In this document: positions 1 to 39,443 of the stretch, in pieces
How the letters are laid out: every line of letters begins with the position of its first letter
How positions within the stretch are numbered: the first letter of the stretch is position 1
DNA from: a virus
DNA: 39,443 bases
Reading direction: 5' to 3' (one strand)
Virus record (IMG/VR): IMGVR_UViG_3300045257_000090
Coordinates: 1-39,443 of that record
Translations under genes and position numbers: made by a program
The notes under the pieces: generated by a model
Told to the model about the DNA's origin: nothing
The model's input: the letters and a program-made list of their open reading frames with translations, nothing else
The model's database searches: none

Positions 1-127
1 GAGTTTGACGGTGGAGTTTTGCTGTTGACCGCCAGCGGACGTTCGAGCCGCCTCTAAAGCTTTTGCGAGAAATTCCGGGTCTTTCAATGCGTCCTCGCGA
101 ACTTTCGTCTTGTAGGACGCAGGATCG
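1..127. repeat. Terminal direct repeat, left copy (circular contig)
   Basis: Bases 1-127 are identical to 39317-39443. The repeat lies inside one reading frame, and joining the ends restores an uninterrupted scaffold gene. An exact 127-base overlap equals a commonly used assembler k-mer, so it is most simply the overlap of a circular assembly and not a biological terminal repeat. Confidence 0.95.
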
Positions 128-780
128 CTCCCAACCTCTCTCAACGTCTCTTGGTTCTTGTGCCACCGCACAATCGACTCGCCTGGGTTTTGCGAGCCTA
201 CGAGCTGCGTCACAAGTTGCCGATTGCCGCGCTGGCCCTCGGCCAAGAGAGCTTCGTAAGCTTTCTCGAAAGTATCGCCATGTCGAACGTGTGCAATGGC
301 GAGGTTGCTGTTAAGCTGAACCTTTTGCAATTCGGCATTGAAGCCCTCTTGCATACTTTTCCTAAACCCGATCGGGTCCAGGAGAGGGTCAATATCCTCT
401 TGCTTGGGTTGTTCGGCCTTTGGCTGAAACGCAGCCATTTGCCTTTCCATGCTTTCGAGTCTCGACTTTAGAGCGTCCCGTTCGGCTTCCGCCGCACGTT
501 TCTCTGCCGTCGATTGCTTTAGGCGCCAAGACGGAACATTGGCCGTGTCATCCTCGGTCGCTTCCGCGGCTTTCGCCTCGGGAGTGGCATCGGATTTTGC
601 CGGCTCTTTCGCCGTGAATTGGCCCGTTGCCGGGTCGCGTCCATCGGCTTTCGGCGTTTCCGTGACTGCCTCTGCCGTTGGCGTTTCCGCCGCTGGCTCA
701 GGAGTAAAGGCCCCGTCGAAAATTTCCGTCTCGGTATTGCGGATTGCGTCGTCTAGTATCTGGTCAACTTCATCAGCCAT
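1..780 (-). CDS. Scaffolding protein (N-terminal 260 residues; gene continues across the contig junction)
   Basis: This is an open frame from ATG at 780 to the left edge of the window. It has no stop because the contig is cut here; the remaining 32 residues and the stop are at 39218..39316, so the whole protein is 292 aa. The product is acidic and Ala/Glu/Pro-rich, starts MADEVDQILDDAIRNTETEI, has a Pro/Thr/Glu-rich stretch (about residues 22-100) and a charged helical region (about 100-150). These are properties of phage scaffolding proteins, which chaperone procapsid assembly and leave before packaging. Its place directly before the coat gene supports the call. No specific family motif was recognised, so function rests on composition and synteny. 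Confidence 0.75.
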   Translation of the reverse strand, partial: MADEVDQILDDAIRNTETEIFDGAFTPEPAAETPTAEAVTETPKADGRDPATGQFTAKEPAKSDATPEAKAAEATEDDTANVPSWRLKQSTAEKRAAEAERDALKSRLESMERQMAAFQPKAEQPKQEDIDPLLDPIGFRKSMQEGFNAELQKVQLNSNLAIAHVRHGDTFEKAYEALLAEGQRGNRQLVTQLVGSQNPGESIVRWHKNQETLREVGSDPASYKTKVREDALKDPEFLAKALEAARTSAGGQQQNSTVKL

Positions 781-818
781 TGTATTCCCTATTTCGTTGA
801 GGGTGAACGTAAGGCGCC

Positions 819-875
819 CTTATCGCCGGGCTTGGCGTTGCGCTTTTATCGCGGCGCGTGGCGTTGCTCTTATCG
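819..875. repeat. Short tandem direct repeat between structural gene and scaffold gene
   Basis: In the 112-bp gap 781-892, TTATCG occurs at 820, 846 and 870 and TGGCGTTGC at 833 and 859, giving a degenerate unit of 24-26 bp present about two and a half times. TAAGG/CCTTA flanking CGC just to the left can form a small hairpin. No reading frame or Shine-Dalgarno explains it. It may be a regulatory or RNA-structured leader of the scaffold gene, or remnant sequence. Confidence 0.5.
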
Positions 876-892
876 TCGAGCAGACGGTTCGT

Positions 893-1333
893 TTAAGTCT
901 CGGTAACGGCGCTCGCTGTCGTGAGTTGCGGGGTGACGCCGTTCACGCATGAAATCGTCGGGCTGATCGCACCGCTCCAAAGCAATTTGCCGGTTGAACT
1001 TGATGCCGTTCCGATCCCGACGTGCGTGGCGGTCCCGCCAGCGCCGGCCGTCATGGCACCGAATGTTATCGCGGAATTTGGAGAGATCGCATTGCTGGTT
1101 ACGGTCCAGGCGGGCGAACCGCTTGAGCGCGACACGGCAACGCGTGCATACCCGGTATAGCTGATTTCGTTCGTGGTCTGATTGCCGGAGACGCCCGGAT
1201 CGGAAGTATGTAGACTGATATAGATATTCGTGAGTGGCGACGAGCTCGCGTTGTCGGCAATGTTAGCAATAGCCACCGCATTGAGAATAAGTTTTAGAAA
1301 GTCGGACGAGAATGTCGTTGTCTTACCGGTCAT
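893..1333 (-). CDS. Virion structural protein, phage fibre/head-like
   Basis: This 146-aa protein has a short helical N-terminus (about 1-30) followed by Ser/Thr/Gly-rich beta sequence. Visible signatures include NIYISLHTSDPG, GNQTTNEISYTGYARVAV and ITFGAMTAGAGGTATHVGIG, a pattern I know from small conserved proteins in podovirus and prophage structural clusters. It starts at ATG 1333, directly downstream of the metalloprotease-like gene (stop at 1334), so the two are translationally linked. The exact virion role is unknown; an adhesin or head/fibre component is inferred from the neighbours. Confidence 0.6.
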   Translation of the reverse strand: MTGKTTTFSSDFLKLILNAVAIANIADNASSSPLTNIYISLHTSDPGVSGNQTTNEISYTGYARVAVSRSSGSPAWTVTSNAISPNSAITFGAMTAGAGGTATHVGIGTASSSTGKLLWSGAISPTISCVNGVTPQLTTASAVTET

Positions 1334-2341
1334 TTATCCGTGTCCTAATTTGAGTCTGCTTGGAGCGCCGCTCGCATTGCGCCCGATGAATGAGAGTGAG
1401 CTTGCGCCGCTAACACTAGCGGCTTGTGCATTGGTTGATGCGCCAGTGAATGCGACTGCGCTATTGCCAGCGACAGAAAATGACGGATTAATTCCGGCAT
1501 TAGCCAATCCTGTTGAAGTTAGGCCCCAACCTAGCAGCGTCATTAACTGCCAATCTTTTGCCAATAGCGGAACTGTAGAACTTCTTGAGGGAGCCAAACC
1601 GGGTGTCCCAAATCCGTCGAATGAGCTACCGACTTGGGCTAGATCGCCTGCATCTGCCCCGCTATTAGCATTGTAATCCCAAATATCGGTTGTACCGCCG
1701 TCGCCCGACGCATAGCGCCCTGAAAATCCGCTGAAGCTCCTGGTGCTGGCCGCGCTAAAAGAGAACAGGTCACCCGCGTACAGCGTTGCGTTCTGAGAAA
1801 TATTACAGGCGCGGCCTAAGCCCTCTGTTAGTTCGTGCATCATAACGCCGTAAAGAGAATATGTACCGCCCGCGCAACTATCCCCGTGCTGAGTAAGGTC
1901 AAATGTCGCGCCCGATGAAAACCCTACAAAGAAATCTGGGCTAGAGAGAAAATCGCCAAATATTCCTATCGCCTTTAGCAGCGCATAGGGCATGTAAATT
2001 GATTGGCCGCTAAATGGATTTGAGGCCGGTAATCCAGACGAAGTATTGGCATAGGCGGTACTTTGTATCGAGTTTGGACTAGAGATCGCCTGATATTTAG
2101 TCCTAAAGTTTGCGTAAGTATCCGTAGAAATGAACCATGAACTCGATCCAATTGCCCCCCCCCCTAATGCTTGTCCGTTAACGTCGTTGTAGCCCCAATT
2201 GACGGTTATCCTGGCATCATGCGCTGGCGGGAAAAGATTTGCGACAAGATCGGCACAAACCTGGGTGCGAACTGTATTCCATCCAGCCGGGGCGCTGGAC
2301 CAAGAGGCGGCATCAACATTGATGAACGAGAGCGTCCCCAT
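1334..2341 (-). CDS. Metalloprotease-like virion protein with HExxE motif
   Basis: The protein has 335 aa. At residues 169-177 it carries HELTEGLGR, resembling the HE-[IL]-[ST]-E-x-x-GR motif of NF038122-type predicted metalloproteases, where Glu takes the place of the second His of HExxH (H169, E170, E173). The central part is Gly/Ser/Asn-rich and ends in a hydrophobic GWGL segment. After about residue 285 comes a separate C-terminal module containing SGASSLSFIGRN and ending LKLGHG; nearly the same motif occurs in the protein at 26849..27376. It probably acts outside the cell on host surface protein or matrix. Proteolysis itself is unproven. It is packed in the putative adhesin/enzyme block between portal and scaffold. 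Confidence 0.6.
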   Translation of the reverse strand: MGTLSFINVDAASWSSAPAGWNTVRTQVCADLVANLFPPAHDARITVNWGYNDVNGQALGGGAIGSSSWFISTDTYANFRTKYQAISSPNSIQSTAYANTSSGLPASNPFSGQSIYMPYALLKAIGIFGDFLSSPDFFVGFSSGATFDLTQHGDSCAGGTYSLYGVMMHELTEGLGRACNISQNATLYAGDLFSFSAASTRSFSGFSGRYASGDGGTTDIWDYNANSGADAGDLAQVGSSFDGFGTPGLAPSRSSTVPLLAKDWQLMTLLGWGLTSTGLANAGINPSFSVAGNSAVAFTGASTNAQAASVSGASSLSFIGRNASGAPSRLKLGHG

Positions 2342-2527
2342 TTAGCCGTTCCCGATCATGTGGGTATCTCCGGCCATCGCTATAACGTCGTCAGACTCAG
2401 ATTTAACCGCTTCCGCTGTGGCTTTAGTTTCAAACGTCAGAATTTGTGCGAAATCCTGGGCATAACTTCCATCTTTGCGGCGAAAATCTCCCGTCGTCTT
2501 GTCGCGCAGTAGGAAGATGATCGGCAT
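2342..2527 (-). CDS. Small uncharacterised late protein
   Basis: This 61-aa protein starts MPIIFLLRDKTTGDFRRKDG and contains an ETKATAEAVKSESDD segment. ATG is at 2527, 2 bp after the SGNH hydrolase stop, and its own stop abuts the ATG of the metalloprotease-like gene. It has no recognised domain; the N-terminus reads as two short beta strands. The tight fit between two virion enzyme genes supports translation and suggests a small virion or chaperone role, which is inference. Confidence 0.5.
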   Translation of the reverse strand: MPIIFLLRDKTTGDFRRKDGSYAQDFAQILTFETKATAEAVKSESDDVIAMAGDTHMIGNG

Positions 2528-2529
2528 TC

Positions 2530-3177
2530 TTAGCCCCGTATCCGCAATCGCGGAGGTGGAACGCCCATTCCATCAATAATCGGAATAAGAGCGTTAGCGA
2601 CCGTCTGATAACCGAGAGCGTTGCAATGAAATCCTTGATATAAGAACTTTTGCGGGGTCCGGTCCCAAAAGAAATCTACGCTTTCCTCGGGAGAGCCAGG
2701 GTCATACCCATTAACAAGAAGCGCATGGGCATCCATGTAATGCCCCACGCGGAATGTGGCGATAAGCTCCGCGTTTTCCCCCATAAGGGCATTATAGATC
2801 GCGCCGCCGCGATCAGAGGAGCCCGGAGAACCAGTGGTCGTCAGGTTGGCTCCAGTCGAAGTATTGCTGTTAAAAACAATCGTTATGAGAATATAATTTG
2901 GCGTCGTGAGGGCCGCGACCATTTCCTGCCAATCAGGCAAAGGATCGGAACTGTTATTTATCCCGCACCAAATAATCGTGATCCAATTATATTTATCCGT
3001 TGCAGCCAGCATTCTAGTTGCAACCTCGGCCGACGAGTTGCCGCCCTGGCCACCATTAAACACCGTGCGAAATGGATAATGCGCGGCTAGATAACTTGGA
3101 ACGGAATGACCCGTACCGTCCTCATTACCTTCCATGAAACTATCACCCCAACAGGCGATGCGCCAATCAGCGGACAT
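2530..3177 (-). CDS. SGNH/GDSL-family hydrolase (virion esterase or deacetylase)
   Basis: This 215-aa protein has the SGNH blocks in order. Block I is WGDSF with catalytic Ser13, block II is GGQGGNSS, block III is CGINN, and near the C-terminus is FHCNALGYQ with candidate His184. In classical members an Asp stands three residues before this His; here that position is Gln (YQGFH), so the triad may be incomplete or rearranged. No signal peptide is seen, which fits a virion part. In phages such enzymes typically remove acetyl groups from capsule or O-antigen, so it is probably part of the host-surface attack apparatus with its LamG-like and protease-like neighbours. Confidence 0.75.
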   Translation of the reverse strand: MSADWRIACWGDSFMEGNEDGTGHSVPSYLAAHYPFRTVFNGGQGGNSSAEVATRMLAATDKYNWITIIWCGINNSSDPLPDWQEMVAALTTPNYILITIVFNSNTSTGANLTTTGSPGSSDRGGAIYNALMGENAELIATFRVGHYMDAHALLVNGYDPGSPEESVDFFWDRTPQKFLYQGFHCNALGYQTVANALIPIIDGMGVPPPRLRIRG

Positions 3178-3187
3178 TCAGACTGAC

Positions 3188-4018
3188 CTATAGACCGTAT
3201 TTGGTTGCTAGATATGTATGAACATGTCCAATGTCGGTCCCGCTCAACGCGGTGTTGGTGACGATAAATTCGCCTATAAATCCATTCCAATTGGCCGTCC
3301 CCAATACGGGAGCAGCGGTTATGTCTGCACCAATACTAATTCGCTGCGCAGACCCCATTGTTATCGTCTGTGAAACAGGAGAATCCGCCGATACAGAGCC
3401 ATCAAGGTAAAACGAGAAATTGGGATTGGACCGGACAACGCCCATTGTATGACCAACTCCCGTTGTAATTGTACTTGATGCTAAATCTCCCGTGCCTCCC
3501 GCGACTGTAAAGCTCTCAACGGCTGTCGCTGAATTTTTCCTGATAAGAGGAACAAATGTATCCGTATCGCCGTCCCCCCCGCCGCCCGTGCTCCCTAGAT
3601 AGGAAACCAGACGTCCATATGCTGATACGCCAGATGCCGCCATTTGTGCTACGGCAAAAACGGAACACGCCGTCGTAAATACGCTCCCCATATTGCCGGA
3701 CAACATTGCTTGCGATGAGGAGCTATCCAGTTTGACGGCGGGATGACCGTTAATGCCGGAAGAAACCCAACTTGGCTTTGTTAGGCTAGTGCCTATCAAG
3801 TTCGCATTGGAGACGCCGGATGAGCTAACATTGTTCCACTGTGCGACGGTTTGCGTATTTGTCGCCAGCGTTGAACCGGCATCCGTATATACAGAATCAT
3901 TCGTCGTCCCCGTAGTGAAGGAGCGATACCAGAGCTTCAGCGCGCTACCTAGGACCGATGGGTCCCATGCCCCGCCGCCGCCACTGCCGTAATTCGCGCT
4001 AGAGATAATAACTGCCAT
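3188..4018 (-). CDS. LamG/concanavalin-like beta-sandwich virion protein
   Basis: This 276-aa protein has a Gly-rich start (about 10-16) followed by LKLWYRS, VAQWNNVSSSG, HPAVKLDSSSSQAM, FVPLIRKNS, SFYLDGSVSA, ISIGAD and FIGEFIVTNTALS, the strand pattern of LamG/concanavalin-A-like carbohydrate-binding folds. Residues STGGGGDGDTD look like a metal-binding or flexible loop. It is likely a glycan-binding part of the virion, next to the SGNH hydrolase, so the pair could bind and modify surface polysaccharide. ATG 4018 follows the upstream gene by 4 bp. The fold call comes from sequence pattern only. Confidence 0.6.
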   Translation of the reverse strand: MAVIISSANYGSGGGGAWDPSVLGSALKLWYRSFTTGTTNDSVYTDAGSTLATNTQTVAQWNNVSSSGVSNANLIGTSLTKPSWVSSGINGHPAVKLDSSSSQAMLSGNMGSVFTTACSVFAVAQMAASGVSAYGRLVSYLGSTGGGGDGDTDTFVPLIRKNSATAVESFTVAGGTGDLASSTITTGVGHTMGVVRSNPNFSFYLDGSVSADSPVSQTITMGSAQRISIGADITAAPVLGTANWNGFIGEFIVTNTALSGTDIGHVHTYLATKYGL

Positions 4019-4022
4019 GCGC

Positions 4023-4535
4023 CTAACTCCGCTGAACTTTGAGAGACGCCGTGACGCGGGTGATCGTTGCCGGTGAACCTGTGATCGTAAATGCGAGAAT
4101 ATCGCCGGCCGTGAGCGTCGTTGTCCATCCTGTCAATGTCGAGTCTTGTGACTTGAACGCGCTTGAAATCGTCGGAGGAGCCGACGCTGTAATTTTGTCG
4201 CCGGACACCGGGTGCGTACCAGGAGCAAAGTTTGCATAGGTACACTTGTAAATATCGACAACGACGGACCCAGAAGCATCGCCTAGAAGCGTTGCCGTCT
4301 TGATCGTGCAAGAATATGGGACTTCGATATAGCCGTAGTTCTTTGCCGTGAGCGCCGATCCGCCGCCATCGCAAACAAACTCAAGATTATCTGTGAACTG
4401 CGTCTTGAGCCAATCGCGCACCTGAGCAGTTGTCATCTTTAGATCGGAAGCGCCGTCGTCGGTATAGAGGAGTTCCGTTCCGGCAATATTTCCGGTAACG
4501 ATCGCGCTAAGTGCAGCAAGTGTTGAGTCAGCCAT
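4023..4535 (-). CDS. Virion structural protein, beta-rich
   Basis: This 170-aa protein has a helical N-terminus containing LKMTTAQVRDWLKTQF, followed by beta-rich sequence with NYGYIEVPYSCTIKTATLLGD, VVDIYKCTYANF, LTAGDILAFTITGSPATITRVTASLKV. The second half resembles small phage fibre or receptor-binding beta-sandwich domains. Two Cys may pair. It starts at ATG 4535 after the 39-aa ORF and is followed closely by the LamG-like gene. A decoration or adhesin role is inferred from position. Confidence 0.5.
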   Translation of the reverse strand: MADSTLAALSAIVTGNIAGTELLYTDDGASDLKMTTAQVRDWLKTQFTDNLEFVCDGGGSALTAKNYGYIEVPYSCTIKTATLLGDASGSVVVDIYKCTYANFAPGTHPVSGDKITASAPPTISSAFKSQDSTLTGWTTTLTAGDILAFTITGSPATITRVTASLKVQRS

Positions 4536-4547
4536 TGAAGTGAGTCC

Positions 4548-4667
4548 TTAGTTGTGTGCGCATAGCAGGAAGCCGCCCGAGCGAAGCAGGAGAAGGCGAC
4601 CACGAAGAACGATTTTGAAGTTTGTGCGAAGCAGAATGTTCGTTGCGCGACGGAGAAGCGTCGTCAT
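4548..4667 (-). CDS. 39-aa Leu/Arg-rich repeat ORF
   Basis: ATG 4667 follows the stop of the adhesin gene with no gap (TAAATG); the stop is at 4548-4550. The product is a run of short units: LLRRATN, ILLRTNFK, IVLRGR, LLLLRSGG, FLLCAHN. The same kind of unit ends the upstream 458-aa adhesin (ending LLLAHS), so this could be a detached extra C-terminal module or a separately made peptide. The rest of the 132-bp gap 4536-4667 contains nothing else I recognise. Confidence 0.45.
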   Translation of the reverse strand: MTTLLRRATNILLRTNFKIVLRGRLLLLRSGGFLLCAHN

Positions 4668-6044
4668 TTAGCTGTGCGCCAATAACAAGTGATCTACTCC
4701 GTCGTGCAGAAGCAGCACGAACACGCCGACGCGAAGTGTGATCCCGTCAACGCCGTTACGCTCAAGGAAATAGCTCGTACCGTCTCGCAACTTAAGATTT
4801 GGCGGCGTATGTCCGATGCTTGGCGCGGATACCGTGATCGTGAATGGAGAACTGTCGTCGGTTACGCCATTGGCGTCCCTCGATCGCAGAACAATTCCCG
4901 AGTATGCGAACGCTGTCGTCGGGGTTCCCGTGATCCCGCCAGTGCTAGGCGTGAGCGACAATCCATCAGGCAACGAACCGCCCGTGATCGAATACGTGTA
5001 GGACGACGTTCCGCCTGAGCTAGACGGGGTTGCGCCCGTATAAGGAGAACCGCGCGTTGCAGTTGTATTTGGCGAGTAACTTAGCGTCGTCTTGGTAACG
5101 GTCGCGGTAGTATTTGAATCCTGCGTAACCGTGCTTGTCGAGTTAGTAGCCGACTCCGTAACCTTGATCGTGCTGCCAACGTCGGCGTGACGAACGACGT
5201 AAGTTAGCCCAACTTCGCCGGTTACGGCCGAGCCACCTGATTTCCACTGATCGGAAATCGTAGGCGTTGGATTTCCCGTCCACGTACCGCGCGTTAGAAC
5301 GAGCGTGACGCCTTCGACCGCTGCCCCCGCAATGGCCGGCGCAACAGTGTTTGCCGGAGCCTTAGTTACCGTGATCGCTTGAACGAGATTGGGGAACGAT
5401 GGTGTCGTGCCCGTTACGGAAATCGTAACCGTAATGGTCGGATGCGTTGCCGCCACAAGATCGGTATTGTCGAGAACTTGAACAACGCCGGTCGATGAAT
5501 TGATTTTGAATGTCGAATCTGCGTCAGCGATCGCCCAAACCGCCGTACCCGTAAACGCACTGACGATCGAGGCCGTGCCAACCGTTGTATTGTTAGCCGA
5601 TCCATCGGGAACGGTTGTTGCGGACAGAACAATCCCGCCGAGCGCAAATTCTGTCCCCGTTTCATCAACGGGGCAGAAACTCGCAAGCGCCATCGCAGTA
5701 AGTTGCGCAAGCGTCTTGGTGCCGTTCTGTGCAACGCCGGACGTATCGAGTGCAACTAGCGGCAGGATACCGCGTGCCTGTATGACCGCCGCCGTGTCGC
5801 CGCTAACGGTATCAACGCCTGTTTCGTCAACCTGACAGAACGACTTTATCCCTCGGCTCTTGAGCGCCGTCGCCGTAATGCTATTGGTCGTCTCCGTTCC
5901 AACCGAGTTCACTTGGCATATTGGCGCCATACCCTTCGCGAGTATTTGCGCGAGCGTGGCCGTGCCATTAAACGCGATGCCGTTGGCGTCAACAACGCAA
6001 TAGGTTTTGATCCCCTGTCGGCGCAGGGTGTCCAAGTCTGACAT
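4668..6044 (-). CDS. Large modular adhesin: 27-residue repeats, cadherin/Ig-like domains, C-terminal LLLR module
   Basis: This 458-aa protein shows four visible parts. Residues 11-133 are four and a half tandem 27-residue repeats. Residues about 135-215 look cadherin-like (FKINSSTGVVQVLDNTDL). Residues about 220-400 hold Ig-like folds, including a putative-Ig segment with LPDGLSLTPSTGGITGTP. Residues about 410-458 are a short-period tail with LERNGVDGITLR and HDGVDHLLLAHS. Such architecture is usual in extracellular or virion adhesins. It lies 6 bp after the portal stop, an odd place for a receptor-binding protein in P22-like phages. The function is inferred as host attachment or capsid decoration. 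Confidence 0.65.
   Translation of the reverse strand: MSDLDTLRRQGIKTYCVVDANGIAFNGTATLAQILAKGMAPICQVNSVGTETTNSITATALKSRGIKSFCQVDETGVDTVSGDTAAVIQARGILPLVALDTSGVAQNGTKTLAQLTAMALASFCPVDETGTEFALGGIVLSATTVPDGSANNTTVGTASIVSAFTGTAVWAIADADSTFKINSSTGVVQVLDNTDLVAATHPTITVTISVTGTTPSFPNLVQAITVTKAPANTVAPAIAGAAVEGVTLVLTRGTWTGNPTPTISDQWKSGGSAVTGEVGLTYVVRHADVGSTIKVTESATNSTSTVTQDSNTTATVTKTTLSYSPNTTATRGSPYTGATPSSSGGTSSYTYSITGGSLPDGLSLTPSTGGITGTPTTAFAYSGIVLRSRDANGVTDDSSPFTITVSAPSIGHTPPNLKLRDGTSYFLERNGVDGITLRVGVFVLLLHDGVDHLLLAHS
5646..6014 (-). repeat. Tandem 27-codon repeat region inside the adhesin gene
   Basis: Translated units begin at residues 11, 38, 65, 92 and 119 (the last partial). Each has the pattern G-I-x-x-[YFIL]-C-x-V-D-x-x-G near its start and a helix-like second half (TLAQILAK, TALKSR, AAVIQAR, TLAQLTAM). 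Cys is kept in four of five units. The period is exactly 27 residues. The units have diverged, so they are old and probably folded together as a solenoid or bundle. Confidence 0.8.
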
Positions 6045-6050
6045 GCGCGG

Positions 6051-8021
6051 CTATCTCGCCAGTGCGCCGGCCGGAATCTGGCCCGGTGGTTGTATGGGCT
6101 GTTGCGGCAACGTCGGAACGTCCGCGGAAGGCGAAGCGACCCCTGGCTGCGGCCCGAATGATCCCATTGGCGGGAGTTGCGGTTGTGGCGGTCCCAAAGG
6201 TAATTGCTGTTGAACTGGAGCGCCTTGCGGCTGCGTCTGTTGCTGCATCATTTGCGATGCGTCGATATGCGCGTCGTGGAATGTCTTGATGCCGTCCGCG
6301 AACGTCTTGAACGTCTTTGCCTTTGTCTCTTGAACCTTGGCTTGTTCACTGGCCAACGCCGTTTGCTTGGCGGCGACCTGCGCCGGATCGGGTGGCTGAT
6401 CCTGCGCCTTCTTGAATTGCATCTTGGCCGCTTCCGGCAACGGCGCTGTCTCGATCAAGAGCCCGAGTGCTGCGGCCGCAGCGGCCGGCGAGAGCATCGG
6501 CGCGACGGTCGGAATGATCGCCTTGAGCGTATCAAACACGTCCTCCATCATCGTGATCGTATCCGGCCCTTCATCGAGGATGATATCAACATCGAGGGAG
6601 CCGAGCGCATTCACGATCGCCGGATGGCCGTATTGATCGACTTGCAGCTTATTGATCTGGAAAAATTGCGCGAGGTTTTGATCGTCGGTAACTCGTATCC
6701 AGCGTTCCGCGGTCCAATAGCGCTGGATGATGTTCCAGATTGCGCGATAGACGCGGATTTTCCAGGCGCGATAGGCGAGAATGTACGGCCCGAGCTCGGC
6801 AATGCCGGCTTGCTGCAACAGTGAAATCGCACGACCGGAACTATTCTCGATCCCCTGCCCGATCAATGCCGGGTTAGGACCGAAATTCTCGATCTCGGTC
6901 TTTGCCTCTTGTAGAAACTCCATCTGCCCGCGAAAGTCTTGCTGGCGGTCGAGTAGCTCGATTTTCTTGCCGGGGTTTGTCTCTAGCCAAGTATCAGAGC
7001 GAGCCAATTCGGCGCGGGCTTTCTCAACGTCGGCAACAGCGCCCTTGTCGGCCTGAACCTTTGTGCTGTTGAGTAAGTGCAACGCCTTTGACCGGCGATG
7101 ATTGATCTCGTCTTGCGGACTTTTGAGATTGCGAATGAAGCCGTAACGATCGCCGTCATGGTCAACCGCACCCGAGAACATTAAATACTTGGAAAAGCTT
7201 TTATTGCGCTCGTCCAGATATGGCGACTCGCCTTCCATCAGCTTCGTATTGCCAATGTAGAGGCACCAACACCATTTGCCCTTTAGAATATACCAATGAT
7301 CGACAAGCCGGACCTTCTTGGCCGACGTGTTGATCCATGTGATTTCGCGATCGGAGTTCTGAGTGAGATCAGTGCCACTCTCAATCAGGTCGTCGATCTC
7401 TTGCGCTTTCTCGGGGACGAGTTCTTTCGCTTGGTCAACATCAACCCATTTGGAGACGCCCTCGAAACGCCGATCGGTAAAGCCGTCGTCGTAAGATCGT
7501 GGATCGTAGAAATAGGTATCGGCATAAACGATATGCAGGTCGATATCTGGGTCGCCATGATCGCCATAGGCAAGGTCGAGCTCAATCCCCGCAATGCCAT
7601 CGATCGCCGCCATGCGCGCGCAACGTGGCGACTTGGAGCGCCAATCAACATGATCGAGTGCGTAGCGCAGAACCGCGGTCGCTAAGTCTGCACCTTGTTG
7701 ACTGCCGGGATTTCGCGGAAATGCTTTCGGGTCTTGGCGTAGCCGCTCAACCAGCCCGACAACAGCATCAACCTTACGAACGATACGATTCGACGTGATG
7801 ATCGGTTGCTTGCGCTTTTTCAGCGCGCGGATTTCTTTCTCTGACCATTGTGCGCCGTGATAGTAGCGCCGCGCTTCTTTCTGTTCCTCGATCTCGGGAT
7901 TTTTGACGCCGAAATAATCGTAATACTGCCGCTTCAATTGACCGATATCGAGATAGCGCCCGTCGTCTGACTGTTCTGGCCCATCAAGGACCGCGCTCGT
8001 CATTGGGCTGTAGTCGGCCAT
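6051..8021 (-). CDS. Portal protein (P22-type)
   Basis: This 656-aa protein forms the dodecameric ring at the capsid vertex through which DNA is packaged and ejected. P22-type portal features are visible: EARRYYHGAQWSEKEI and RKQPIITSNRIVRKVDAVVG near the N-terminus, DTYFYDPRSYDDGFTDRRF and LMFSGAVDHDGDRYGF in the centre, and a Gln/Pro-rich C-terminus after about residue 580. ATG 8021 was chosen because it overlaps the terminase stop as TGATG; a frame extension to TTG 8036 lacks a Shine-Dalgarno. Length is normal to slightly short for the family. Confidence 0.9.
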   Translation of the reverse strand: MADYSPMTSAVLDGPEQSDDGRYLDIGQLKRQYYDYFGVKNPEIEEQKEARRYYHGAQWSEKEIRALKKRKQPIITSNRIVRKVDAVVGLVERLRQDPKAFPRNPGSQQGADLATAVLRYALDHVDWRSKSPRCARMAAIDGIAGIELDLAYGDHGDPDIDLHIVYADTYFYDPRSYDDGFTDRRFEGVSKWVDVDQAKELVPEKAQEIDDLIESGTDLTQNSDREITWINTSAKKVRLVDHWYILKGKWCWCLYIGNTKLMEGESPYLDERNKSFSKYLMFSGAVDHDGDRYGFIRNLKSPQDEINHRRSKALHLLNSTKVQADKGAVADVEKARAELARSDTWLETNPGKKIELLDRQQDFRGQMEFLQEAKTEIENFGPNPALIGQGIENSSGRAISLLQQAGIAELGPYILAYRAWKIRVYRAIWNIIQRYWTAERWIRVTDDQNLAQFFQINKLQVDQYGHPAIVNALGSLDVDIILDEGPDTITMMEDVFDTLKAIIPTVAPMLSPAAAAAALGLLIETAPLPEAAKMQFKKAQDQPPDPAQVAAKQTALASEQAKVQETKAKTFKTFADGIKTFHDAHIDASQMMQQQTQPQGAPVQQQLPLGPPQPQLPPMGSFGPQPGVASPSADVPTLPQQPIQPPGQIPAGALAR

Positions 8022-9502
8022 CAATAGGTTTTCCAATCGGCAGAGCCTTCCGGCTCCATTGACTTATATCCGGTCGAATTGTCTGCCGGCTTTGGCTTTG
8101 ACGGTATGCGCCCTTCCGTCATGCGATCGAGCAATTGACCGACAAGCCCCATCGCGTCCACCTGATCGTCGTGGCGCCCGGCCGGGAAGCTCAACAGCTC
8201 TGCACGAAAGTCTGCATACCAACTTTCAGAGGTCGGGACATAAAGCCCGTCGATCGACATGCGCCCGCGGATGGATTGCGCGCGGACTGCCTTATCGCCC
8301 CGCGTCGGGAATTGCTCGCGATTGACGTAAGCCTGACGACGTGACGCCTCTTGCTCAATGAACGGACCTAACCCCGCCGCAATCTGGCCCTTTTCCTCGG
8401 CCCAATCCATCGGTTGCCACTCTTTGACAAGACGGCACCATTGCTCGATCCAAACGTCCGACGATGCCTGGCCACGCCAAAGGTCGAGGAGGTACATCCG
8501 CCCCTCGGGGTCGAGCCCGACGACTACGTGCACGGTGTAGTCGCCACCATTCGACGTAACTGCATAATCGGAAGCGCCGTAGATTGAGAGCGTGGCCTTG
8601 TCAGGCGCCGTCGTGTATGGCCGTAGCCATTCCGTCTTGAAATAATCACCACTCTCAGGCGCCGGGCGTTGTTGATATAACGCAGACCAATTGCGCGCGG
8701 TTTGGTTTTTCTTTTCGTGTCGTAGGAAATTACCGTAGCCGTATTCATCGTCCCAAAGGAACTGACCGGGCTCGCGTCCTAGTGGATCGTTAGCCTCGGC
8801 CTCGGCTGGCAGCGACAGTATTTCCCACTGATCCCCGTCGCGCGCCATCTCTGCCAAGACGCGGCCGGCTAAATCATCTTCGTGCCATCGGGTTTGTATC
8901 AATATAACGCGGCCGTTAGGTTTTAATCGTGTCGATAGGTCTGACTTGTACCAATCCCAAATGCGCTCGCGTACCAAATCGGAATCGGCATCGTCTCGCG
9001 ATCGGATTGGATCGTCAATAATAGCAAGATCAGCACGAAAGCCCGCTATGCCGACGCCAACGCCGGCCGCGTAATATTCGCCGCCCTGCTTTAGCGCCCA
9101 ACGCCCGGCCGCTTGGCTATCGCCCGAGAGCTCGATCCCGAGCGTTAAGCCAAACTCGCTAATAAGATTGCGGACCTTGCGACCCCATTTCTCAGCGAGC
9201 TCGCTTGTGTGCGATGCCGCAATGATATTCGAATTGGGATATTGCGCGAGGAACCAAGGCGAGAACAATATCGAGCCGTAAGTTGACTTGGCTGATCCTG
9301 GCGGCATGAACACGGCAAGCCGTGTGATCTTGCCGGCCGCAACGGCCTCCAACTTTTCAATCAAAAGCCTGTGATGCTTAGCCGGCTCAACGCCGGAGAA
9401 CTGACACCATTTAGTGAAGTGGCGGCGGATCATCCTCCGCTTCAACAGTTCCTTTGCGGCTGATTGCGGCGATACCCGCAAGCTGGTCGTCACTGAGTTC
9501 AT
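8021..9502 (-). CDS. terL: Terminase large subunit
   Basis: This 493-aa packaging motor has an N-terminal ATPase with Walker A at residues 67-74 (PPGSAKST) and Walker B at about 159-164 (LAIIDD), followed by an RNase-H-like nuclease with acidic residues in GASDYAV and DDQVDAMGLV. It cuts concatemers and drives DNA into the procapsid through the portal. It overlaps the terminase small subunit gene by 92 bp. The start at ATG 9502 keeps the SAAKELLKRR segment typical of this family; a shorter start at 9433 is possible. Confidence 0.93.
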   Translation of the reverse strand: MNSVTTSLRVSPQSAAKELLKRRMIRRHFTKWCQFSGVEPAKHHRLLIEKLEAVAAGKITRLAVFMPPGSAKSTYGSILFSPWFLAQYPNSNIIAASHTSELAEKWGRKVRNLISEFGLTLGIELSGDSQAAGRWALKQGGEYYAAGVGVGIAGFRADLAIIDDPIRSRDDADSDLVRERIWDWYKSDLSTRLKPNGRVILIQTRWHEDDLAGRVLAEMARDGDQWEILSLPAEAEANDPLGREPGQFLWDDEYGYGNFLRHEKKNQTARNWSALYQQRPAPESGDYFKTEWLRPYTTAPDKATLSIYGASDYAVTSNGGDYTVHVVVGLDPEGRMYLLDLWRGQASSDVWIEQWCRLVKEWQPMDWAEEKGQIAAGLGPFIEQEASRRQAYVNREQFPTRGDKAVRAQSIRGRMSIDGLYVPTSESWYADFRAELLSFPAGRHDDQVDAMGLVGQLLDRMTEGRIPSKPKPADNSTGYKSMEPEGSADWKTY

Positions 9503-9749
9503 GCGCTGGTTTTAATGTTACCTCGCCAGAGTGCGCGATAGACGCCAAATCAGGAATTACCTTACGTAACAGGCCAAGCGCGGCCGTAACTGCCGGCCCA
9601 GGCATATCAACTTCGCCGTCAACAAATCTATGTAGTCTTTGAATGATTTGATTAGTTCTGATTTTCTCTTTGATTGAATTGGATGCGGCGGGAGAAGCCC
9701 CCGCACCTTTAGGGCGCCCCGCTCCTGGCCTTATTCCGCCCTTAGCCAT
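9411..9749 (-). CDS. terS: Terminase small subunit (probable)
   Basis: This 112-aa protein starts MAKGGIRPGAGRPKGAG, the basic Gly/Arg/Pro start common in small terminases and other packaging-recognition proteins, followed by a helical segment and an acidic C-terminus (VEAEDDPPPLH). It precedes and overlaps terL, the usual place for the DNA-recognition subunit. ATG 9749 overlaps the preceding stop as TAATG. The call rests on position and the N-terminus. Confidence 0.7.
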   Translation of the reverse strand: MAKGGIRPGAGRPKGAGASPAASNSIKEKIRTNQIIQRLHRFVDGEVDMPGPAVTAALGLLRKVIPDLASIAHSGEVTLKPAHELSDDQLAGIAAISRKGTVEAEDDPPPLH

Positions 9750-9967
9750 TATGCGACCGGGTTTTCATATTCAGCGGCTAGTGCTGTTAGCCAATTGGCA
9801 CAGTCTGAGGCGCGTTGATTGTCTCTTGGAAGTAGACCTGCGATCTCTCGGAAGTTTTGCGGGAACATTGCTACCTTTGTGGGGTGGAGTGCTATTCCAG
9901 CGGACGGCCAATCGTTGAATTGAATATAGGTAACGAGAGTTTGTGGACCGGACTGATTAAGTTGCAT
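9749..9967 (-). CDS. Uncharacterised small protein before terS
   Basis: This 72-aa protein starts MQLNQSGPQTLVTYIQFNDW and continues with a helical region around LPRDNQRASDCANWLTALAAEY. Its stop overlaps the terS start codon (TAATG), and its start overlaps the preceding gene by 11 bp. No family was recognised. It is probably co-translated with the packaging genes. Confidence 0.55.
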   Translation of the reverse strand: MQLNQSGPQTLVTYIQFNDWPSAGIALHPTKVAMFPQNFREIAGLLPRDNQRASDCANWLTALAAEYENPVA

Positions 9968-10166
9968 CGCTCTTGCCTTCGTTTACTCGTTTGATCCTGT
10001 CAGCGAAATCGGTGCATTTCTGAATATAGGCGGCGATTGATTTCTCTGCTTCCAGGTCTATGCGCGCTATTGAATGCGCGTAGATAACGGCAAGTTCACG
10101 ATATCCTTTCCGCTGTAGGCAGTCGAAGCCTAGAGCCCAAAGGCTATCGCGGACTGACCTAGCCAC
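9957..10166 (-). CDS. Uncharacterised small helical protein
   Basis: This 69-aa, Arg/Ala/Lys-rich, mostly helical protein starts at GTG 10166 (MARSVRDSLWALGFDCLQRK). It overlaps its neighbours at both ends by 8-11 bp, so it is part of the same transcript as terS/terL. No domain was recognised. Confidence 0.55.
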   Translation of the reverse strand: MARSVRDSLWALGFDCLQRKGYRELAVIYAHSIARIDLEAEKSIAAYIQKCTDFADRIKRVNEGKSDAT

Positions 10167-10365
10167 TTTCGCCTAACTTTGCATTGGCCTTGGCGATGAT
10201 GCGATCGTGGGCTGATTGACTGAGATAGCCCTTAGCGAGCATTTGTGCGGCGCGAGCCTTCGCATTGACGGCGTGAACCTTATCCTCGATTGGATAGGAA
10301 CGATCGGGACCAGCAAACTCTTTGCTGGGTATTTCGCTACGCTCCTTTGAGGAAAGCTTTGCCAT
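10159..10365 (-). CDS. DUF6582-like small phage protein
   Basis: From ATG 10365 (upstream CCAGGA) the product is 68 aa. It has the arrangement KERSEIPSKEFAGPDRSYPI, then DKVHAVNAKARAAQ, then a C-terminal KANAKLG, a pattern seen in small phage and host proteins annotated DUF6582-like. A longer frame to 10482 exists but overlaps the preceding gene further and lacks these signals. Its role is unknown. Confidence 0.6.
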   Translation of the reverse strand: MAKLSSKERSEIPSKEFAGPDRSYPIEDKVHAVNAKARAAQMLAKGYLSQSAHDRIIAKANAKLGESG

Positions 10366-10585
10366 TGATGTGTGTCCTGGCGAGTATTTCCGCCAACGGT
10401 CTAGGCTGGATATATATTTCGCCTTTTGCGGCGCGCAGTAGAACGACCATCCTGACGAGAAAGTGCGCCTGATCCATGTCATGCGCGCGAATAGCCGCGC
10501 GGATTTGCGAGCGTAAGACCTCGATCATTGCCGCTCGCATGTGAAAGGGGTGAGACGCCGCGCCATAAGGGAGGGTGCCCGTCAC
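10337..10585 (-). CDS. Uncharacterised first gene of the packaging transcript
   Basis: The frame from GTG 10585 gives 82 aa. Later starts at ATG 10540 or ATG 10525 are equally possible; the last has GAGCGG upstream. The conserved-looking part is MIEVLRSQIRAAIRAHDMDQ followed by LVRMVVLLRAAKGEI, an amphipathic helical protein. It overlaps the next gene by 29 bp. Confidence 0.45.
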   Translation of the reverse strand: MTGTLPYGAASHPFHMRAAMIEVLRSQIRAAIRAHDMDQAHFLVRMVVLLRAAKGEIYIQPRPLAEILARTHINGKAFLKGA

Positions 10586-10654
10586 GGCGTCTCTAATCGC
10601 GGGCCGAAGGGGTCAGCCGGCGATGTTCTATCTTAGAATTTTGGAGATTTCCCG

Positions 10655-10684
10655 TCCTAAGTGATTTGCTTGACAAGTGTCAAG
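10655..10684 (-). promoter_or_regulatory. Candidate minus-strand promoter with inverted repeat, upstream of packaging genes
   Basis: CTTGACA-AG-TGTCAAG at 10669-10684 is an inverted repeat with 7-bp arms and a 2-bp centre, overlapping the stop of the preceding gene. On the minus strand its TTGACA (10678-10683) is followed after 17 bp by TTAGGA, a weak -10. The non-coding gap 10586-10679 holds nothing else recognised except a CTTAG/CTAAG inverted pair. This could be the late promoter or a regulator site. Confidence 0.35.
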
Positions 10685-11228
10685 TTGCGCGCCGCTTTGG
10701 CTGTGCATATCCCCAATGAATTGCTAACGTCTCCAGGCATTCTCTGAATCGCCTACTGAAATAATTGATTTCCCGAGCTCCGGAATATCCCCAACGGTAT
10801 GAGGCCTCAGATACAGAAAGCCCCTCTCCTAAGATTTGAAACACCAGTTTGCCGCCGTATGAGCCAAGCGCCTCGTAGGAAATCTGCAGCTCTTTGAATG
10901 CGTCAATCTGTCGATCGGTCAAAAAGTCACGCATCACGCCGCCATCAACCGCCTCTTTGGCCGGGTCGATCGCCTGGATAACCCCAATAGTCGAGCATTC
11001 ATGGAGCTTTTGCCACTTTCGGCCGGCCAGATATTGAGCGTCGTCCAACAGACCGCGCGAGTTCATGTCGCCTAATGGGTCATTCCGGATAGACCTCAAA
11101 ACCTCAATCTTTTCGCCATCTTTCGAATAAGGGTCGGCAACAATTACGACGGCAACCGAGGAATTAATCGGTAGGTCTGCCGAACGTCGATCGTGAACCT
11201 TTTCAGCAATAACCCTCTTGGCTTTCAT
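10680..11228 (-). CDS. DUF6456-like putative transcription regulator
   Basis: This 182-aa protein has a C-terminal half that reads as an HTH-like module: LSVSEASYRWGYSGAREINYFSR, then RFRECLETLAIHWG. The middle has LDDAQYLAGRKWQKLHE, which I associate with DUF6456-type proteins of Alphaproteobacteria. It overlaps the previous gene as ATGA. It is the last gene before the packaging transcript, the position where late activators or antiterminators often lie, so a late-gene regulator is a reasonable but untested inference. Confidence 0.5.
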   Translation of the reverse strand: MKAKRVIAEKVHDRRSADLPINSSVAVVIVADPYSKDGEKIEVLRSIRNDPLGDMNSRGLLDDAQYLAGRKWQKLHECSTIGVIQAIDPAKEAVDGGVMRDFLTDRQIDAFKELQISYEALGSYGGKLVFQILGEGLSVSEASYRWGYSGAREINYFSRRFRECLETLAIHWGYAQPKRRAT

Positions 11229-11866
11229 GCTGCCCCCTTTGATTTTTCTCCCAAAACCTTAAACCAACGCCCGTCCTCGGTTGCTTCCGGTTCATCGCCG
11301 GTAGCTTCTTGGTAATCCTCCGCATACGCCAGAAACTCCGTCGATCCTCGCTTCCAATAAACAAACCGCTTACAGGCAGAGATAGCTCCGTGTTTCGGTT
11401 TCCCCTTCTTCACGCCTTCACTCGCTACAACAATTTTATTTTCTTTCTCGGAAGGTCCTAGGTCCAAGGTACTAGGTACTAGGTTAAGATCAGTCGCGAC
11501 GACCTCCGAGGATTTCGCGAGGCTTCGCGAAGGTTCGAGAGGATCAGGCAAACGAGACTTAGAAGGATGGTCAATCTTCTGATGTTTCAACCAGTTATTG
11601 ATTTGCAGGTAGGTCGAGCCGTCAACAACGTAGCGGCGAACAAAATCATTCGCCTCTAATTCATCGAGCCAACCGCCTATCATGGCGCCGGCATCGTCAT
11701 CGTAGGGGTAGAGAAGGCTCGCGAGCATTCGCGAGGCGGCGCGAGTCTTTCCGGCGTCGTCAACAATTGTAAATAACTGCAAAAGCAATAATCGGGCGTC
11801 CCGGCCAATGCGGCCAATGCTTTCCGACTGCGGAAATTCCGGCTTGATCGTTCGAATGCGAGCCAC
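11225..11866 (-). CDS. Replisome-organiser-like replication protein
   Basis: This 213-aa protein starts at GTG 11866 behind GAGGGCG. Its start, MARIRTIKPEFPQSESIG, matches the N-terminal signature of many phage replication/winged-helix proteins (MARIRTIKPEFW). The N-terminal ~110 residues include LLLLQLFTIVDDAGKTRA and YLQINNWLKHQKIDHPSKSR, typical of the DNA-binding domain. The C-terminus (SACKRFVYWKRGSTEFLAYAEDY...) may contact a helicase loader. Its neighbour is the DnaA-like gene, so both probably act at the phage origin. Confidence 0.65.
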   Translation of the reverse strand: MARIRTIKPEFPQSESIGRIGRDARLLLLQLFTIVDDAGKTRAASRMLASLLYPYDDDAGAMIGGWLDELEANDFVRRYVVDGSTYLQINNWLKHQKIDHPSKSRLPDPLEPSRSLAKSSEVVATDLNLVPSTLDLGPSEKENKIVVASEGVKKGKPKHGAISACKRFVYWKRGSTEFLAYAEDYQEATGDEPEATEDGRWFKVLGEKSKGAA

Positions 11867-11921
11867 AACGCGCCCTCAATTGTTTTTGTATTCGGAAACG
11901 CGGCGAATTACTGAGGCGCGG

Positions 11922-12509
11922 CTAGTGTTTTTTCTGGTACGGATTAACGAATGTCGTTGTTTCGGAAAGCTTGAAAGTCAGCCGAACCCAATCCTCTAGG
12001 CTCGAGCCGGCCGGCAACTGCGCCGCAACGGCTAAAATAAGCGGCTCTAGCTTGCGGTAGGCATGAAGGGCGGTCGTGTGATCCCTGCCGCCATGCTTAC
12101 GGCCGATCGCAGGAAGGCTTTGGGCCGTGAGATATTTCGAAAGCGCCATCGACACTTGGCGCGCAAATGCAAGCGGAGCGTAGCGGCGCGGGGAAAAGAA
12201 CTCGCTTTTGCGCACGCCGGAAATACCTATAACGCTCGCGATTATATCGTTGATCGCCGGGCGATGCGCCTTTTCGTCGTCTGGATAAATTGGAGAAACG
12301 CTATAGGCGCGCGGATATGCTAACTTTTCCAATAATTCTGGCGGCCCAATCCAAGTCGATCCGTTCCAATAAATAAGGCCTAAGATTGTGGGATCAGATC
12401 GCCCCCCCGGCTCTGGTCGCAGAGCAAACATCGCGCGGCGCCAGGCGTTAGTATTATCTCGCTTCTTGATTACGTCGGCGTAAGTCTCACAAGCATCAAC
12501 ATAGGCCAT
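11922..12509 (-). CDS. DnaA domain-IV-like protein
   Basis: This 195-aa protein has, at residues about 85-165, the C-terminal DNA-binding domain of DnaA: a helix with INDIIASVIG, then RRYAPLAFARQVSMALSKYL, then LPAIGRKHGGRDHTTALHAY. The GGRDHTTALHA part matches the DnaA-box-binding signature. There is no AAA+ ATPase. The N-terminal ~80 residues (YWNGSTWIGPPELLEKLAYP) are not recognised. It may bind DnaA boxes at the phage origin or interfere with host initiation. ATG 12509 follows a clear AAGGGGGG. Confidence 0.8.
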   Translation of the reverse strand: MAYVDACETYADVIKKRDNTNAWRRAMFALRPEPGGRSDPTILGLIYWNGSTWIGPPELLEKLAYPRAYSVSPIYPDDEKAHRPAINDIIASVIGISGVRKSEFFSPRRYAPLAFARQVSMALSKYLTAQSLPAIGRKHGGRDHTTALHAYRKLEPLILAVAAQLPAGSSLEDWVRLTFKLSETTTFVNPYQKKH

Positions 12510-12591
12510 GTGGGATTACCCCCCTTTTGGCAACGAACCTCCCCACCGCTGTTATTGCGGCCTTCGACGCTAGAAATACGAACGCTGAAAA

Positions 12592-12846
12592 TTACTTACG
12601 CTTCGGCGTGATAGCGGCGACGATCGCCGCTACCGATTGAGCCGATGGCCGATCCTCCGAAATCTCGTAGCTGGCGGTGCGAACAGAACAGCCGGTAATT
12701 GCTGCCAGTTCTTCCGCCGTCTTGTGGGGCCAAATGGCCTTGCAAACCTTCGCAAAATTAGGACTGCAAATTGTTGCAGCGCCTTGCACGATATTGCGTT
12801 GGATGGAACTCGCCTCGGCAAGCCGATCCTCATAAATCGAGTGCAT
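12592..12846 (-). CDS. Small HTH DNA-binding protein
   Basis: This 84-aa protein contains PHKTAEELAAITGCSVRTASYEISEDRPSAQSVAAIV, a helix-turn-helix of the kind that binds DNA in small phage regulators. ATG 12846 follows AGGGGAG. It lies between the winged-helix gene (14 bp upstream) and the DnaA-like gene, so it is probably part of the early minus-strand transcript. The target is unknown. Confidence 0.6.
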   Translation of the reverse strand: MHSIYEDRLAEASSIQRNIVQGAATICSPNFAKVCKAIWPHKTAEELAAITGCSVRTASYEISEDRPSAQSVAAIVAAITPKRK

Positions 12847-12859
12847 GGAACTCCCCTAC

Positions 12860-13168
12860 TCAAACAACCCTCCATACGATCGCGTTCCGGCCGCTGGCAT
12901 TTGGCCGGCGCTCGCCGCTATCAGCAATTTTCCCCATGCGAGCTAATTCAGAAACGCGCGGACGGATCGCCAAAACGCTCTCCCCGAGCCGACTGGCGAT
13001 TTCGTCTGCCGTTGCGGCCGAGGCCGTAAGTTGCGTGAGACAGGCGGCGCGTAGTGCCACAGCGCGACCGCGGACGGCCTCGGCTGCGTTCCTTGACGTA
13101 TCGCGCGCCTTAAACCCTGGGACTGACGGGTATTGGTCGGACCATGCCAAGGGGTCGATGCGGCTCAT
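12860..13168 (-). CDS. Winged-helix DNA-binding protein
   Basis: This 102-aa protein's C-terminal half, TADEIASRLGESVLAIRPRV then SELARMGKIADSGERR and a final IVWRVV, is a winged-helix fold with a basic wing. ATG 13168 has AAGGGGG five bases upstream. Its start codon is directly adjacent, back to back, to the ATG of the plus-strand gene at 13169, so the divergent genes share their start region. Confidence 0.65.
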   Translation of the reverse strand: MSRIDPLAWSDQYPSVPGFKARDTSRNAAEAVRGRAVALRAACLTQLTASAATADEIASRLGESVLAIRPRVSELARMGKIADSGERRPNASGRNAIVWRVV

Positions 13169-13336
13169 ATGACCCCCTTCGATTTCTCAAGCGCGGCAGT
13201 AGAAATCTCAACCGATGGGAAAGTCGTTATTGCCTTATTTAATGGAGAGCCGTGGCCGGTCGTGATTGTGCGAGGTTCCGCTGACGCGGCTTTGACTTTG
13301 ATTGAATTGATAGCTGCGGCACTCCAGCGAGATTGA
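13169..13336 (+). CDS. Uncharacterised 55-aa protein
   Basis: From ATG 13169 (AAGGGG 14 bp upstream; a TTG start at 13133 is in frame) the product reads like a real small globular protein: VVIALFNGEPWPVVIVRGS followed by a C-terminal helix. The frame is plus-strand while the genes to its left are minus-strand. No family was recognised. Confidence 0.5.
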   Translation: MTPFDFSSAAVEISTDGKVVIALFNGEPWPVVIVRGSADAALTLIELIAAALQRD

Positions 13337-13367
13337 TGGGTTCCATAAATAAAAGGCGAATAAGGTG

Positions 13368-13388
13368 CAATTTTACCGTGCAAAATTG
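13368..13388. repeat. Inverted repeat CAATTTT-N7-AAAATTG
   Basis: Arms 13368-13374 and 13382-13388 are perfect 7-bp complements with a 7-bp spacer. It lies in the 101-bp gap before the 80-aa gene. It has no T-run typical of a terminator, so it may be an operator or an RNA hairpin. Confidence 0.4.
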
Positions 13389-13437
13389 TGTCAGGAATCG
13401 TACAGAGGTGCCGTGGCAATAAGGTTGGGGGGATTAA

Positions 13438-13680
13438 GTGGCTTACAAAATAGAAAAGGCTGCGGTTTCCGATCCGCTCTGCGTGTCGGACGTTTTTGTG
13501 GAGGGTGTGGCGGAATTGAAAACGCTCGCAAACAACTGCGTTCGTTGCACGCTGTACGCAACGCGGGAAGATGGCGAGCGGATTGTAGTGGCCAGGCTTG
13601 TTTGGCCGGCGATGCAAATAGCCGTCATGGCGAACAATCAAGCGCGCCTGTTTTACGAAAGCGGCGTGTTGTTCGGGTAG
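13438..13680 (+). CDS. Uncharacterised 80-aa protein, Rhizobiales-type family
   Basis: GTG 13438 is preceded by GGGGGG with good spacing. The product (SDPLCVSDVFVEGVAEL..., then VVARLVWPAMQIAVMANNQAR) resembles a family I associate with Bradyrhizobium genomes and prophages; the function is not known to me. It ends 2 bp before the stop of the opposed Cro/CI-like gene (13683), so the two converge. Confidence 0.55.
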   Translation: MAYKIEKAAVSDPLCVSDVFVEGVAELKTLANNCVRCTLYATREDGERIVVARLVWPAMQIAVMANNQARLFYESGVLFG

Positions 13681-13682
13681 CA

Positions 13683-13904
13683 TCAAGCGGCCTCTGTCAT
13701 TCCGAGAATTGCGGAAGCCGGAAGGCCGGTTATCTCAACAAGCTTTTTGAGCCGTTCGCCGCGTGGTTGCCGCGCTCCCGTTTCATAGCGGGAGATCGCG
13801 GCGCCCGACGCGCCGATCAGGGCACCAAACGCAGCTTGCGAAAGGCCGCGTTCGATCCGGTATGCCTCAAGGGGGTGTTTTTCGATCATTCCCTTTATTG
13901 CCAT
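13683..13904 (-). CDS. Cro/CI-family HTH repressor (minus strand)
   Basis: This 73-aa protein (or 68 aa from ATG 13889) is almost entirely an XRE helix-turn-helix: MIEKHPLEAYRIERGLSQAA, then FGALIGASGAAISRYETGAR, then RLKKLVEITGLPASAIL. It lacks an oligomerisation or cleavage domain, so it is Cro-like by size. ATG 13904 lies inside operator O1 and has no Shine-Dalgarno; ATG 13889 coincides with the predicted transcription start of a TTGACC-N17-CAATAA promoter, so a leaderless mRNA is possible. It probably controls the lysis-lysogeny switch with the plus-strand repressor. Confidence 0.8.
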   Translation of the reverse strand: MAIKGMIEKHPLEAYRIERGLSQAAFGALIGASGAAISRYETGARQPRGERLKKLVEITGLPASAILGMTEAA

Positions 13905-13912
13905 TTTGGCAA
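13898..13912. promoter_or_regulatory. Operator O1 (TTGCCATTTTGGCAA)
   Basis: A 15-bp palindrome of the form TTGCC-N5-GGCAA, covering ATG 13904 of the minus-strand repressor. It lies between the -35 and -10 of a candidate minus-strand promoter and covers the -35 (TTGGCA) of a candidate plus-strand promoter. Confidence 0.75.
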
Positions 13913-13931
13913 TTAAAGGTCAACAGTTATT

Positions 13932-13946
13932 TTGCCGTATTGGCAA
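13932..13946. promoter_or_regulatory. Operator O2 (TTGCCGTATTGGCAA)
   Basis: A second palindrome, centred 34 bp from O1, with identical half-sites. Its last base is the A of ATG 13946 of the plus-strand repressor. The candidate plus-strand promoter TTGGCA-N16-TATTTT (13906-13933) would place the transcription start within it. Confidence 0.75.
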
Positions 13947-14302
13947 TGACAAAAGCCGTTATTTGCCAGATGCTTACCGCTATGGCACGCAAGGCCGTCC
14001 ACAGACCTAGGCAAAAAGCCCTATTTATTGGGTCTTGGATGGAGCTCAGGGGCGTCGATCGTCAGGCCATCTGCGATGCCTTGGACGTATCCGAGGGCGC
14101 CCTTTCCCGGTGGATAAACGGCCTACGGACGCCAAGGGCGGCCGAAATGCGCGCCCTTGAGGATTTCCTACAGATAGAGCCCGGCGACCTGTTCCGCGAC
14201 CCGGAAAAGGCCGCAGAATCGGGTCTATTGGCCGGCCTAGGCGCCGCGGAGCGGGACGAGGCCAAGCGGTTTATTGCCTTCCTCCACAGCCGCAAAAAAT
14301 AA
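13946..14302 (+). CDS. HTH repressor (plus strand), head of the plus-strand operon
   Basis: From ATG 13946 the product is 118 aa (later starts at 13970 and 13982 are in frame; none has a Shine-Dalgarno). The core is an HTH: WMELRGVDRQAICDALDVSE then GALSRWINGLRTPRAAEMRA, followed by LEDFLQIEPGDLF and a C-terminal helical extension AAERDEAKRFIAFLHS, which suits dimerisation. It is opposed to the smaller minus-strand HTH gene across O1/O2 and followed by O3/O4. It is likely the lysogeny repressor or its antagonist; which of the two genes is CI cannot be told from sequence. Confidence 0.75.
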   Translation: MTKAVICQMLTAMARKAVHRPRQKALFIGSWMELRGVDRQAICDALDVSEGALSRWINGLRTPRAAEMRALEDFLQIEPGDLFRDPEKAAESGLLAGLGAAERDEAKRFIAFLHSRKK

Positions 14303-14303
14303 T

Positions 14304-14318
14304 TTGCCAATTCGGCAA
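14304..14318. promoter_or_regulatory. Operator O3 (TTGCCAATTCGGCAA)
   Basis: Third copy of the TTGCC-N5-GGCAA palindrome, starting 2 bp after the stop of the plus-strand repressor. Confidence 0.75.
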
Positions 14319-14336
14319 TTTTTCACTTGACTGTAT

Positions 14337-14351
14337 TTGCCAATATGGCAA
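14337..14351. promoter_or_regulatory. Operator O4 (TTGCCAATATGGCAA)
   Basis: Fourth copy, centred 33 bp from O3. A TTGACT at 14327-14332, between O3 and O4, is a plausible -35, but I see no good -10. The pair probably represses the downstream plus-strand operon. Confidence 0.75.
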
Positions 14352-14382
14352 GGTGACTTCCGAAGCAACGGGGAGCCACCAA

Positions 14383-14466
14383 ATGACCGCAGCACTGATC
14401 TTCGCAAGCCCACTAGCCCTCATCATCGTCGCCTCGTTTTTGGCCGACCTGCTGATCCAGGGCTAA
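14383..14466 (+). CDS. 27-aa hydrophobic peptide
   Basis: ATG 14383 lies 8 bp after GGGGAG; the product MTAALIFASPLALIIVASFL continues ADLLIQG and forms one membrane helix. It is the first ORF after operators O3/O4. The good Shine-Dalgarno supports translation. Function unknown. Confidence 0.5.
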   Translation: MTAALIFASPLALIIVASFLADLLIQG

Positions 14467-14506
14467 CGCGCAGTTCCCCTACATACGAGCAACCGGGAGA
14501 TTTGAA

Positions 14507-14680
14507 ATGACCCCACGCAAGCAAATGATCGCTGCAGAAGAACGCGGAACCGAATTGTTGAATTTGGCATATGCAGCAAAAAAGCATGGTCACACCGAAG
14601 TTGCGGAAAGATTGCACAAACAAGCTACCGCAAAATTCGAAGAATTTGATCGCTTGGCGCAACAGACCAAAAGCGCCTAG
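14507..14680 (+). CDS. Uncharacterised 57-aa charged helical protein
   Basis: ATG 14507 follows GGGAG. The product is helical and charged (MTPRKQMIAAEERGTELLNL, then AKKHGHTEVAERLHKQATAK). No family recognised. It is part of the plus-strand early operon. Confidence 0.5.
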   Translation: MTPRKQMIAAEERGTELLNLAYAAKKHGHTEVAERLHKQATAKFEEFDRLAQQTKSA

Positions 14681-14712
14681 TCGCGCACTAGCACCTTTTA
14701 AGGACAAACACG

Positions 14713-14901
14713 ATGATTCTCAATCCGGCTGACAAACCAGAAGAACGCTTCAGTGTGATGCGCGGACCTAATGGCAATTTGCACGTCGCCATGACCGCAA
14801 AGCCGCATCTTCAATACTCAATTAGCGCGTTTCTTTCCGCTGATTGGGCGTCCGAGGAAAACAAGACGCGGCTGGAAGCGTTTCTAGCTCATACGCACTA
14901 A
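14713..14901 (+). CDS. Uncharacterised 62-aa protein
   Basis: ATG 14713 follows AAGGAC. The product starts MILNPADKPEERFSVMRGPN, then LHVAMTAKPHLQYSISAFLS, and looks globular. No family recognised. Confidence 0.55.
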   Translation: MILNPADKPEERFSVMRGPNGNLHVAMTAKPHLQYSISAFLSADWASEENKTRLEAFLAHTH

Positions 14902-14923
14902 CACCTTAACTCCGAGCAATCCC

Positions 14924-15133
14924 ATGACACGCAGCCAAATCGACGCCCGCGAAGATGCAGTACCATACAAGGTCATGCGCCGCATGGATCGACGTTTCCG
15001 CAAGCATCGGGTTCGCTCCTACTACGGCTATCAGATCAATGGCCCGATCGGCGCCAAGCTTCTGTTCGACGATCAGACAATCGAAATTGGAATGTTTGGA
15101 ACGCTGCGCCGCATTCAGCGGAGCGCGACATGA
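14924..15133 (+). CDS. Uncharacterised basic 69-aa protein
   Basis: The product is Arg-rich (VMRRMDRRFRKHRVRSYYGY) and then beta-like (LLFDDQTIEIGMFGTLRRIQ). Its stop overlaps the next start (ATGA). A nucleic-acid-binding role is possible from charge only. Confidence 0.5.
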   Translation: MTRSQIDAREDAVPYKVMRRMDRRFRKHRVRSYYGYQINGPIGAKLLFDDQTIEIGMFGTLRRIQRSAT

Positions 15134-15291
15134 ACATTCACGATCGCCCCCCGACTGATCGGCGCGCAAATGCGCCGGTCAGTTTCCCCGGACAAGATTG
15201 GGTCGAGGCTTGCCGGCAAGAATTTAACCGCCGTTGGTATTTGGAAAACGGCGACGACTACGAGAGTTCCCCTAATGTCTATGGAGAGTAA
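15130..15291 (+). CDS. Uncharacterised 53-aa protein
   Basis: ATG 15130 overlaps the previous stop as ATGA; the stop is one base before the ERF start. The product contains PGQDWVEACRQEFNRRWYLE, an amphipathic helix rich in Trp/Arg. No family recognised. Confidence 0.5.
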   Translation: MNIHDRPPTDRRANAPVSFPGQDWVEACRQEFNRRWYLENGDDYESSPNVYGE

Positions 15292-15292
15292 C

Positions 15293-16012
15293 ATGCCTAA
15301 GACAAATCTAGCGATCCGCCGAGAGGAATTGGCGCCGGCCGCTGCCGACTATGTGCGGTTGGCGATAGAGCGCAATCTACCGCCCGAGATTTTCGCAAAG
15401 CTACTCGACAACGCCGAGCGGGTTGACGCGATCCGCGCGCGCAAAGACTTTGAAGCTGCGCTAACGGCCGCTAAGGCTGAAATGCCGCAAATCCTGAAAA
15501 ATCGAGAGGTGTCATTCGGCAACACCAACTATAAGCACGAGGATTTTGCCGGCCTCGCTGGCCAAGTTGATCCGGTTATTAGCAAGCACGGTCTGTCCTA
15601 TCGCTTCCGCACCAATAGCGACAAGGATGGGATAACGGTTACTTGCATCGTCTCCGGTCACGGGCACCATGAAGAAAATTCGCTTTGGGCGCCGCATGAC
15701 AAGTCTGGAAACAAGAACGCAATCCAGGCGATCGGTAGCGCGCAAACTTACCTACAGCGTTACACGCTCAAGGCCGCGCTTGGCCTTGCTGCATCGGCCG
15801 ACACAGACGCACGAGTAATTGAAGCGGAGCGAGTGCCAGACGAGACGATTACGCTTGCACAATTCAAAGAGCTCGAAACCCTCTGCGCGCAGAAGAAAAG
15901 AACAGTCAAAGCGCTCGCGACTGCGATGGGAGTGCAAACGATAGCGGAATTGCCAGCATCGAGATTGAGCGAAGCCAAGGGCATCATTTCCGACGCACAG
16001 GTGCCAGCATGA
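15293..16012 (+). CDS. erf: ERF-family single-strand annealing recombinase
   Basis: The protein is 239 aa from ATG 15293. It shows the ERF core: VRLAIERNLPPEIFAKLLDN, FEAALTAAKAEMPQILKNRE, HEDFAGLAGQVDPVISKHG, TCIVSGHGHHEENSLWAP and NAIQAIGSAQTYLQRYTLKA, then LGLAASADTDARV. ERF proteins anneal single strands during recombination and circularisation of phage DNA. The next gene (overlap ATGA) is a lambda-exonuclease-like nuclease, giving the common exonuclease-annealase pair. The C-terminal ~60 residues form a separate helical domain. Confidence 0.9.
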   Translation: MPKTNLAIRREELAPAAADYVRLAIERNLPPEIFAKLLDNAERVDAIRARKDFEAALTAAKAEMPQILKNREVSFGNTNYKHEDFAGLAGQVDPVISKHGLSYRFRTNSDKDGITVTCIVSGHGHHEENSLWAPHDKSGNKNAIQAIGSAQTYLQRYTLKAALGLAASADTDARVIEAERVPDETITLAQFKELETLCAQKKRTVKALATAMGVQTIAELPASRLSEAKGIISDAQVPA

Positions 16013-16626
16013 CCGCGCATATCATAGACTGCGAACAGGGAAGTCGGGAATGGCTGATTGCCCGCCTAGGTATCCCGACCGCTTCCGAGTTCTCGACCGT
16101 CATGGCCAAGGGTGAAGGCAAAACGCGCCGCACCTACATGCTCAAGTTGGCCGGCGAAATCATCACGCAAGAGCCAATGGAAAGCTACACGAACCCTCAC
16201 ATGGAGCGTGGAAAGTTGATGGAGGACGATGCGCGCAGCGCATACGCATTCATCAAGAATGCCGAACCGCAGCGCGTCGGGTTCATTCGCAACGGCGGCA
16301 AAGGGTGCAGTCCCGACTCGCTAATCGGTAAAAGCCGCGGCCTCGAAATTAAAACCGCGCTTCCGCATATCCAGATTGACCGTCTACTGAAAGACGAATT
16401 GCCAGCCGAACACAAAGCGCAGGTTCAGGGCAGTATGTGGGTCAGCGAGCGCGATGAATGGGATTTTGTGAGCTATTGGCCAAAGTTGCCGATGTTCATA
16501 AAACCCGTTTTCCGAGACGAAAAATATATCGCCAACCTCGCCAGCGAAGTCGATCGCTTCAATGACGAGCTAGTGCAGATCGTCGCGCAAATCCATCGCT
16601 ACGGCGACCTTGAGGCGGTGGCATGA
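16009..16626 (+). CDS. YqaJ/lambda-type exonuclease
   Basis: This 205-aa protein has the YqaJ pattern: QGSREWLIARLGIPTASEFS, MERGKLMEDDARSAYAF, CSPDSLIGKSRGLEIKTALP (with the Asp and Glu-Ile-Lys of the PD-(D/E)xK core) and HKAQVQGSMWVSERDEWDF. It resects double-stranded ends for the ERF annealase encoded just upstream. It overlaps both neighbours by 4 bp. Confidence 0.9.
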   Translation: MTAHIIDCEQGSREWLIARLGIPTASEFSTVMAKGEGKTRRTYMLKLAGEIITQEPMESYTNPHMERGKLMEDDARSAYAFIKNAEPQRVGFIRNGGKGCSPDSLIGKSRGLEIKTALPHIQIDRLLKDELPAEHKAQVQGSMWVSERDEWDFVSYWPKLPMFIKPVFRDEKYIANLASEVDRFNDELVQIVAQIHRYGDLEAVA

Positions 16627-16952
16627 TTGTGGACGACGATCATGTGGCGGCGGCTTTGGCCTATCTCAATGAGCATCCGCATCCTTTGGCTCATGCACAG
16701 TATCAACTCATGGCCGCAGAAAATAAATGCAAGCGGGTATTTGCTCAGGCTTATCTCGCTGCGGAGGGGTCTATCGACGCTCGTAAGGCAACAGCGGAAC
16801 TTAATTCGGAATACATCGAAGCGAAAGAAAGCGAAGCAAGGGCCACCGAACAACTCTTAGACTTTAGAGAACATAAAAACGGAGCCGAGTTCATCATCGA
16901 AGCGTGGCGCACAGAGCAAAGCAATATACGAGCGTCCGAACGTGTTCGCTGA
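16623..16952 (+). CDS. Small helical protein downstream of the exonuclease
   Basis: This 109-aa, highly charged, mostly helical protein (residues about 40-105 read as a long helix with ARATEQLLDFREHKNGAEFI) starts by ATGA overlap with the exonuclease. Proteins of this shape often sit beside YqaJ/ERF in phages, suggesting a recombination accessory role, but no family motif is certain. Confidence 0.55.
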   Translation: MIVDDDHVAAALAYLNEHPHPLAHAQYQLMAAENKCKRVFAQAYLAAEGSIDARKATAELNSEYIEAKESEARATEQLLDFREHKNGAEFIIEAWRTEQSNIRASERVR

Positions 16953-17058
16953 AATCAGAGACAAGATTATCGGTTGGTGTGTTGTGTCCGGTTGGGTTTG
17001 CGTTGTCGCGATTTTTTTATGCGCTTGTTTAGCAATCAGGTGGGGAATAATCGGATGA
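16942..17058 (+). CDS. 38-aa membrane protein
   Basis: GTG 16942 overlaps the previous gene by 11 bp and the stop overlaps the next ATG (ATGA at 17055). The product has one strong membrane helix with Cys and Trp (GWCVVSGWVCVVAIFLCACL). It could be a membrane partner of the secreted protein encoded next. Confidence 0.45.
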   Translation: MFAEIRDKIIGWCVVSGWVCVVAIFLCACLAIRWGIIG

Positions 17059-17444
17059 AAAAATTCGGGGTTATTATTTTTCTGACGGCGCTCTTTCTCA
17101 CGGTGCTGCTTCAGCCTGGAGAAGCGCGATCACATCACGTTGACGCAAACGGCAACGACATTCGCCCCCATGCCTGGTGCGGCTGGTGGCTGCGTCATCA
17201 CTTGGGAGTGGCAGATAGGAACGGCAACCTCGCCGCATGGTGGAGAAATTTTGGGAGCCGAGCTAATGGACCCGCGATCGGAGTTGTCGTTGTGTGGTGG
17301 CATCACGTTGGAATCGTGGTTGGCCGAGAAGCGGACGGGTGGGTCGTGAAATCAGGAAACGACGGCCATGCGGTTCGCGAGAGGGTGCGGAGTTTGTCGC
17401 GTGTGATCGCCTATCGCTGGCCGAACGGAATGGCGGGGATATGA
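17055..17444 (+). CDS. Secreted CHAP/NlpC-P60-like protein
   Basis: This 129-aa protein begins with a signal peptide (MKKFGVIIFLTALFLTVLLQ, cleavage likely after GEA). The mature part has a Cys at HAWCGWWLRHHLG (Cys42) and a His pair at VVVWWHHVGIVVG (H83/H84), the Cys-His arrangement of CHAP/NlpC-type cell-wall hydrolases. I associate the CGWW/HHVG pattern with many Rhizobiales host proteins, so it could be host-derived. It lies in the early recombination operon, far from the lysis cassette, so a role in the periplasm other than lysis is possible. Catalysis is unproven. Confidence 0.6.
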   Translation: MKKFGVIIFLTALFLTVLLQPGEARSHHVDANGNDIRPHAWCGWWLRHHLGVADRNGNLAAWWRNFGSRANGPAIGVVVVWWHHVGIVVGREADGWVVKSGNDGHAVRERVRSLSRVIAYRWPNGMAGI

Positions 17445-17773
17445 GACATGAATTTTCCAAACGCACAAAAGCGCAAGCGGCATTACGGGCTAACGGCCAG
17501 TGTGAGCAATGCACCCGCAAACTCAGGGAGGGAGATTTCCACTATGACCATGAAATCCCCGATGCCTTGGGGGGAATGGCTACTCTTGAAAATTGCCGAG
17601 TGGTCTGTCGATCGTGCCATGCGACTAAGACGCAAAAGGTTGATATTCCGAGGATCGCAAAAGCGAATAGGAATTTCCGCAAGGCTAACGGGATTAAAAG
17701 TCCTTCAAGATTTCCCTTCGCAAGAGGTTCAAAGCTCAAGCGTAAGGTTACAGGCGAAATAGTGGAGAGATAA
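17441..17773 (+). CDS. HNH endonuclease
   Basis: This 110-aa protein starts by ATGA overlap. It carries CEQC, then HEIPDALGGMATLENCRVVC, then RSCHATKTQK, the HNH core with zinc-binding CxxC pairs. It is a free-standing nuclease in the early operon, perhaps packaging-related, anti-competitor or mobile; HNH genes near terminases can assist packaging, but this one is distant from terL. Confidence 0.85.
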   Translation: MRHEFSKRTKAQAALRANGQCEQCTRKLREGDFHYDHEIPDALGGMATLENCRVVCRSCHATKTQKVDIPRIAKANRNFRKANGIKSPSRFPFARGSKLKRKVTGEIVER

Positions 17774-17774
17774 A

Positions 17775-18038
17775 ATGTTATTCAATCCGAAATGGAAAAC
17801 TAAGACCGATCCGCTTTCGACAGCATCGTTCGTCACGTGGCTGGAGAGACAGCCGGCCGACAGCGAATACAATTTTCTAAGCTGCAAAGAGTGCGCCATC
17901 GCCCAATACGCACAAAGCCTCGGCAAAGACTATTACGACATTCCGCTGTCAATTCGTTGGCAATGGAATTTCATCGCGGCGCCAGGAAGCTTCGGAGAAG
18001 CGGCAACGCGCGGCCGGTCGCTAGTGACAGATATATGA
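17775..18038 (+). CDS. Conserved-type 87-aa phage protein
   Basis: The product contains FVTWLERQPADSEYNFLSCK, then ECAIAQYAQSLGKDYYDIPL and IRWQWNFIAAPGSFGEAATR. It looks like a globular protein with Cys/Trp; I believe related sequences occur in Rhizobiales prophages, function unknown. ATG 17775 follows GGAGAGATAAA. Confidence 0.6.
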   Translation: MLFNPKWKTKTDPLSTASFVTWLERQPADSEYNFLSCKECAIAQYAQSLGKDYYDIPLSIRWQWNFIAAPGSFGEAATRGRSLVTDI

Positions 18039-18241
18039 GCAACAACATGAAACCGATAATTAGAGAATTAGACAGTGGGGACGTTGTTGTTGATTTTGGT
18101 AGTTATTGGTTCGTCTGTAAGACGGGCGGTGAGGTAATAACAAAGTTTGTTTCCGGTCATAAAATCAAAACGCGCCCCGCCAATCCCAAAGAACGTGTGA
18201 TCGCCTTAGGTCATGCCGCATTTGATCCGGTTACTCACTAA
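18035..18241 (+). CDS. Uncharacterised 68-aa protein
   Basis: ATG 18035 overlaps the previous stop (ATGA). The product has beta-rich DSGDVVVDFGSYWFVCKTGG and EVITKFVSGHKIKTRPANPK. No family recognised. Confidence 0.5.
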   Translation: MSNNMKPIIRELDSGDVVVDFGSYWFVCKTGGEVITKFVSGHKIKTRPANPKERVIALGHAAFDPVTH

Positions 18242-18254
18242 CGACTGAAACAGC

Positions 18255-18455
18255 ATGCGACACATGAAAACAATGAATGCTTGGGCAGATGTGGGGTCAC
18301 ACGGCGGCATCTTTGAATTTATCGGAGGCCCCGTTGGTCGCCAATATCCGAACCTGCTTAATATCTATTCGAAGAAACTGACCCCCAATCTTGTGCCAGT
18401 ACGCATTACTATGATTAAGCCCCCGAGAAAACCCAAGTCGCGCGATAAGGACTAG
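18255..18455 (+). CDS. Uncharacterised 66-aa protein
   Basis: The product starts MRHMKTMNAWADVGSHGGIF and ends in a basic tail (KPPRKPKSRDKD). The stop is 6 bp before the next ATG. No family recognised. Confidence 0.4.
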   Translation: MRHMKTMNAWADVGSHGGIFEFIGGPVGRQYPNLLNIYSKKLTPNLVPVRITMIKPPRKPKSRDKD

Positions 18456-18461
18456 CAAGCG

Positions 18462-18581
18462 ATGAACCACGCGATAACAGTAAGCGACTTGTTTGCGGTT
18501 ACGGGCTTCAGCCTAATGATGATTGGGCTGTTTTCGGTGGCCTATTGGCTTACTGGAAAGTTTCTAGGCCCACGGCACTAA
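18462..18581 (+). CDS. 39-aa single-helix membrane protein
   Basis: ATG 18462; one membrane segment around FSLMMIGLFSVAYWL with a short basic C-terminus. No recognised family. It is one of several single-helix peptides in this operon. Confidence 0.45.
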   Translation: MNHAITVSDLFAVTGFSLMMIGLFSVAYWLTGKFLGPRH

Positions 18582-18603
18582 CGCGAGATAAAGGAGAAAC
18601 ACG

Positions 18604-18771
18604 ATGAAACCGAAATGCGACGCCTGCGGTGCCCCCGGGCACACCCAAATAGAACCCGACCCAAAGGGAATATGGCTTTGCGCTACCTGCCTTGAGGATG
18701 TTGGGGCCGCTGCATTTAGGGAGATGGCGAGGCGAGAACTTTTAGAGCGGCAGAAGGCCAACCCGAACTGA
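18604..18771 (+). CDS. Small zinc-ribbon-like protein
   Basis: This 55-aa protein has two CxxC pairs (CDACG at 5-9 and CATC at 26-29) in an otherwise helical peptide, consistent with a zinc ribbon. ATG 18604 follows AAGGAG. Binding partner unknown. Confidence 0.55.
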   Translation: MKPKCDACGAPGHTQIEPDPKGIWLCATCLEDVGAAAFREMARRELLERQKANPN

Positions 18772-18834
18772 CGACCGTTACCGGGATGCGACGATCTCCA
18801 TCCGGCTACCGTGCGGGCCGGACTCTATCAGAAA

Positions 18835-18886
18835 GATTGCCTGCGGTTTGCATCTCGGCACACGTCATAGTCCGTCCAAGGCAATC
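18835..18886. repeat. Inverted repeat upstream of excisionase-like gene
   Basis: GATTGCCT (18835-18842) and AGGCAATC (18879-18886) are perfect complements, 36 bp apart, in the 142-bp gap 18772-18913. They could be binding sites of the excisionase or integrase, or a control element. The rest of the gap shows no ORF. Confidence 0.35.
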
Positions 18887-18913
18887 GACGCACGGGACAT
18901 TAATGGCTGATAC

Positions 18914-19198
18914 ATGACCAAACCGCACGGCGTGGCATACGATTGGGAGCAAGACCCGACCGCAATTCGGGACGGTCTATTTGTTACCGATGCCGAGATA
19001 ATTCATCGTCTTGGCGTCCCCGTTAAACACGCCACGGATGCCCTGCGAGTCCTTGACCATGAATGCAAGCGCAACCGCTTCCCCCAGAAGCAGAAACTAT
19101 GGGGGGATAGGCGGTACTGGCCGGCGGTAAAACAGTGGTTAGACGCCAATAATGGGCTTAGAATCCCTTCAAACAGGAGGGAAGAAGATGCCGCCTAG
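18914..19198 (+). CDS. Excisionase-like / MerR-type HTH small protein
   Basis: This 94-aa protein contains FVTDAEIIHRLGVPVKHATD, then ALRVLDHECKRNRFPQKQKL and RRYWPAVKQWLDANNGLR, the layout of a small winged-HTH (helix, short wing, then a helix). It overlaps the start of the integrase gene by 11 bp and so probably controls direction of recombination. No direct match can be claimed. Confidence 0.55.
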   Translation: MTKPHGVAYDWEQDPTAIRDGLFVTDAEIIHRLGVPVKHATDALRVLDHECKRNRFPQKQKLWGDRRYWPAVKQWLDANNGLRIPSNRREEDAA

Positions 19199-20399
19199 AA
19201 TTGAGAATGCGCCAGGACTTGCATGGAAGCCGCGTAAAGCCGGATGGGAAGCCCGCTGGCAAGCACGTACCGATCTAGTCGAGCGCGGCTATAGGCCCAA
19301 GAGCTACAGGATTTGGCAAGGACAAGATCATCCCGATGAAATCGAAACGGCATACATCCAAAACCAATGCTCGTCCCTCCAATCAGAAATGCTGGTATGG
19401 GGACGAGGTGGCATTGCTATCGTGGATAGCTTCGATGGCACAGTTTCAGGACTTATTCGATGCTACCAGCACGACGAAGATACACCTTACCGAAAGCTCC
19501 GCTACCGCACTCGCAAATACTATCAATCGCTATGTAAGCGACTGGAAGATGACTTCGGCGAAAGGCAAATCGCGGAAATCAAAGCGCGCGGCTTAATCCA
19601 CTGGCATGAAAAGGTTGTTGAGAGTGGTCACATCGCAATGGCACACAGCGTCATGGGGATGCTGCGTATCCTGACGGGATTTGGTGCGACGATATTGGAG
19701 GATGCGGAATGCAACCGGTTGAGCCAGGTGTTGAGCAAGATGCGCTTCACGATGTCGAAGCCCCGCACTTCTGTCCTTACTGCGGAGCAGGCTGTAGCTA
19801 TTCGTGGTTCAGCTCACGCACTTGGGCGGCCGAGTGTTGCCTTGGCTCAAGCATTCCAATTCGATTGTATGTTCAGACAGAAAGACGTGATTGGGGAATG
19901 GGTACCGGTGTCAGAGCCGGGGTTATCAGACATTCTCGACGGAAATAACAAGTGGCTGCGCGGAATACGTTGGGAGGAAATAAATGGAGATTGGATTCTC
20001 ACCCACATCACTAGCAAGCGGCAGAAAGAGATTACGGTTGATCTCAAGCTCGCGCCTATGGTCATGGAGGAATTGGCGCATCGCCCGCGCAATTCTTATC
20101 CGGCGCGAGGTCCGGTTATTATATCCGATGTTGCCCTTCGACCTTGGTATGCTGTTGAGTTCCGCAAAACCTGGCGACGAGCAGCGGATAATGGCGGGAT
20201 ACCTAGGTGGGTTAGGAACATGGACAGCCGTGCCGGGGCTATTACTGAGGCCACCGAGTCTGGGGCCGAACTAGAGCATATCAAGCACGCAGCCACCCAC
20301 TCGGACATCGGAATGACGCAACGCTATGCGCGTGGCGCGACCGACAAAATCGAGGGTGTCATGCGCCAACGAGCGGAATACCGGAAGAACAAAGAGTGA
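19188..20399 (+). CDS. int: Tyrosine integrase
   Basis: From ATG 19188 (AGGAGGG 5-10 bp upstream) the product is 403 aa. The catalytic domain shows Arg230 (CMFRQKDVIG), a Lys-bearing ITSKRQKEI, Arg348 (MDSRAGAIT), His371 (ATHSDIG) and Tyr380 (QRYAR). The first residue of the usual HxxR box is Met345 instead of His. The N-terminus and core-binding domain occupy about residues 1-190. It integrates phage DNA at a host attachment site; the site could not be located from sequence. Confidence 0.9.
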   Translation: MPPRIENAPGLAWKPRKAGWEARWQARTDLVERGYRPKSYRIWQGQDHPDEIETAYIQNQCSSLQSEMLVWGRGGIAIVDSFDGTVSGLIRCYQHDEDTPYRKLRYRTRKYYQSLCKRLEDDFGERQIAEIKARGLIHWHEKVVESGHIAMAHSVMGMLRILTGFGATILEDAECNRLSQVLSKMRFTMSKPRTSVLTAEQAVAIRGSAHALGRPSVALAQAFQFDCMFRQKDVIGEWVPVSEPGLSDILDGNNKWLRGIRWEEINGDWILTHITSKRQKEITVDLKLAPMVMEELAHRPRNSYPARGPVIISDVALRPWYAVEFRKTWRRAADNGGIPRWVRNMDSRAGAITEATESGAELEHIKHAATHSDIGMTQRYARGATDKIEGVMRQRAEYRKNKE

Positions 20400-20556
20400 A
20401 GAACGGACCGAAAACGCGACTTGACTGACGAATGACTGACTACCGGCCTTAACTCTTTGAAATAACTAAAGCAGAAACTAACGGATGGTTAAAAGATAGA
20501 ATTGAGGAATCAACGGTGTCGTCAGTGGTGAACAAAACGAGATTTAGGAGGGGTAA
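20400..20556 (+). other. Non-coding gap downstream of integrase; possible attP region
   Basis: 157 bp without an ORF worth calling. It holds two direct TGACTGAC copies at 20422-20429 and 20433-20440, which could be arm-type integrase sites. No tRNA 3'-end or other recognisable att core is visible. Confidence 0.3.
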
Positions 20557-20667
20557 ATGATCTGGCTTCTGCTGGCCCTCGCGGTGGTTCTAACCCCGCT
20601 GCTGATATTTGCTATAGCCGCTTACCACGACCACGGACTCTATTACGACGAGTGGGGGGAAAGATGA
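20557..20667 (+). CDS. 36-aa single-helix membrane protein
   Basis: ATG 20557 follows GGAGGGG. One membrane helix (WLLLALAVVLTPLLIFAIAA) and a short acidic tail. Its stop overlaps the next ATG. Confidence 0.5.
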   Translation: MIWLLLALAVVLTPLLIFAIAAYHDHGLYYDEWGER

Positions 20668-20807
20668 TCTATGCGCTTTGTTTCATAGCGGGGGCGGTTA
20701 CGTCAGCCATTGTAATCTTTGCGGCGCTGAAGTTCGCGCTGTCTAACTACAAGGAATACAATCCGCGCAAGCTAAGGGGTGGCCAATGCGCTGGAGCAGA
20801 CGAATAA
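20664..20807 (+). CDS. 47-aa membrane protein
   Basis: ATG 20664 overlaps the previous stop. One membrane helix (LCFIAGAVTSAIVIFAALKF) and a basic-then-acidic tail. No family recognised. Confidence 0.5.
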   Translation: MIYALCFIAGAVTSAIVIFAALKFALSNYKEYNPRKLRGGQCAGADE

Positions 20808-20872
20808 TAGACGATCGATGGGCGTGGTGCTTGATCGAAAATGACCGCGTTGTTTTCACGATCTTTGATTGA
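20786..20872 (+). CDS. 28-aa basic peptide ORF
   Basis: ATG 20786 follows AAGGGGTGG and overlaps the previous gene. Product MRWSRRIIDDRWAWCLIEND followed by RVVFTIFD. Trp/Arg-rich. It is short, so it could be chance, but the Shine-Dalgarno is good. Confidence 0.35.
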   Translation: MRWSRRIIDDRWAWCLIENDRVVFTIFD

Positions 20873-20882
20873 GGAGTGGTAA

Positions 20883-21044
20883 GTGACCGACTACCGCAGC
20901 CGCAGGGATTGCCCGAAATGCAAAGCTTCTAATTGCATGGAAGTGGTCTTTGTGGAGGACGGCGGGAACGAGGTTCCACACCACAAGGCAACTCAATCCG
21001 TATGGAAATGTTCAAAGTGCGGCGAACAAGTCAAACACCGCTAA
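20883..21044 (+). CDS. Zinc-ribbon-like 53-aa protein
   Basis: GTG 20883 follows GAGGAGTGG. Two CxxC pairs (CPKC near residue 10, CSKC near residue 43) frame a zinc ribbon. Could bind nucleic acid or protein; no family named. Confidence 0.6.
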   Translation: MTDYRSRRDCPKCKASNCMEVVFVEDGGNEVPHHKATQSVWKCSKCGEQVKHR

Positions 21045-21074
21045 TGCGCCAACACTAGCCGACCGGAGGATTTG

Positions 21075-21242
21075 ATGGACGACGATCCCGATGTGATTTG
21101 GTTGGGGCCCAAATGTGAAAACCACGAACGCGAAGGGCGAACATGGTCAACGGAACCGCACGACTGCCCCGACTGCGATGAGAAGGCGGTAAAATATATC
21201 CGCGCCCCAATCGCTAATGGCCCAACAACGGCTGACTTATAG
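21075..21242 (+). CDS. Uncharacterised 55-aa Cys-containing acidic protein
   Basis: ATG 21075 follows GGAGGA. Acidic start (MDDDPDVIWLGPKCENHERE) and one CPDC pair. No family recognised. Confidence 0.45.
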   Translation: MDDDPDVIWLGPKCENHEREGRTWSTEPHDCPDCDEKAVKYIRAPIANGPTTADL

Positions 21243-21271
21243 AAACCGAGCTAAAATATAAGGAATACGTT

Positions 21272-21484
21272 ATGAGCAAGCTCGCACACAGTTGCCAAGA
21301 GACGATGGACCAGATTGAAGCCGCCGCACAGGCGGAAGGTCCAATAAACGATGATCCCGTTTCTCAGGCTTGTGAGGACTTGATCGGGAAACTCTATGAG
21401 AGTCCAACAGCACCGCTAACCACGCGGGAGGTCGATCTAATAAAGGTTGCGCTCACAAGCTACGCCACGCGCGTTGATGGCTAG
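21272..21484 (+). CDS. Uncharacterised 70-aa helical protein
   Basis: The product (QETMDQIEAAAQAEGP, then ACEDLIGKLYESPTAPLTTR) is helical and acidic. ATG 21272 follows AAGGAA. No family recognised. Confidence 0.5.
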   Translation: MSKLAHSCQETMDQIEAAAQAEGPINDDPVSQACEDLIGKLYESPTAPLTTREVDLIKVALTSYATRVDG

Positions 21485-21492
21485 GATGTGAC

Positions 21493-21696
21493 ATGGACCC
21501 AGTTTACGCGCCTAACAAGACAATCTCTAAAACATGGGAGAGAACTTCTGCCCTGCGTTGGGGACAGAGTGGCGTCCGGTACTTTGATGCCGCAACAGGG
21601 GGAGCCATCCTTGGTAGGCCCGTGCTAGAGCAGGAATGGCGCTGTAGAGAGACTAACGAGATTGACTGGCGGGAAATTCCAACGGTTACGCGCTAA
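21493..21696 (+). CDS. Uncharacterised 67-aa Trp-rich protein
   Basis: The product has WERTSALRWGQSGVRYFDAA then ILGRPVLEQEWRCRETNEID; it reads as a small beta-rich domain. It starts 8 bp after the previous stop and ends 1 bp before a GTG of the next gene. No family recognised. Confidence 0.5.
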   Translation: MDPVYAPNKTISKTWERTSALRWGQSGVRYFDAATGGAILGRPVLEQEWRCRETNEIDWREIPTVTR

Positions 21697-21697
21697 C

Positions 21698-21850
21698 GTG
21701 TCGATAGTAGCAACCAAGGCGATTTGTAGTTCATTCAAGACCGGCTATTGCTGGTCGTGCCGGTCGCCATATTGGACGGGGCACTACCGAACTAAGCGCG
21801 AGGCTATTGCTGCGGGTCGCAAGCTAAAGAAACGCAAAGTCAGACGCTAA
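21698..21850 (+). CDS. Uncharacterised 50-aa basic CxxC protein
   Basis: The nearest start after the previous gene is GTG 21698. The product has FKTGYCWSCRSPYWTGHYRT (one CxxC) and a Lys/Arg-rich tail ending GRKLKKRKVRR. Possible DNA- or RNA-binding peptide. Confidence 0.4.
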   Translation: MSIVATKAICSSFKTGYCWSCRSPYWTGHYRTKREAIAAGRKLKKRKVRR

Positions 21851-21865
21851 TCGGAAGGTAATACC

Positions 21866-22033
21866 ATGAAATCAAAGAAGCGATCTACCAGACGCCAGAT
21901 TCTAGACAACCGGACTATCGACTTCCGAAGCGCCAGAAAAGAGCGCGGGGGCTATAAGGGCATCAGAGAAAAATACTTTGACCCGTGGTTGGCCAAAAAA
22001 CTCGCCCGCGACGCACTTGCATCACATGAATGA
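21866..22033 (+). CDS. Uncharacterised basic 55-aa protein
   Basis: ATG 21866 follows GGAAGG. Basic N-terminus (MKSKKRSTRRQILDNRTIDF). It overlaps the next gene. No family recognised. Confidence 0.45.
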   Translation: MKSKKRSTRRQILDNRTIDFRSARKERGGYKGIREKYFDPWLAKKLARDALASHE

Positions 22034-22205
22034 ACTTGAATTATATGATCCCGAGAAGCACGGCCCAATAATGGTATATGGCCGGCCGCTAATGGCGTGT
22101 GAGTTCGGTCGGCTCAAGACGTGGACAAACGGAAAATACCATCAATATTCAGAGGCGGTTGATGGTCCGTTCTACGTCGCTAAGGCTGCGACTTCATCCA
22201 CTTAA
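22026..22205 (+). CDS. Uncharacterised 59-aa protein, last plus-strand gene
   Basis: ATG 22026 overlaps the previous stop by 8 bp. Product MNELELYDPEKHGPIMVYGR, then CEFGRLKTWTNGKYHQYSEA. Its end overlaps the tail of the convergent minus-strand gene by 26 bp. No family recognised. Confidence 0.45.
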   Translation: MNELELYDPEKHGPIMVYGRPLMACEFGRLKTWTNGKYHQYSEAVDGPFYVAKAATSST

Positions 22206-22296
22206 AAAACTGTATAACCATCCACATGACGACGATCGACGCCAGCGGCCATGACTGAATGGCGCTGAGAATGAACACTAGAAAATAGCTGTCCAT
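22180..22296 (-). CDS. 38-aa membrane protein, last gene of the minus-strand lysis transcript
   Basis: ATG 22296; one membrane helix (WPLASIVVMWMVIQFFKW). It starts at the end of the upstream gene (stop 22296). Converges with the plus-strand gene. Function unknown. Confidence 0.5.
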   Translation of the reverse strand: MDSYFLVFILSAIQSWPLASIVVMWMVIQFFKWMKSQP

Positions 22297-22493
22297 TAGT
22301 GCCGCCCCGCTCCGAGTGACGCATTCGGAATTGCCCTTACGTCTGGATTTGGCCATGTCCAGATTTCCCCGGTAGCATCGTCAAAAACGACCCAAAGAAG
22401 ATCATGTTCTTCGCCATAATCCAGTAGGAAATGCGCGAGGCCGATTCCGCGGGGTGTGCGAACCCATATCGTCGGCTGCAATTGCAAGATCAC
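22296..22493 (-). CDS. Small phage protein (PTIWVxTPxGxGLAHFLxDYG type)
   Basis: This 65-aa protein has LQPTIWVRTPRGIGLAHFLL, DYGEEHDLLWVVFDDATGEI and WTWPNPDVRAI, a pattern I know from small proteins of unknown function in phages and prophages. It starts by ATGA overlap with the previous gene. Confidence 0.65.
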   Translation of the reverse strand: MILQLQPTIWVRTPRGIGLAHFLLDYGEEHDLLWVVFDDATGEIWTWPNPDVRAIPNASLGAGRH

Positions 22494-22894
22494 GTTCCGG
22501 CGCCAGGAAGGAAGCAGCGTATCTGCATCTTGTTATCGCTATCGACGTAAGGCCACACCACGACCTGTCCGAACTTGTTTGGCACCTCAACTACGGCCTC
22601 AGCCGGCACGTCGTACCAATTGCCGTCATCGAGTTTGACGATGTAATGATTGTCTCTCGTCTCCCAATCAGCATCCGTGACCGTTTTGCCATCGGCAAAC
22701 GAACAGCAAAGCCCCTTCTGCGATTTGAGGCTATCGAACCAGCCCTTGAGTGGAGACGCGGCATATTTCCCGTCAAGGTCGCGCGCATAGACCTTGGTTA
22801 TCAATAGGACGGCAACGATCGCCGCCAATACGGTCGCCAGCCAAAGCAGCGCCGGATTTACTCTTTGTATTCGAGCTCTAAGATTAGTTGGCAA
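22490..22894 (-). CDS. Membrane-anchored protein of a Rhizobiales-type family
   Basis: This 134-aa protein starts at TTG 22894 (AAAGG upstream). It has a membrane helix at about 14-36, then ARDLDGKYAASPLKGWFDSL, KSQKGLCCSFADGKTVTDAD, DDGNWYDVPAEAVVEVPNKF and a conserved C-terminal MQIRCFLPGAG. This cysteine-containing domain is one I associate with Bradyrhizobium genomes and prophages; its function is not known to me. The domain would face the periplasm. Confidence 0.6.
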   Translation of the reverse strand: MPTNLRARIQRVNPALLWLATVLAAIVAVLLITKVYARDLDGKYAASPLKGWFDSLKSQKGLCCSFADGKTVTDADWETRDNHYIVKLDDGNWYDVPAEAVVEVPNKFGQVVVWPYVDSDNKMQIRCFLPGAGT

Positions 22895-23067
22895 AAGTGG
22901 ATCGCCTTTCTTATGTCCTCGGCGCCGCCTTTTGTCTTGTGGCGGGTTATATATTTGATCGCGCAGCCTTCCATGAAGGGGATTTTATTGGCGTGGATAT
23001 ATTCGACTGGCTGGATTGCGAGGGCGTTGTAGTGTTCGCCGCCTACTTGAGCTTTCTTTGCGCTCAT
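22858..23067 (-). CDS. DUF3310 protein
   Basis: This 69-aa protein has the DUF3310 pattern: QVGGEHYNALAIQPVEYIHA, then FMEGCAIKYITRHKTKGGAE, then DIRKAIHFCQLILELE. DUF3310 proteins are common in phage genomes; some are annotated as nucleotide kinases, but the biochemical role is not settled. Start overlaps the previous stop as TAATG. Confidence 0.85.
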   Translation of the reverse strand: MSAKKAQVGGEHYNALAIQPVEYIHANKIPFMEGCAIKYITRHKTKGGAEDIRKAIHFCQLILELEYKE

Positions 23068-23228
23068 TAGTGCCGGTATCCGTAAGTGACGGTAAACGTA
23101 ATCAGGAATGCTGCGAACCAGTAAAGCGAGTCCCAGGGTTTACCGTGAATGAGCCACCACAAAACATTTAAGCTATAGAGCGTCATTATGATTACGTTGA
23201 ACAACCGAGGATCGAACAAGACTTGCAT
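23067..23228 (-). CDS. 53-aa two-helix membrane protein
   Basis: ATG 23228. Two hydrophobic stretches, NVIIMTLYSLNVLWWLI and LYWFAAFLITFTVTYGY. No family recognised. A second holin-like protein cannot be excluded, given the position after the lysis cassette. Confidence 0.55.
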   Translation of the reverse strand: MQVLFDPRLFNVIIMTLYSLNVLWWLIHGKPWDSLYWFAAFLITFTVTYGYRH

Positions 23229-23407
23229 TAGCTCGCTTTCTTTTCTGTTGCCTCATAACTCGCGACGTAGCGATCAAGGCCGCGCTTAATGGAAATGACC
23301 TGCGCGGGACCGAGCTCTATGATAATGTGTTCGCCCGAAATGGCCTTGCAATGAAATTCGCCGTCGATGAAGTCTCCGATGGCTGCGGTGTATCTTGAGG
23401 TAGCCAT
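23228..23407 (-). CDS. Uncharacterised 59-aa protein
   Basis: ATG 23407; product MATSRYTAAIGDFIDGEFHC, then IIIELGPAQVISIKRGLDRY. Stop overlaps the next start (TAATG). The Shine-Dalgarno is weak. An overlapping ORF starts upstream in another frame (see 23286..23471). Confidence 0.45.
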   Translation of the reverse strand: MATSRYTAAIGDFIDGEFHCKAISGEHIIIELGPAQVISIKRGLDRYVASYEATEKKAS

Positions 23408-23471
23408 CTATTTTCTCGTTCTGTTCATCGTCAAATTCGCATTCAACAACATCGCCGGGACCGCTGTGCAT
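23286..23471 (-). CDS. Possible overlapping ORF, 61 aa
   Basis: ATG 23471 has AGGGGGTCAA upstream and follows the phosphoesterase stop closely. The N-terminal ~28 residues (HSGPGDVVECEFDDEQ) look like protein, but the rest, in a different frame from the 59-aa gene it overlaps, is His/Arg-rich and looks like a shadow. The true gene may have been disrupted by a frameshift. Confidence 0.25.
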   Translation of the reverse strand: MHSGPGDVVECEFDDEQNEKIDGYLKIHRSHRRLHRRRISLQGHFGRTHYHRARSRAGHFH

Positions 23472-23479
23472 TTGACCCC

Positions 23480-24439
23480 CTATACGGAGATCAAGTCTCC
23501 GCAGTAGTCGATATGTTTTTCGCCGTGAACGAGCGCGAGTTGAGGTTGCAAAAGTTTTCCGTCTTTGAATGTGAGGACACAAAAACCGGAGCGCCAGTTT
23601 TTTGGATTATCCTCGGTGTAGTTTACGAACGCCTTGTGTTGCGGGTCTGCAAGGCATCCGTCGTCAACGCCGTAACGTGTTCCGTTGTAATCTGTGAACG
23701 GCATCACCTTGGCGCTATGAAGGTGCGCGGTGACGATATGCTTGCCGCTCTTGATGACGTTGTTCCAAGGCGCGTGATCGCCACCCTTGAACCGATGCTT
23801 TATAACAACGTCGTCATTGATCCAGGTTGACCAGCACGGCGCCCATAGCGGGAAATGATCCCTAAGATGCAGTCCCGTTATCTTGGCGTATTCCGGCGCG
23901 GCGATCGCAAGCCGCTTTTCGAATCGGGCGTCGTGGTTGCCAAGCGTCCATATCTTTTGCGCGCGTCCAGAAGCTTTCTCAATATCGCCCAATACGTCTT
24001 GCGCCGCTTCGACCTCTTGCTGGACAGTCGGCCAACTCTCCCATCCGATCGGATCATGTTTTGATATTTGCGGAAAGTCAGTAACGTCGCCGTTGAGGAT
24101 AACTGCTTTGGGCTTTAATTCCTTTGCGAACTTGATGAAGCCGCGCATGGCCGTGGTCCGCGGTCCCGGCCAAATATGAGCGTCGGAACCAACGAGAACA
24201 GTGCCGTCTAATACTTCTAATTCAATGCGATGCGGGTATTGCTGCGGCCGTGTCGAGTGGTTGCCGATGCTGTCGGATGGCGCATGAATGCTGCGCTTGT
24301 ATTTGTTCTCAAGACTTTCGCGCCTGTCATAGACAGACCGCTTCGCGTGGCCGAGACGGCGCGCGAGCTCTAGCGGGCCATATTTCTCGTATGCAGTTAT
24401 AAAATCCTGGTCGCTGATTGTAGCGAGGGCGTTTGTCAA
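23480..24439 (-). CDS. Calcineurin-like metallophosphoesterase with N-terminal HTH-like region
   Basis: This 319-aa protein has the metallophosphoesterase motifs in order: GSDAHIW (D86, H88), LNGDVTDF (D118), LGNHDARF (167-174), then KHRFKGG and VTAHLHSAK. These bind two metals and hydrolyse phosphoesters. Residues 1-45 (LELARRLGHAKRSVYDRR) look like a small HTH. Such proteins are common in phages; possible substrates include DNA ends, RNA or nucleotides. Start at TTG 24439 is adjacent to the previous stop. Confidence 0.85.
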   Translation of the reverse strand: MTNALATISDQDFITAYEKYGPLELARRLGHAKRSVYDRRESLENKYKRSIHAPSDSIGNHSTRPQQYPHRIELEVLDGTVLVGSDAHIWPGPRTTAMRGFIKFAKELKPKAVILNGDVTDFPQISKHDPIGWESWPTVQQEVEAAQDVLGDIEKASGRAQKIWTLGNHDARFEKRLAIAAPEYAKITGLHLRDHFPLWAPCWSTWINDDVVIKHRFKGGDHAPWNNVIKSGKHIVTAHLHSAKVMPFTDYNGTRYGVDDGCLADPQHKAFVNYTEDNPKNWRSGFCVLTFKDGKLLQPQLALVHGEKHIDYCGDLISV

Positions 24440-24673
24440 TCAGTGGCCCTTGAACCAGAATGTAGCGACCGAACCGACGATCGCTCCTACACCTGACGCA
24501 AAGCCTGACCCCCAATTGATCTTTTTATTGACCGCCTGTAGGTCCATTTCGAGCTTTCCAAACCGGATCGTATCATCCTCGGTGTGGCCGTCGAATTTCT
24601 CAGCGAGGGCCGTCACCTTGCCGTCAACCTGACCAAGAAGGAGGATAATCTTATCTAGCCTGTCCTCACTCAT
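24440..24673 (-). CDS. Holin-like / XhlA-like membrane protein
   Basis: From ATG 24673 (ATGA overlap with the o-spanin stop) the product is 77 aa: a charged N-terminal helical coiled coil (SEDRLDKIILLLGQVDGKVT) and one C-terminal membrane segment (SGFASGVGAIVGSVATFWF). This layout matches XhlA-type holin-associated proteins; the position beside the spanins and endolysin supports a lysis role. A classical holin with several helices is not otherwise seen. Confidence 0.55.
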   Translation of the reverse strand: MSEDRLDKIILLLGQVDGKVTALAEKFDGHTEDDTIRFGKLEMDLQAVNKKINWGSGFASGVGAIVGSVATFWFKGH

Positions 24674-24993
24674 TTGCCACGCTGCCACCAATGCTTTTTG
24701 ATGGCTTTCGTGGGGACGGGTGGCTTTGGCGCTATGGGCTTTGCGACGACGGGCCGGGGGTGCGGGCGCTTCCACTGACAGGCTGCGATACCGGCCTCGG
24801 TATTAACGTCAATCCAATCTTGGTCGTCCCGCGTGAGGCCCTTTACAGCGTATTCTGGGGCCTCAAAAACGCGACACTCGCCTTTGATGACGGTTGCTGG
24901 TTTAGGATTTTGAGCACACCCCGCCATCGCTATCCCAATGACCGCCACTGTTGCGGCAGTCGCGAACGGTATCCTTGGCTTTGTTTGCGGCAT
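24670..24993 (-). CDS. o-spanin (Rz1-like lipoprotein)
   Basis: From ATG 24993 the protein is 107 aa. It has a signal peptide and a lipobox-like AMAGC, so the Cys would be lipidated and the protein anchored in the outer membrane. The rest includes a Cys/Asp region and a Pro-rich, basic C-terminus (PIAPKPPVPTKAIKKHWW), typical of o-spanins. The gene overlaps the i-spanin gene by 92 bp in a different frame. With the i-spanin it would span the periplasm and fuse the membranes at lysis. Confidence 0.75.
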   Translation of the reverse strand: MPQTKPRIPFATAATVAVIGIAMAGCAQNPKPATVIKGECRVFEAPEYAVKGLTRDDQDWIDVNTEAGIAACQWKRPHPRPVVAKPIAPKPPVPTKAIKKHWWQRGK

Positions 24994-25168
24994 CGATGGC
25001 TCTCTGATCTTGGGCGGCGACCGCATGGAGCGCAGCGGCGTACCCGTTGTTGTAATAATGAACGCGCAGATACCCGTAAGCGCCGGCCAGCGCAGTTGCG
25101 GCGATTAGCGACCCGACGATCCAGCGGCCGATCGAGGTATTGAGAAATTCAAAGATGACAGCGATCAT
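24902..25168 (-). CDS. i-spanin (Rz-like)
   Basis: This 88-aa protein has an N-terminal membrane segment (IGRWIVGSLIAATALAGAYG, about 13-32) followed by a short helical periplasmic part (YAAALHAVAAQDQRAIDAAN). Its start overlaps the endolysin stop (ATGA), and its end overlaps the o-spanin gene. Short for an i-spanin but the gene arrangement is classical. Confidence 0.7.
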   Translation of the reverse strand: MIAVIFEFLNTSIGRWIVGSLIAATALAGAYGYLRVHYYNNGYAAALHAVAAQDQRAIDAANKAKDTVRDCRNSGGHWDSDGGVCSKS

Positions 25169-26052
25169 GTGCTCTCCGGTGGGGTGTGATTACGCTGCCA
25201 GAACCAAACAAGCGTCCAAGCCACGGCGATTAAGACGACAACGCCGACGACAAACTCGGGGCTCGTTATGATGTGCAAAATTCCGTTCCAGAACCCAGGC
25301 TTCGGAATTGCTATGATCTGCTTTGTCGTATCAATAACCTGTCCGGATTGATTGACGACACTCGTAATCTTGTCTGCGACCTCGTTTGGTGGTCCGACGA
25401 CTGCCGATACAATTTGACCGGCGCCGAGAACGCTCGCGCCAGTAGCGGCAGCGGTGCGCGCGGTTATGACCTTGGCCGGCGCCGCGGCGTCCTGAGTTGG
25501 CGTAATATCCGGTAGATCGCTGTGCCCATCGGCTTGCGGCAAATCGAAAAGATAAACCGGAGCATCATCGCCAGGATCACAAGCCTCAAAATGCATCGGG
25601 TCCGTGCGTGTTTTATATCTGCCACCCCAACGGAATCCCTGCTTGTCAAAAGCATCGATAACGAATTGCGGCATCTTGCCGTGGCCGGTATTGAACCCGT
25701 TATGATCCGGGTCGAGATCAATCGCCGCGCCGAATGCGTGGTTGCTCCATTTCGTTGCGGAGCCTCGAACCTTGCGCGGGTTATATGTCCCGCCTGTGCT
25801 GGAAACGCCTAGCTTGTCGAGTTTGCTTTGATCGTGTCCGCAAGCGTCCCAGATATCGTTGAGCGCAGCCATGAGCGCGGGCGCGGCTTTGCGATGGAAC
25901 GAAACGCCCTTGATCGGCTTACCGTCGTAATACATTTGGAATGGCGGGTGCACGCTCACAAGTTGAGCGGCGACCCCATTAGCCCCCGACGAGCCAGGGT
26001 TGCCGTAAAACGCAATAAGCGCGGCCTGATTGTCAGCGGGCCATTTGGTCAT
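25165..26052 (-). CDS. M15-family peptidase endolysin with C-terminal membrane anchor
   Basis: This 295-aa protein has VanY/D-Ala-D-Ala-peptidase signatures: WSNHAFGAAIDLDPDHNGF (His105, Asp112) and DPMHFE (His154), which hold the catalytic Zn. It would cut cell-wall peptide crosslinks. After a linker (about 170-250) there is a hydrophobic C-terminal segment (FVVGVVVLIAVAWTLVWFW), so the enzyme may be tethered to the membrane, unusual for endolysins, which more often carry an N-terminal signal-anchor. It sits just before the i-spanin. Confidence 0.85.
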   Translation of the reverse strand: MTKWPADNQAALIAFYGNPGSSGANGVAAQLVSVHPPFQMYYDGKPIKGVSFHRKAAPALMAALNDIWDACGHDQSKLDKLGVSSTGGTYNPRKVRGSATKWSNHAFGAAIDLDPDHNGFNTGHGKMPQFVIDAFDKQGFRWGGRYKTRTDPMHFEACDPGDDAPVYLFDLPQADGHSDLPDITPTQDAAAPAKVITARTAAATGASVLGAGQIVSAVVGPPNEVADKITSVVNQSGQVIDTTKQIIAIPKPGFWNGILHIITSPEFVVGVVVLIAVAWTLVWFWQRNHTPPEST

Positions 26053-26468
26053 GTTTTGCGATTGATCTTAATGAATGCGAAAAATCCGTTGTATTGCCAG
26101 CCGAATTGGAAAACCCATTTCGTGCCGCTGTAGCTCGCAAACGGCAACGGAATGAGCGTCCGAATAACGCACCATTGCCAGCCCGTCTCGGGAGGTTGCA
26201 TGTCGTCGCGTTGGATTGTCGTTACGGGTGATTTTCCGGTTACGGTATAATTTCGGTCCTGTGCGCCGACGACATAGGCACGGAAATTTTGCAGCGGATT
26301 ACGGAACGTATTCCAGATAAAATTACGCCGCCATTCCGGCCATTCTGGATGATACCAGGGCGCCTGATCCGCGGTCTGCTCGTCGTCATTCTGAAACCAC
26401 CAGATCGGGTTGATTTTCTTTATGAACGGCTTTCGTGTCCTGTCCGTAAACGTAAAGCTTTCGGTCAT
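26049..26468 (-). CDS. Uncharacterised Trp-rich phage protein before the endolysin
   Basis: From ATG 26468 (ATGA overlap) the product is 139 aa and rich in Trp, Phe and Asn: INPIWWFQNDDEQTADQAPW, NPLQNFRAYVVGAQDRNYTV, then TGKSPVTTIQRDDMQPPETG and a C-terminal YNGFFAFIKINRK. I recall similar small proteins (DUF7338-like) in phage structural/lysis regions but cannot assign a function. A part of the virion or lysis machinery is possible. Confidence 0.5.
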   Translation of the reverse strand: MTESFTFTDRTRKPFIKKINPIWWFQNDDEQTADQAPWYHPEWPEWRRNFIWNTFRNPLQNFRAYVVGAQDRNYTVTGKSPVTTIQRDDMQPPETGWQWCVIRTLIPLPFASYSGTKWVFQFGWQYNGFFAFIKINRKT

Positions 26469-26848
26469 GGGCAATAGCCGTTGCCTTCATCATCGCCCGC
26501 TAGATCGCGATTTGCTTTGCTGGCCGTCAGCCGAAAATTGAAATCAATCGCGTAAGTATTCCCGTCGCTTACGACATGACCAAAGACGGCACCGCGCTCT
26601 GAGCCGCTACTGTCCCATGTGTATGACCATACATCGTCAACCTGCGTAAGGTCATACTGCGTGTGTACGGCGCAATCGCCATTAAGCGGCGCATATGAAA
26701 GCGTCAGGTTTGCGCTGGCCGGATTATCAACATTTCCGCTTGTGTCGTAGAACGTGACCGCAAACGCGATCGCCTGATCGCGCGTAAATTGCTGATTCCC
26801 GTCTGTCGGGCGCCCGTTAATTGTAACAATGGGTGCGTCGAAACTCAT
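26465..26848 (-). CDS. Beta-sandwich virion protein, tandem paralogue 2
   Basis: This 127-aa protein shares an extended region with the gene directly upstream (26849..27376): PIVTxxGR, TGNQxF, RDQAIA, TFxDTSGNV, YDLTxVDDVWSYTWDSS and DFNFRLT. It is a beta-sandwich-like repeat of a fibre or decoration domain. It lacks the C-terminal module of its paralogue. ATG 26848 follows the previous stop directly (TAAATG). Confidence 0.7.
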   Translation of the reverse strand: MSFDAPIVTINGRPTDGNQQFTRDQAIAFAVTFYDTSGNVDNPASANLTLSYAPLNGDCAVHTQYDLTQVDDVWSYTWDSSGSERGAVFGHVVSDGNTYAIDFNFRLTASKANRDLAGDDEGNGYCP

Positions 26849-27376
26849 TTAGTGCCCTCGTAGTAAGCGATCGCCGCCGCCGCGCCTAAGTAGAATATGG
26901 TCAACATTGTTGTGCTTAAGAATGAAAAACGCGGTTGAATTTCTGCCAACAAAAGAGAGAGAGCTGGCGCCACTGATGGAAAAACTTGCCGCAACGATTA
27001 CTGATGCCGGAGTCGGCTGTTGTGCTATGTTCGCCGGATTTTTTGTTAGACGAAAATTGAAATCAACGGCGTATGCCCTATCCGAACTTGCGATATGTCC
27101 CGACACGGCATCTGCGTGAGCTATACTGCTATCCCAAGTGTAGGACCAAACATCGTCAACGCCTGTTAGGTCGTAACTCGTATGCGTCCGCCGTCCGCTA
27201 TCAATCGACCAATATGCAAGCGTTAGCGTTGCCGCTGGTACGGTTGCGACATTGCCGGACGTGTCGAAAAACGTCGCGCTTACCGCAATCGCCTGATCTC
27301 TGGGAAACTTTTGATTGCCCGTCGCGACGCGCCCTTGCAGCGTTACGATCGGCCGCCGAAAGGGAGTTACGGTCAC
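26849..27376 (-). CDS. Beta-sandwich virion protein, tandem paralogue 1
   Basis: This 175-aa protein starts at GTG 27376 (overlap GTGA). Its N-terminal ~110 residues are paralogous to the next gene. The extension contains SISGASSLSFVGRN, almost as in the metalloprotease-like protein (1334..2341), and a tail with KHNNVDHILLRR then RLLRGH, like the C-terminus of the 458-aa adhesin. Probably a fibre or decoration subunit with an interchangeable C-terminal module. Confidence 0.7.
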   Translation of the reverse strand: MTVTPFRRPIVTLQGRVATGNQKFPRDQAIAVSATFFDTSGNVATVPAATLTLAYWSIDSGRRTHTSYDLTGVDDVWSYTWDSSIAHADAVSGHIASSDRAYAVDFNFRLTKNPANIAQQPTPASVIVAASFSISGASSLSFVGRNSTAFFILKHNNVDHILLRRGGGDRLLRGH

Positions 27377-28326
27377 AATTTACGATACCAGGTTCCGACG
27401 ATTGAACGTCCTAGATTGCTAAATGCCGTTCCGCTTCCACCGAGTGGCGTCGTTCCTGACATTGCGGGAAGTGTAGATGTGCTAGTCGTTGTTCCGACTG
27501 AGGAGCCGCCTGGGGGATTTCCACCGGCAGCGGTTTGGTTCGATGCCTGAAAACCTGAGTCAGTGTGATTATGAGAACCTTGCCCCGCTCCAATTGTGGT
27601 CGTTAGCGTTACATTTGGCAACTCGCCTTGCGCTAGGGTGTGAGCATTATCTCCGCAAATAGAGGCTACGGTTGTTTCATTTCCATCAACAAATGTAACG
27701 CCAGTAAAGCGCGAGGCCGCGCTGTTGCCCATGTCATCTGCGCCGACAGAGCCAACGCCGCGCATATCAATGAGCGTTATTTTCTTATTCGACGCCCAAT
27801 CGGATGCGGCGCTTCCGCCGCGTCCAGAAACAACGGGGCATTTGGCGTCGGTATAATTATTCCAAAGAAACTCAAAGAGGTTGATGCAATCTGCGTTTGC
27901 GCGTTCCGATGCACCAGATGTGGCAGAGCCGATCGTGCGGCCGTTCTCGCGCACCCAACCTGTCCGCGCGCCGGAAATCGGCTGAAACATAATATCGCCA
28001 GTTGCGAAAATCGTCGTTGCGTCAACGCCGCCAGATGGCGCGGAGCCGGTTGACGGGCCAACTGCTAGGATCGAGGCGTTGTCGAAGAATATACGGCTGG
28101 CGTCGTTTGACGTTCCGCGCGCCCTATAAGAGCCGTCCGCAAGCCAGAATCCCGGCATCATGCCCGAGGCGTCAGCTTCCAGCGGCCAGGGTAGCGCAAG
28201 CGTTAAAGCCGTGTCGGAATAAGCAGTTACCGGCGTGGACGAATTGGCGGAATATAAATAAAGGAGCCAACCTATGTCAGGCTTTCCATTGGAATCTACC
28301 CGTTGAGATAGTCCCAATCCGTACAA
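27373..28326 (-). CDS. Tail fibre / collar-domain protein
   Basis: The protein has about 317 aa. The N-terminal ~90 residues (LGLSQRVDSNGKPDIGWLLY then SGMMPGFWLADGSYRARGTS) resemble a phage-particle-attached domain. From about 105 there is a tail-collar-like region: GDIMFQPISGARTGWVRENG, CINLFEFLWNNYTDAKCPVV and ITLIDMRGVGSVGADDMGNS, and a His/Gly-rich central loop region. The start is uncertain: TTG 28326 has no spaced Shine-Dalgarno, while AGGAGG lies 5 bp before an in-frame ACG at 28338, and the next upstream in-frame codon block ends at the stop of the HNH gene. The gene's 5' end may have been altered by insertion of the HNH gene. Confidence 0.75.
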   Translation of the reverse strand: MYGLGLSQRVDSNGKPDIGWLLYLYSANSSTPVTAYSDTALTLALPWPLEADASGMMPGFWLADGSYRARGTSNDASRIFFDNASILAVGPSTGSAPSGGVDATTIFATGDIMFQPISGARTGWVRENGRTIGSATSGASERANADCINLFEFLWNNYTDAKCPVVSGRGGSAASDWASNKKITLIDMRGVGSVGADDMGNSAASRFTGVTFVDGNETTVASICGDNAHTLAQGELPNVTLTTTIGAGQGSHNHTDSGFQASNQTAAGGNPPGGSSVGTTTSTSTLPAMSGTTPLGGSGTAFSNLGRSIVGTWYRKL

Positions 28327-28347
28327 AGTTCCGGCCGTGGCAGCCTC

Positions 28348-28833
28348 CTATTGATATGAAAAATCCCCATGCAACCGCCGCGCAGCCGCCGTGTAGGCAG
28401 CCGACGCAGCTTCGCGAGTGGGGAATTGTCCTAAGTAGTTAAGTTTTCCGTCGCGCATGATAGCCGCCTCAAAGCAGCGACCATTGCGGCGGGGATAAAC
28501 GCCCTTCAATCCAGTTTTGCTGTCTCTGTCGCCGCGTCGATTGTGCGTATTCTGTTGCGCGGTAGCTTCGCGCAAATTGCAAAGTCGATTATCAAGCTTG
28601 TCTCGGTTTACATGGTCGATAAATTCGCGGGGAAAACGGCCATAGGAATAAAGCCATGCGAGCCTATGTGCCCCATATTGTCGGCTATCAATGGTTATGT
28701 TCCTGTAACCATTGGCTTTTAAGGCACCCGCCTCATCGCCCGGATTGACTGATTTCCTCTTAACTTTCCATGTGAACACGCCCGTTTCTGGGTTATAATC
28801 GAGCAATTCACGGACACGATCTCTCGTGAGCAT
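28348..28833 (-). CDS. HNH-AP2 homing endonuclease
   Basis: This 161-aa protein has YDYNPETGVFTWK-like N-terminus, an HNH_3-type core HRLAWLYSYGRFPREFIDHV then NRDKLDNRLCNLREATAQQN, and a C-terminal AP2-like DNA-binding domain GLKGVYPRRNGRCFEAAIMR. Proteins of this kind are self-mobile nucleases. ATG 28833 follows GGAGCC; it lies between the ejection-protein gene and the tail fibre gene, with its stop touching the fibre's ribosome-binding region. Confidence 0.85.
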   Translation of the reverse strand: MLTRDRVRELLDYNPETGVFTWKVKRKSVNPGDEAGALKANGYRNITIDSRQYGAHRLAWLYSYGRFPREFIDHVNRDKLDNRLCNLREATAQQNTHNRRGDRDSKTGLKGVYPRRNGRCFEAAIMRDGKLNYLGQFPTREAASAAYTAAARRLHGDFSYQ

Positions 28834-28844
28834 CAAGGCTCCAA

Positions 28845-29237
28845 ATGTTTATTCAGATTGTTGTGACGATTGCGGTAGCGACCTGGCTCGCGGTCATTAA
28901 TGCGACGCCAAACCCTTACGTTATTCTCGGAATATCATTCGCGGCCGGATGGCTCGCGAAGATCATCCTTAGTGGACAAATCTCATTGGGAACTAGGCCG
29001 GCGAGCGCCTTCCAAAACCTGAAGCGTGATACGGGCGGCCGTAGCGTTGGCCTCCGCGCTTCGCGTTGGCATGCTGGCGATCTTGGCGAACAGTTTTCCA
29101 CTCGTCGGGTCGGTGATAATCCGCGCGACCTCATCGAGATTATGCCCAAGCTGCCAATTCGACCACTTATCGCTAACGGCGCTAAACCATTTGCCGGGAC
29201 TAGCCCCAAGTTTGACGGCTTCCCCGACAAGACTTGA
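28845..29237 (+). CDS. Possible small plus-strand membrane ORF
   Basis: The gap 28834-28982 contains a plus-strand frame from ATG 28845 (AAGG upstream) whose first ~44 residues are strongly hydrophobic (MFIQIVVTIAVATWLAVINA, then YVILGISFAAGWLAKIIL). After 28983 the frame is antisense to the ejection-protein gene and looks like a shadow. It may be a real membrane peptide or chance. Confidence 0.3.
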   Translation: MFIQIVVTIAVATWLAVINATPNPYVILGISFAAGWLAKIILSGQISLGTRPASAFQNLKRDTGGRSVGLRASRWHAGDLGEQFSTRRVGDNPRDLIEIMPKLPIRPLIANGAKPFAGTSPKFDGFPDKT

Positions 29238-31187
29238 ACCACTCATCATTGAGTGTTCAAGGCGATTAAATTCTGTCTTGCTGCCGATCGCTTGGCGCCG
29301 CCCGGTTGCCTCAACAACGTCTAGGAATTTCTCAAAGCCGGCCCATCGTGCGCGGCCTTTCGGAAGTGCCTCAACAGCTGCTTTCAGGTTGGCGCGTTGC
29401 TGTTCATTGCCGGCAATTCTGACGGCAAATTTAGCCCCCGCGAACTGATTTGCGCCGCCTTGCAATGCTTTGTTTGCTTCATTGAAAACCATTTCAGCGT
29501 GAGCGCGAACAAGTTGCTCAGCCAATGCCGGGCGCCGCGCCGCTAAAGCCGATACCGCTTGCGAAATTTCATATTGGCTGTTGGGGAGCGGGTTGGCCGG
29601 GAATAGAGCATTGATCGCAGATTTTGTGTCTTTGCTTTCGGCAAGCTTTCCAAGCGGACCATTCATTAACGGAGTTAGATATTTCTCGCGCAATTGGCTT
29701 TCGATCGAAAGCGCCGTTCCATATTCGCCAGATCGTTGCGAGGCAACATTTGACACGTTATTCGATTTATCAACGGCAGCAGCCTTAACTGCTTTGGCAT
29801 CCTCGCCAAGGCCGGCCGCGCGCTGCATATTGGGATTTTGTGATAGCACCGACGCGGCATTTTTCGACGCCGTATCGAGTTGCTTTTTTACCTCATTCAA
29901 AAACCCGACGCTATTCTCGGGCAAATGAGAGACATAACGGTTTAGTTGCGGGTCGGCACGAACTGCCTTTGCGGCTTCTTCATAACCAGGTACGGCGCGA
30001 ACCTGCGCCATTTCAGTCGGCGTCAGTAAGATGCCTTCCGATCCCTTATAGAACGGCTCCGCTTGTGCATTGATCGCCTTGCGAACGTCTCCGATCGCGC
30101 CCTCAGCCGTTTCCGCCGCCGCTGGCCCGATCGCACTAGGCTGTCCGGTCGGGTTGGCGATACGATCAGCATTCCCTTGAAATGCGCCGCGAACCTGTGC
30201 CGGACGATCGGCCATGAACTCTTGCATCGTCGCGCGGCTATGCGGAGAACTTTCCGCCATGCGCTGCATATCCTGACCAACGGGCGCATTCTTAACGTGG
30301 CTCAGTGCTTCCGGCCATGTAAGCGCGATGCCTTGCGATCGCGCCTCATTCATAAGGCTGCGCGCCGCATCAACGTCAGCTTTCGTTAAATTCGCTGGCA
30401 ATTGCGAGCGCAATACTTTGGTCGCGCCGCCACGGCCGGAAAGGATTGCGCCAATGATCGAGCCGGTTAATGCCCCACCCGCTCCGGCCGCGCCCTCTGC
30501 CGGATTGCCCTCAAAGACCTTTCTAGCGGTAGTGGACGCGATGGCCGGCAAAGCGACTTGATAACCTAGCTTCTTTGCAATGCCGCCCGGTCCAGCAACA
30601 GCGGAGGGAAGAAATTCGCCGCCCGTTTGCAGCAAATTTCCAATGTCGGTTTTCGGCTTGAAATCAGGTGAAATCGCGGACGGAACGTATGGCTTAACAG
30701 CGCTTTCAACCTGTGCCGTGGACGGTTGGATATTATAGCGGGGCTCCGTGACTTGCGGATTTATTTCAGGGGCGCCTATCTTTCTAGCAACGAAATTAGC
30801 AACAGCGTCCATCCCCGAGCCCATGAGCTCGCGAACGTCTCCTGGTGTGGCGGCGATCGACGCAAGGCCCTTTACGATCCCCGATCCGAGAGACGAACCG
30901 GCGTCGGCAAAACGATCGCCAACAGAAAGGGGCAATTCTGGCGGCGAAGGCGCCGGGGGTGCGGTCGGCTTCCACTCGGGAAACTCTGACGCGGCTGAAC
31001 CATGCTCCGATCCCGTTGGCAAGCCGGCCGCATTGCGCGCCGGGGAATAGTCGGGGAAATCGCTTGCCGCGTCCTGTGTCGCGCGGCGCCCAATAACGAC
31101 ATTCGGAATTGTCTGATTGCCGAGCGTCGGCAACTGGACGGGCGGTAGATTTGAAGCGTCGCCCGCCCCATAAGTAACCTCGGTCAT
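28983..31187 (-). CDS. Ejection-type internal virion protein, 734 aa
   Basis: This is the largest gene in the window. The N-terminal ~90 residues are Pro-rich and disordered-looking. A Gly/Ala-rich hydrophobic region lies around 195-260 (FLPSAVAGPGGIAKK, GAAGAGGALTGSIIGAILSG), followed by long helical Ala/Glu/Lys-rich stretches. Such proteins are carried inside the capsid and form the DNA-ejection channel in P22-like phages (gp16/gp20-like role). ATG 31187 overlaps the previous stop. Role is from size, composition and position. Confidence 0.65.
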   Translation of the reverse strand: MTEVTYGAGDASNLPPVQLPTLGNQTIPNVVIGRRATQDAASDFPDYSPARNAAGLPTGSEHGSAASEFPEWKPTAPPAPSPPELPLSVGDRFADAGSSLGSGIVKGLASIAATPGDVRELMGSGMDAVANFVARKIGAPEINPQVTEPRYNIQPSTAQVESAVKPYVPSAISPDFKPKTDIGNLLQTGGEFLPSAVAGPGGIAKKLGYQVALPAIASTTARKVFEGNPAEGAAGAGGALTGSIIGAILSGRGGATKVLRSQLPANLTKADVDAARSLMNEARSQGIALTWPEALSHVKNAPVGQDMQRMAESSPHSRATMQEFMADRPAQVRGAFQGNADRIANPTGQPSAIGPAAAETAEGAIGDVRKAINAQAEPFYKGSEGILLTPTEMAQVRAVPGYEEAAKAVRADPQLNRYVSHLPENSVGFLNEVKKQLDTASKNAASVLSQNPNMQRAAGLGEDAKAVKAAAVDKSNNVSNVASQRSGEYGTALSIESQLREKYLTPLMNGPLGKLAESKDTKSAINALFPANPLPNSQYEISQAVSALAARRPALAEQLVRAHAEMVFNEANKALQGGANQFAGAKFAVRIAGNEQQRANLKAAVEALPKGRARWAGFEKFLDVVEATGRRQAIGSKTEFNRLEHSMMSGSSLVGEAVKLGASPGKWFSAVSDKWSNWQLGHNLDEVARIITDPTSGKLFAKIASMPTRSAEANATAARITLQVLEGARRPSSQ

Positions 31188-32983
31188 TGCGCGACCATCG
31201 CCTTAACGCCGTTAGGAAAGCGGATTGGCTGACCAGGCTGAACGCCCAAGGCTTTGCCCCATTGAATGATAGCGTTTTTGTTTCCGGCAATATCAGGCGG
31301 AACGGTCGGCGCTCCCAAAATCTCAGGATGGCTGCGCTCTTGATCGGTGAATACCGGGTGAGATTGTAGATAGGTTGAAACCTTCTGATCGAAACCGGCA
31401 TCGAGCCCGAGAGGATGTACCGGCCTTCCCGAAGCATCCACTTCGCTCTTATAGGCTCGCGCCATTTCAGCGACCTTATTAGAGACGCCGCCCATTCTGT
31501 CTTGAACTTCCACAAGGAAGCGATTGCCTCCGAGCGTCGTCGCAAGTGACGGCGCCGCCTTCGTGACGAGATCGACCTGCTGAGAGAATATGCGGCTGCT
31601 CGCGGCGCCGGCCTCTTGCATTTGATCTTTCTGCGTATTGATTTGGCCGAGGACGCTAGAGGCCGTTATTTTCTGTAACGCCTCTTGCAGCATCGCGGCT
31701 TTTTGGTCCCCGAATGCTGCGCGAACGCGGTTGATATCGAGCGCATATTTGCCGCCGACACCGCTATACATGCTTGGGTCGCTCAAAACAGACTTAGACA
31801 GGTCGATATATGGCTTTAGGTCGCGATCGAATTGCGAGGATTGCGCTTGAATACCGGCGTAGGTTTTCTGTCCCTGCTCAACCTGTAATTTCTGCGCTTC
31901 TTTCTGTCCTTCATAGGAAAGCGGCGACGCTTGGTTGCTAGACGCCGCGTTTTTCATTTCAGGCGTTGTCTCGGCATTCTTCGCCAATGCGCCGCGAATT
32001 GTTTTCGCCTGTTCCATAAGCGAGTCGGCCTGCGCCTTGAACGCTTGCGACATGGCCGGATCGACTAGCGCGGCGGCTTGCGCCCTCCGGTAACGATCGG
32101 TTGCGACCGCTTCATAGCGCGCGGCCGTCGCCTCATTGATGTTGCCTTGGGGGCCGGCAACGGTCGGGGGTGGCTGCGTTGATTGCGGCTGCGCTTGGGG
32201 CGCTAATTGACCTGTCGCCGGGGCGAACCGTTGCGCGAAATTCTGCGTTGCCTGTGGCGCTTGAACTTGTGGCGCCGCGGGTGCGCCCGTTGGCGTTGGT
32301 TCGCCTTGGGGATTGTCTTGCGTATAGCGAACGGTTTGAACGAGTTTTGCTCGTATGGTCGGGTCGTTAGGGTCGATCGGATCGTCAGGAGACACGCCGA
32401 GGCCAGCCGCGATTTGCGTAGCGTCGCCACCCGTCCGCGCCGCGATCGTGCGCGCCGTTACATTGCTTCCTGTTTGCGGCGCCGTCTGAAATCCAGCCGG
32501 TCCCGCCGTCTCAACAGGACCGCGCTCGATACCTGTAACCGTTCCTAAATTCTTGCCTGGGGGCGATGGCGTTCCGGTCGGAACGTCGGCATCGCTATAT
32601 TGTTTTGCCTGTGGAGGCGTTTGCGACGGCAACCCGCGCGACGTAGAGGGCGGGAATTGCTGTTGCGGCTGTGTTTCATTGCCGGGAACGAGGCTGCGCG
32701 CGATATCGAACTTTTGCAGCGGGAGAATGTTGCTGATCTGCGACGTTCCGCCGACCTTGGCGAGCTTGTCGGTTACGGCATTCCAATCAATGTTTCCGTT
32801 GGAGTCTTTCGGCAAGCCTTCCGAGAAGGCATTGCGCTGGTCTTGCTTGTTTCGCGCTTCTTGCCCAGCCCAAAATTCATCCGGTAACTTTCCGATAAAT
32901 GAAAGATCGCGACCTTTGGCAATAGTATCGTTGAGATCGTTGATCCCGGCATTGTTTATCGGGACACTCCAATAATCAGGCAT
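31184..32983 (-). CDS. Ejection-type internal virion protein, 599 aa
   Basis: The N-terminal ~95 residues are a distinct head (ISNILPLQKFDIARSLVPGN). Residues about 100-285 are a Pro/Gln/Thr-rich disordered linker. From about 285 to the end are helical repeats (RYEAVATDRYRRAQAAALVD, YKSEVDASGRPVHPLGLDAG). It is likely a second component of the ejection apparatus, between two similar genes. Confidence 0.65.
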   Translation of the reverse strand: MPDYWSVPINNAGINDLNDTIAKGRDLSFIGKLPDEFWAGQEARNKQDQRNAFSEGLPKDSNGNIDWNAVTDKLAKVGGTSQISNILPLQKFDIARSLVPGNETQPQQQFPPSTSRGLPSQTPPQAKQYSDADVPTGTPSPPGKNLGTVTGIERGPVETAGPAGFQTAPQTGSNVTARTIAARTGGDATQIAAGLGVSPDDPIDPNDPTIRAKLVQTVRYTQDNPQGEPTPTGAPAAPQVQAPQATQNFAQRFAPATGQLAPQAQPQSTQPPPTVAGPQGNINEATAARYEAVATDRYRRAQAAALVDPAMSQAFKAQADSLMEQAKTIRGALAKNAETTPEMKNAASSNQASPLSYEGQKEAQKLQVEQGQKTYAGIQAQSSQFDRDLKPYIDLSKSVLSDPSMYSGVGGKYALDINRVRAAFGDQKAAMLQEALQKITASSVLGQINTQKDQMQEAGAASSRIFSQQVDLVTKAAPSLATTLGGNRFLVEVQDRMGGVSNKVAEMARAYKSEVDASGRPVHPLGLDAGFDQKVSTYLQSHPVFTDQERSHPEILGAPTVPPDIAGNKNAIIQWGKALGVQPGQPIRFPNGVKAMVAQ

Positions 32984-32995
32984 TAAAGTGTCTCC

Positions 32996-33655
32996 CTACC
33001 CGACCGCAAAGCCTAAGAGCTTGCTACCGAGATCAATTGCACCGTTGAAAATCGATGTGTTCGTAGCGGCGCGCGACAAATCCTGTGCGGCATTCGCATT
33101 CCCGATCCCGGTTTGCGTGTTGTAGGCGAGATTGCCCTGATTGCCGTAGGACGTGTTAAGCGAGTTTCCGAGGCCGGTATCCACGGCCGCAATGCCACCC
33201 GCTGCGCTGGTTTGTTGTCCGAGATAGGGCTGCAAGCGCGAGACGTATTGGCCGTAGGATTGATTGGCGAGGCCAGTCCCATAATTCTGTTCTGCCGTTA
33301 GGAGATTTCCGCTTGTATTCATTCCGCGCGATGCCGCACCGCGATCAATCGCTTGTAATCCCTGATCGAATTGGAATTGATAGCCTGGGTCGGTCTGAAA
33401 ATTAGCCTTTGCGCGAGCTTGCCCCGCCGTGCCGTTCGCCCCCGTTGCGTCGCCGTATGCATTGGCGCCAGCCGTCGAGGAATTATAAACATCGGTATAT
33501 GGCTGTAGCGCCGAGGCATAATTCGTGGATAGCGCATTGCGACCCTGCCCGAATAAATCCGACGCCTGATTGTATCCGGCATTTAGCCCGGCAATCTTGG
33601 CATTGGCGGCATCTTCCGCGCCAGCATTGCCGAACACGTCTTGAAAAAAGCCCAT
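32996..33655 (-). CDS. Ejection-type internal virion protein, 219 aa (gp7-like by position)
   Basis: This protein starts MGFFQDVFGNAGAEDAANAK and is rich in Ala, Gly, Asn and Tyr; AASRGMNTSGNLLTAEQNYG lies in the centre and a short hydrophobic segment at the end (LGSKLLGFAVG). This composition and order recall the small P22 ejection protein gp7. It precedes the two larger ejection-type genes. Confidence 0.6.
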   Translation of the reverse strand: MGFFQDVFGNAGAEDAANAKIAGLNAGYNQASDLFGQGRNALSTNYASALQPYTDVYNSSTAGANAYGDATGANGTAGQARAKANFQTDPGYQFQFDQGLQAIDRGAASRGMNTSGNLLTAEQNYGTGLANQSYGQYVSRLQPYLGQQTSAAGGIAAVDTGLGNSLNTSYGNQGNLAYNTQTGIGNANAAQDLSRAATNTSIFNGAIDLGSKLLGFAVG

Positions 33656-33661
33656 TGCCTT

Positions 33662-33943
33662 TTAGTCTCCGCTCGACTTCTTGATTATATTCACAATGCG
33701 CGAGTTATCTTCCAGCGCGACGATTTCGTGAGTTATCGGCGCTTCATTGTCGATCACGGCCCCGGCCGCGTAATCGTCAGAGGCGGACGGCCCGTGAACA
33801 TTGACGCGCCCTCTGGCAACTATGGTGATATGAACGTCATTCTCCCCATGTGTGTGCATGGGCAGAACGTCACCCTTTATCTCGAATGTATAGACTACGC
33901 CTGATAGATCGCCGGCTTTGAACGGCTTAATCTGCAATGACAA
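33662..33943 (-). CDS. Cupin-fold protein
   Basis: This 93-aa protein has the cupin motif 1 region GDVLPMHTHGENDVHITIVA, with His at HTH and DVH as candidate metal ligands (the usual Glu of motif 1 is absent), and motif 2 around EAPITHEIVALEDN. It resembles small conserved barrels used as metal-binding, sugar-binding or regulatory domains. It is unusual inside a structural cluster, where it may be a virion component or a structural chaperone. Confidence 0.75.
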   Translation of the reverse strand: MSLQIKPFKAGDLSGVVYTFEIKGDVLPMHTHGENDVHITIVARGRVNVHGPSASDDYAAGAVIDNEAPITHEIVALEDNSRIVNIIKKSSGD

Positions 33944-34208
33944 TGGATTTACCGGGGACTAGTGTTTGTTGCTGCTGCACAGGGGGTTGGGGCGCCGCAG
34001 GCGGAACGTAAGGGGCGATCGTATAATTGCCGTTCGCCAATTCAGCTTTAATTGCGATCGTGAATGGAGCATCGTCACTCGGAACGTAATTGAACGGGAT
34101 CGGCGTACCGTCATATGGAAATGCGCGCCCAATATCATAAGCCACAGTCAATTCGATATTGGTTTGCTCGCCGTTTGAGTACCGTAAATTTGTGAGCGCG
34201 ATTGTCAT
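33927..34208 (-). CDS. Uncharacterised virion-cluster protein
   Basis: From ATG 34208 (ATGA overlap) the protein is 93 aa. It looks beta-rich (MTIALTNLRYSNGEQTNIEL then YDIGRAFPYDGTPIPFNYVP) and ends in a Pro/Gln-rich tail (PPAAPQPPVQQQQTLVPG). A small tail or collar component is possible. It overlaps the cupin gene by 17 bp. Confidence 0.5.
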   Translation of the reverse strand: MTIALTNLRYSNGEQTNIELTVAYDIGRAFPYDGTPIPFNYVPSDDAPFTIAIKAELANGNYTIAPYVPPAAPQPPVQQQQTLVPGKSIVIAD

Positions 34209-34816
34209 GCAAACCTCACAAAGATGCCGTAGTCGCCATTGCCACTGATCGTTTGAACGCTGATATTCTGCCAACTTCCCGGCATAGACGCCCAAGCGCC
34301 GAAGTTTACGTTTATGGTCGTGGAAAAACTTCCGCAGCTACCAGTCGTAAATGCCGTATATGTATAATATCCCAAATTTGCTCCAGAAGTTGTTCCGCCA
34401 TAACCAATAGGTCCGGGCGAGCCTGAAAAACCAGCCGTGGTAACGGTCAGAACTCTAGGAGCTTGGTTGACGTTGTAGGTCTGGACGTTCGCGATTAGCT
34501 GCCCGTCGAAGCCTTGATACTGGCCAGAGCCGTTCAGCGTCGGAACGCCGCTCGCTACGTTTACATTAAGTGTCGATACATTCCCGAGGCCGAGATTTGT
34601 TCTCGCCGTTCCTGTGTTGGCAAGGTCCGAAAGGTTATTCGCCTTTAGTAGAGCTGTTCCCGCAGACAGACTCGTAACTGCTTCGTTAAGGCTCTTGATT
34701 GTTGCTTGAACAGACGTGAGCCAATTCGTCAGGTCTTTTTTCGGCTTTCCTGCATCATCGACGTGCTGCGTTGTCGAATCCGGCAACGGTAGAAGCGGCG
34801 GGACCGTAACTGTCAA
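34205..34816 (-). CDS. Tail fibre-like protein
   Basis: This 203-aa protein starts at TTG 34816 (overlap TTGA). It has LPDSTTQHVDDAGKPKKDLT and SLNEAVTSLSAGTALLKANN, then LSDLANTGTARTNLGLGNVS, an adhesin-stem signature common in tail fibres, and a beta C-terminus (YGGTTSGANLGYYTYTAFTT). It is likely a trimeric fibre attached near the gp10-like plug. Confidence 0.65.
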   Translation of the reverse strand: MTVTVPPLLPLPDSTTQHVDDAGKPKKDLTNWLTSVQATIKSLNEAVTSLSAGTALLKANNLSDLANTGTARTNLGLGNVSTLNVNVASGVPTLNGSGQYQGFDGQLIANVQTYNVNQAPRVLTVTTAGFSGSPGPIGYGGTTSGANLGYYTYTAFTTGSCGSFSTTINVNFGAWASMPGSWQNISVQTISGNGDYGIFVRFA

Positions 34817-36252
34817 GTGGCCAACTCTGCTATTTTACCGGCCATGTCACCTCCGGTTAATTCAAAATCGACGTTATCGTACATCGTTACGCGCCAACGC
34901 CGGCCTTGGTCCTTGGTCGATCCAACGCGATTGACGCTAATGCGACGTTCCGCGATTGCCTGTCGTCCTAATTTGCGGATTACTGGCGTTGACCATGATA
35001 CGCCGCCGTCATCGCTCCATGATATCAATACGTCGGGGTCGGTTTGCGTCGGGTCGGTTCCGGTCGCGATACCAACTCCGCGCGCCATATCGAAAGAAAC
35101 GCTGTCGCAGCGCAACCTCTTTGGAAACGCCGTAACAGGACCGCTTTCGACGATCGCCGGCAATGACGTTCCCAATTCGTCGCGCGCCGTTTCCGTAATT
35201 TGGCTAAGTTTGCTGGTAGCTACGCTATCGCCAACGAGCCATTTATTGAAGGCATAGACCGAGCCGAACGCCCGCCAATTGACGATCCCGTTGCTCATGC
35301 GCTCATGCCAATACTGCGAGTCGATATCGAACACCCATGTAAAGGTCGTTGTCCGCAATACGACACAGGCTTTTCCGCCCGCGACGTAGGGGAACATTTC
35401 TATATCGTCGGTGCTTCCGCCATTATCGAGGAACGCGCCGATTGCCCGATCAACGTCCGGCGTCGAAATCTTTTGCGGCGAATAGCCGTCTAAGCCCTTA
35501 ACCGTGCGATCATTGGCAACAAATATAATCCCGCGGCCAAATCCGGGCTCAAAGCCTGTGACCGCATAGCGGCCAAGAAGCCCAATCGGAATGACCTTGA
35601 CGCGCGTAAACGGAAATCCGGTCGCGTTCGCCGTATCCTGATAGGGTTCGATCGTCGTATCGCCCATCAAGTAAAGTTCGCCAAATGGAACGGCGCGCAA
35701 CAGTCCGCCCGGATTTCCCTCTACGGTCGTAAAGTCGAGTGGATTGATCGAGGTCGTATTGATACCGGAGGCAATGCATGTGCTATCGCCGTAGGTGAAG
35801 AAGAAATACCCATCAAGAAAGCAAACGCTGTTAGGCGATCCAACGTCGGCGTCTGGATACGCGATAACTGACGGTACGGTCGTGACTTTAACAGCGCCGT
35901 TATCAGGATCAACCGCGATAACGTCCGGCGTTGCCGCATTGTTGCGAGCCCAAATGAGTTTCTTCGTTCCGGTAAATGTTCCTAGCGTTGTTTGTGTGCC
36001 GCTACTGTCAAATTTAACAATGTCGTGATCGCTGGTAAATCCTCCGTAGAGGAAGTTTCCGACGACAATTCCGCCGCGCCATCCTGAGTGCGAGGCGTTC
36101 TTAAAGAGGCTTAGACCTGGTGCGCGGCGAATAACTGTCCGTTTGCGCGCGCCGTTAACGAGTGCTTCCGAGTAAACATTAATTAGTCTGCCGGCGCTTT
36201 CATGTGTATTTGCGCCGGGTGCCGACGTTACCGGGAATGGAATATCGACCAC
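34813..36252 (-). CDS. P22 gp10-like packaged-DNA stabilisation protein
   Basis: This 479-aa protein starts MVDIPFPVTSAPGANTHESA and continues as repeated beta blades (NFLYGGFTSDHDIVKFDSSG, VCFLDGYFFFTYGDSTCIAS, IIFVANDRTVKGLDGYSPQK), compatible with the gp10 plug protein that closes the tail after packaging. GTG 36252 directly follows the gp4-like stop. It is downstream of the gp4-like gene, as in P22. Confidence 0.75.
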   Translation of the reverse strand: MVDIPFPVTSAPGANTHESAGRLINVYSEALVNGARKRTVIRRAPGLSLFKNASHSGWRGGIVVGNFLYGGFTSDHDIVKFDSSGTQTTLGTFTGTKKLIWARNNAATPDVIAVDPDNGAVKVTTVPSVIAYPDADVGSPNSVCFLDGYFFFTYGDSTCIASGINTTSINPLDFTTVEGNPGGLLRAVPFGELYLMGDTTIEPYQDTANATGFPFTRVKVIPIGLLGRYAVTGFEPGFGRGIIFVANDRTVKGLDGYSPQKISTPDVDRAIGAFLDNGGSTDDIEMFPYVAGGKACVVLRTTTFTWVFDIDSQYWHERMSNGIVNWRAFGSVYAFNKWLVGDSVATSKLSQITETARDELGTSLPAIVESGPVTAFPKRLRCDSVSFDMARGVGIATGTDPTQTDPDVLISWSDDGGVSWSTPVIRKLGRQAIAERRISVNRVGSTKDQGRRWRVTMYDNVDFELTGGDMAGKIAELAT

Positions 36253-36612
36253 TTAGAAATACTCAGTATGTTGATGTTCGCCCGTTGGCTTGCCGCGGTT
36301 TAATTCGCGCAACATATTCTCGGCCGCTAGAACGGGCGGCTCTTGGCCGGTCGATGGAACGCCGGCCATGCCAAACTCGGGAGCCGCGTCGTCAGCAACA
36401 ATCATGGCAATTGGATCGAACCACTCAACAGGAATGGCATCATCATCCGTAACCGTCGCTATATCGCGGATCGCAAGGCGCGATAGTGTCCCGTCAACGT
36501 GACTATCAACGGCGTCAAAATCCTCGGCATCGGCCGTTTGTCCGGCCGCAAGCTTGCCGAGATTTGAAAGCGCCTGGTTGACGAGATCGTTACGGGTTTT
36601 CGTTAGTGCCAT
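36253..36612 (-). CDS. P22 gp4-like tail accessory factor
   Basis: This 119-aa protein starts MALTKTRNDLVNQALSNLGK and continues AEDFDAVDSHVDGTLSRLAI, a helical pattern matching gp4-type tail accessory factors that extend the portal and recruit the gp10 plug. Position before the gp10-like gene agrees. Confidence 0.75.
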   Translation of the reverse strand: MALTKTRNDLVNQALSNLGKLAAGQTADAEDFDAVDSHVDGTLSRLAIRDIATVTDDDAIPVEWFDPIAMIVADDAAPEFGMAGVPSTGQEPPVLAAENMLRELNRGKPTGEHQHTEYF

Positions 36613-36829
36613 CTGTCACGGCCTCGGCTTTTGCCTTGGGTGGACGGCCGCGCCTTGGCGCCTCGCCGTCCGTTACCTTGAAGAATTGGTTAATTCTCGC
36701 CTTTGCGAGTGCGTGGGCATCCGTAACCTCTACCGCAACGCCTTTCGGAAACTTCATACCCTGCCATGTCGTGAAACTTGGCCCTGCGTAAGTTTCCGTA
36801 TCCTCTCCTAACCATGTCACTTTAGGCAT
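36590..36829 (-). CDS. Small protein with AT-hook-like tail
   Basis: This 79-aa protein has an SH3-like or beta N-terminal part (YAGPSFTTWQGMKFPKGVAV) and a C-terminal APRRGRPPKAKAEA, with the RGRP core of an AT-hook. It overlaps both neighbours. It might contact DNA at the portal vertex; this is inference. Confidence 0.55.
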   Translation of the reverse strand: MPKVTWLGEDTETYAGPSFTTWQGMKFPKGVAVEVTDAHALAKARINQFFKVTDGEAPRRGRPPKAKAEAVTDGTNENP

Positions 36830-37532
36830 TCACAGCCTCGTCCAGTTTGAGTTGAAAGTCGGCGGGGCAACTGTCAAAGCACACGTTGCCATCATAGTGC
36901 CGTAGCCTGATATCTGGATCGAGGAACAATTCTCCCCCGACCTTTTTCCATTTGTCGCAGAAATTATAATCCTCGCCCTGGCCCATAAGCTTTCCGTCTA
37001 CGTTGACAAGATCGAGCCAGAACCAATCGCGTACCGGGAATTTCCCCTCGTCGCCGTCTGTAAAGTATTGTTTCGTCAGATGCTCAATATCGGCAAATAC
37101 GCTCGCATGGATGCACATGAATGCCGTGGCAAGCCCAAGGACTTTCCATAGGCGCCCGCGCTTCGATTTATGCTGAACAAGATGGCCATCATTGGTCGTG
37201 CGAAACGCGCAGTTCGGTTCCTCGTCCCATCGTTTGTGCCGCTTGGCGGGAGCGGCGGCGACAATGCCCTCATCCCATTCGATAAGCTTGAAAAAGTCTT
37301 TTGCTTCCCATGCGATATCGTCGTCAATGAAGAAAATATAATCGCATTTCTCTGAAAGAGATTTTCCGACAAGATGATTACGAACGAACGGCAAAATAGA
37401 ATTGCCGCATATAACGTGGTGCCGTAATTCAATCCCGTTTCTCGGAGCCAAACTGAATGTTTCAGCCACCGAAAACAAATGCTGGTGATGGAGATACCCC
37501 TTACCGGACGGCGTACAGAGAGCGACTTTCAT
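36822..37532 (-). CDS. GT-A-type glycosyltransferase
   Basis: This 236-aa protein starts MKVALCTPSGKGYLHHQHLF and has a metal-binding FFIDDDIAW (DxD type), then GIVAAAPAKRHKRW, LGLATAFMCIHASVFADI and GQGEDYNFCDKWKKVGGELF with a final LRHYDGN. This is the layout of a small GT-A glycosyltransferase. It lies between decoration-like and tail-accessory genes, so it may glycosylate a virion protein or host surface. ATG 37532 follows the terminator at 37541-37578. Confidence 0.8.
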   Translation of the reverse strand: MKVALCTPSGKGYLHHQHLFSVAETFSLAPRNGIELRHHVICGNSILPFVRNHLVGKSLSEKCDYIFFIDDDIAWEAKDFFKLIEWDEGIVAAAPAKRHKRWDEEPNCAFRTTNDGHLVQHKSKRGRLWKVLGLATAFMCIHASVFADIEHLTKQYFTDGDEGKFPVRDWFWLDLVNVDGKLMGQGEDYNFCDKWKKVGGELFLDPDIRLRHYDGNVCFDSCPADFQLKLDEAVNA

Positions 37533-37540
37533 TAAGTCCC

Positions 37541-37578
37541 CTAAAATAAAAAGGGGGTGAGCGGAATGCCCACCCCCT
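37541..37578 (-). terminator. Intrinsic terminator after the decoration gene
   Basis: On the minus strand, AGGGGGTG (37571-37578) pairs with CACCCCCT (37552-37559) across an 11-nt loop, followed by TTTTTATTTTAG. It ends the coat/decoration transcript or reduces read-through into the glycosyltransferase gene. Confidence 0.85.
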
Positions 37579-37585
37579 CAGTTCA

Positions 37586-37978
37586 TCACTCGTTAGGCAG
37601 ATACTCGACAATCACATAAGCCTCGCCCGCCGTAGAGACAGTGCCTGTACGGACATGCGTTGCTACGATTGTCGTGTCTGTCGTATAGGGACCAACAACC
37701 GTGCTGGTCGCCATGTCGTCGAACGCAATCACGCCGGCTGTTCCGGTAGCGATCACCGAGGCGAACCCCGAAGTCGCGGCCGAAGTTCCGACGCTGATGG
37801 TGTTCGTGGACGCATCGGCAAATGCTGTCTTAACGACAACCTCGCCGCGGGTCACGATAGCGCCGGCCGGAAGGACGCCGACAGTAACAACGCTGGTCGC
37901 GTTATCTGCGGCGGCTGTCGTCTTTTTACGGAGGTAAGAAACGTTCTGACTTCCGTCATTTCTTGCTGGTGTGGTCAT
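37586..37978 (-). CDS. Capsid decoration-like protein
   Basis: This 130-aa protein is Ala/Thr/Val-rich and beta: SVVTVGVLPAGAIVTRGEVV, VKTAFADASTNTISVGTSAA and AYVIVEYLPNE. It follows the coat gene by 15 bp and shares its expression unit, closed by a terminator. Position and composition fit a capsid decoration or head-fibre protein, but no family was named. Confidence 0.6.
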   Translation of the reverse strand: MTTPARNDGSQNVSYLRKKTTAAADNATSVVTVGVLPAGAIVTRGEVVVKTAFADASTNTISVGTSAATSGFASVIATGTAGVIAFDDMATSTVVGPYTTDTTIVATHVRTGTVSTAGEAYVIVEYLPNE

Positions 37979-37993
37979 GTTGTTTTGCTCCTA

Positions 37994-39139
37994 TCAAGCA
38001 TCGCCAGCCGCAGCTACGAACATGGTGAATACACCCCAGTCCTTTAGCTTCGATGACGTTTTCTTGGCGATTTTGCCAACGCCGTAGGCCATCTCGATGC
38101 CGACGCCGCGATTAAACTCATAGTCGGTATTGTCGAGACGGGTCGGGCGCGGCATCTGGCCGTAGAACTGAGCCATAGCCGACTGACCGCAGATGAACAC
38201 CGGCTGAACGTGCGTGGTCCCACCATTGCCCGCCGTTGCGTAGAACGTCGGGTTACGAGTGGACATTTCCGGCACCTGACGAACGATGACCCCATCATAG
38301 ATAAGGTCGCCGTCTTGGAACAGCGGATTGCTGTTCATGCCGCCACCCTCGCGGGCGCGGGCATACAGGTTTGCGTTCTGGATCGTCGAGTCCTGCGAAA
38401 GATCTCGGAACGCCTCAAGGCCGGCAAACGCTACATAGTATTCGTAGCCGTTCTTGGTCTTGTAGGGCCGGATTTTCGGGGACGCAGCGAGTGCCAGGCG
38501 CTTTGCCAGCGTCAGGTTCGCGGCCGTCAGCTTGTCGGCCGTGGTGTCTAGCGTTGCGGTCGCGGTTGCGAACGTTGCCGAGTAGTTGGAAACAAGCGCA
38601 CCAAACAGAACGCGGTCGCTGTTATCCGATACCCAGGTGTTACGCTGTGCCGCAGTCGCGTTGTCCATCGAGATACCGTTGACACGTTGGCCCGCTGCGG
38701 TGCCTAGGTTGGCCGGAGCCGACTCAGACGGGAGCGAGTTGAATGCGTCAATGATTTCGTCGCGGATGAGAGACTTGCCCCAATCCGAGAGAAGCGGCCG
38801 CGCCTGGTCGAAGATATCGGTCGAGTCACGCTGAGTTTCCGCCTTGTTGGTCTTGACGGCATTGCGTGCCCAATCAATCCACATGCGGAAGCCATAGTTA
38901 TCGATCGATTCTTCGTTGCCGGCCAGTGTGCCGGAACCAACCGCGGTCGCGGCCAGAGCATTGACGAGAGGTACGTTGACCTGTTCGCCGCCGCTCTTGA
39001 GATCATTCATGATGCGAATGATCGAGTTCATGCCCGTTCCCATGTAGGGCGAGAACAGGTTTTCACGCACATATTCGCGCGTGATTTCCTTTCGGAATTT
39101 AATCAGTTTATTATTGGATTGAACGGTAGTGAGTGCCAT
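37994..39139 (-). CDS. Major capsid protein (DUF4043/N4 gp56-like)
   Basis: This 381-aa protein shows the DUF4043 pattern: ITREYVRENLFSPYMGTGMN, QVNVPLVNALAATAVGSGTL, AGNEESIDNYGFRMWIDWAR and TQRDSTDIFDQARPLLSDWG, and later EYYVAFAGLEAFRDL and a C-terminal EFNRGVGIEMAYGVGKIAKK. It builds the shell around the scaffold. ATG 39139 has a strong AAGGAG upstream. It is bracketed by terminators at 39168-39199 and 37541-37578. Confidence 0.88.
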   Translation of the reverse strand: MALTTVQSNNKLIKFRKEITREYVRENLFSPYMGTGMNSIIRIMNDLKSGGEQVNVPLVNALAATAVGSGTLAGNEESIDNYGFRMWIDWARNAVKTNKAETQRDSTDIFDQARPLLSDWGKSLIRDEIIDAFNSLPSESAPANLGTAAGQRVNGISMDNATAAQRNTWVSDNSDRVLFGALVSNYSATFATATATLDTTADKLTAANLTLAKRLALAASPKIRPYKTKNGYEYYVAFAGLEAFRDLSQDSTIQNANLYARAREGGGMNSNPLFQDGDLIYDGVIVRQVPEMSTRNPTFYATAGNGGTTHVQPVFICGQSAMAQFYGQMPRPTRLDNTDYEFNRGVGIEMAYGVGKIAKKTSSKLKDWGVFTMFVAAAGDA

Positions 39140-39167
39140 GACGGCAACTCCTTTCTAAAAGCGCATG

Positions 39168-39199
39168 AAAAAAGCCGCCCGAGTGGGGGCGGCTATTTT
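39168..39199 (-). terminator. Intrinsic terminator between scaffold and coat genes
   Basis: AGCCGCCC (39173-39180) pairs with GGGCGGCT (39187-39194) across a 6-nt loop. On the minus strand six T follow (39168-39173); on the plus strand TATTTTT follows, so it can act both ways. It lies between the scaffold stop and the coat ribosome-binding site. Confidence 0.88.
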
Positions 39200-39217
39200 T
39201 CAGATATGCGCTTGGTA

Positions 39218-39443
39218 TTATCTCATTGCGTATTCAAACACCGAGCTATCGCTATTGTCGGAATCGTCAGGATCAACGTTCTTTGTTGAGCCTGTCGCCC
39301 GAGATAGTGACGGCGGGAGTTTGACGGTGGAGTTTTGCTGTTGACCGCCAGCGGACGTTCGAGCCGCCTCTAAAGCTTTTGCGAGAAATTCCGGGTCTTT
39401 CAATGCGTCCTCGCGAACTTTCGTCTTGTAGGACGCAGGATCG
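39218..39443 (-). CDS. Scaffolding protein (C-terminal part; continues at position 780 side)
   Basis: This frame enters from the right edge with no start and ends at the stop at 39218. Positions 39317-39443 duplicate 1-127, so the unique part is 39218-39316, coding the last 32 residues, an acidic tail (TKNVDPDDSDNSDSSVFEYA). Joined at the repeat, it completes the 292-aa scaffold. Confidence 0.75.
   Translation of the reverse strand, partial: DPASYKTKVREDALKDPEFLAKALEAARTSAGGQQQNSTVKLPPSLSRATGSTKNVDPDDSDNSDSSVFEYAMR
39317..39443. repeat. Terminal direct repeat, right copy
   Basis: Identical to 1-127; see the left copy. It marks the contig as circular, with one unit of 39,316 bp. Confidence 0.95.

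Follow-up and report, generated by a model that had tools for sequence, protein, structure and literature searches.

T4 Hoc binds the capsid through a C-terminal domain that follows variable Ig domains; phage PG7 has this domain at the opposite end, the N-terminus, of a protein with a GDSL lipase (PMC10385173). Structural proteins of phages can bear promiscuous Ig-like domains (Fraser et al. 2006, as cited in PMC5009743), and lactococcal 936 phages possess folded carbohydrate-binding modules, for two of which host binding was demonstrated (PMC6669499). Here we describe a viral genome of 39,443 bases (IMGVR_UViG_3300045257_000090, referred to in its entirety as the window) in which the sequences support a C-terminal module, termed the tail, common to an adhesin-like protein, an accessory protein and, via the motif SGASSLSF[IV]GRN, a metalloprotease, the bodies of which are otherwise unrelated (Table 1).

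The tails resemble each of these systems in part. Like the tails of these putative virion proteins, the Hoc docking domain is terminal on accessory virion proteins, at either end and on different bodies, but it has about 96 residues and an alpha/beta fold, whereas the tails consist of short repeats over 25-50 residues; scanned with family models, they had no Pfam or PHROG match. As reported for the Ig-like domains in the citing article, one C-terminal module occurs on unrelated (here putative) virion proteins with independent gain and loss. However, the tails match no Ig family, the Ig domain of the adhesin is upstream of its tail (the He_PIG match stops at residue 406, the tail begins at about 416), and no frameshift is needed. 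Reuse of a binding module on several virion proteins (putative here) is shared with the 936 phages, but the tails match no carbohydrate-binding module family. The nine-residue period is that of RTX nonapeptide repeats, and the consensus of the tail units gave weak matches to RTX-like proteins, but the GG of GGxGxDxUx is missing, its first two glycines being L/H or L/R in the tails, which contain no tandem GGxGxDxUx and had no Pfam match in a scan at E 1.

Genome and gene setting

A direct terminal repeat of 127 bases (1-127 and 39317-39443) is present at both ends of the window, so that the genome is most likely complete and circularly closing on itself; the scaffold gene spans the genome ends. 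The virus, from a metagenome, is a P22-like temperate phage. As far as can be seen from the genes, it has the P22-like podovirus module, with a homologous portal (33% identity to that of Pseudanabaena phage Pan3) and the order portal-accessory-scaffold-capsid, and we read the 415-aa protein at 19152..20399 as integrase-like. The TerL is 82% identical to that of contig IMGVR 3300037076_000005 (L002), in which the gene order is alike and which is the one relative available for comparison. On the minus strand of the window, the genes run in the sequence TerL, portal, adhesin, 39-aa ORF, 4023..4535, 3188..4018, GDSL lipase, 61-aa ORF, metalloprotease, gp80-like fibre protein, scaffold and capsid. 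The adhesin and metalloprotease genes are located between the portal and the scaffold/capsid genes, and their neighbours match virion-protein PHROGs. The product of 893-1333 matches (E 2.8e-18) the Pfam family for gp80, the fibre I protein of podophage GP4. The GDSL lipase (2530-3177), within the accessory cluster, ends in PPPRLRIRG, which weakly resembles TPPNLKLRDG, with which the adhesin tail begins; as a candidate tail it was dropped as too weak (97/5000 shuffles against the adhesin).

Table 1. Tailed proteins, their tails and related ORFs in the window.
Feature	Coordinates	Strand	Description
Metalloprotease, NF038122 family, with extension	1334..2341	-	80.2 bits (NCBIfam cut-off 80)
Metalloprotease C-terminal extension	1334..1489	-	SFSVAGNSAVAFTGAS..SVSGASSLSFIGRN..RLKLGHG
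39-aa ORF	4548..4667	-	L/R-rich, ends LLCAHN; uncertain member
Adhesin-like protein	4668..6044	-	N-domain 1-137, He_PIG Ig domain 319-406, C-terminal tail
Adhesin C-terminal tail	4671..4800	-	Some 4.5 nine-residue strand-turn units, covering residues about 416-458
Tandem paralogue	26465..26848	-	No tail at all; compared with 26849..27376
Accessory protein with tail	26849..27376	-	Adjoins tail-fibre gene
Tail of the accessory protein	26849..26995	-	Residues 128-175: AASFSISGASSLSFVGRN then FFILKHNNVDH/ILLRRGGGDR/LLRGH

The tailed proteins

The N-domain of the adhesin consists of five repeats of about 28 residues of the FCPVDETG type; it matched no family and was otherwise found only in L002, with 54% identity. 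Its Ig domain was recognized as He_PIG (Pfam E 4.9e-10). A preliminary description of this DNA had noted that the adhesin ends in units of about nine residues, and these are present at the positions given there: LKLRDGTSY/FLERNGVDG/ITLRVGVFV/LLLHDGVDH/LLLAHS, with a hydrophobic period of 9 residues (z 2.0; the tail of the relative in L002 reaches z 2.2). The synonymous codon usage of the adhesin tail (4671-4800) is atypical, among the lowest 1.3% of gene windows. The same description was correct in letter and position for the LLLR-type end (RLLRGH) of the accessory protein, the C-terminus of which reads AASFSISGASSLSFVGRNSTAFFILKHNNVDHILLRRGGGDRLLRGH and has a hydrophobic period of 10 (z 3.9). 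Encoded away from the adhesin/metalloprotease cluster, the accessory protein carries both SGASSLSF[IV]GRN and LLLR stretches, and may therefore be considered the bridge between the two kinds of tail. The metalloprotease extension is Ser/Ala-rich and contains SGASSLSFIGRN as well as its terminal motif.

Two AlphaFold models, with very low confidence (mean pLDDT 37.5 and 33.2), place tail strands about every 9-10 residues, with turns at G/N/D positions, in keeping with the sequence; in that of the accessory protein, the tail forms five strands separated by turns at intervals of about 10 residues. A fold search with a low-confidence model returned nothing at E <= 0.001 and was given no weight. 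The tails matched no known family in Pfam or PHROGs, including lectin and binding families; a Pfam scan at E 1 recognized only He_PIG in the adhesin and nothing in the accessory protein.

Relatedness of the tails

For 49 genes of the window, the C-terminal 50 residues of the products were aligned all against all. Among the 1,176 pairs, metalloprotease and accessory protein ranked 1st (score 67, z 9.1, 0/5000 shuffles) and adhesin and accessory protein 2nd (score 49, z 6.7, 1/5000 shuffles). Because the N-terminal control of this comparison contained one presumably chance pair with z 6.8 and score 45, the second pair alone is not decisive. Judged from sequence, the kinship between metalloprotease and accessory protein is clear, in agreement with the earlier observation that both contain SGASSLSF[IV]GRN. 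Most codons of this motif differ at third positions between its two carriers, whereas only one residue differs, which points to conservation at the protein level rather than a fresh DNA copy. The adhesin and metalloprotease tails had no direct match (861/5000 shuffles).

The pair of adhesin and accessory protein is backed by profiles, as proposed in the preliminary description. Leave-one-out profiles of the tails were scored against 6,455 ORFs: that built from the adhesin tail only ranked the L002 tail first (E 1.1e-4) and the accessory protein tail second (E 0.023), the next ORF having E 1.9, and 0/1000 shuffles reached the observed score. An [AG]H that is terminal or one residue before the end is found in 4/74 ORFs of the window, namely those of the adhesin, the 39-aa protein, the accessory protein and the metalloprotease, and in 3/850 ORFs of related loci, the pattern having been picked after it was noticed. 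The three tails are unlike in length and composition, and their resemblance, although short, is probably real.

The proposal of similar tails on unrelated proteins is supported for the adhesin, the accessory protein and, via SGASSLSF, the metalloprotease, whereas all tests gave only borderline results for the 39-aa ORF. That ORF does have the LLCAHN end ascribed to it, but its similarity to the tails is weak (alignment 178/5000 shuffles, profile 12/1000, L002 profile 166/1000), it has a hydrophobic period of 8 instead of 9 (z 3.5), and L002 contains no counterpart. Its codon usage is typical, unlike that of the adhesin tail directly before it. It is in frame with the adhesin, immediately behind the stop codon of the latter; a readthrough fusion of the two was considered, but it found no support, the adhesin gene ending in TAA.

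Apart from L002 and chance RTX matches, nothing was retrieved when the tail was sought among isolated phages, plasmids, alphaproteobacterial genomes and, by DNA pattern, in IMG/VR; the accessory protein domain and the adhesin N-domain as queries found no additional relatives, and such tails were absent from the other 21 TerL relatives, of which many are fragments. Since these searches used exact-pattern scans and low-complexity filters, with which such repeats are easily missed, the empty results do not establish rarity.

Gain and loss of tails

According to the preliminary description, absence of the tails from close homologues would speak against the module, and here the outcome is divided. 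The paralogue of the accessory protein, 58% identical over the N-terminal 111 residues, is tail-less, as is the L002 metalloprotease homologue (88.7 bits for NF038122), which ends before the extension and is the sole relative of this protein. The adhesin homologue in L002 (6001-6543), in contrast, is devoid of the Ig part but keeps N-domain and tail. With two tail-less homologues and a third still tailed, the module is optional rather than essential, and the tails are gained, lost and resized independently of the bodies. The L002 tail has about 2.5 units versus 4.5 in the window, and two of its units are identical in 24/27 bases, which suggests a recent 27-base duplication. The best-matching units of the two adhesins share 7/9 residues but only 18/27 bases, with mainly synonymous differences, so that the tail units are conserved at the protein level.

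L002 carries another common tag, MT(T)AGLLSFGR[TS]V.AS, at the N-termini of an 887-aa protein and the unrelated NF038122 metalloprotease (L002:8693-8740 and L002:11353-11400). This pair scores highest among 210 N-terminal pairs (z 9.1), and the tag is conserved as protein but not as DNA. Terminal tags thus seem to recur on accessory proteins in this phage group, although at opposite protein ends in the two phages. The LLSFGR of this tag suggests SGASSLSF[IV]GRN by eye, but the similarity is not above chance.

Possible functions

The tails share sequence, lie at the extreme C-terminus and come and go independently of the bodies. Our main reading, with a probability of about 40%, is that they are terminal docking or anchoring tags for accessory, putative virion proteins. 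Such a tag would be a C-terminal add-on of short beta-strand-plus-turn units of 8 to 10 residues, with turns at NG, DG, GG or GN and an [AG]H end; its edge strands may pair with the beta surface of a common structural partner, or with each other, and the adhesin, the Ig-like protein and the protease, with their unrelated bodies, would all be mounted on the particle in this way. We infer the beta structure, the virion presence and the binding to a common partner. Docking is plausible because gain and loss are independent of the body and L002 bears another common terminal tag, and it is preferred because of the terminal tags in both phages and the Hoc precedent. The C-terminal ranking, the leave-one-out profiles, the common ends, the protein-level conservation and the gene position among virion genes also argue for it. 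On the other side, the tail-less homologues imply that the bodies in general manage without a tail, the tails differ among themselves, two of them are unmatched directly, the structure models are of very low confidence and the comparison includes one relative. Tentatively, the tails may represent an unnamed class of very short, repeat-built docking tags that mount unrelated enzymes and adhesins, are exchangeable, and are replaced by an N-terminal tag in the relative.

The variable unit number and the recent duplication in L002 fit an exposed adhesive repeat at least equally well. According to this possible but less probable explanation, the tails bind a host surface glycan or LPS, the module having been recruited to several fibre-like proteins; the position at the end of an adhesin-like protein, the conserved N-domain of which would be the anchored end, and the precedent of the 936 phages are consistent with it, but units such as LLLH and ILLR are very hydrophobic for an exposed binding face, and no lectin or binding family in Pfam or PHROGs was matched. 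The strand-turn periodicity of the tails would also suit C-terminal oligomerisation or folding elements, in which strands of several chains interleave and trimerise each protein separately. Homotrimers in which beta elements at the C-terminus provide the closure are common among phage fibre proteins. However, the metalloprotease is not an obvious trimer and the paralogue manages without a tail, which makes this explanation unlikely. Slightly less likely still is that only the 12 residues of SGASSLSF[IV]GRN are homologous and that LLLR reflects convergent leucine-rich ends with no selected function: the chance pair in the N-terminal control, the atypical codon usage of the adhesin tail and the lack of further relatives in the searches favour coincidence, whereas the profile ranking and shuffles, the retention of the tail in the adhesin of L002, where the best unit differs mainly by synonymous changes, and the common [AG]H ends speak against it.

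If the tails are adhesive repeats, they would constitute a new small binding module. If they are docking tags, this podovirus would assemble changeable surface enzymes and adhesins through a minimal common connector, which may be of laboratory use for the display of cargo on phage particles.

Follow-up and report, generated by a model that had tools for sequence, protein, structure and literature searches.

Gene content of the viral contig

The IMG/VR record IMGVR_UViG_3300045257_000090 is a 39.4-kb virus contig that includes no host sequence, and its entire length of 39,443 bases was analyzed (hereafter, the window). Because it carries genes for a portal protein, TerL, a major head protein, a replication initiator, an endolysin, Erf, a YqaJ exonuclease, and an integrase, the contig is, judged by gene content, a temperate tailed phage. 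The nearest matches of the portal protein are in the Pseudanabaena phages Pan3 (33% identity) and Pam5 (32%). A metallo-phosphoesterase gene (23480-24439, minus strand) is located near the endolysin gene. The region studied here contains two divergent genes for helix-turn-helix (HTH) proteins, referred to as cro and cI, with predicted paired operator sites (O1 to O4) on either side of cI. The genes of relevance are:

11225-11866, minus strand: replication initiation protein, on the leftward side, past cro
13683-13889, minus strand: Cro-like HTH_3 gene, 68 aa from the ATG at 13889 (73 aa if the ATG at 13904 is used)
13982-14302, plus strand: CI-like short repressor gene, 106 aa, HTH_3 domain and C-terminal helices
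15170-16012, plus strand: single-strand annealing protein of the Erf type, rightward of O3/O4
16009-16626, plus strand: YqaJ-type exonuclease, on the rightward side
19152-20399, plus strand: integrase, on the rightward side

Leftward of the O2/O1 pair there are thus cro, the replication genes, and the packaging genes (TerL, portal), and rightward of O3/O4 there are the genes for Erf, the YqaJ exonuclease, and the integrase. In profile searches, the Cro-like and the CI-like proteins both matched HTH_3 (8.6e-12 and 2.5e-07, respectively), with scores of 45.3 and 31.1 bits that exceed the curated cut-off of 23 for PF01381. The profile search of the 106-aa repressor gave no match to the S24 peptidase domain. 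Its AF2 model consists of an HTH and a C-terminal helical part, and the nearest folds were SinR and the DNA-binding domain of P22 c2. A sequence-only search with this repressor retrieved a LexA-like HTH from Eubacterium, and a single-protein search revealed no confirmed relatives in viral contigs. Sister immunity regions were sought via relatives of TerL (82% and lower): the contig with the closest TerL relative, L165, starts 2.6 kb from TerL, and the others checked contained no comparable HTH pair.

Predicted operator sites and promoter boxes around the repressor gene

The window contains only four exact TTGCC-N5-GGCAA sites, which start at 13898, 13932, 14304, and 14337. The mean number of exact sites in 100 dinucleotide shuffles was 0.12, and none of the shuffles reached four. 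When up to two mismatches were permitted, the motif was about as frequent across the window as chance predicts (27 matches, compared with 24 expected). Start to start, O1 and O2 are 34 bp apart, O3 and O4 are 33 bp apart, and O2 and O3 are separated by 372 bp. The predicted regulatory elements are:

13898-13912, minus strand: O1 (OR1-like), exact operator TTGCCAAAATGGCAA, in the leftward promoter, where it covers the -35/-10 spacer
13906-13933, plus strand: TTGGCA-16-TATTTT, a possible PRM-like promoter of cI by consensus match only, which overlaps O1 and touches O2
13919-13923, minus strand: TTGAC, flanked by O2 and O1, -35 box of the PR-like early promoter that faces left toward cro
13932-13946, minus strand: O2 (OR2-like), exact operator TTGCCAATACGGCAA, upstream of the leftward -35 box
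13974-13988, plus strand: TTACCGCTATGGCAC, OR3-like site with two mismatches at a distance of 42 bp from O2, the weak third operator of OR
14304-14318, plus strand: O3 (OL2-like), exact operator, immediately 3' of the cI stop codon and upstream of the PL-like -35 box
14327-14331, plus strand: TTGAC (CTTGAC), flanked by O3 and O4, -35 box of the PL-like early promoter that faces right
14337-14351, plus strand: O4 (OL1-like), exact operator, in the rightward promoter, where it covers the -35/-10 spacer

The first-pass annotation had reported four operators with perfect half-sites at these positions, in pairs 34 and 33 bp apart, and both the sites and, by start-to-start measurement, the spacings were confirmed. 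It had overlooked the -35 boxes, the outward orientation of the pairs, and a weaker site at 13974-13988. This site overlaps the cI start codon (ATG at 13982), and the chance of finding an equally good match at that place is about 0.003; if it is included, the number of predicted operator sites is five, not four. The annotation had also placed O1/O2 between the divergent HTH genes and O3/O4 after the repressor gene. This placement holds, with the qualification that the longest possible start of cro, the ATG at 13904, is inside O1. Since the relatives of the Cro-like protein begin at the residue equivalent to the ATG at 13889, O1 is most likely upstream of cro and outside its coding region.

Both pairs have the form site-N8-TTGAC-N5/6-site, in which TTGAC is found 8 bp past the first site and 5 to 6 bp before the second. 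The O2>O1 module faces left and the O3>O4 module faces right, both away from the repressor gene, and both clusters overlap predicted promoters directed away from cI. In many other records the -10 element is recognizable (AATATT, AATAAT); in the window it is of mediocre quality at O1 and poor at O4 (CAAGGT/AAGGTG). The box CTTGAC is a feature of alphaproteobacterial vegetative promoters, with which the C that precedes TTGAC in 26 of 42 distinct modules would fit. The sites within a pair are 3.1 to 3.2 helical turns apart, a pitch that would permit contact between dimers; cooperative binding is plausible. Across records, the pair spacing ranges from 31 to 36 bp, as is expected if the promoter, and not a rigid protein contact, sets the spacing.

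O3 directly follows the cI stop codon, is itself followed by TTTTT, and was picked by a terminator scan, and we therefore considered that O3, and perhaps O4, might be terminator hairpins after the repressor gene. The predicted stems are, however, weak (about -5.5 kcal/mol), there is no T run at O4, near-identical palindromes are present in the divergent promoter region, and other records also conserve the -35 box that separates O3 from O4. O3 might do both jobs. A terminator function in place of an operator function is thus extremely unlikely.

Recurrence of the module in other viral records

A search of 2.9 million viral contigs for pairs of exact TTGCC-N5-GGCAA sites at a start-to-start distance of 25 to 45 bp retrieved 43 contigs. 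Among the 43 scored, the window included, the spacing was 33 to 34 bp in 24, and an HTH gene was present within 700 bp in 30. TTGAC occupied a fixed place between the sites in 25 of the 43 contigs, mostly 7 to 9 bp after the first and 4 to 7 bp before the second site. The position of TTGAC is an independent test because this box was not part of the search, and, by a rough estimate, chance would place it there in a few percent of the pairs at most. All sequence examined contained 51 site-TTGAC-site modules, compared with none in the reversed sequence. In each of the 18 records with two modules, about 13 of which are independent according to our grouping (many of the records compared being related), the modules face outward and enclose an HTH repressor gene.

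The position of the additional weak site was also recurrent. A third, weaker site 42 to 45 bp upstream was present in 15 of 21 cro-facing modules, compared with none of the 23 far-side (PL) modules (Fisher p 2.4e-7, a value inflated by the relatedness of the records). By our count, it occurs on the cro side in at least six separate groups, including L021, which was classed as undecided, and it is a perfect site in L037. Repressors that bear an S24 domain are associated with the same operators in L007, L018, L033, and L039. No S24 domain was detected in the repressors of the window, L021, L026 (with L008 as its near-twin), L037, and L046, which follow the same plan. Two carriers have named hosts, Rhizobium oryziradicis for L118 and Sphingomonas trueperi for L120. 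At least some of the temperate phages with this module are found in Alphaproteobacteria.

The distance between the two modules has no fixed value, being 357 bp in the window and 366 to 1790 bp in the other two-module records. This range of 357 to 1790 bp over 18 records argues against the idea that the pairs mainly hold a DNA loop round the repressor gene, with repressor tetramers bridging O1/O2 and O3/O4 in the manner of lambda CI. Lambda CI forms tetramers and octamers via its C-terminal peptidase-fold domain, whereas the repressor of the window is without such a domain; moreover, two outward promoters, each with its -35 box between two sites, already account for the pairing. In favor of a loop, two matching pairs flank the repressor gene, the repressor shows a weak structural match to 5d4z, a Salmonella temperate phage repressor, and there are precedents in lambda CI, which loops 2.3 kb between OL and OR (PMC5880393), and in the short phage repressor SPC32H Rep, which binds DNA as a tetramer (PMC9638917). 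Looping between the operator pairs, which the first-pass annotation had raised alongside cooperative binding, is possible, but it is not needed to explain the pairing, and we consider it rather unlikely that it is their main role.

Two variations in site arrangement were observed. In L009, L016, L022, and L039, an extra cro-side site is located 24 to 26 bp upstream of the module, and not at 42 to 45 bp; this distance, near the pitch of lambda, forms a second class of spacing. In L024 (8381-8463), three sites at a 34-bp pitch form two overlapping outward modules, which are flanked on one side by a Cro-like gene and enclose no CI gene; this may represent a collapsed or alternative switch.

Occurrence of the motif outside phages

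Three bacterial genomes with related prophage-like loci contain 12 to 37 single sites per 4.6 to 5.5 Mb, corresponding to about 1 site per 140 to 380 kb, compared with four sites in the 39-kb window. The full module is present once in each of these genomes, only at the prophage-like locus. The first-pass annotation had named an equal frequency of the motif elsewhere as an argument against its own reading; with these three genomes, which have related sites, as stand-ins, the motif proved to be rarer. In a class-wide sample of 385 genomes, the module was found only in the centre genome, and because no other genome matched, the module is, on this sampling, uncommon outside phages.

These data bear on the alternative that the sites are used only by the product of the Cro-like minus-strand gene or by a host regulator, and that the plus-strand gene does not encode the lysogeny repressor. 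Single sites in the three host-like genomes are 3 to 12 times commoner than the reversed pattern, a ratio without correction for composition or palindromy, which speaks for this alternative. So does the diversity of the recognition helices among the short repressors that share the TTGCC-N5-GGCAA operator; these helices do not point to one protein as the reader of the motif. Against this alternative, the outward modules always enclose a gene at the cI position, the records with long S24-type repressors share the layout, and only 1 of the 385 genomes of the class, the centre genome, has the module. We consider this alternative highly unlikely, whereas the identification of the sites as predicted operators for the divergent HTH pair is strongly supported.

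The genome-wide scan for paired sites gave mostly scattered spacings, together with the phage-like cases L118 and L120 and a separate Marinomonas group at 44 bp. Because of this scatter, paired sites outside phages appear to reflect largely chance or other systems. In nine loci (L097, L099, L105, L107, L114, L126, L147, L157, and L161), several of them in named Marinomonas species, TTGCC-N5-GGCAA pairs 44 to 45 bp apart without a TTGAC module adjoin a gene for an HTH protein of 132 to 157 aa, probably a separate regulator. In L084 and L125 (Porphyromonadaceae/Dysgonamonadaceae), several pairs occur in a row with regular spacing, and these arrays are likely a simple repeat unrelated to phage operators.

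Comparison with known switches and proposed mechanism

The layout of the window is close to that of lambda, in which the repressor gene is also located between two operator clusters, one between the divergent cI and cro genes and the second (OL) on the far side of cI. Both have outward promoters, predicted ones in the window, with -35 boxes among the operators, a weak third OR site toward cI, replication genes on the cro side, and recombination and integrase genes on the other side. There are also differences. Lambda has three operators in both OR and OL, whereas the window has two exact sites and one weak site in OR, the latter over the cI start codon, and two sites in OL. Neighboring OR sites of lambda are about 24 bp apart, compared with 33 to 34 bp in the window, an increase of roughly one helical turn that would leave the sites facing in much the same way. 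The clusters are separated by 2.3 kb in lambda and 0.4 kb in the window, and the window repressor, of 106 aa, is without the autocleaving S24/LexA-type domain. A lambda-type switch thus appears to be kept in its logic and order, with differences in spacing, site count, and repressor type.

Individual features of this plan are known from other phages. Phage 933W has a lambda-type CI with a different operator sequence, and the operators of phage 16-3 are 434-like (ACAA-N-TTGT). The Shiga-toxin phage 933W has three OR sites and no OL3 (PMC5977221), a three-versus-two pattern that resembles OR and OL of the window. In the alphaproteobacterial temperate Rhizobium phage 16-3, PL and PR are under one C repressor (PMC3694467), as in the plan proposed for the window. 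SPC32H Rep, which acts as a dimer and tetramer (PMC9638917), and P2 C, of 99 residues, are small and without a peptidase domain, and the likeness to the window repressor considered here is one of size and domain; P2 C differs in that it does not bind palindromic DNA (PMC4752584), whereas the window sites are palindromic. Literature searches, the coverage of which ended short of the primary papers on phage 16-3, the most evident precedent, retrieved neither the operator strings nor this arrangement, and a search with both half-sites returned only a paper on plasmid replication.

We conclude that, in this temperate, podophage-like virus, the region very probably controls immunity, and with it the choice between lysis and lysogeny, in the style of lambda. 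The sites, the -35 boxes, their orientation, the gene order, and the recurrence in other records are directly visible, and from these we infer which protein binds which site, repression, autoregulation, and cooperativity. The 106-aa HTH protein would be the prophage repressor, a dimer of which would bind the TTGCC-N5-GGCAA palindromes. O1 and O2, together with the weak third site, would serve as OR and silence the early promoter that reads leftward into cro, replication, and onward genes, and O3 and O4 would serve as OL and silence the one that reads rightward into the genes for recombination and integration. Within both pairs, the upstream site would lie just behind the -35 box and the downstream site over the stretch from this box to the expected -10 element; because of the latter, repressor and RNA polymerase would be mutually exclusive. 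The 68-aa Cro-like protein would presumably bind these sites too, but with another preference among them, and turn cI down at the onset of lysis, and the weak third site would let the repressor or Cro limit cI expression.

The same plan is observed with other operator letters in the Bradyrhizobium phage ppBjS10J-1 and in Pam5. Like the window, ppBjS10J-1 has the order Cro-like (minus), CI-like (plus), ERF, and YqaJ, with palindromes on both sides of cI and a TTGCA-type box between them; it differs in its operator, CTACC-N5-GGTAG, and in an OL pair 45 bp apart. Pam5, with its related portal (32%), has divergent short C repressors, a pair 32 bp apart with TTGCA between the sites downstream of cI, and TTGACA on the cro side; it differs in its operator, TTGCG-N5-CGCAA, and on the cro side, where the partner site is only a weak one. 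On balance, we favor the view that a single module frame (site-N8-TTGAC-N5-site, a 33- to 34-bp pitch, outward pairs round the repressor gene, and, at the start of cI, an overlapping weak third site) is common to many temperate phages, and that the operator letters and the repressor type (S24-cleavable or short and non-cleavable) are exchanged, so that immunity specificity and induction mode would evolve inside a fixed promoter frame. The module could then serve as a signature by which the immunity regions and operator letters of poorly studied temperate phages are read from sequence alone, and shared operator letters would predict prophages that exclude each other. A lambda plan that is kept without an autocleaving repressor domain also raises the question of how prophages with short repressors are induced.

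A gene for the cell-cycle regulator GcrA, which is typical of Alphaproteobacteria, is present near the immunity region of Pam5 (L249, 1607-2101) and is unexpected for a cyanobacterial phage.
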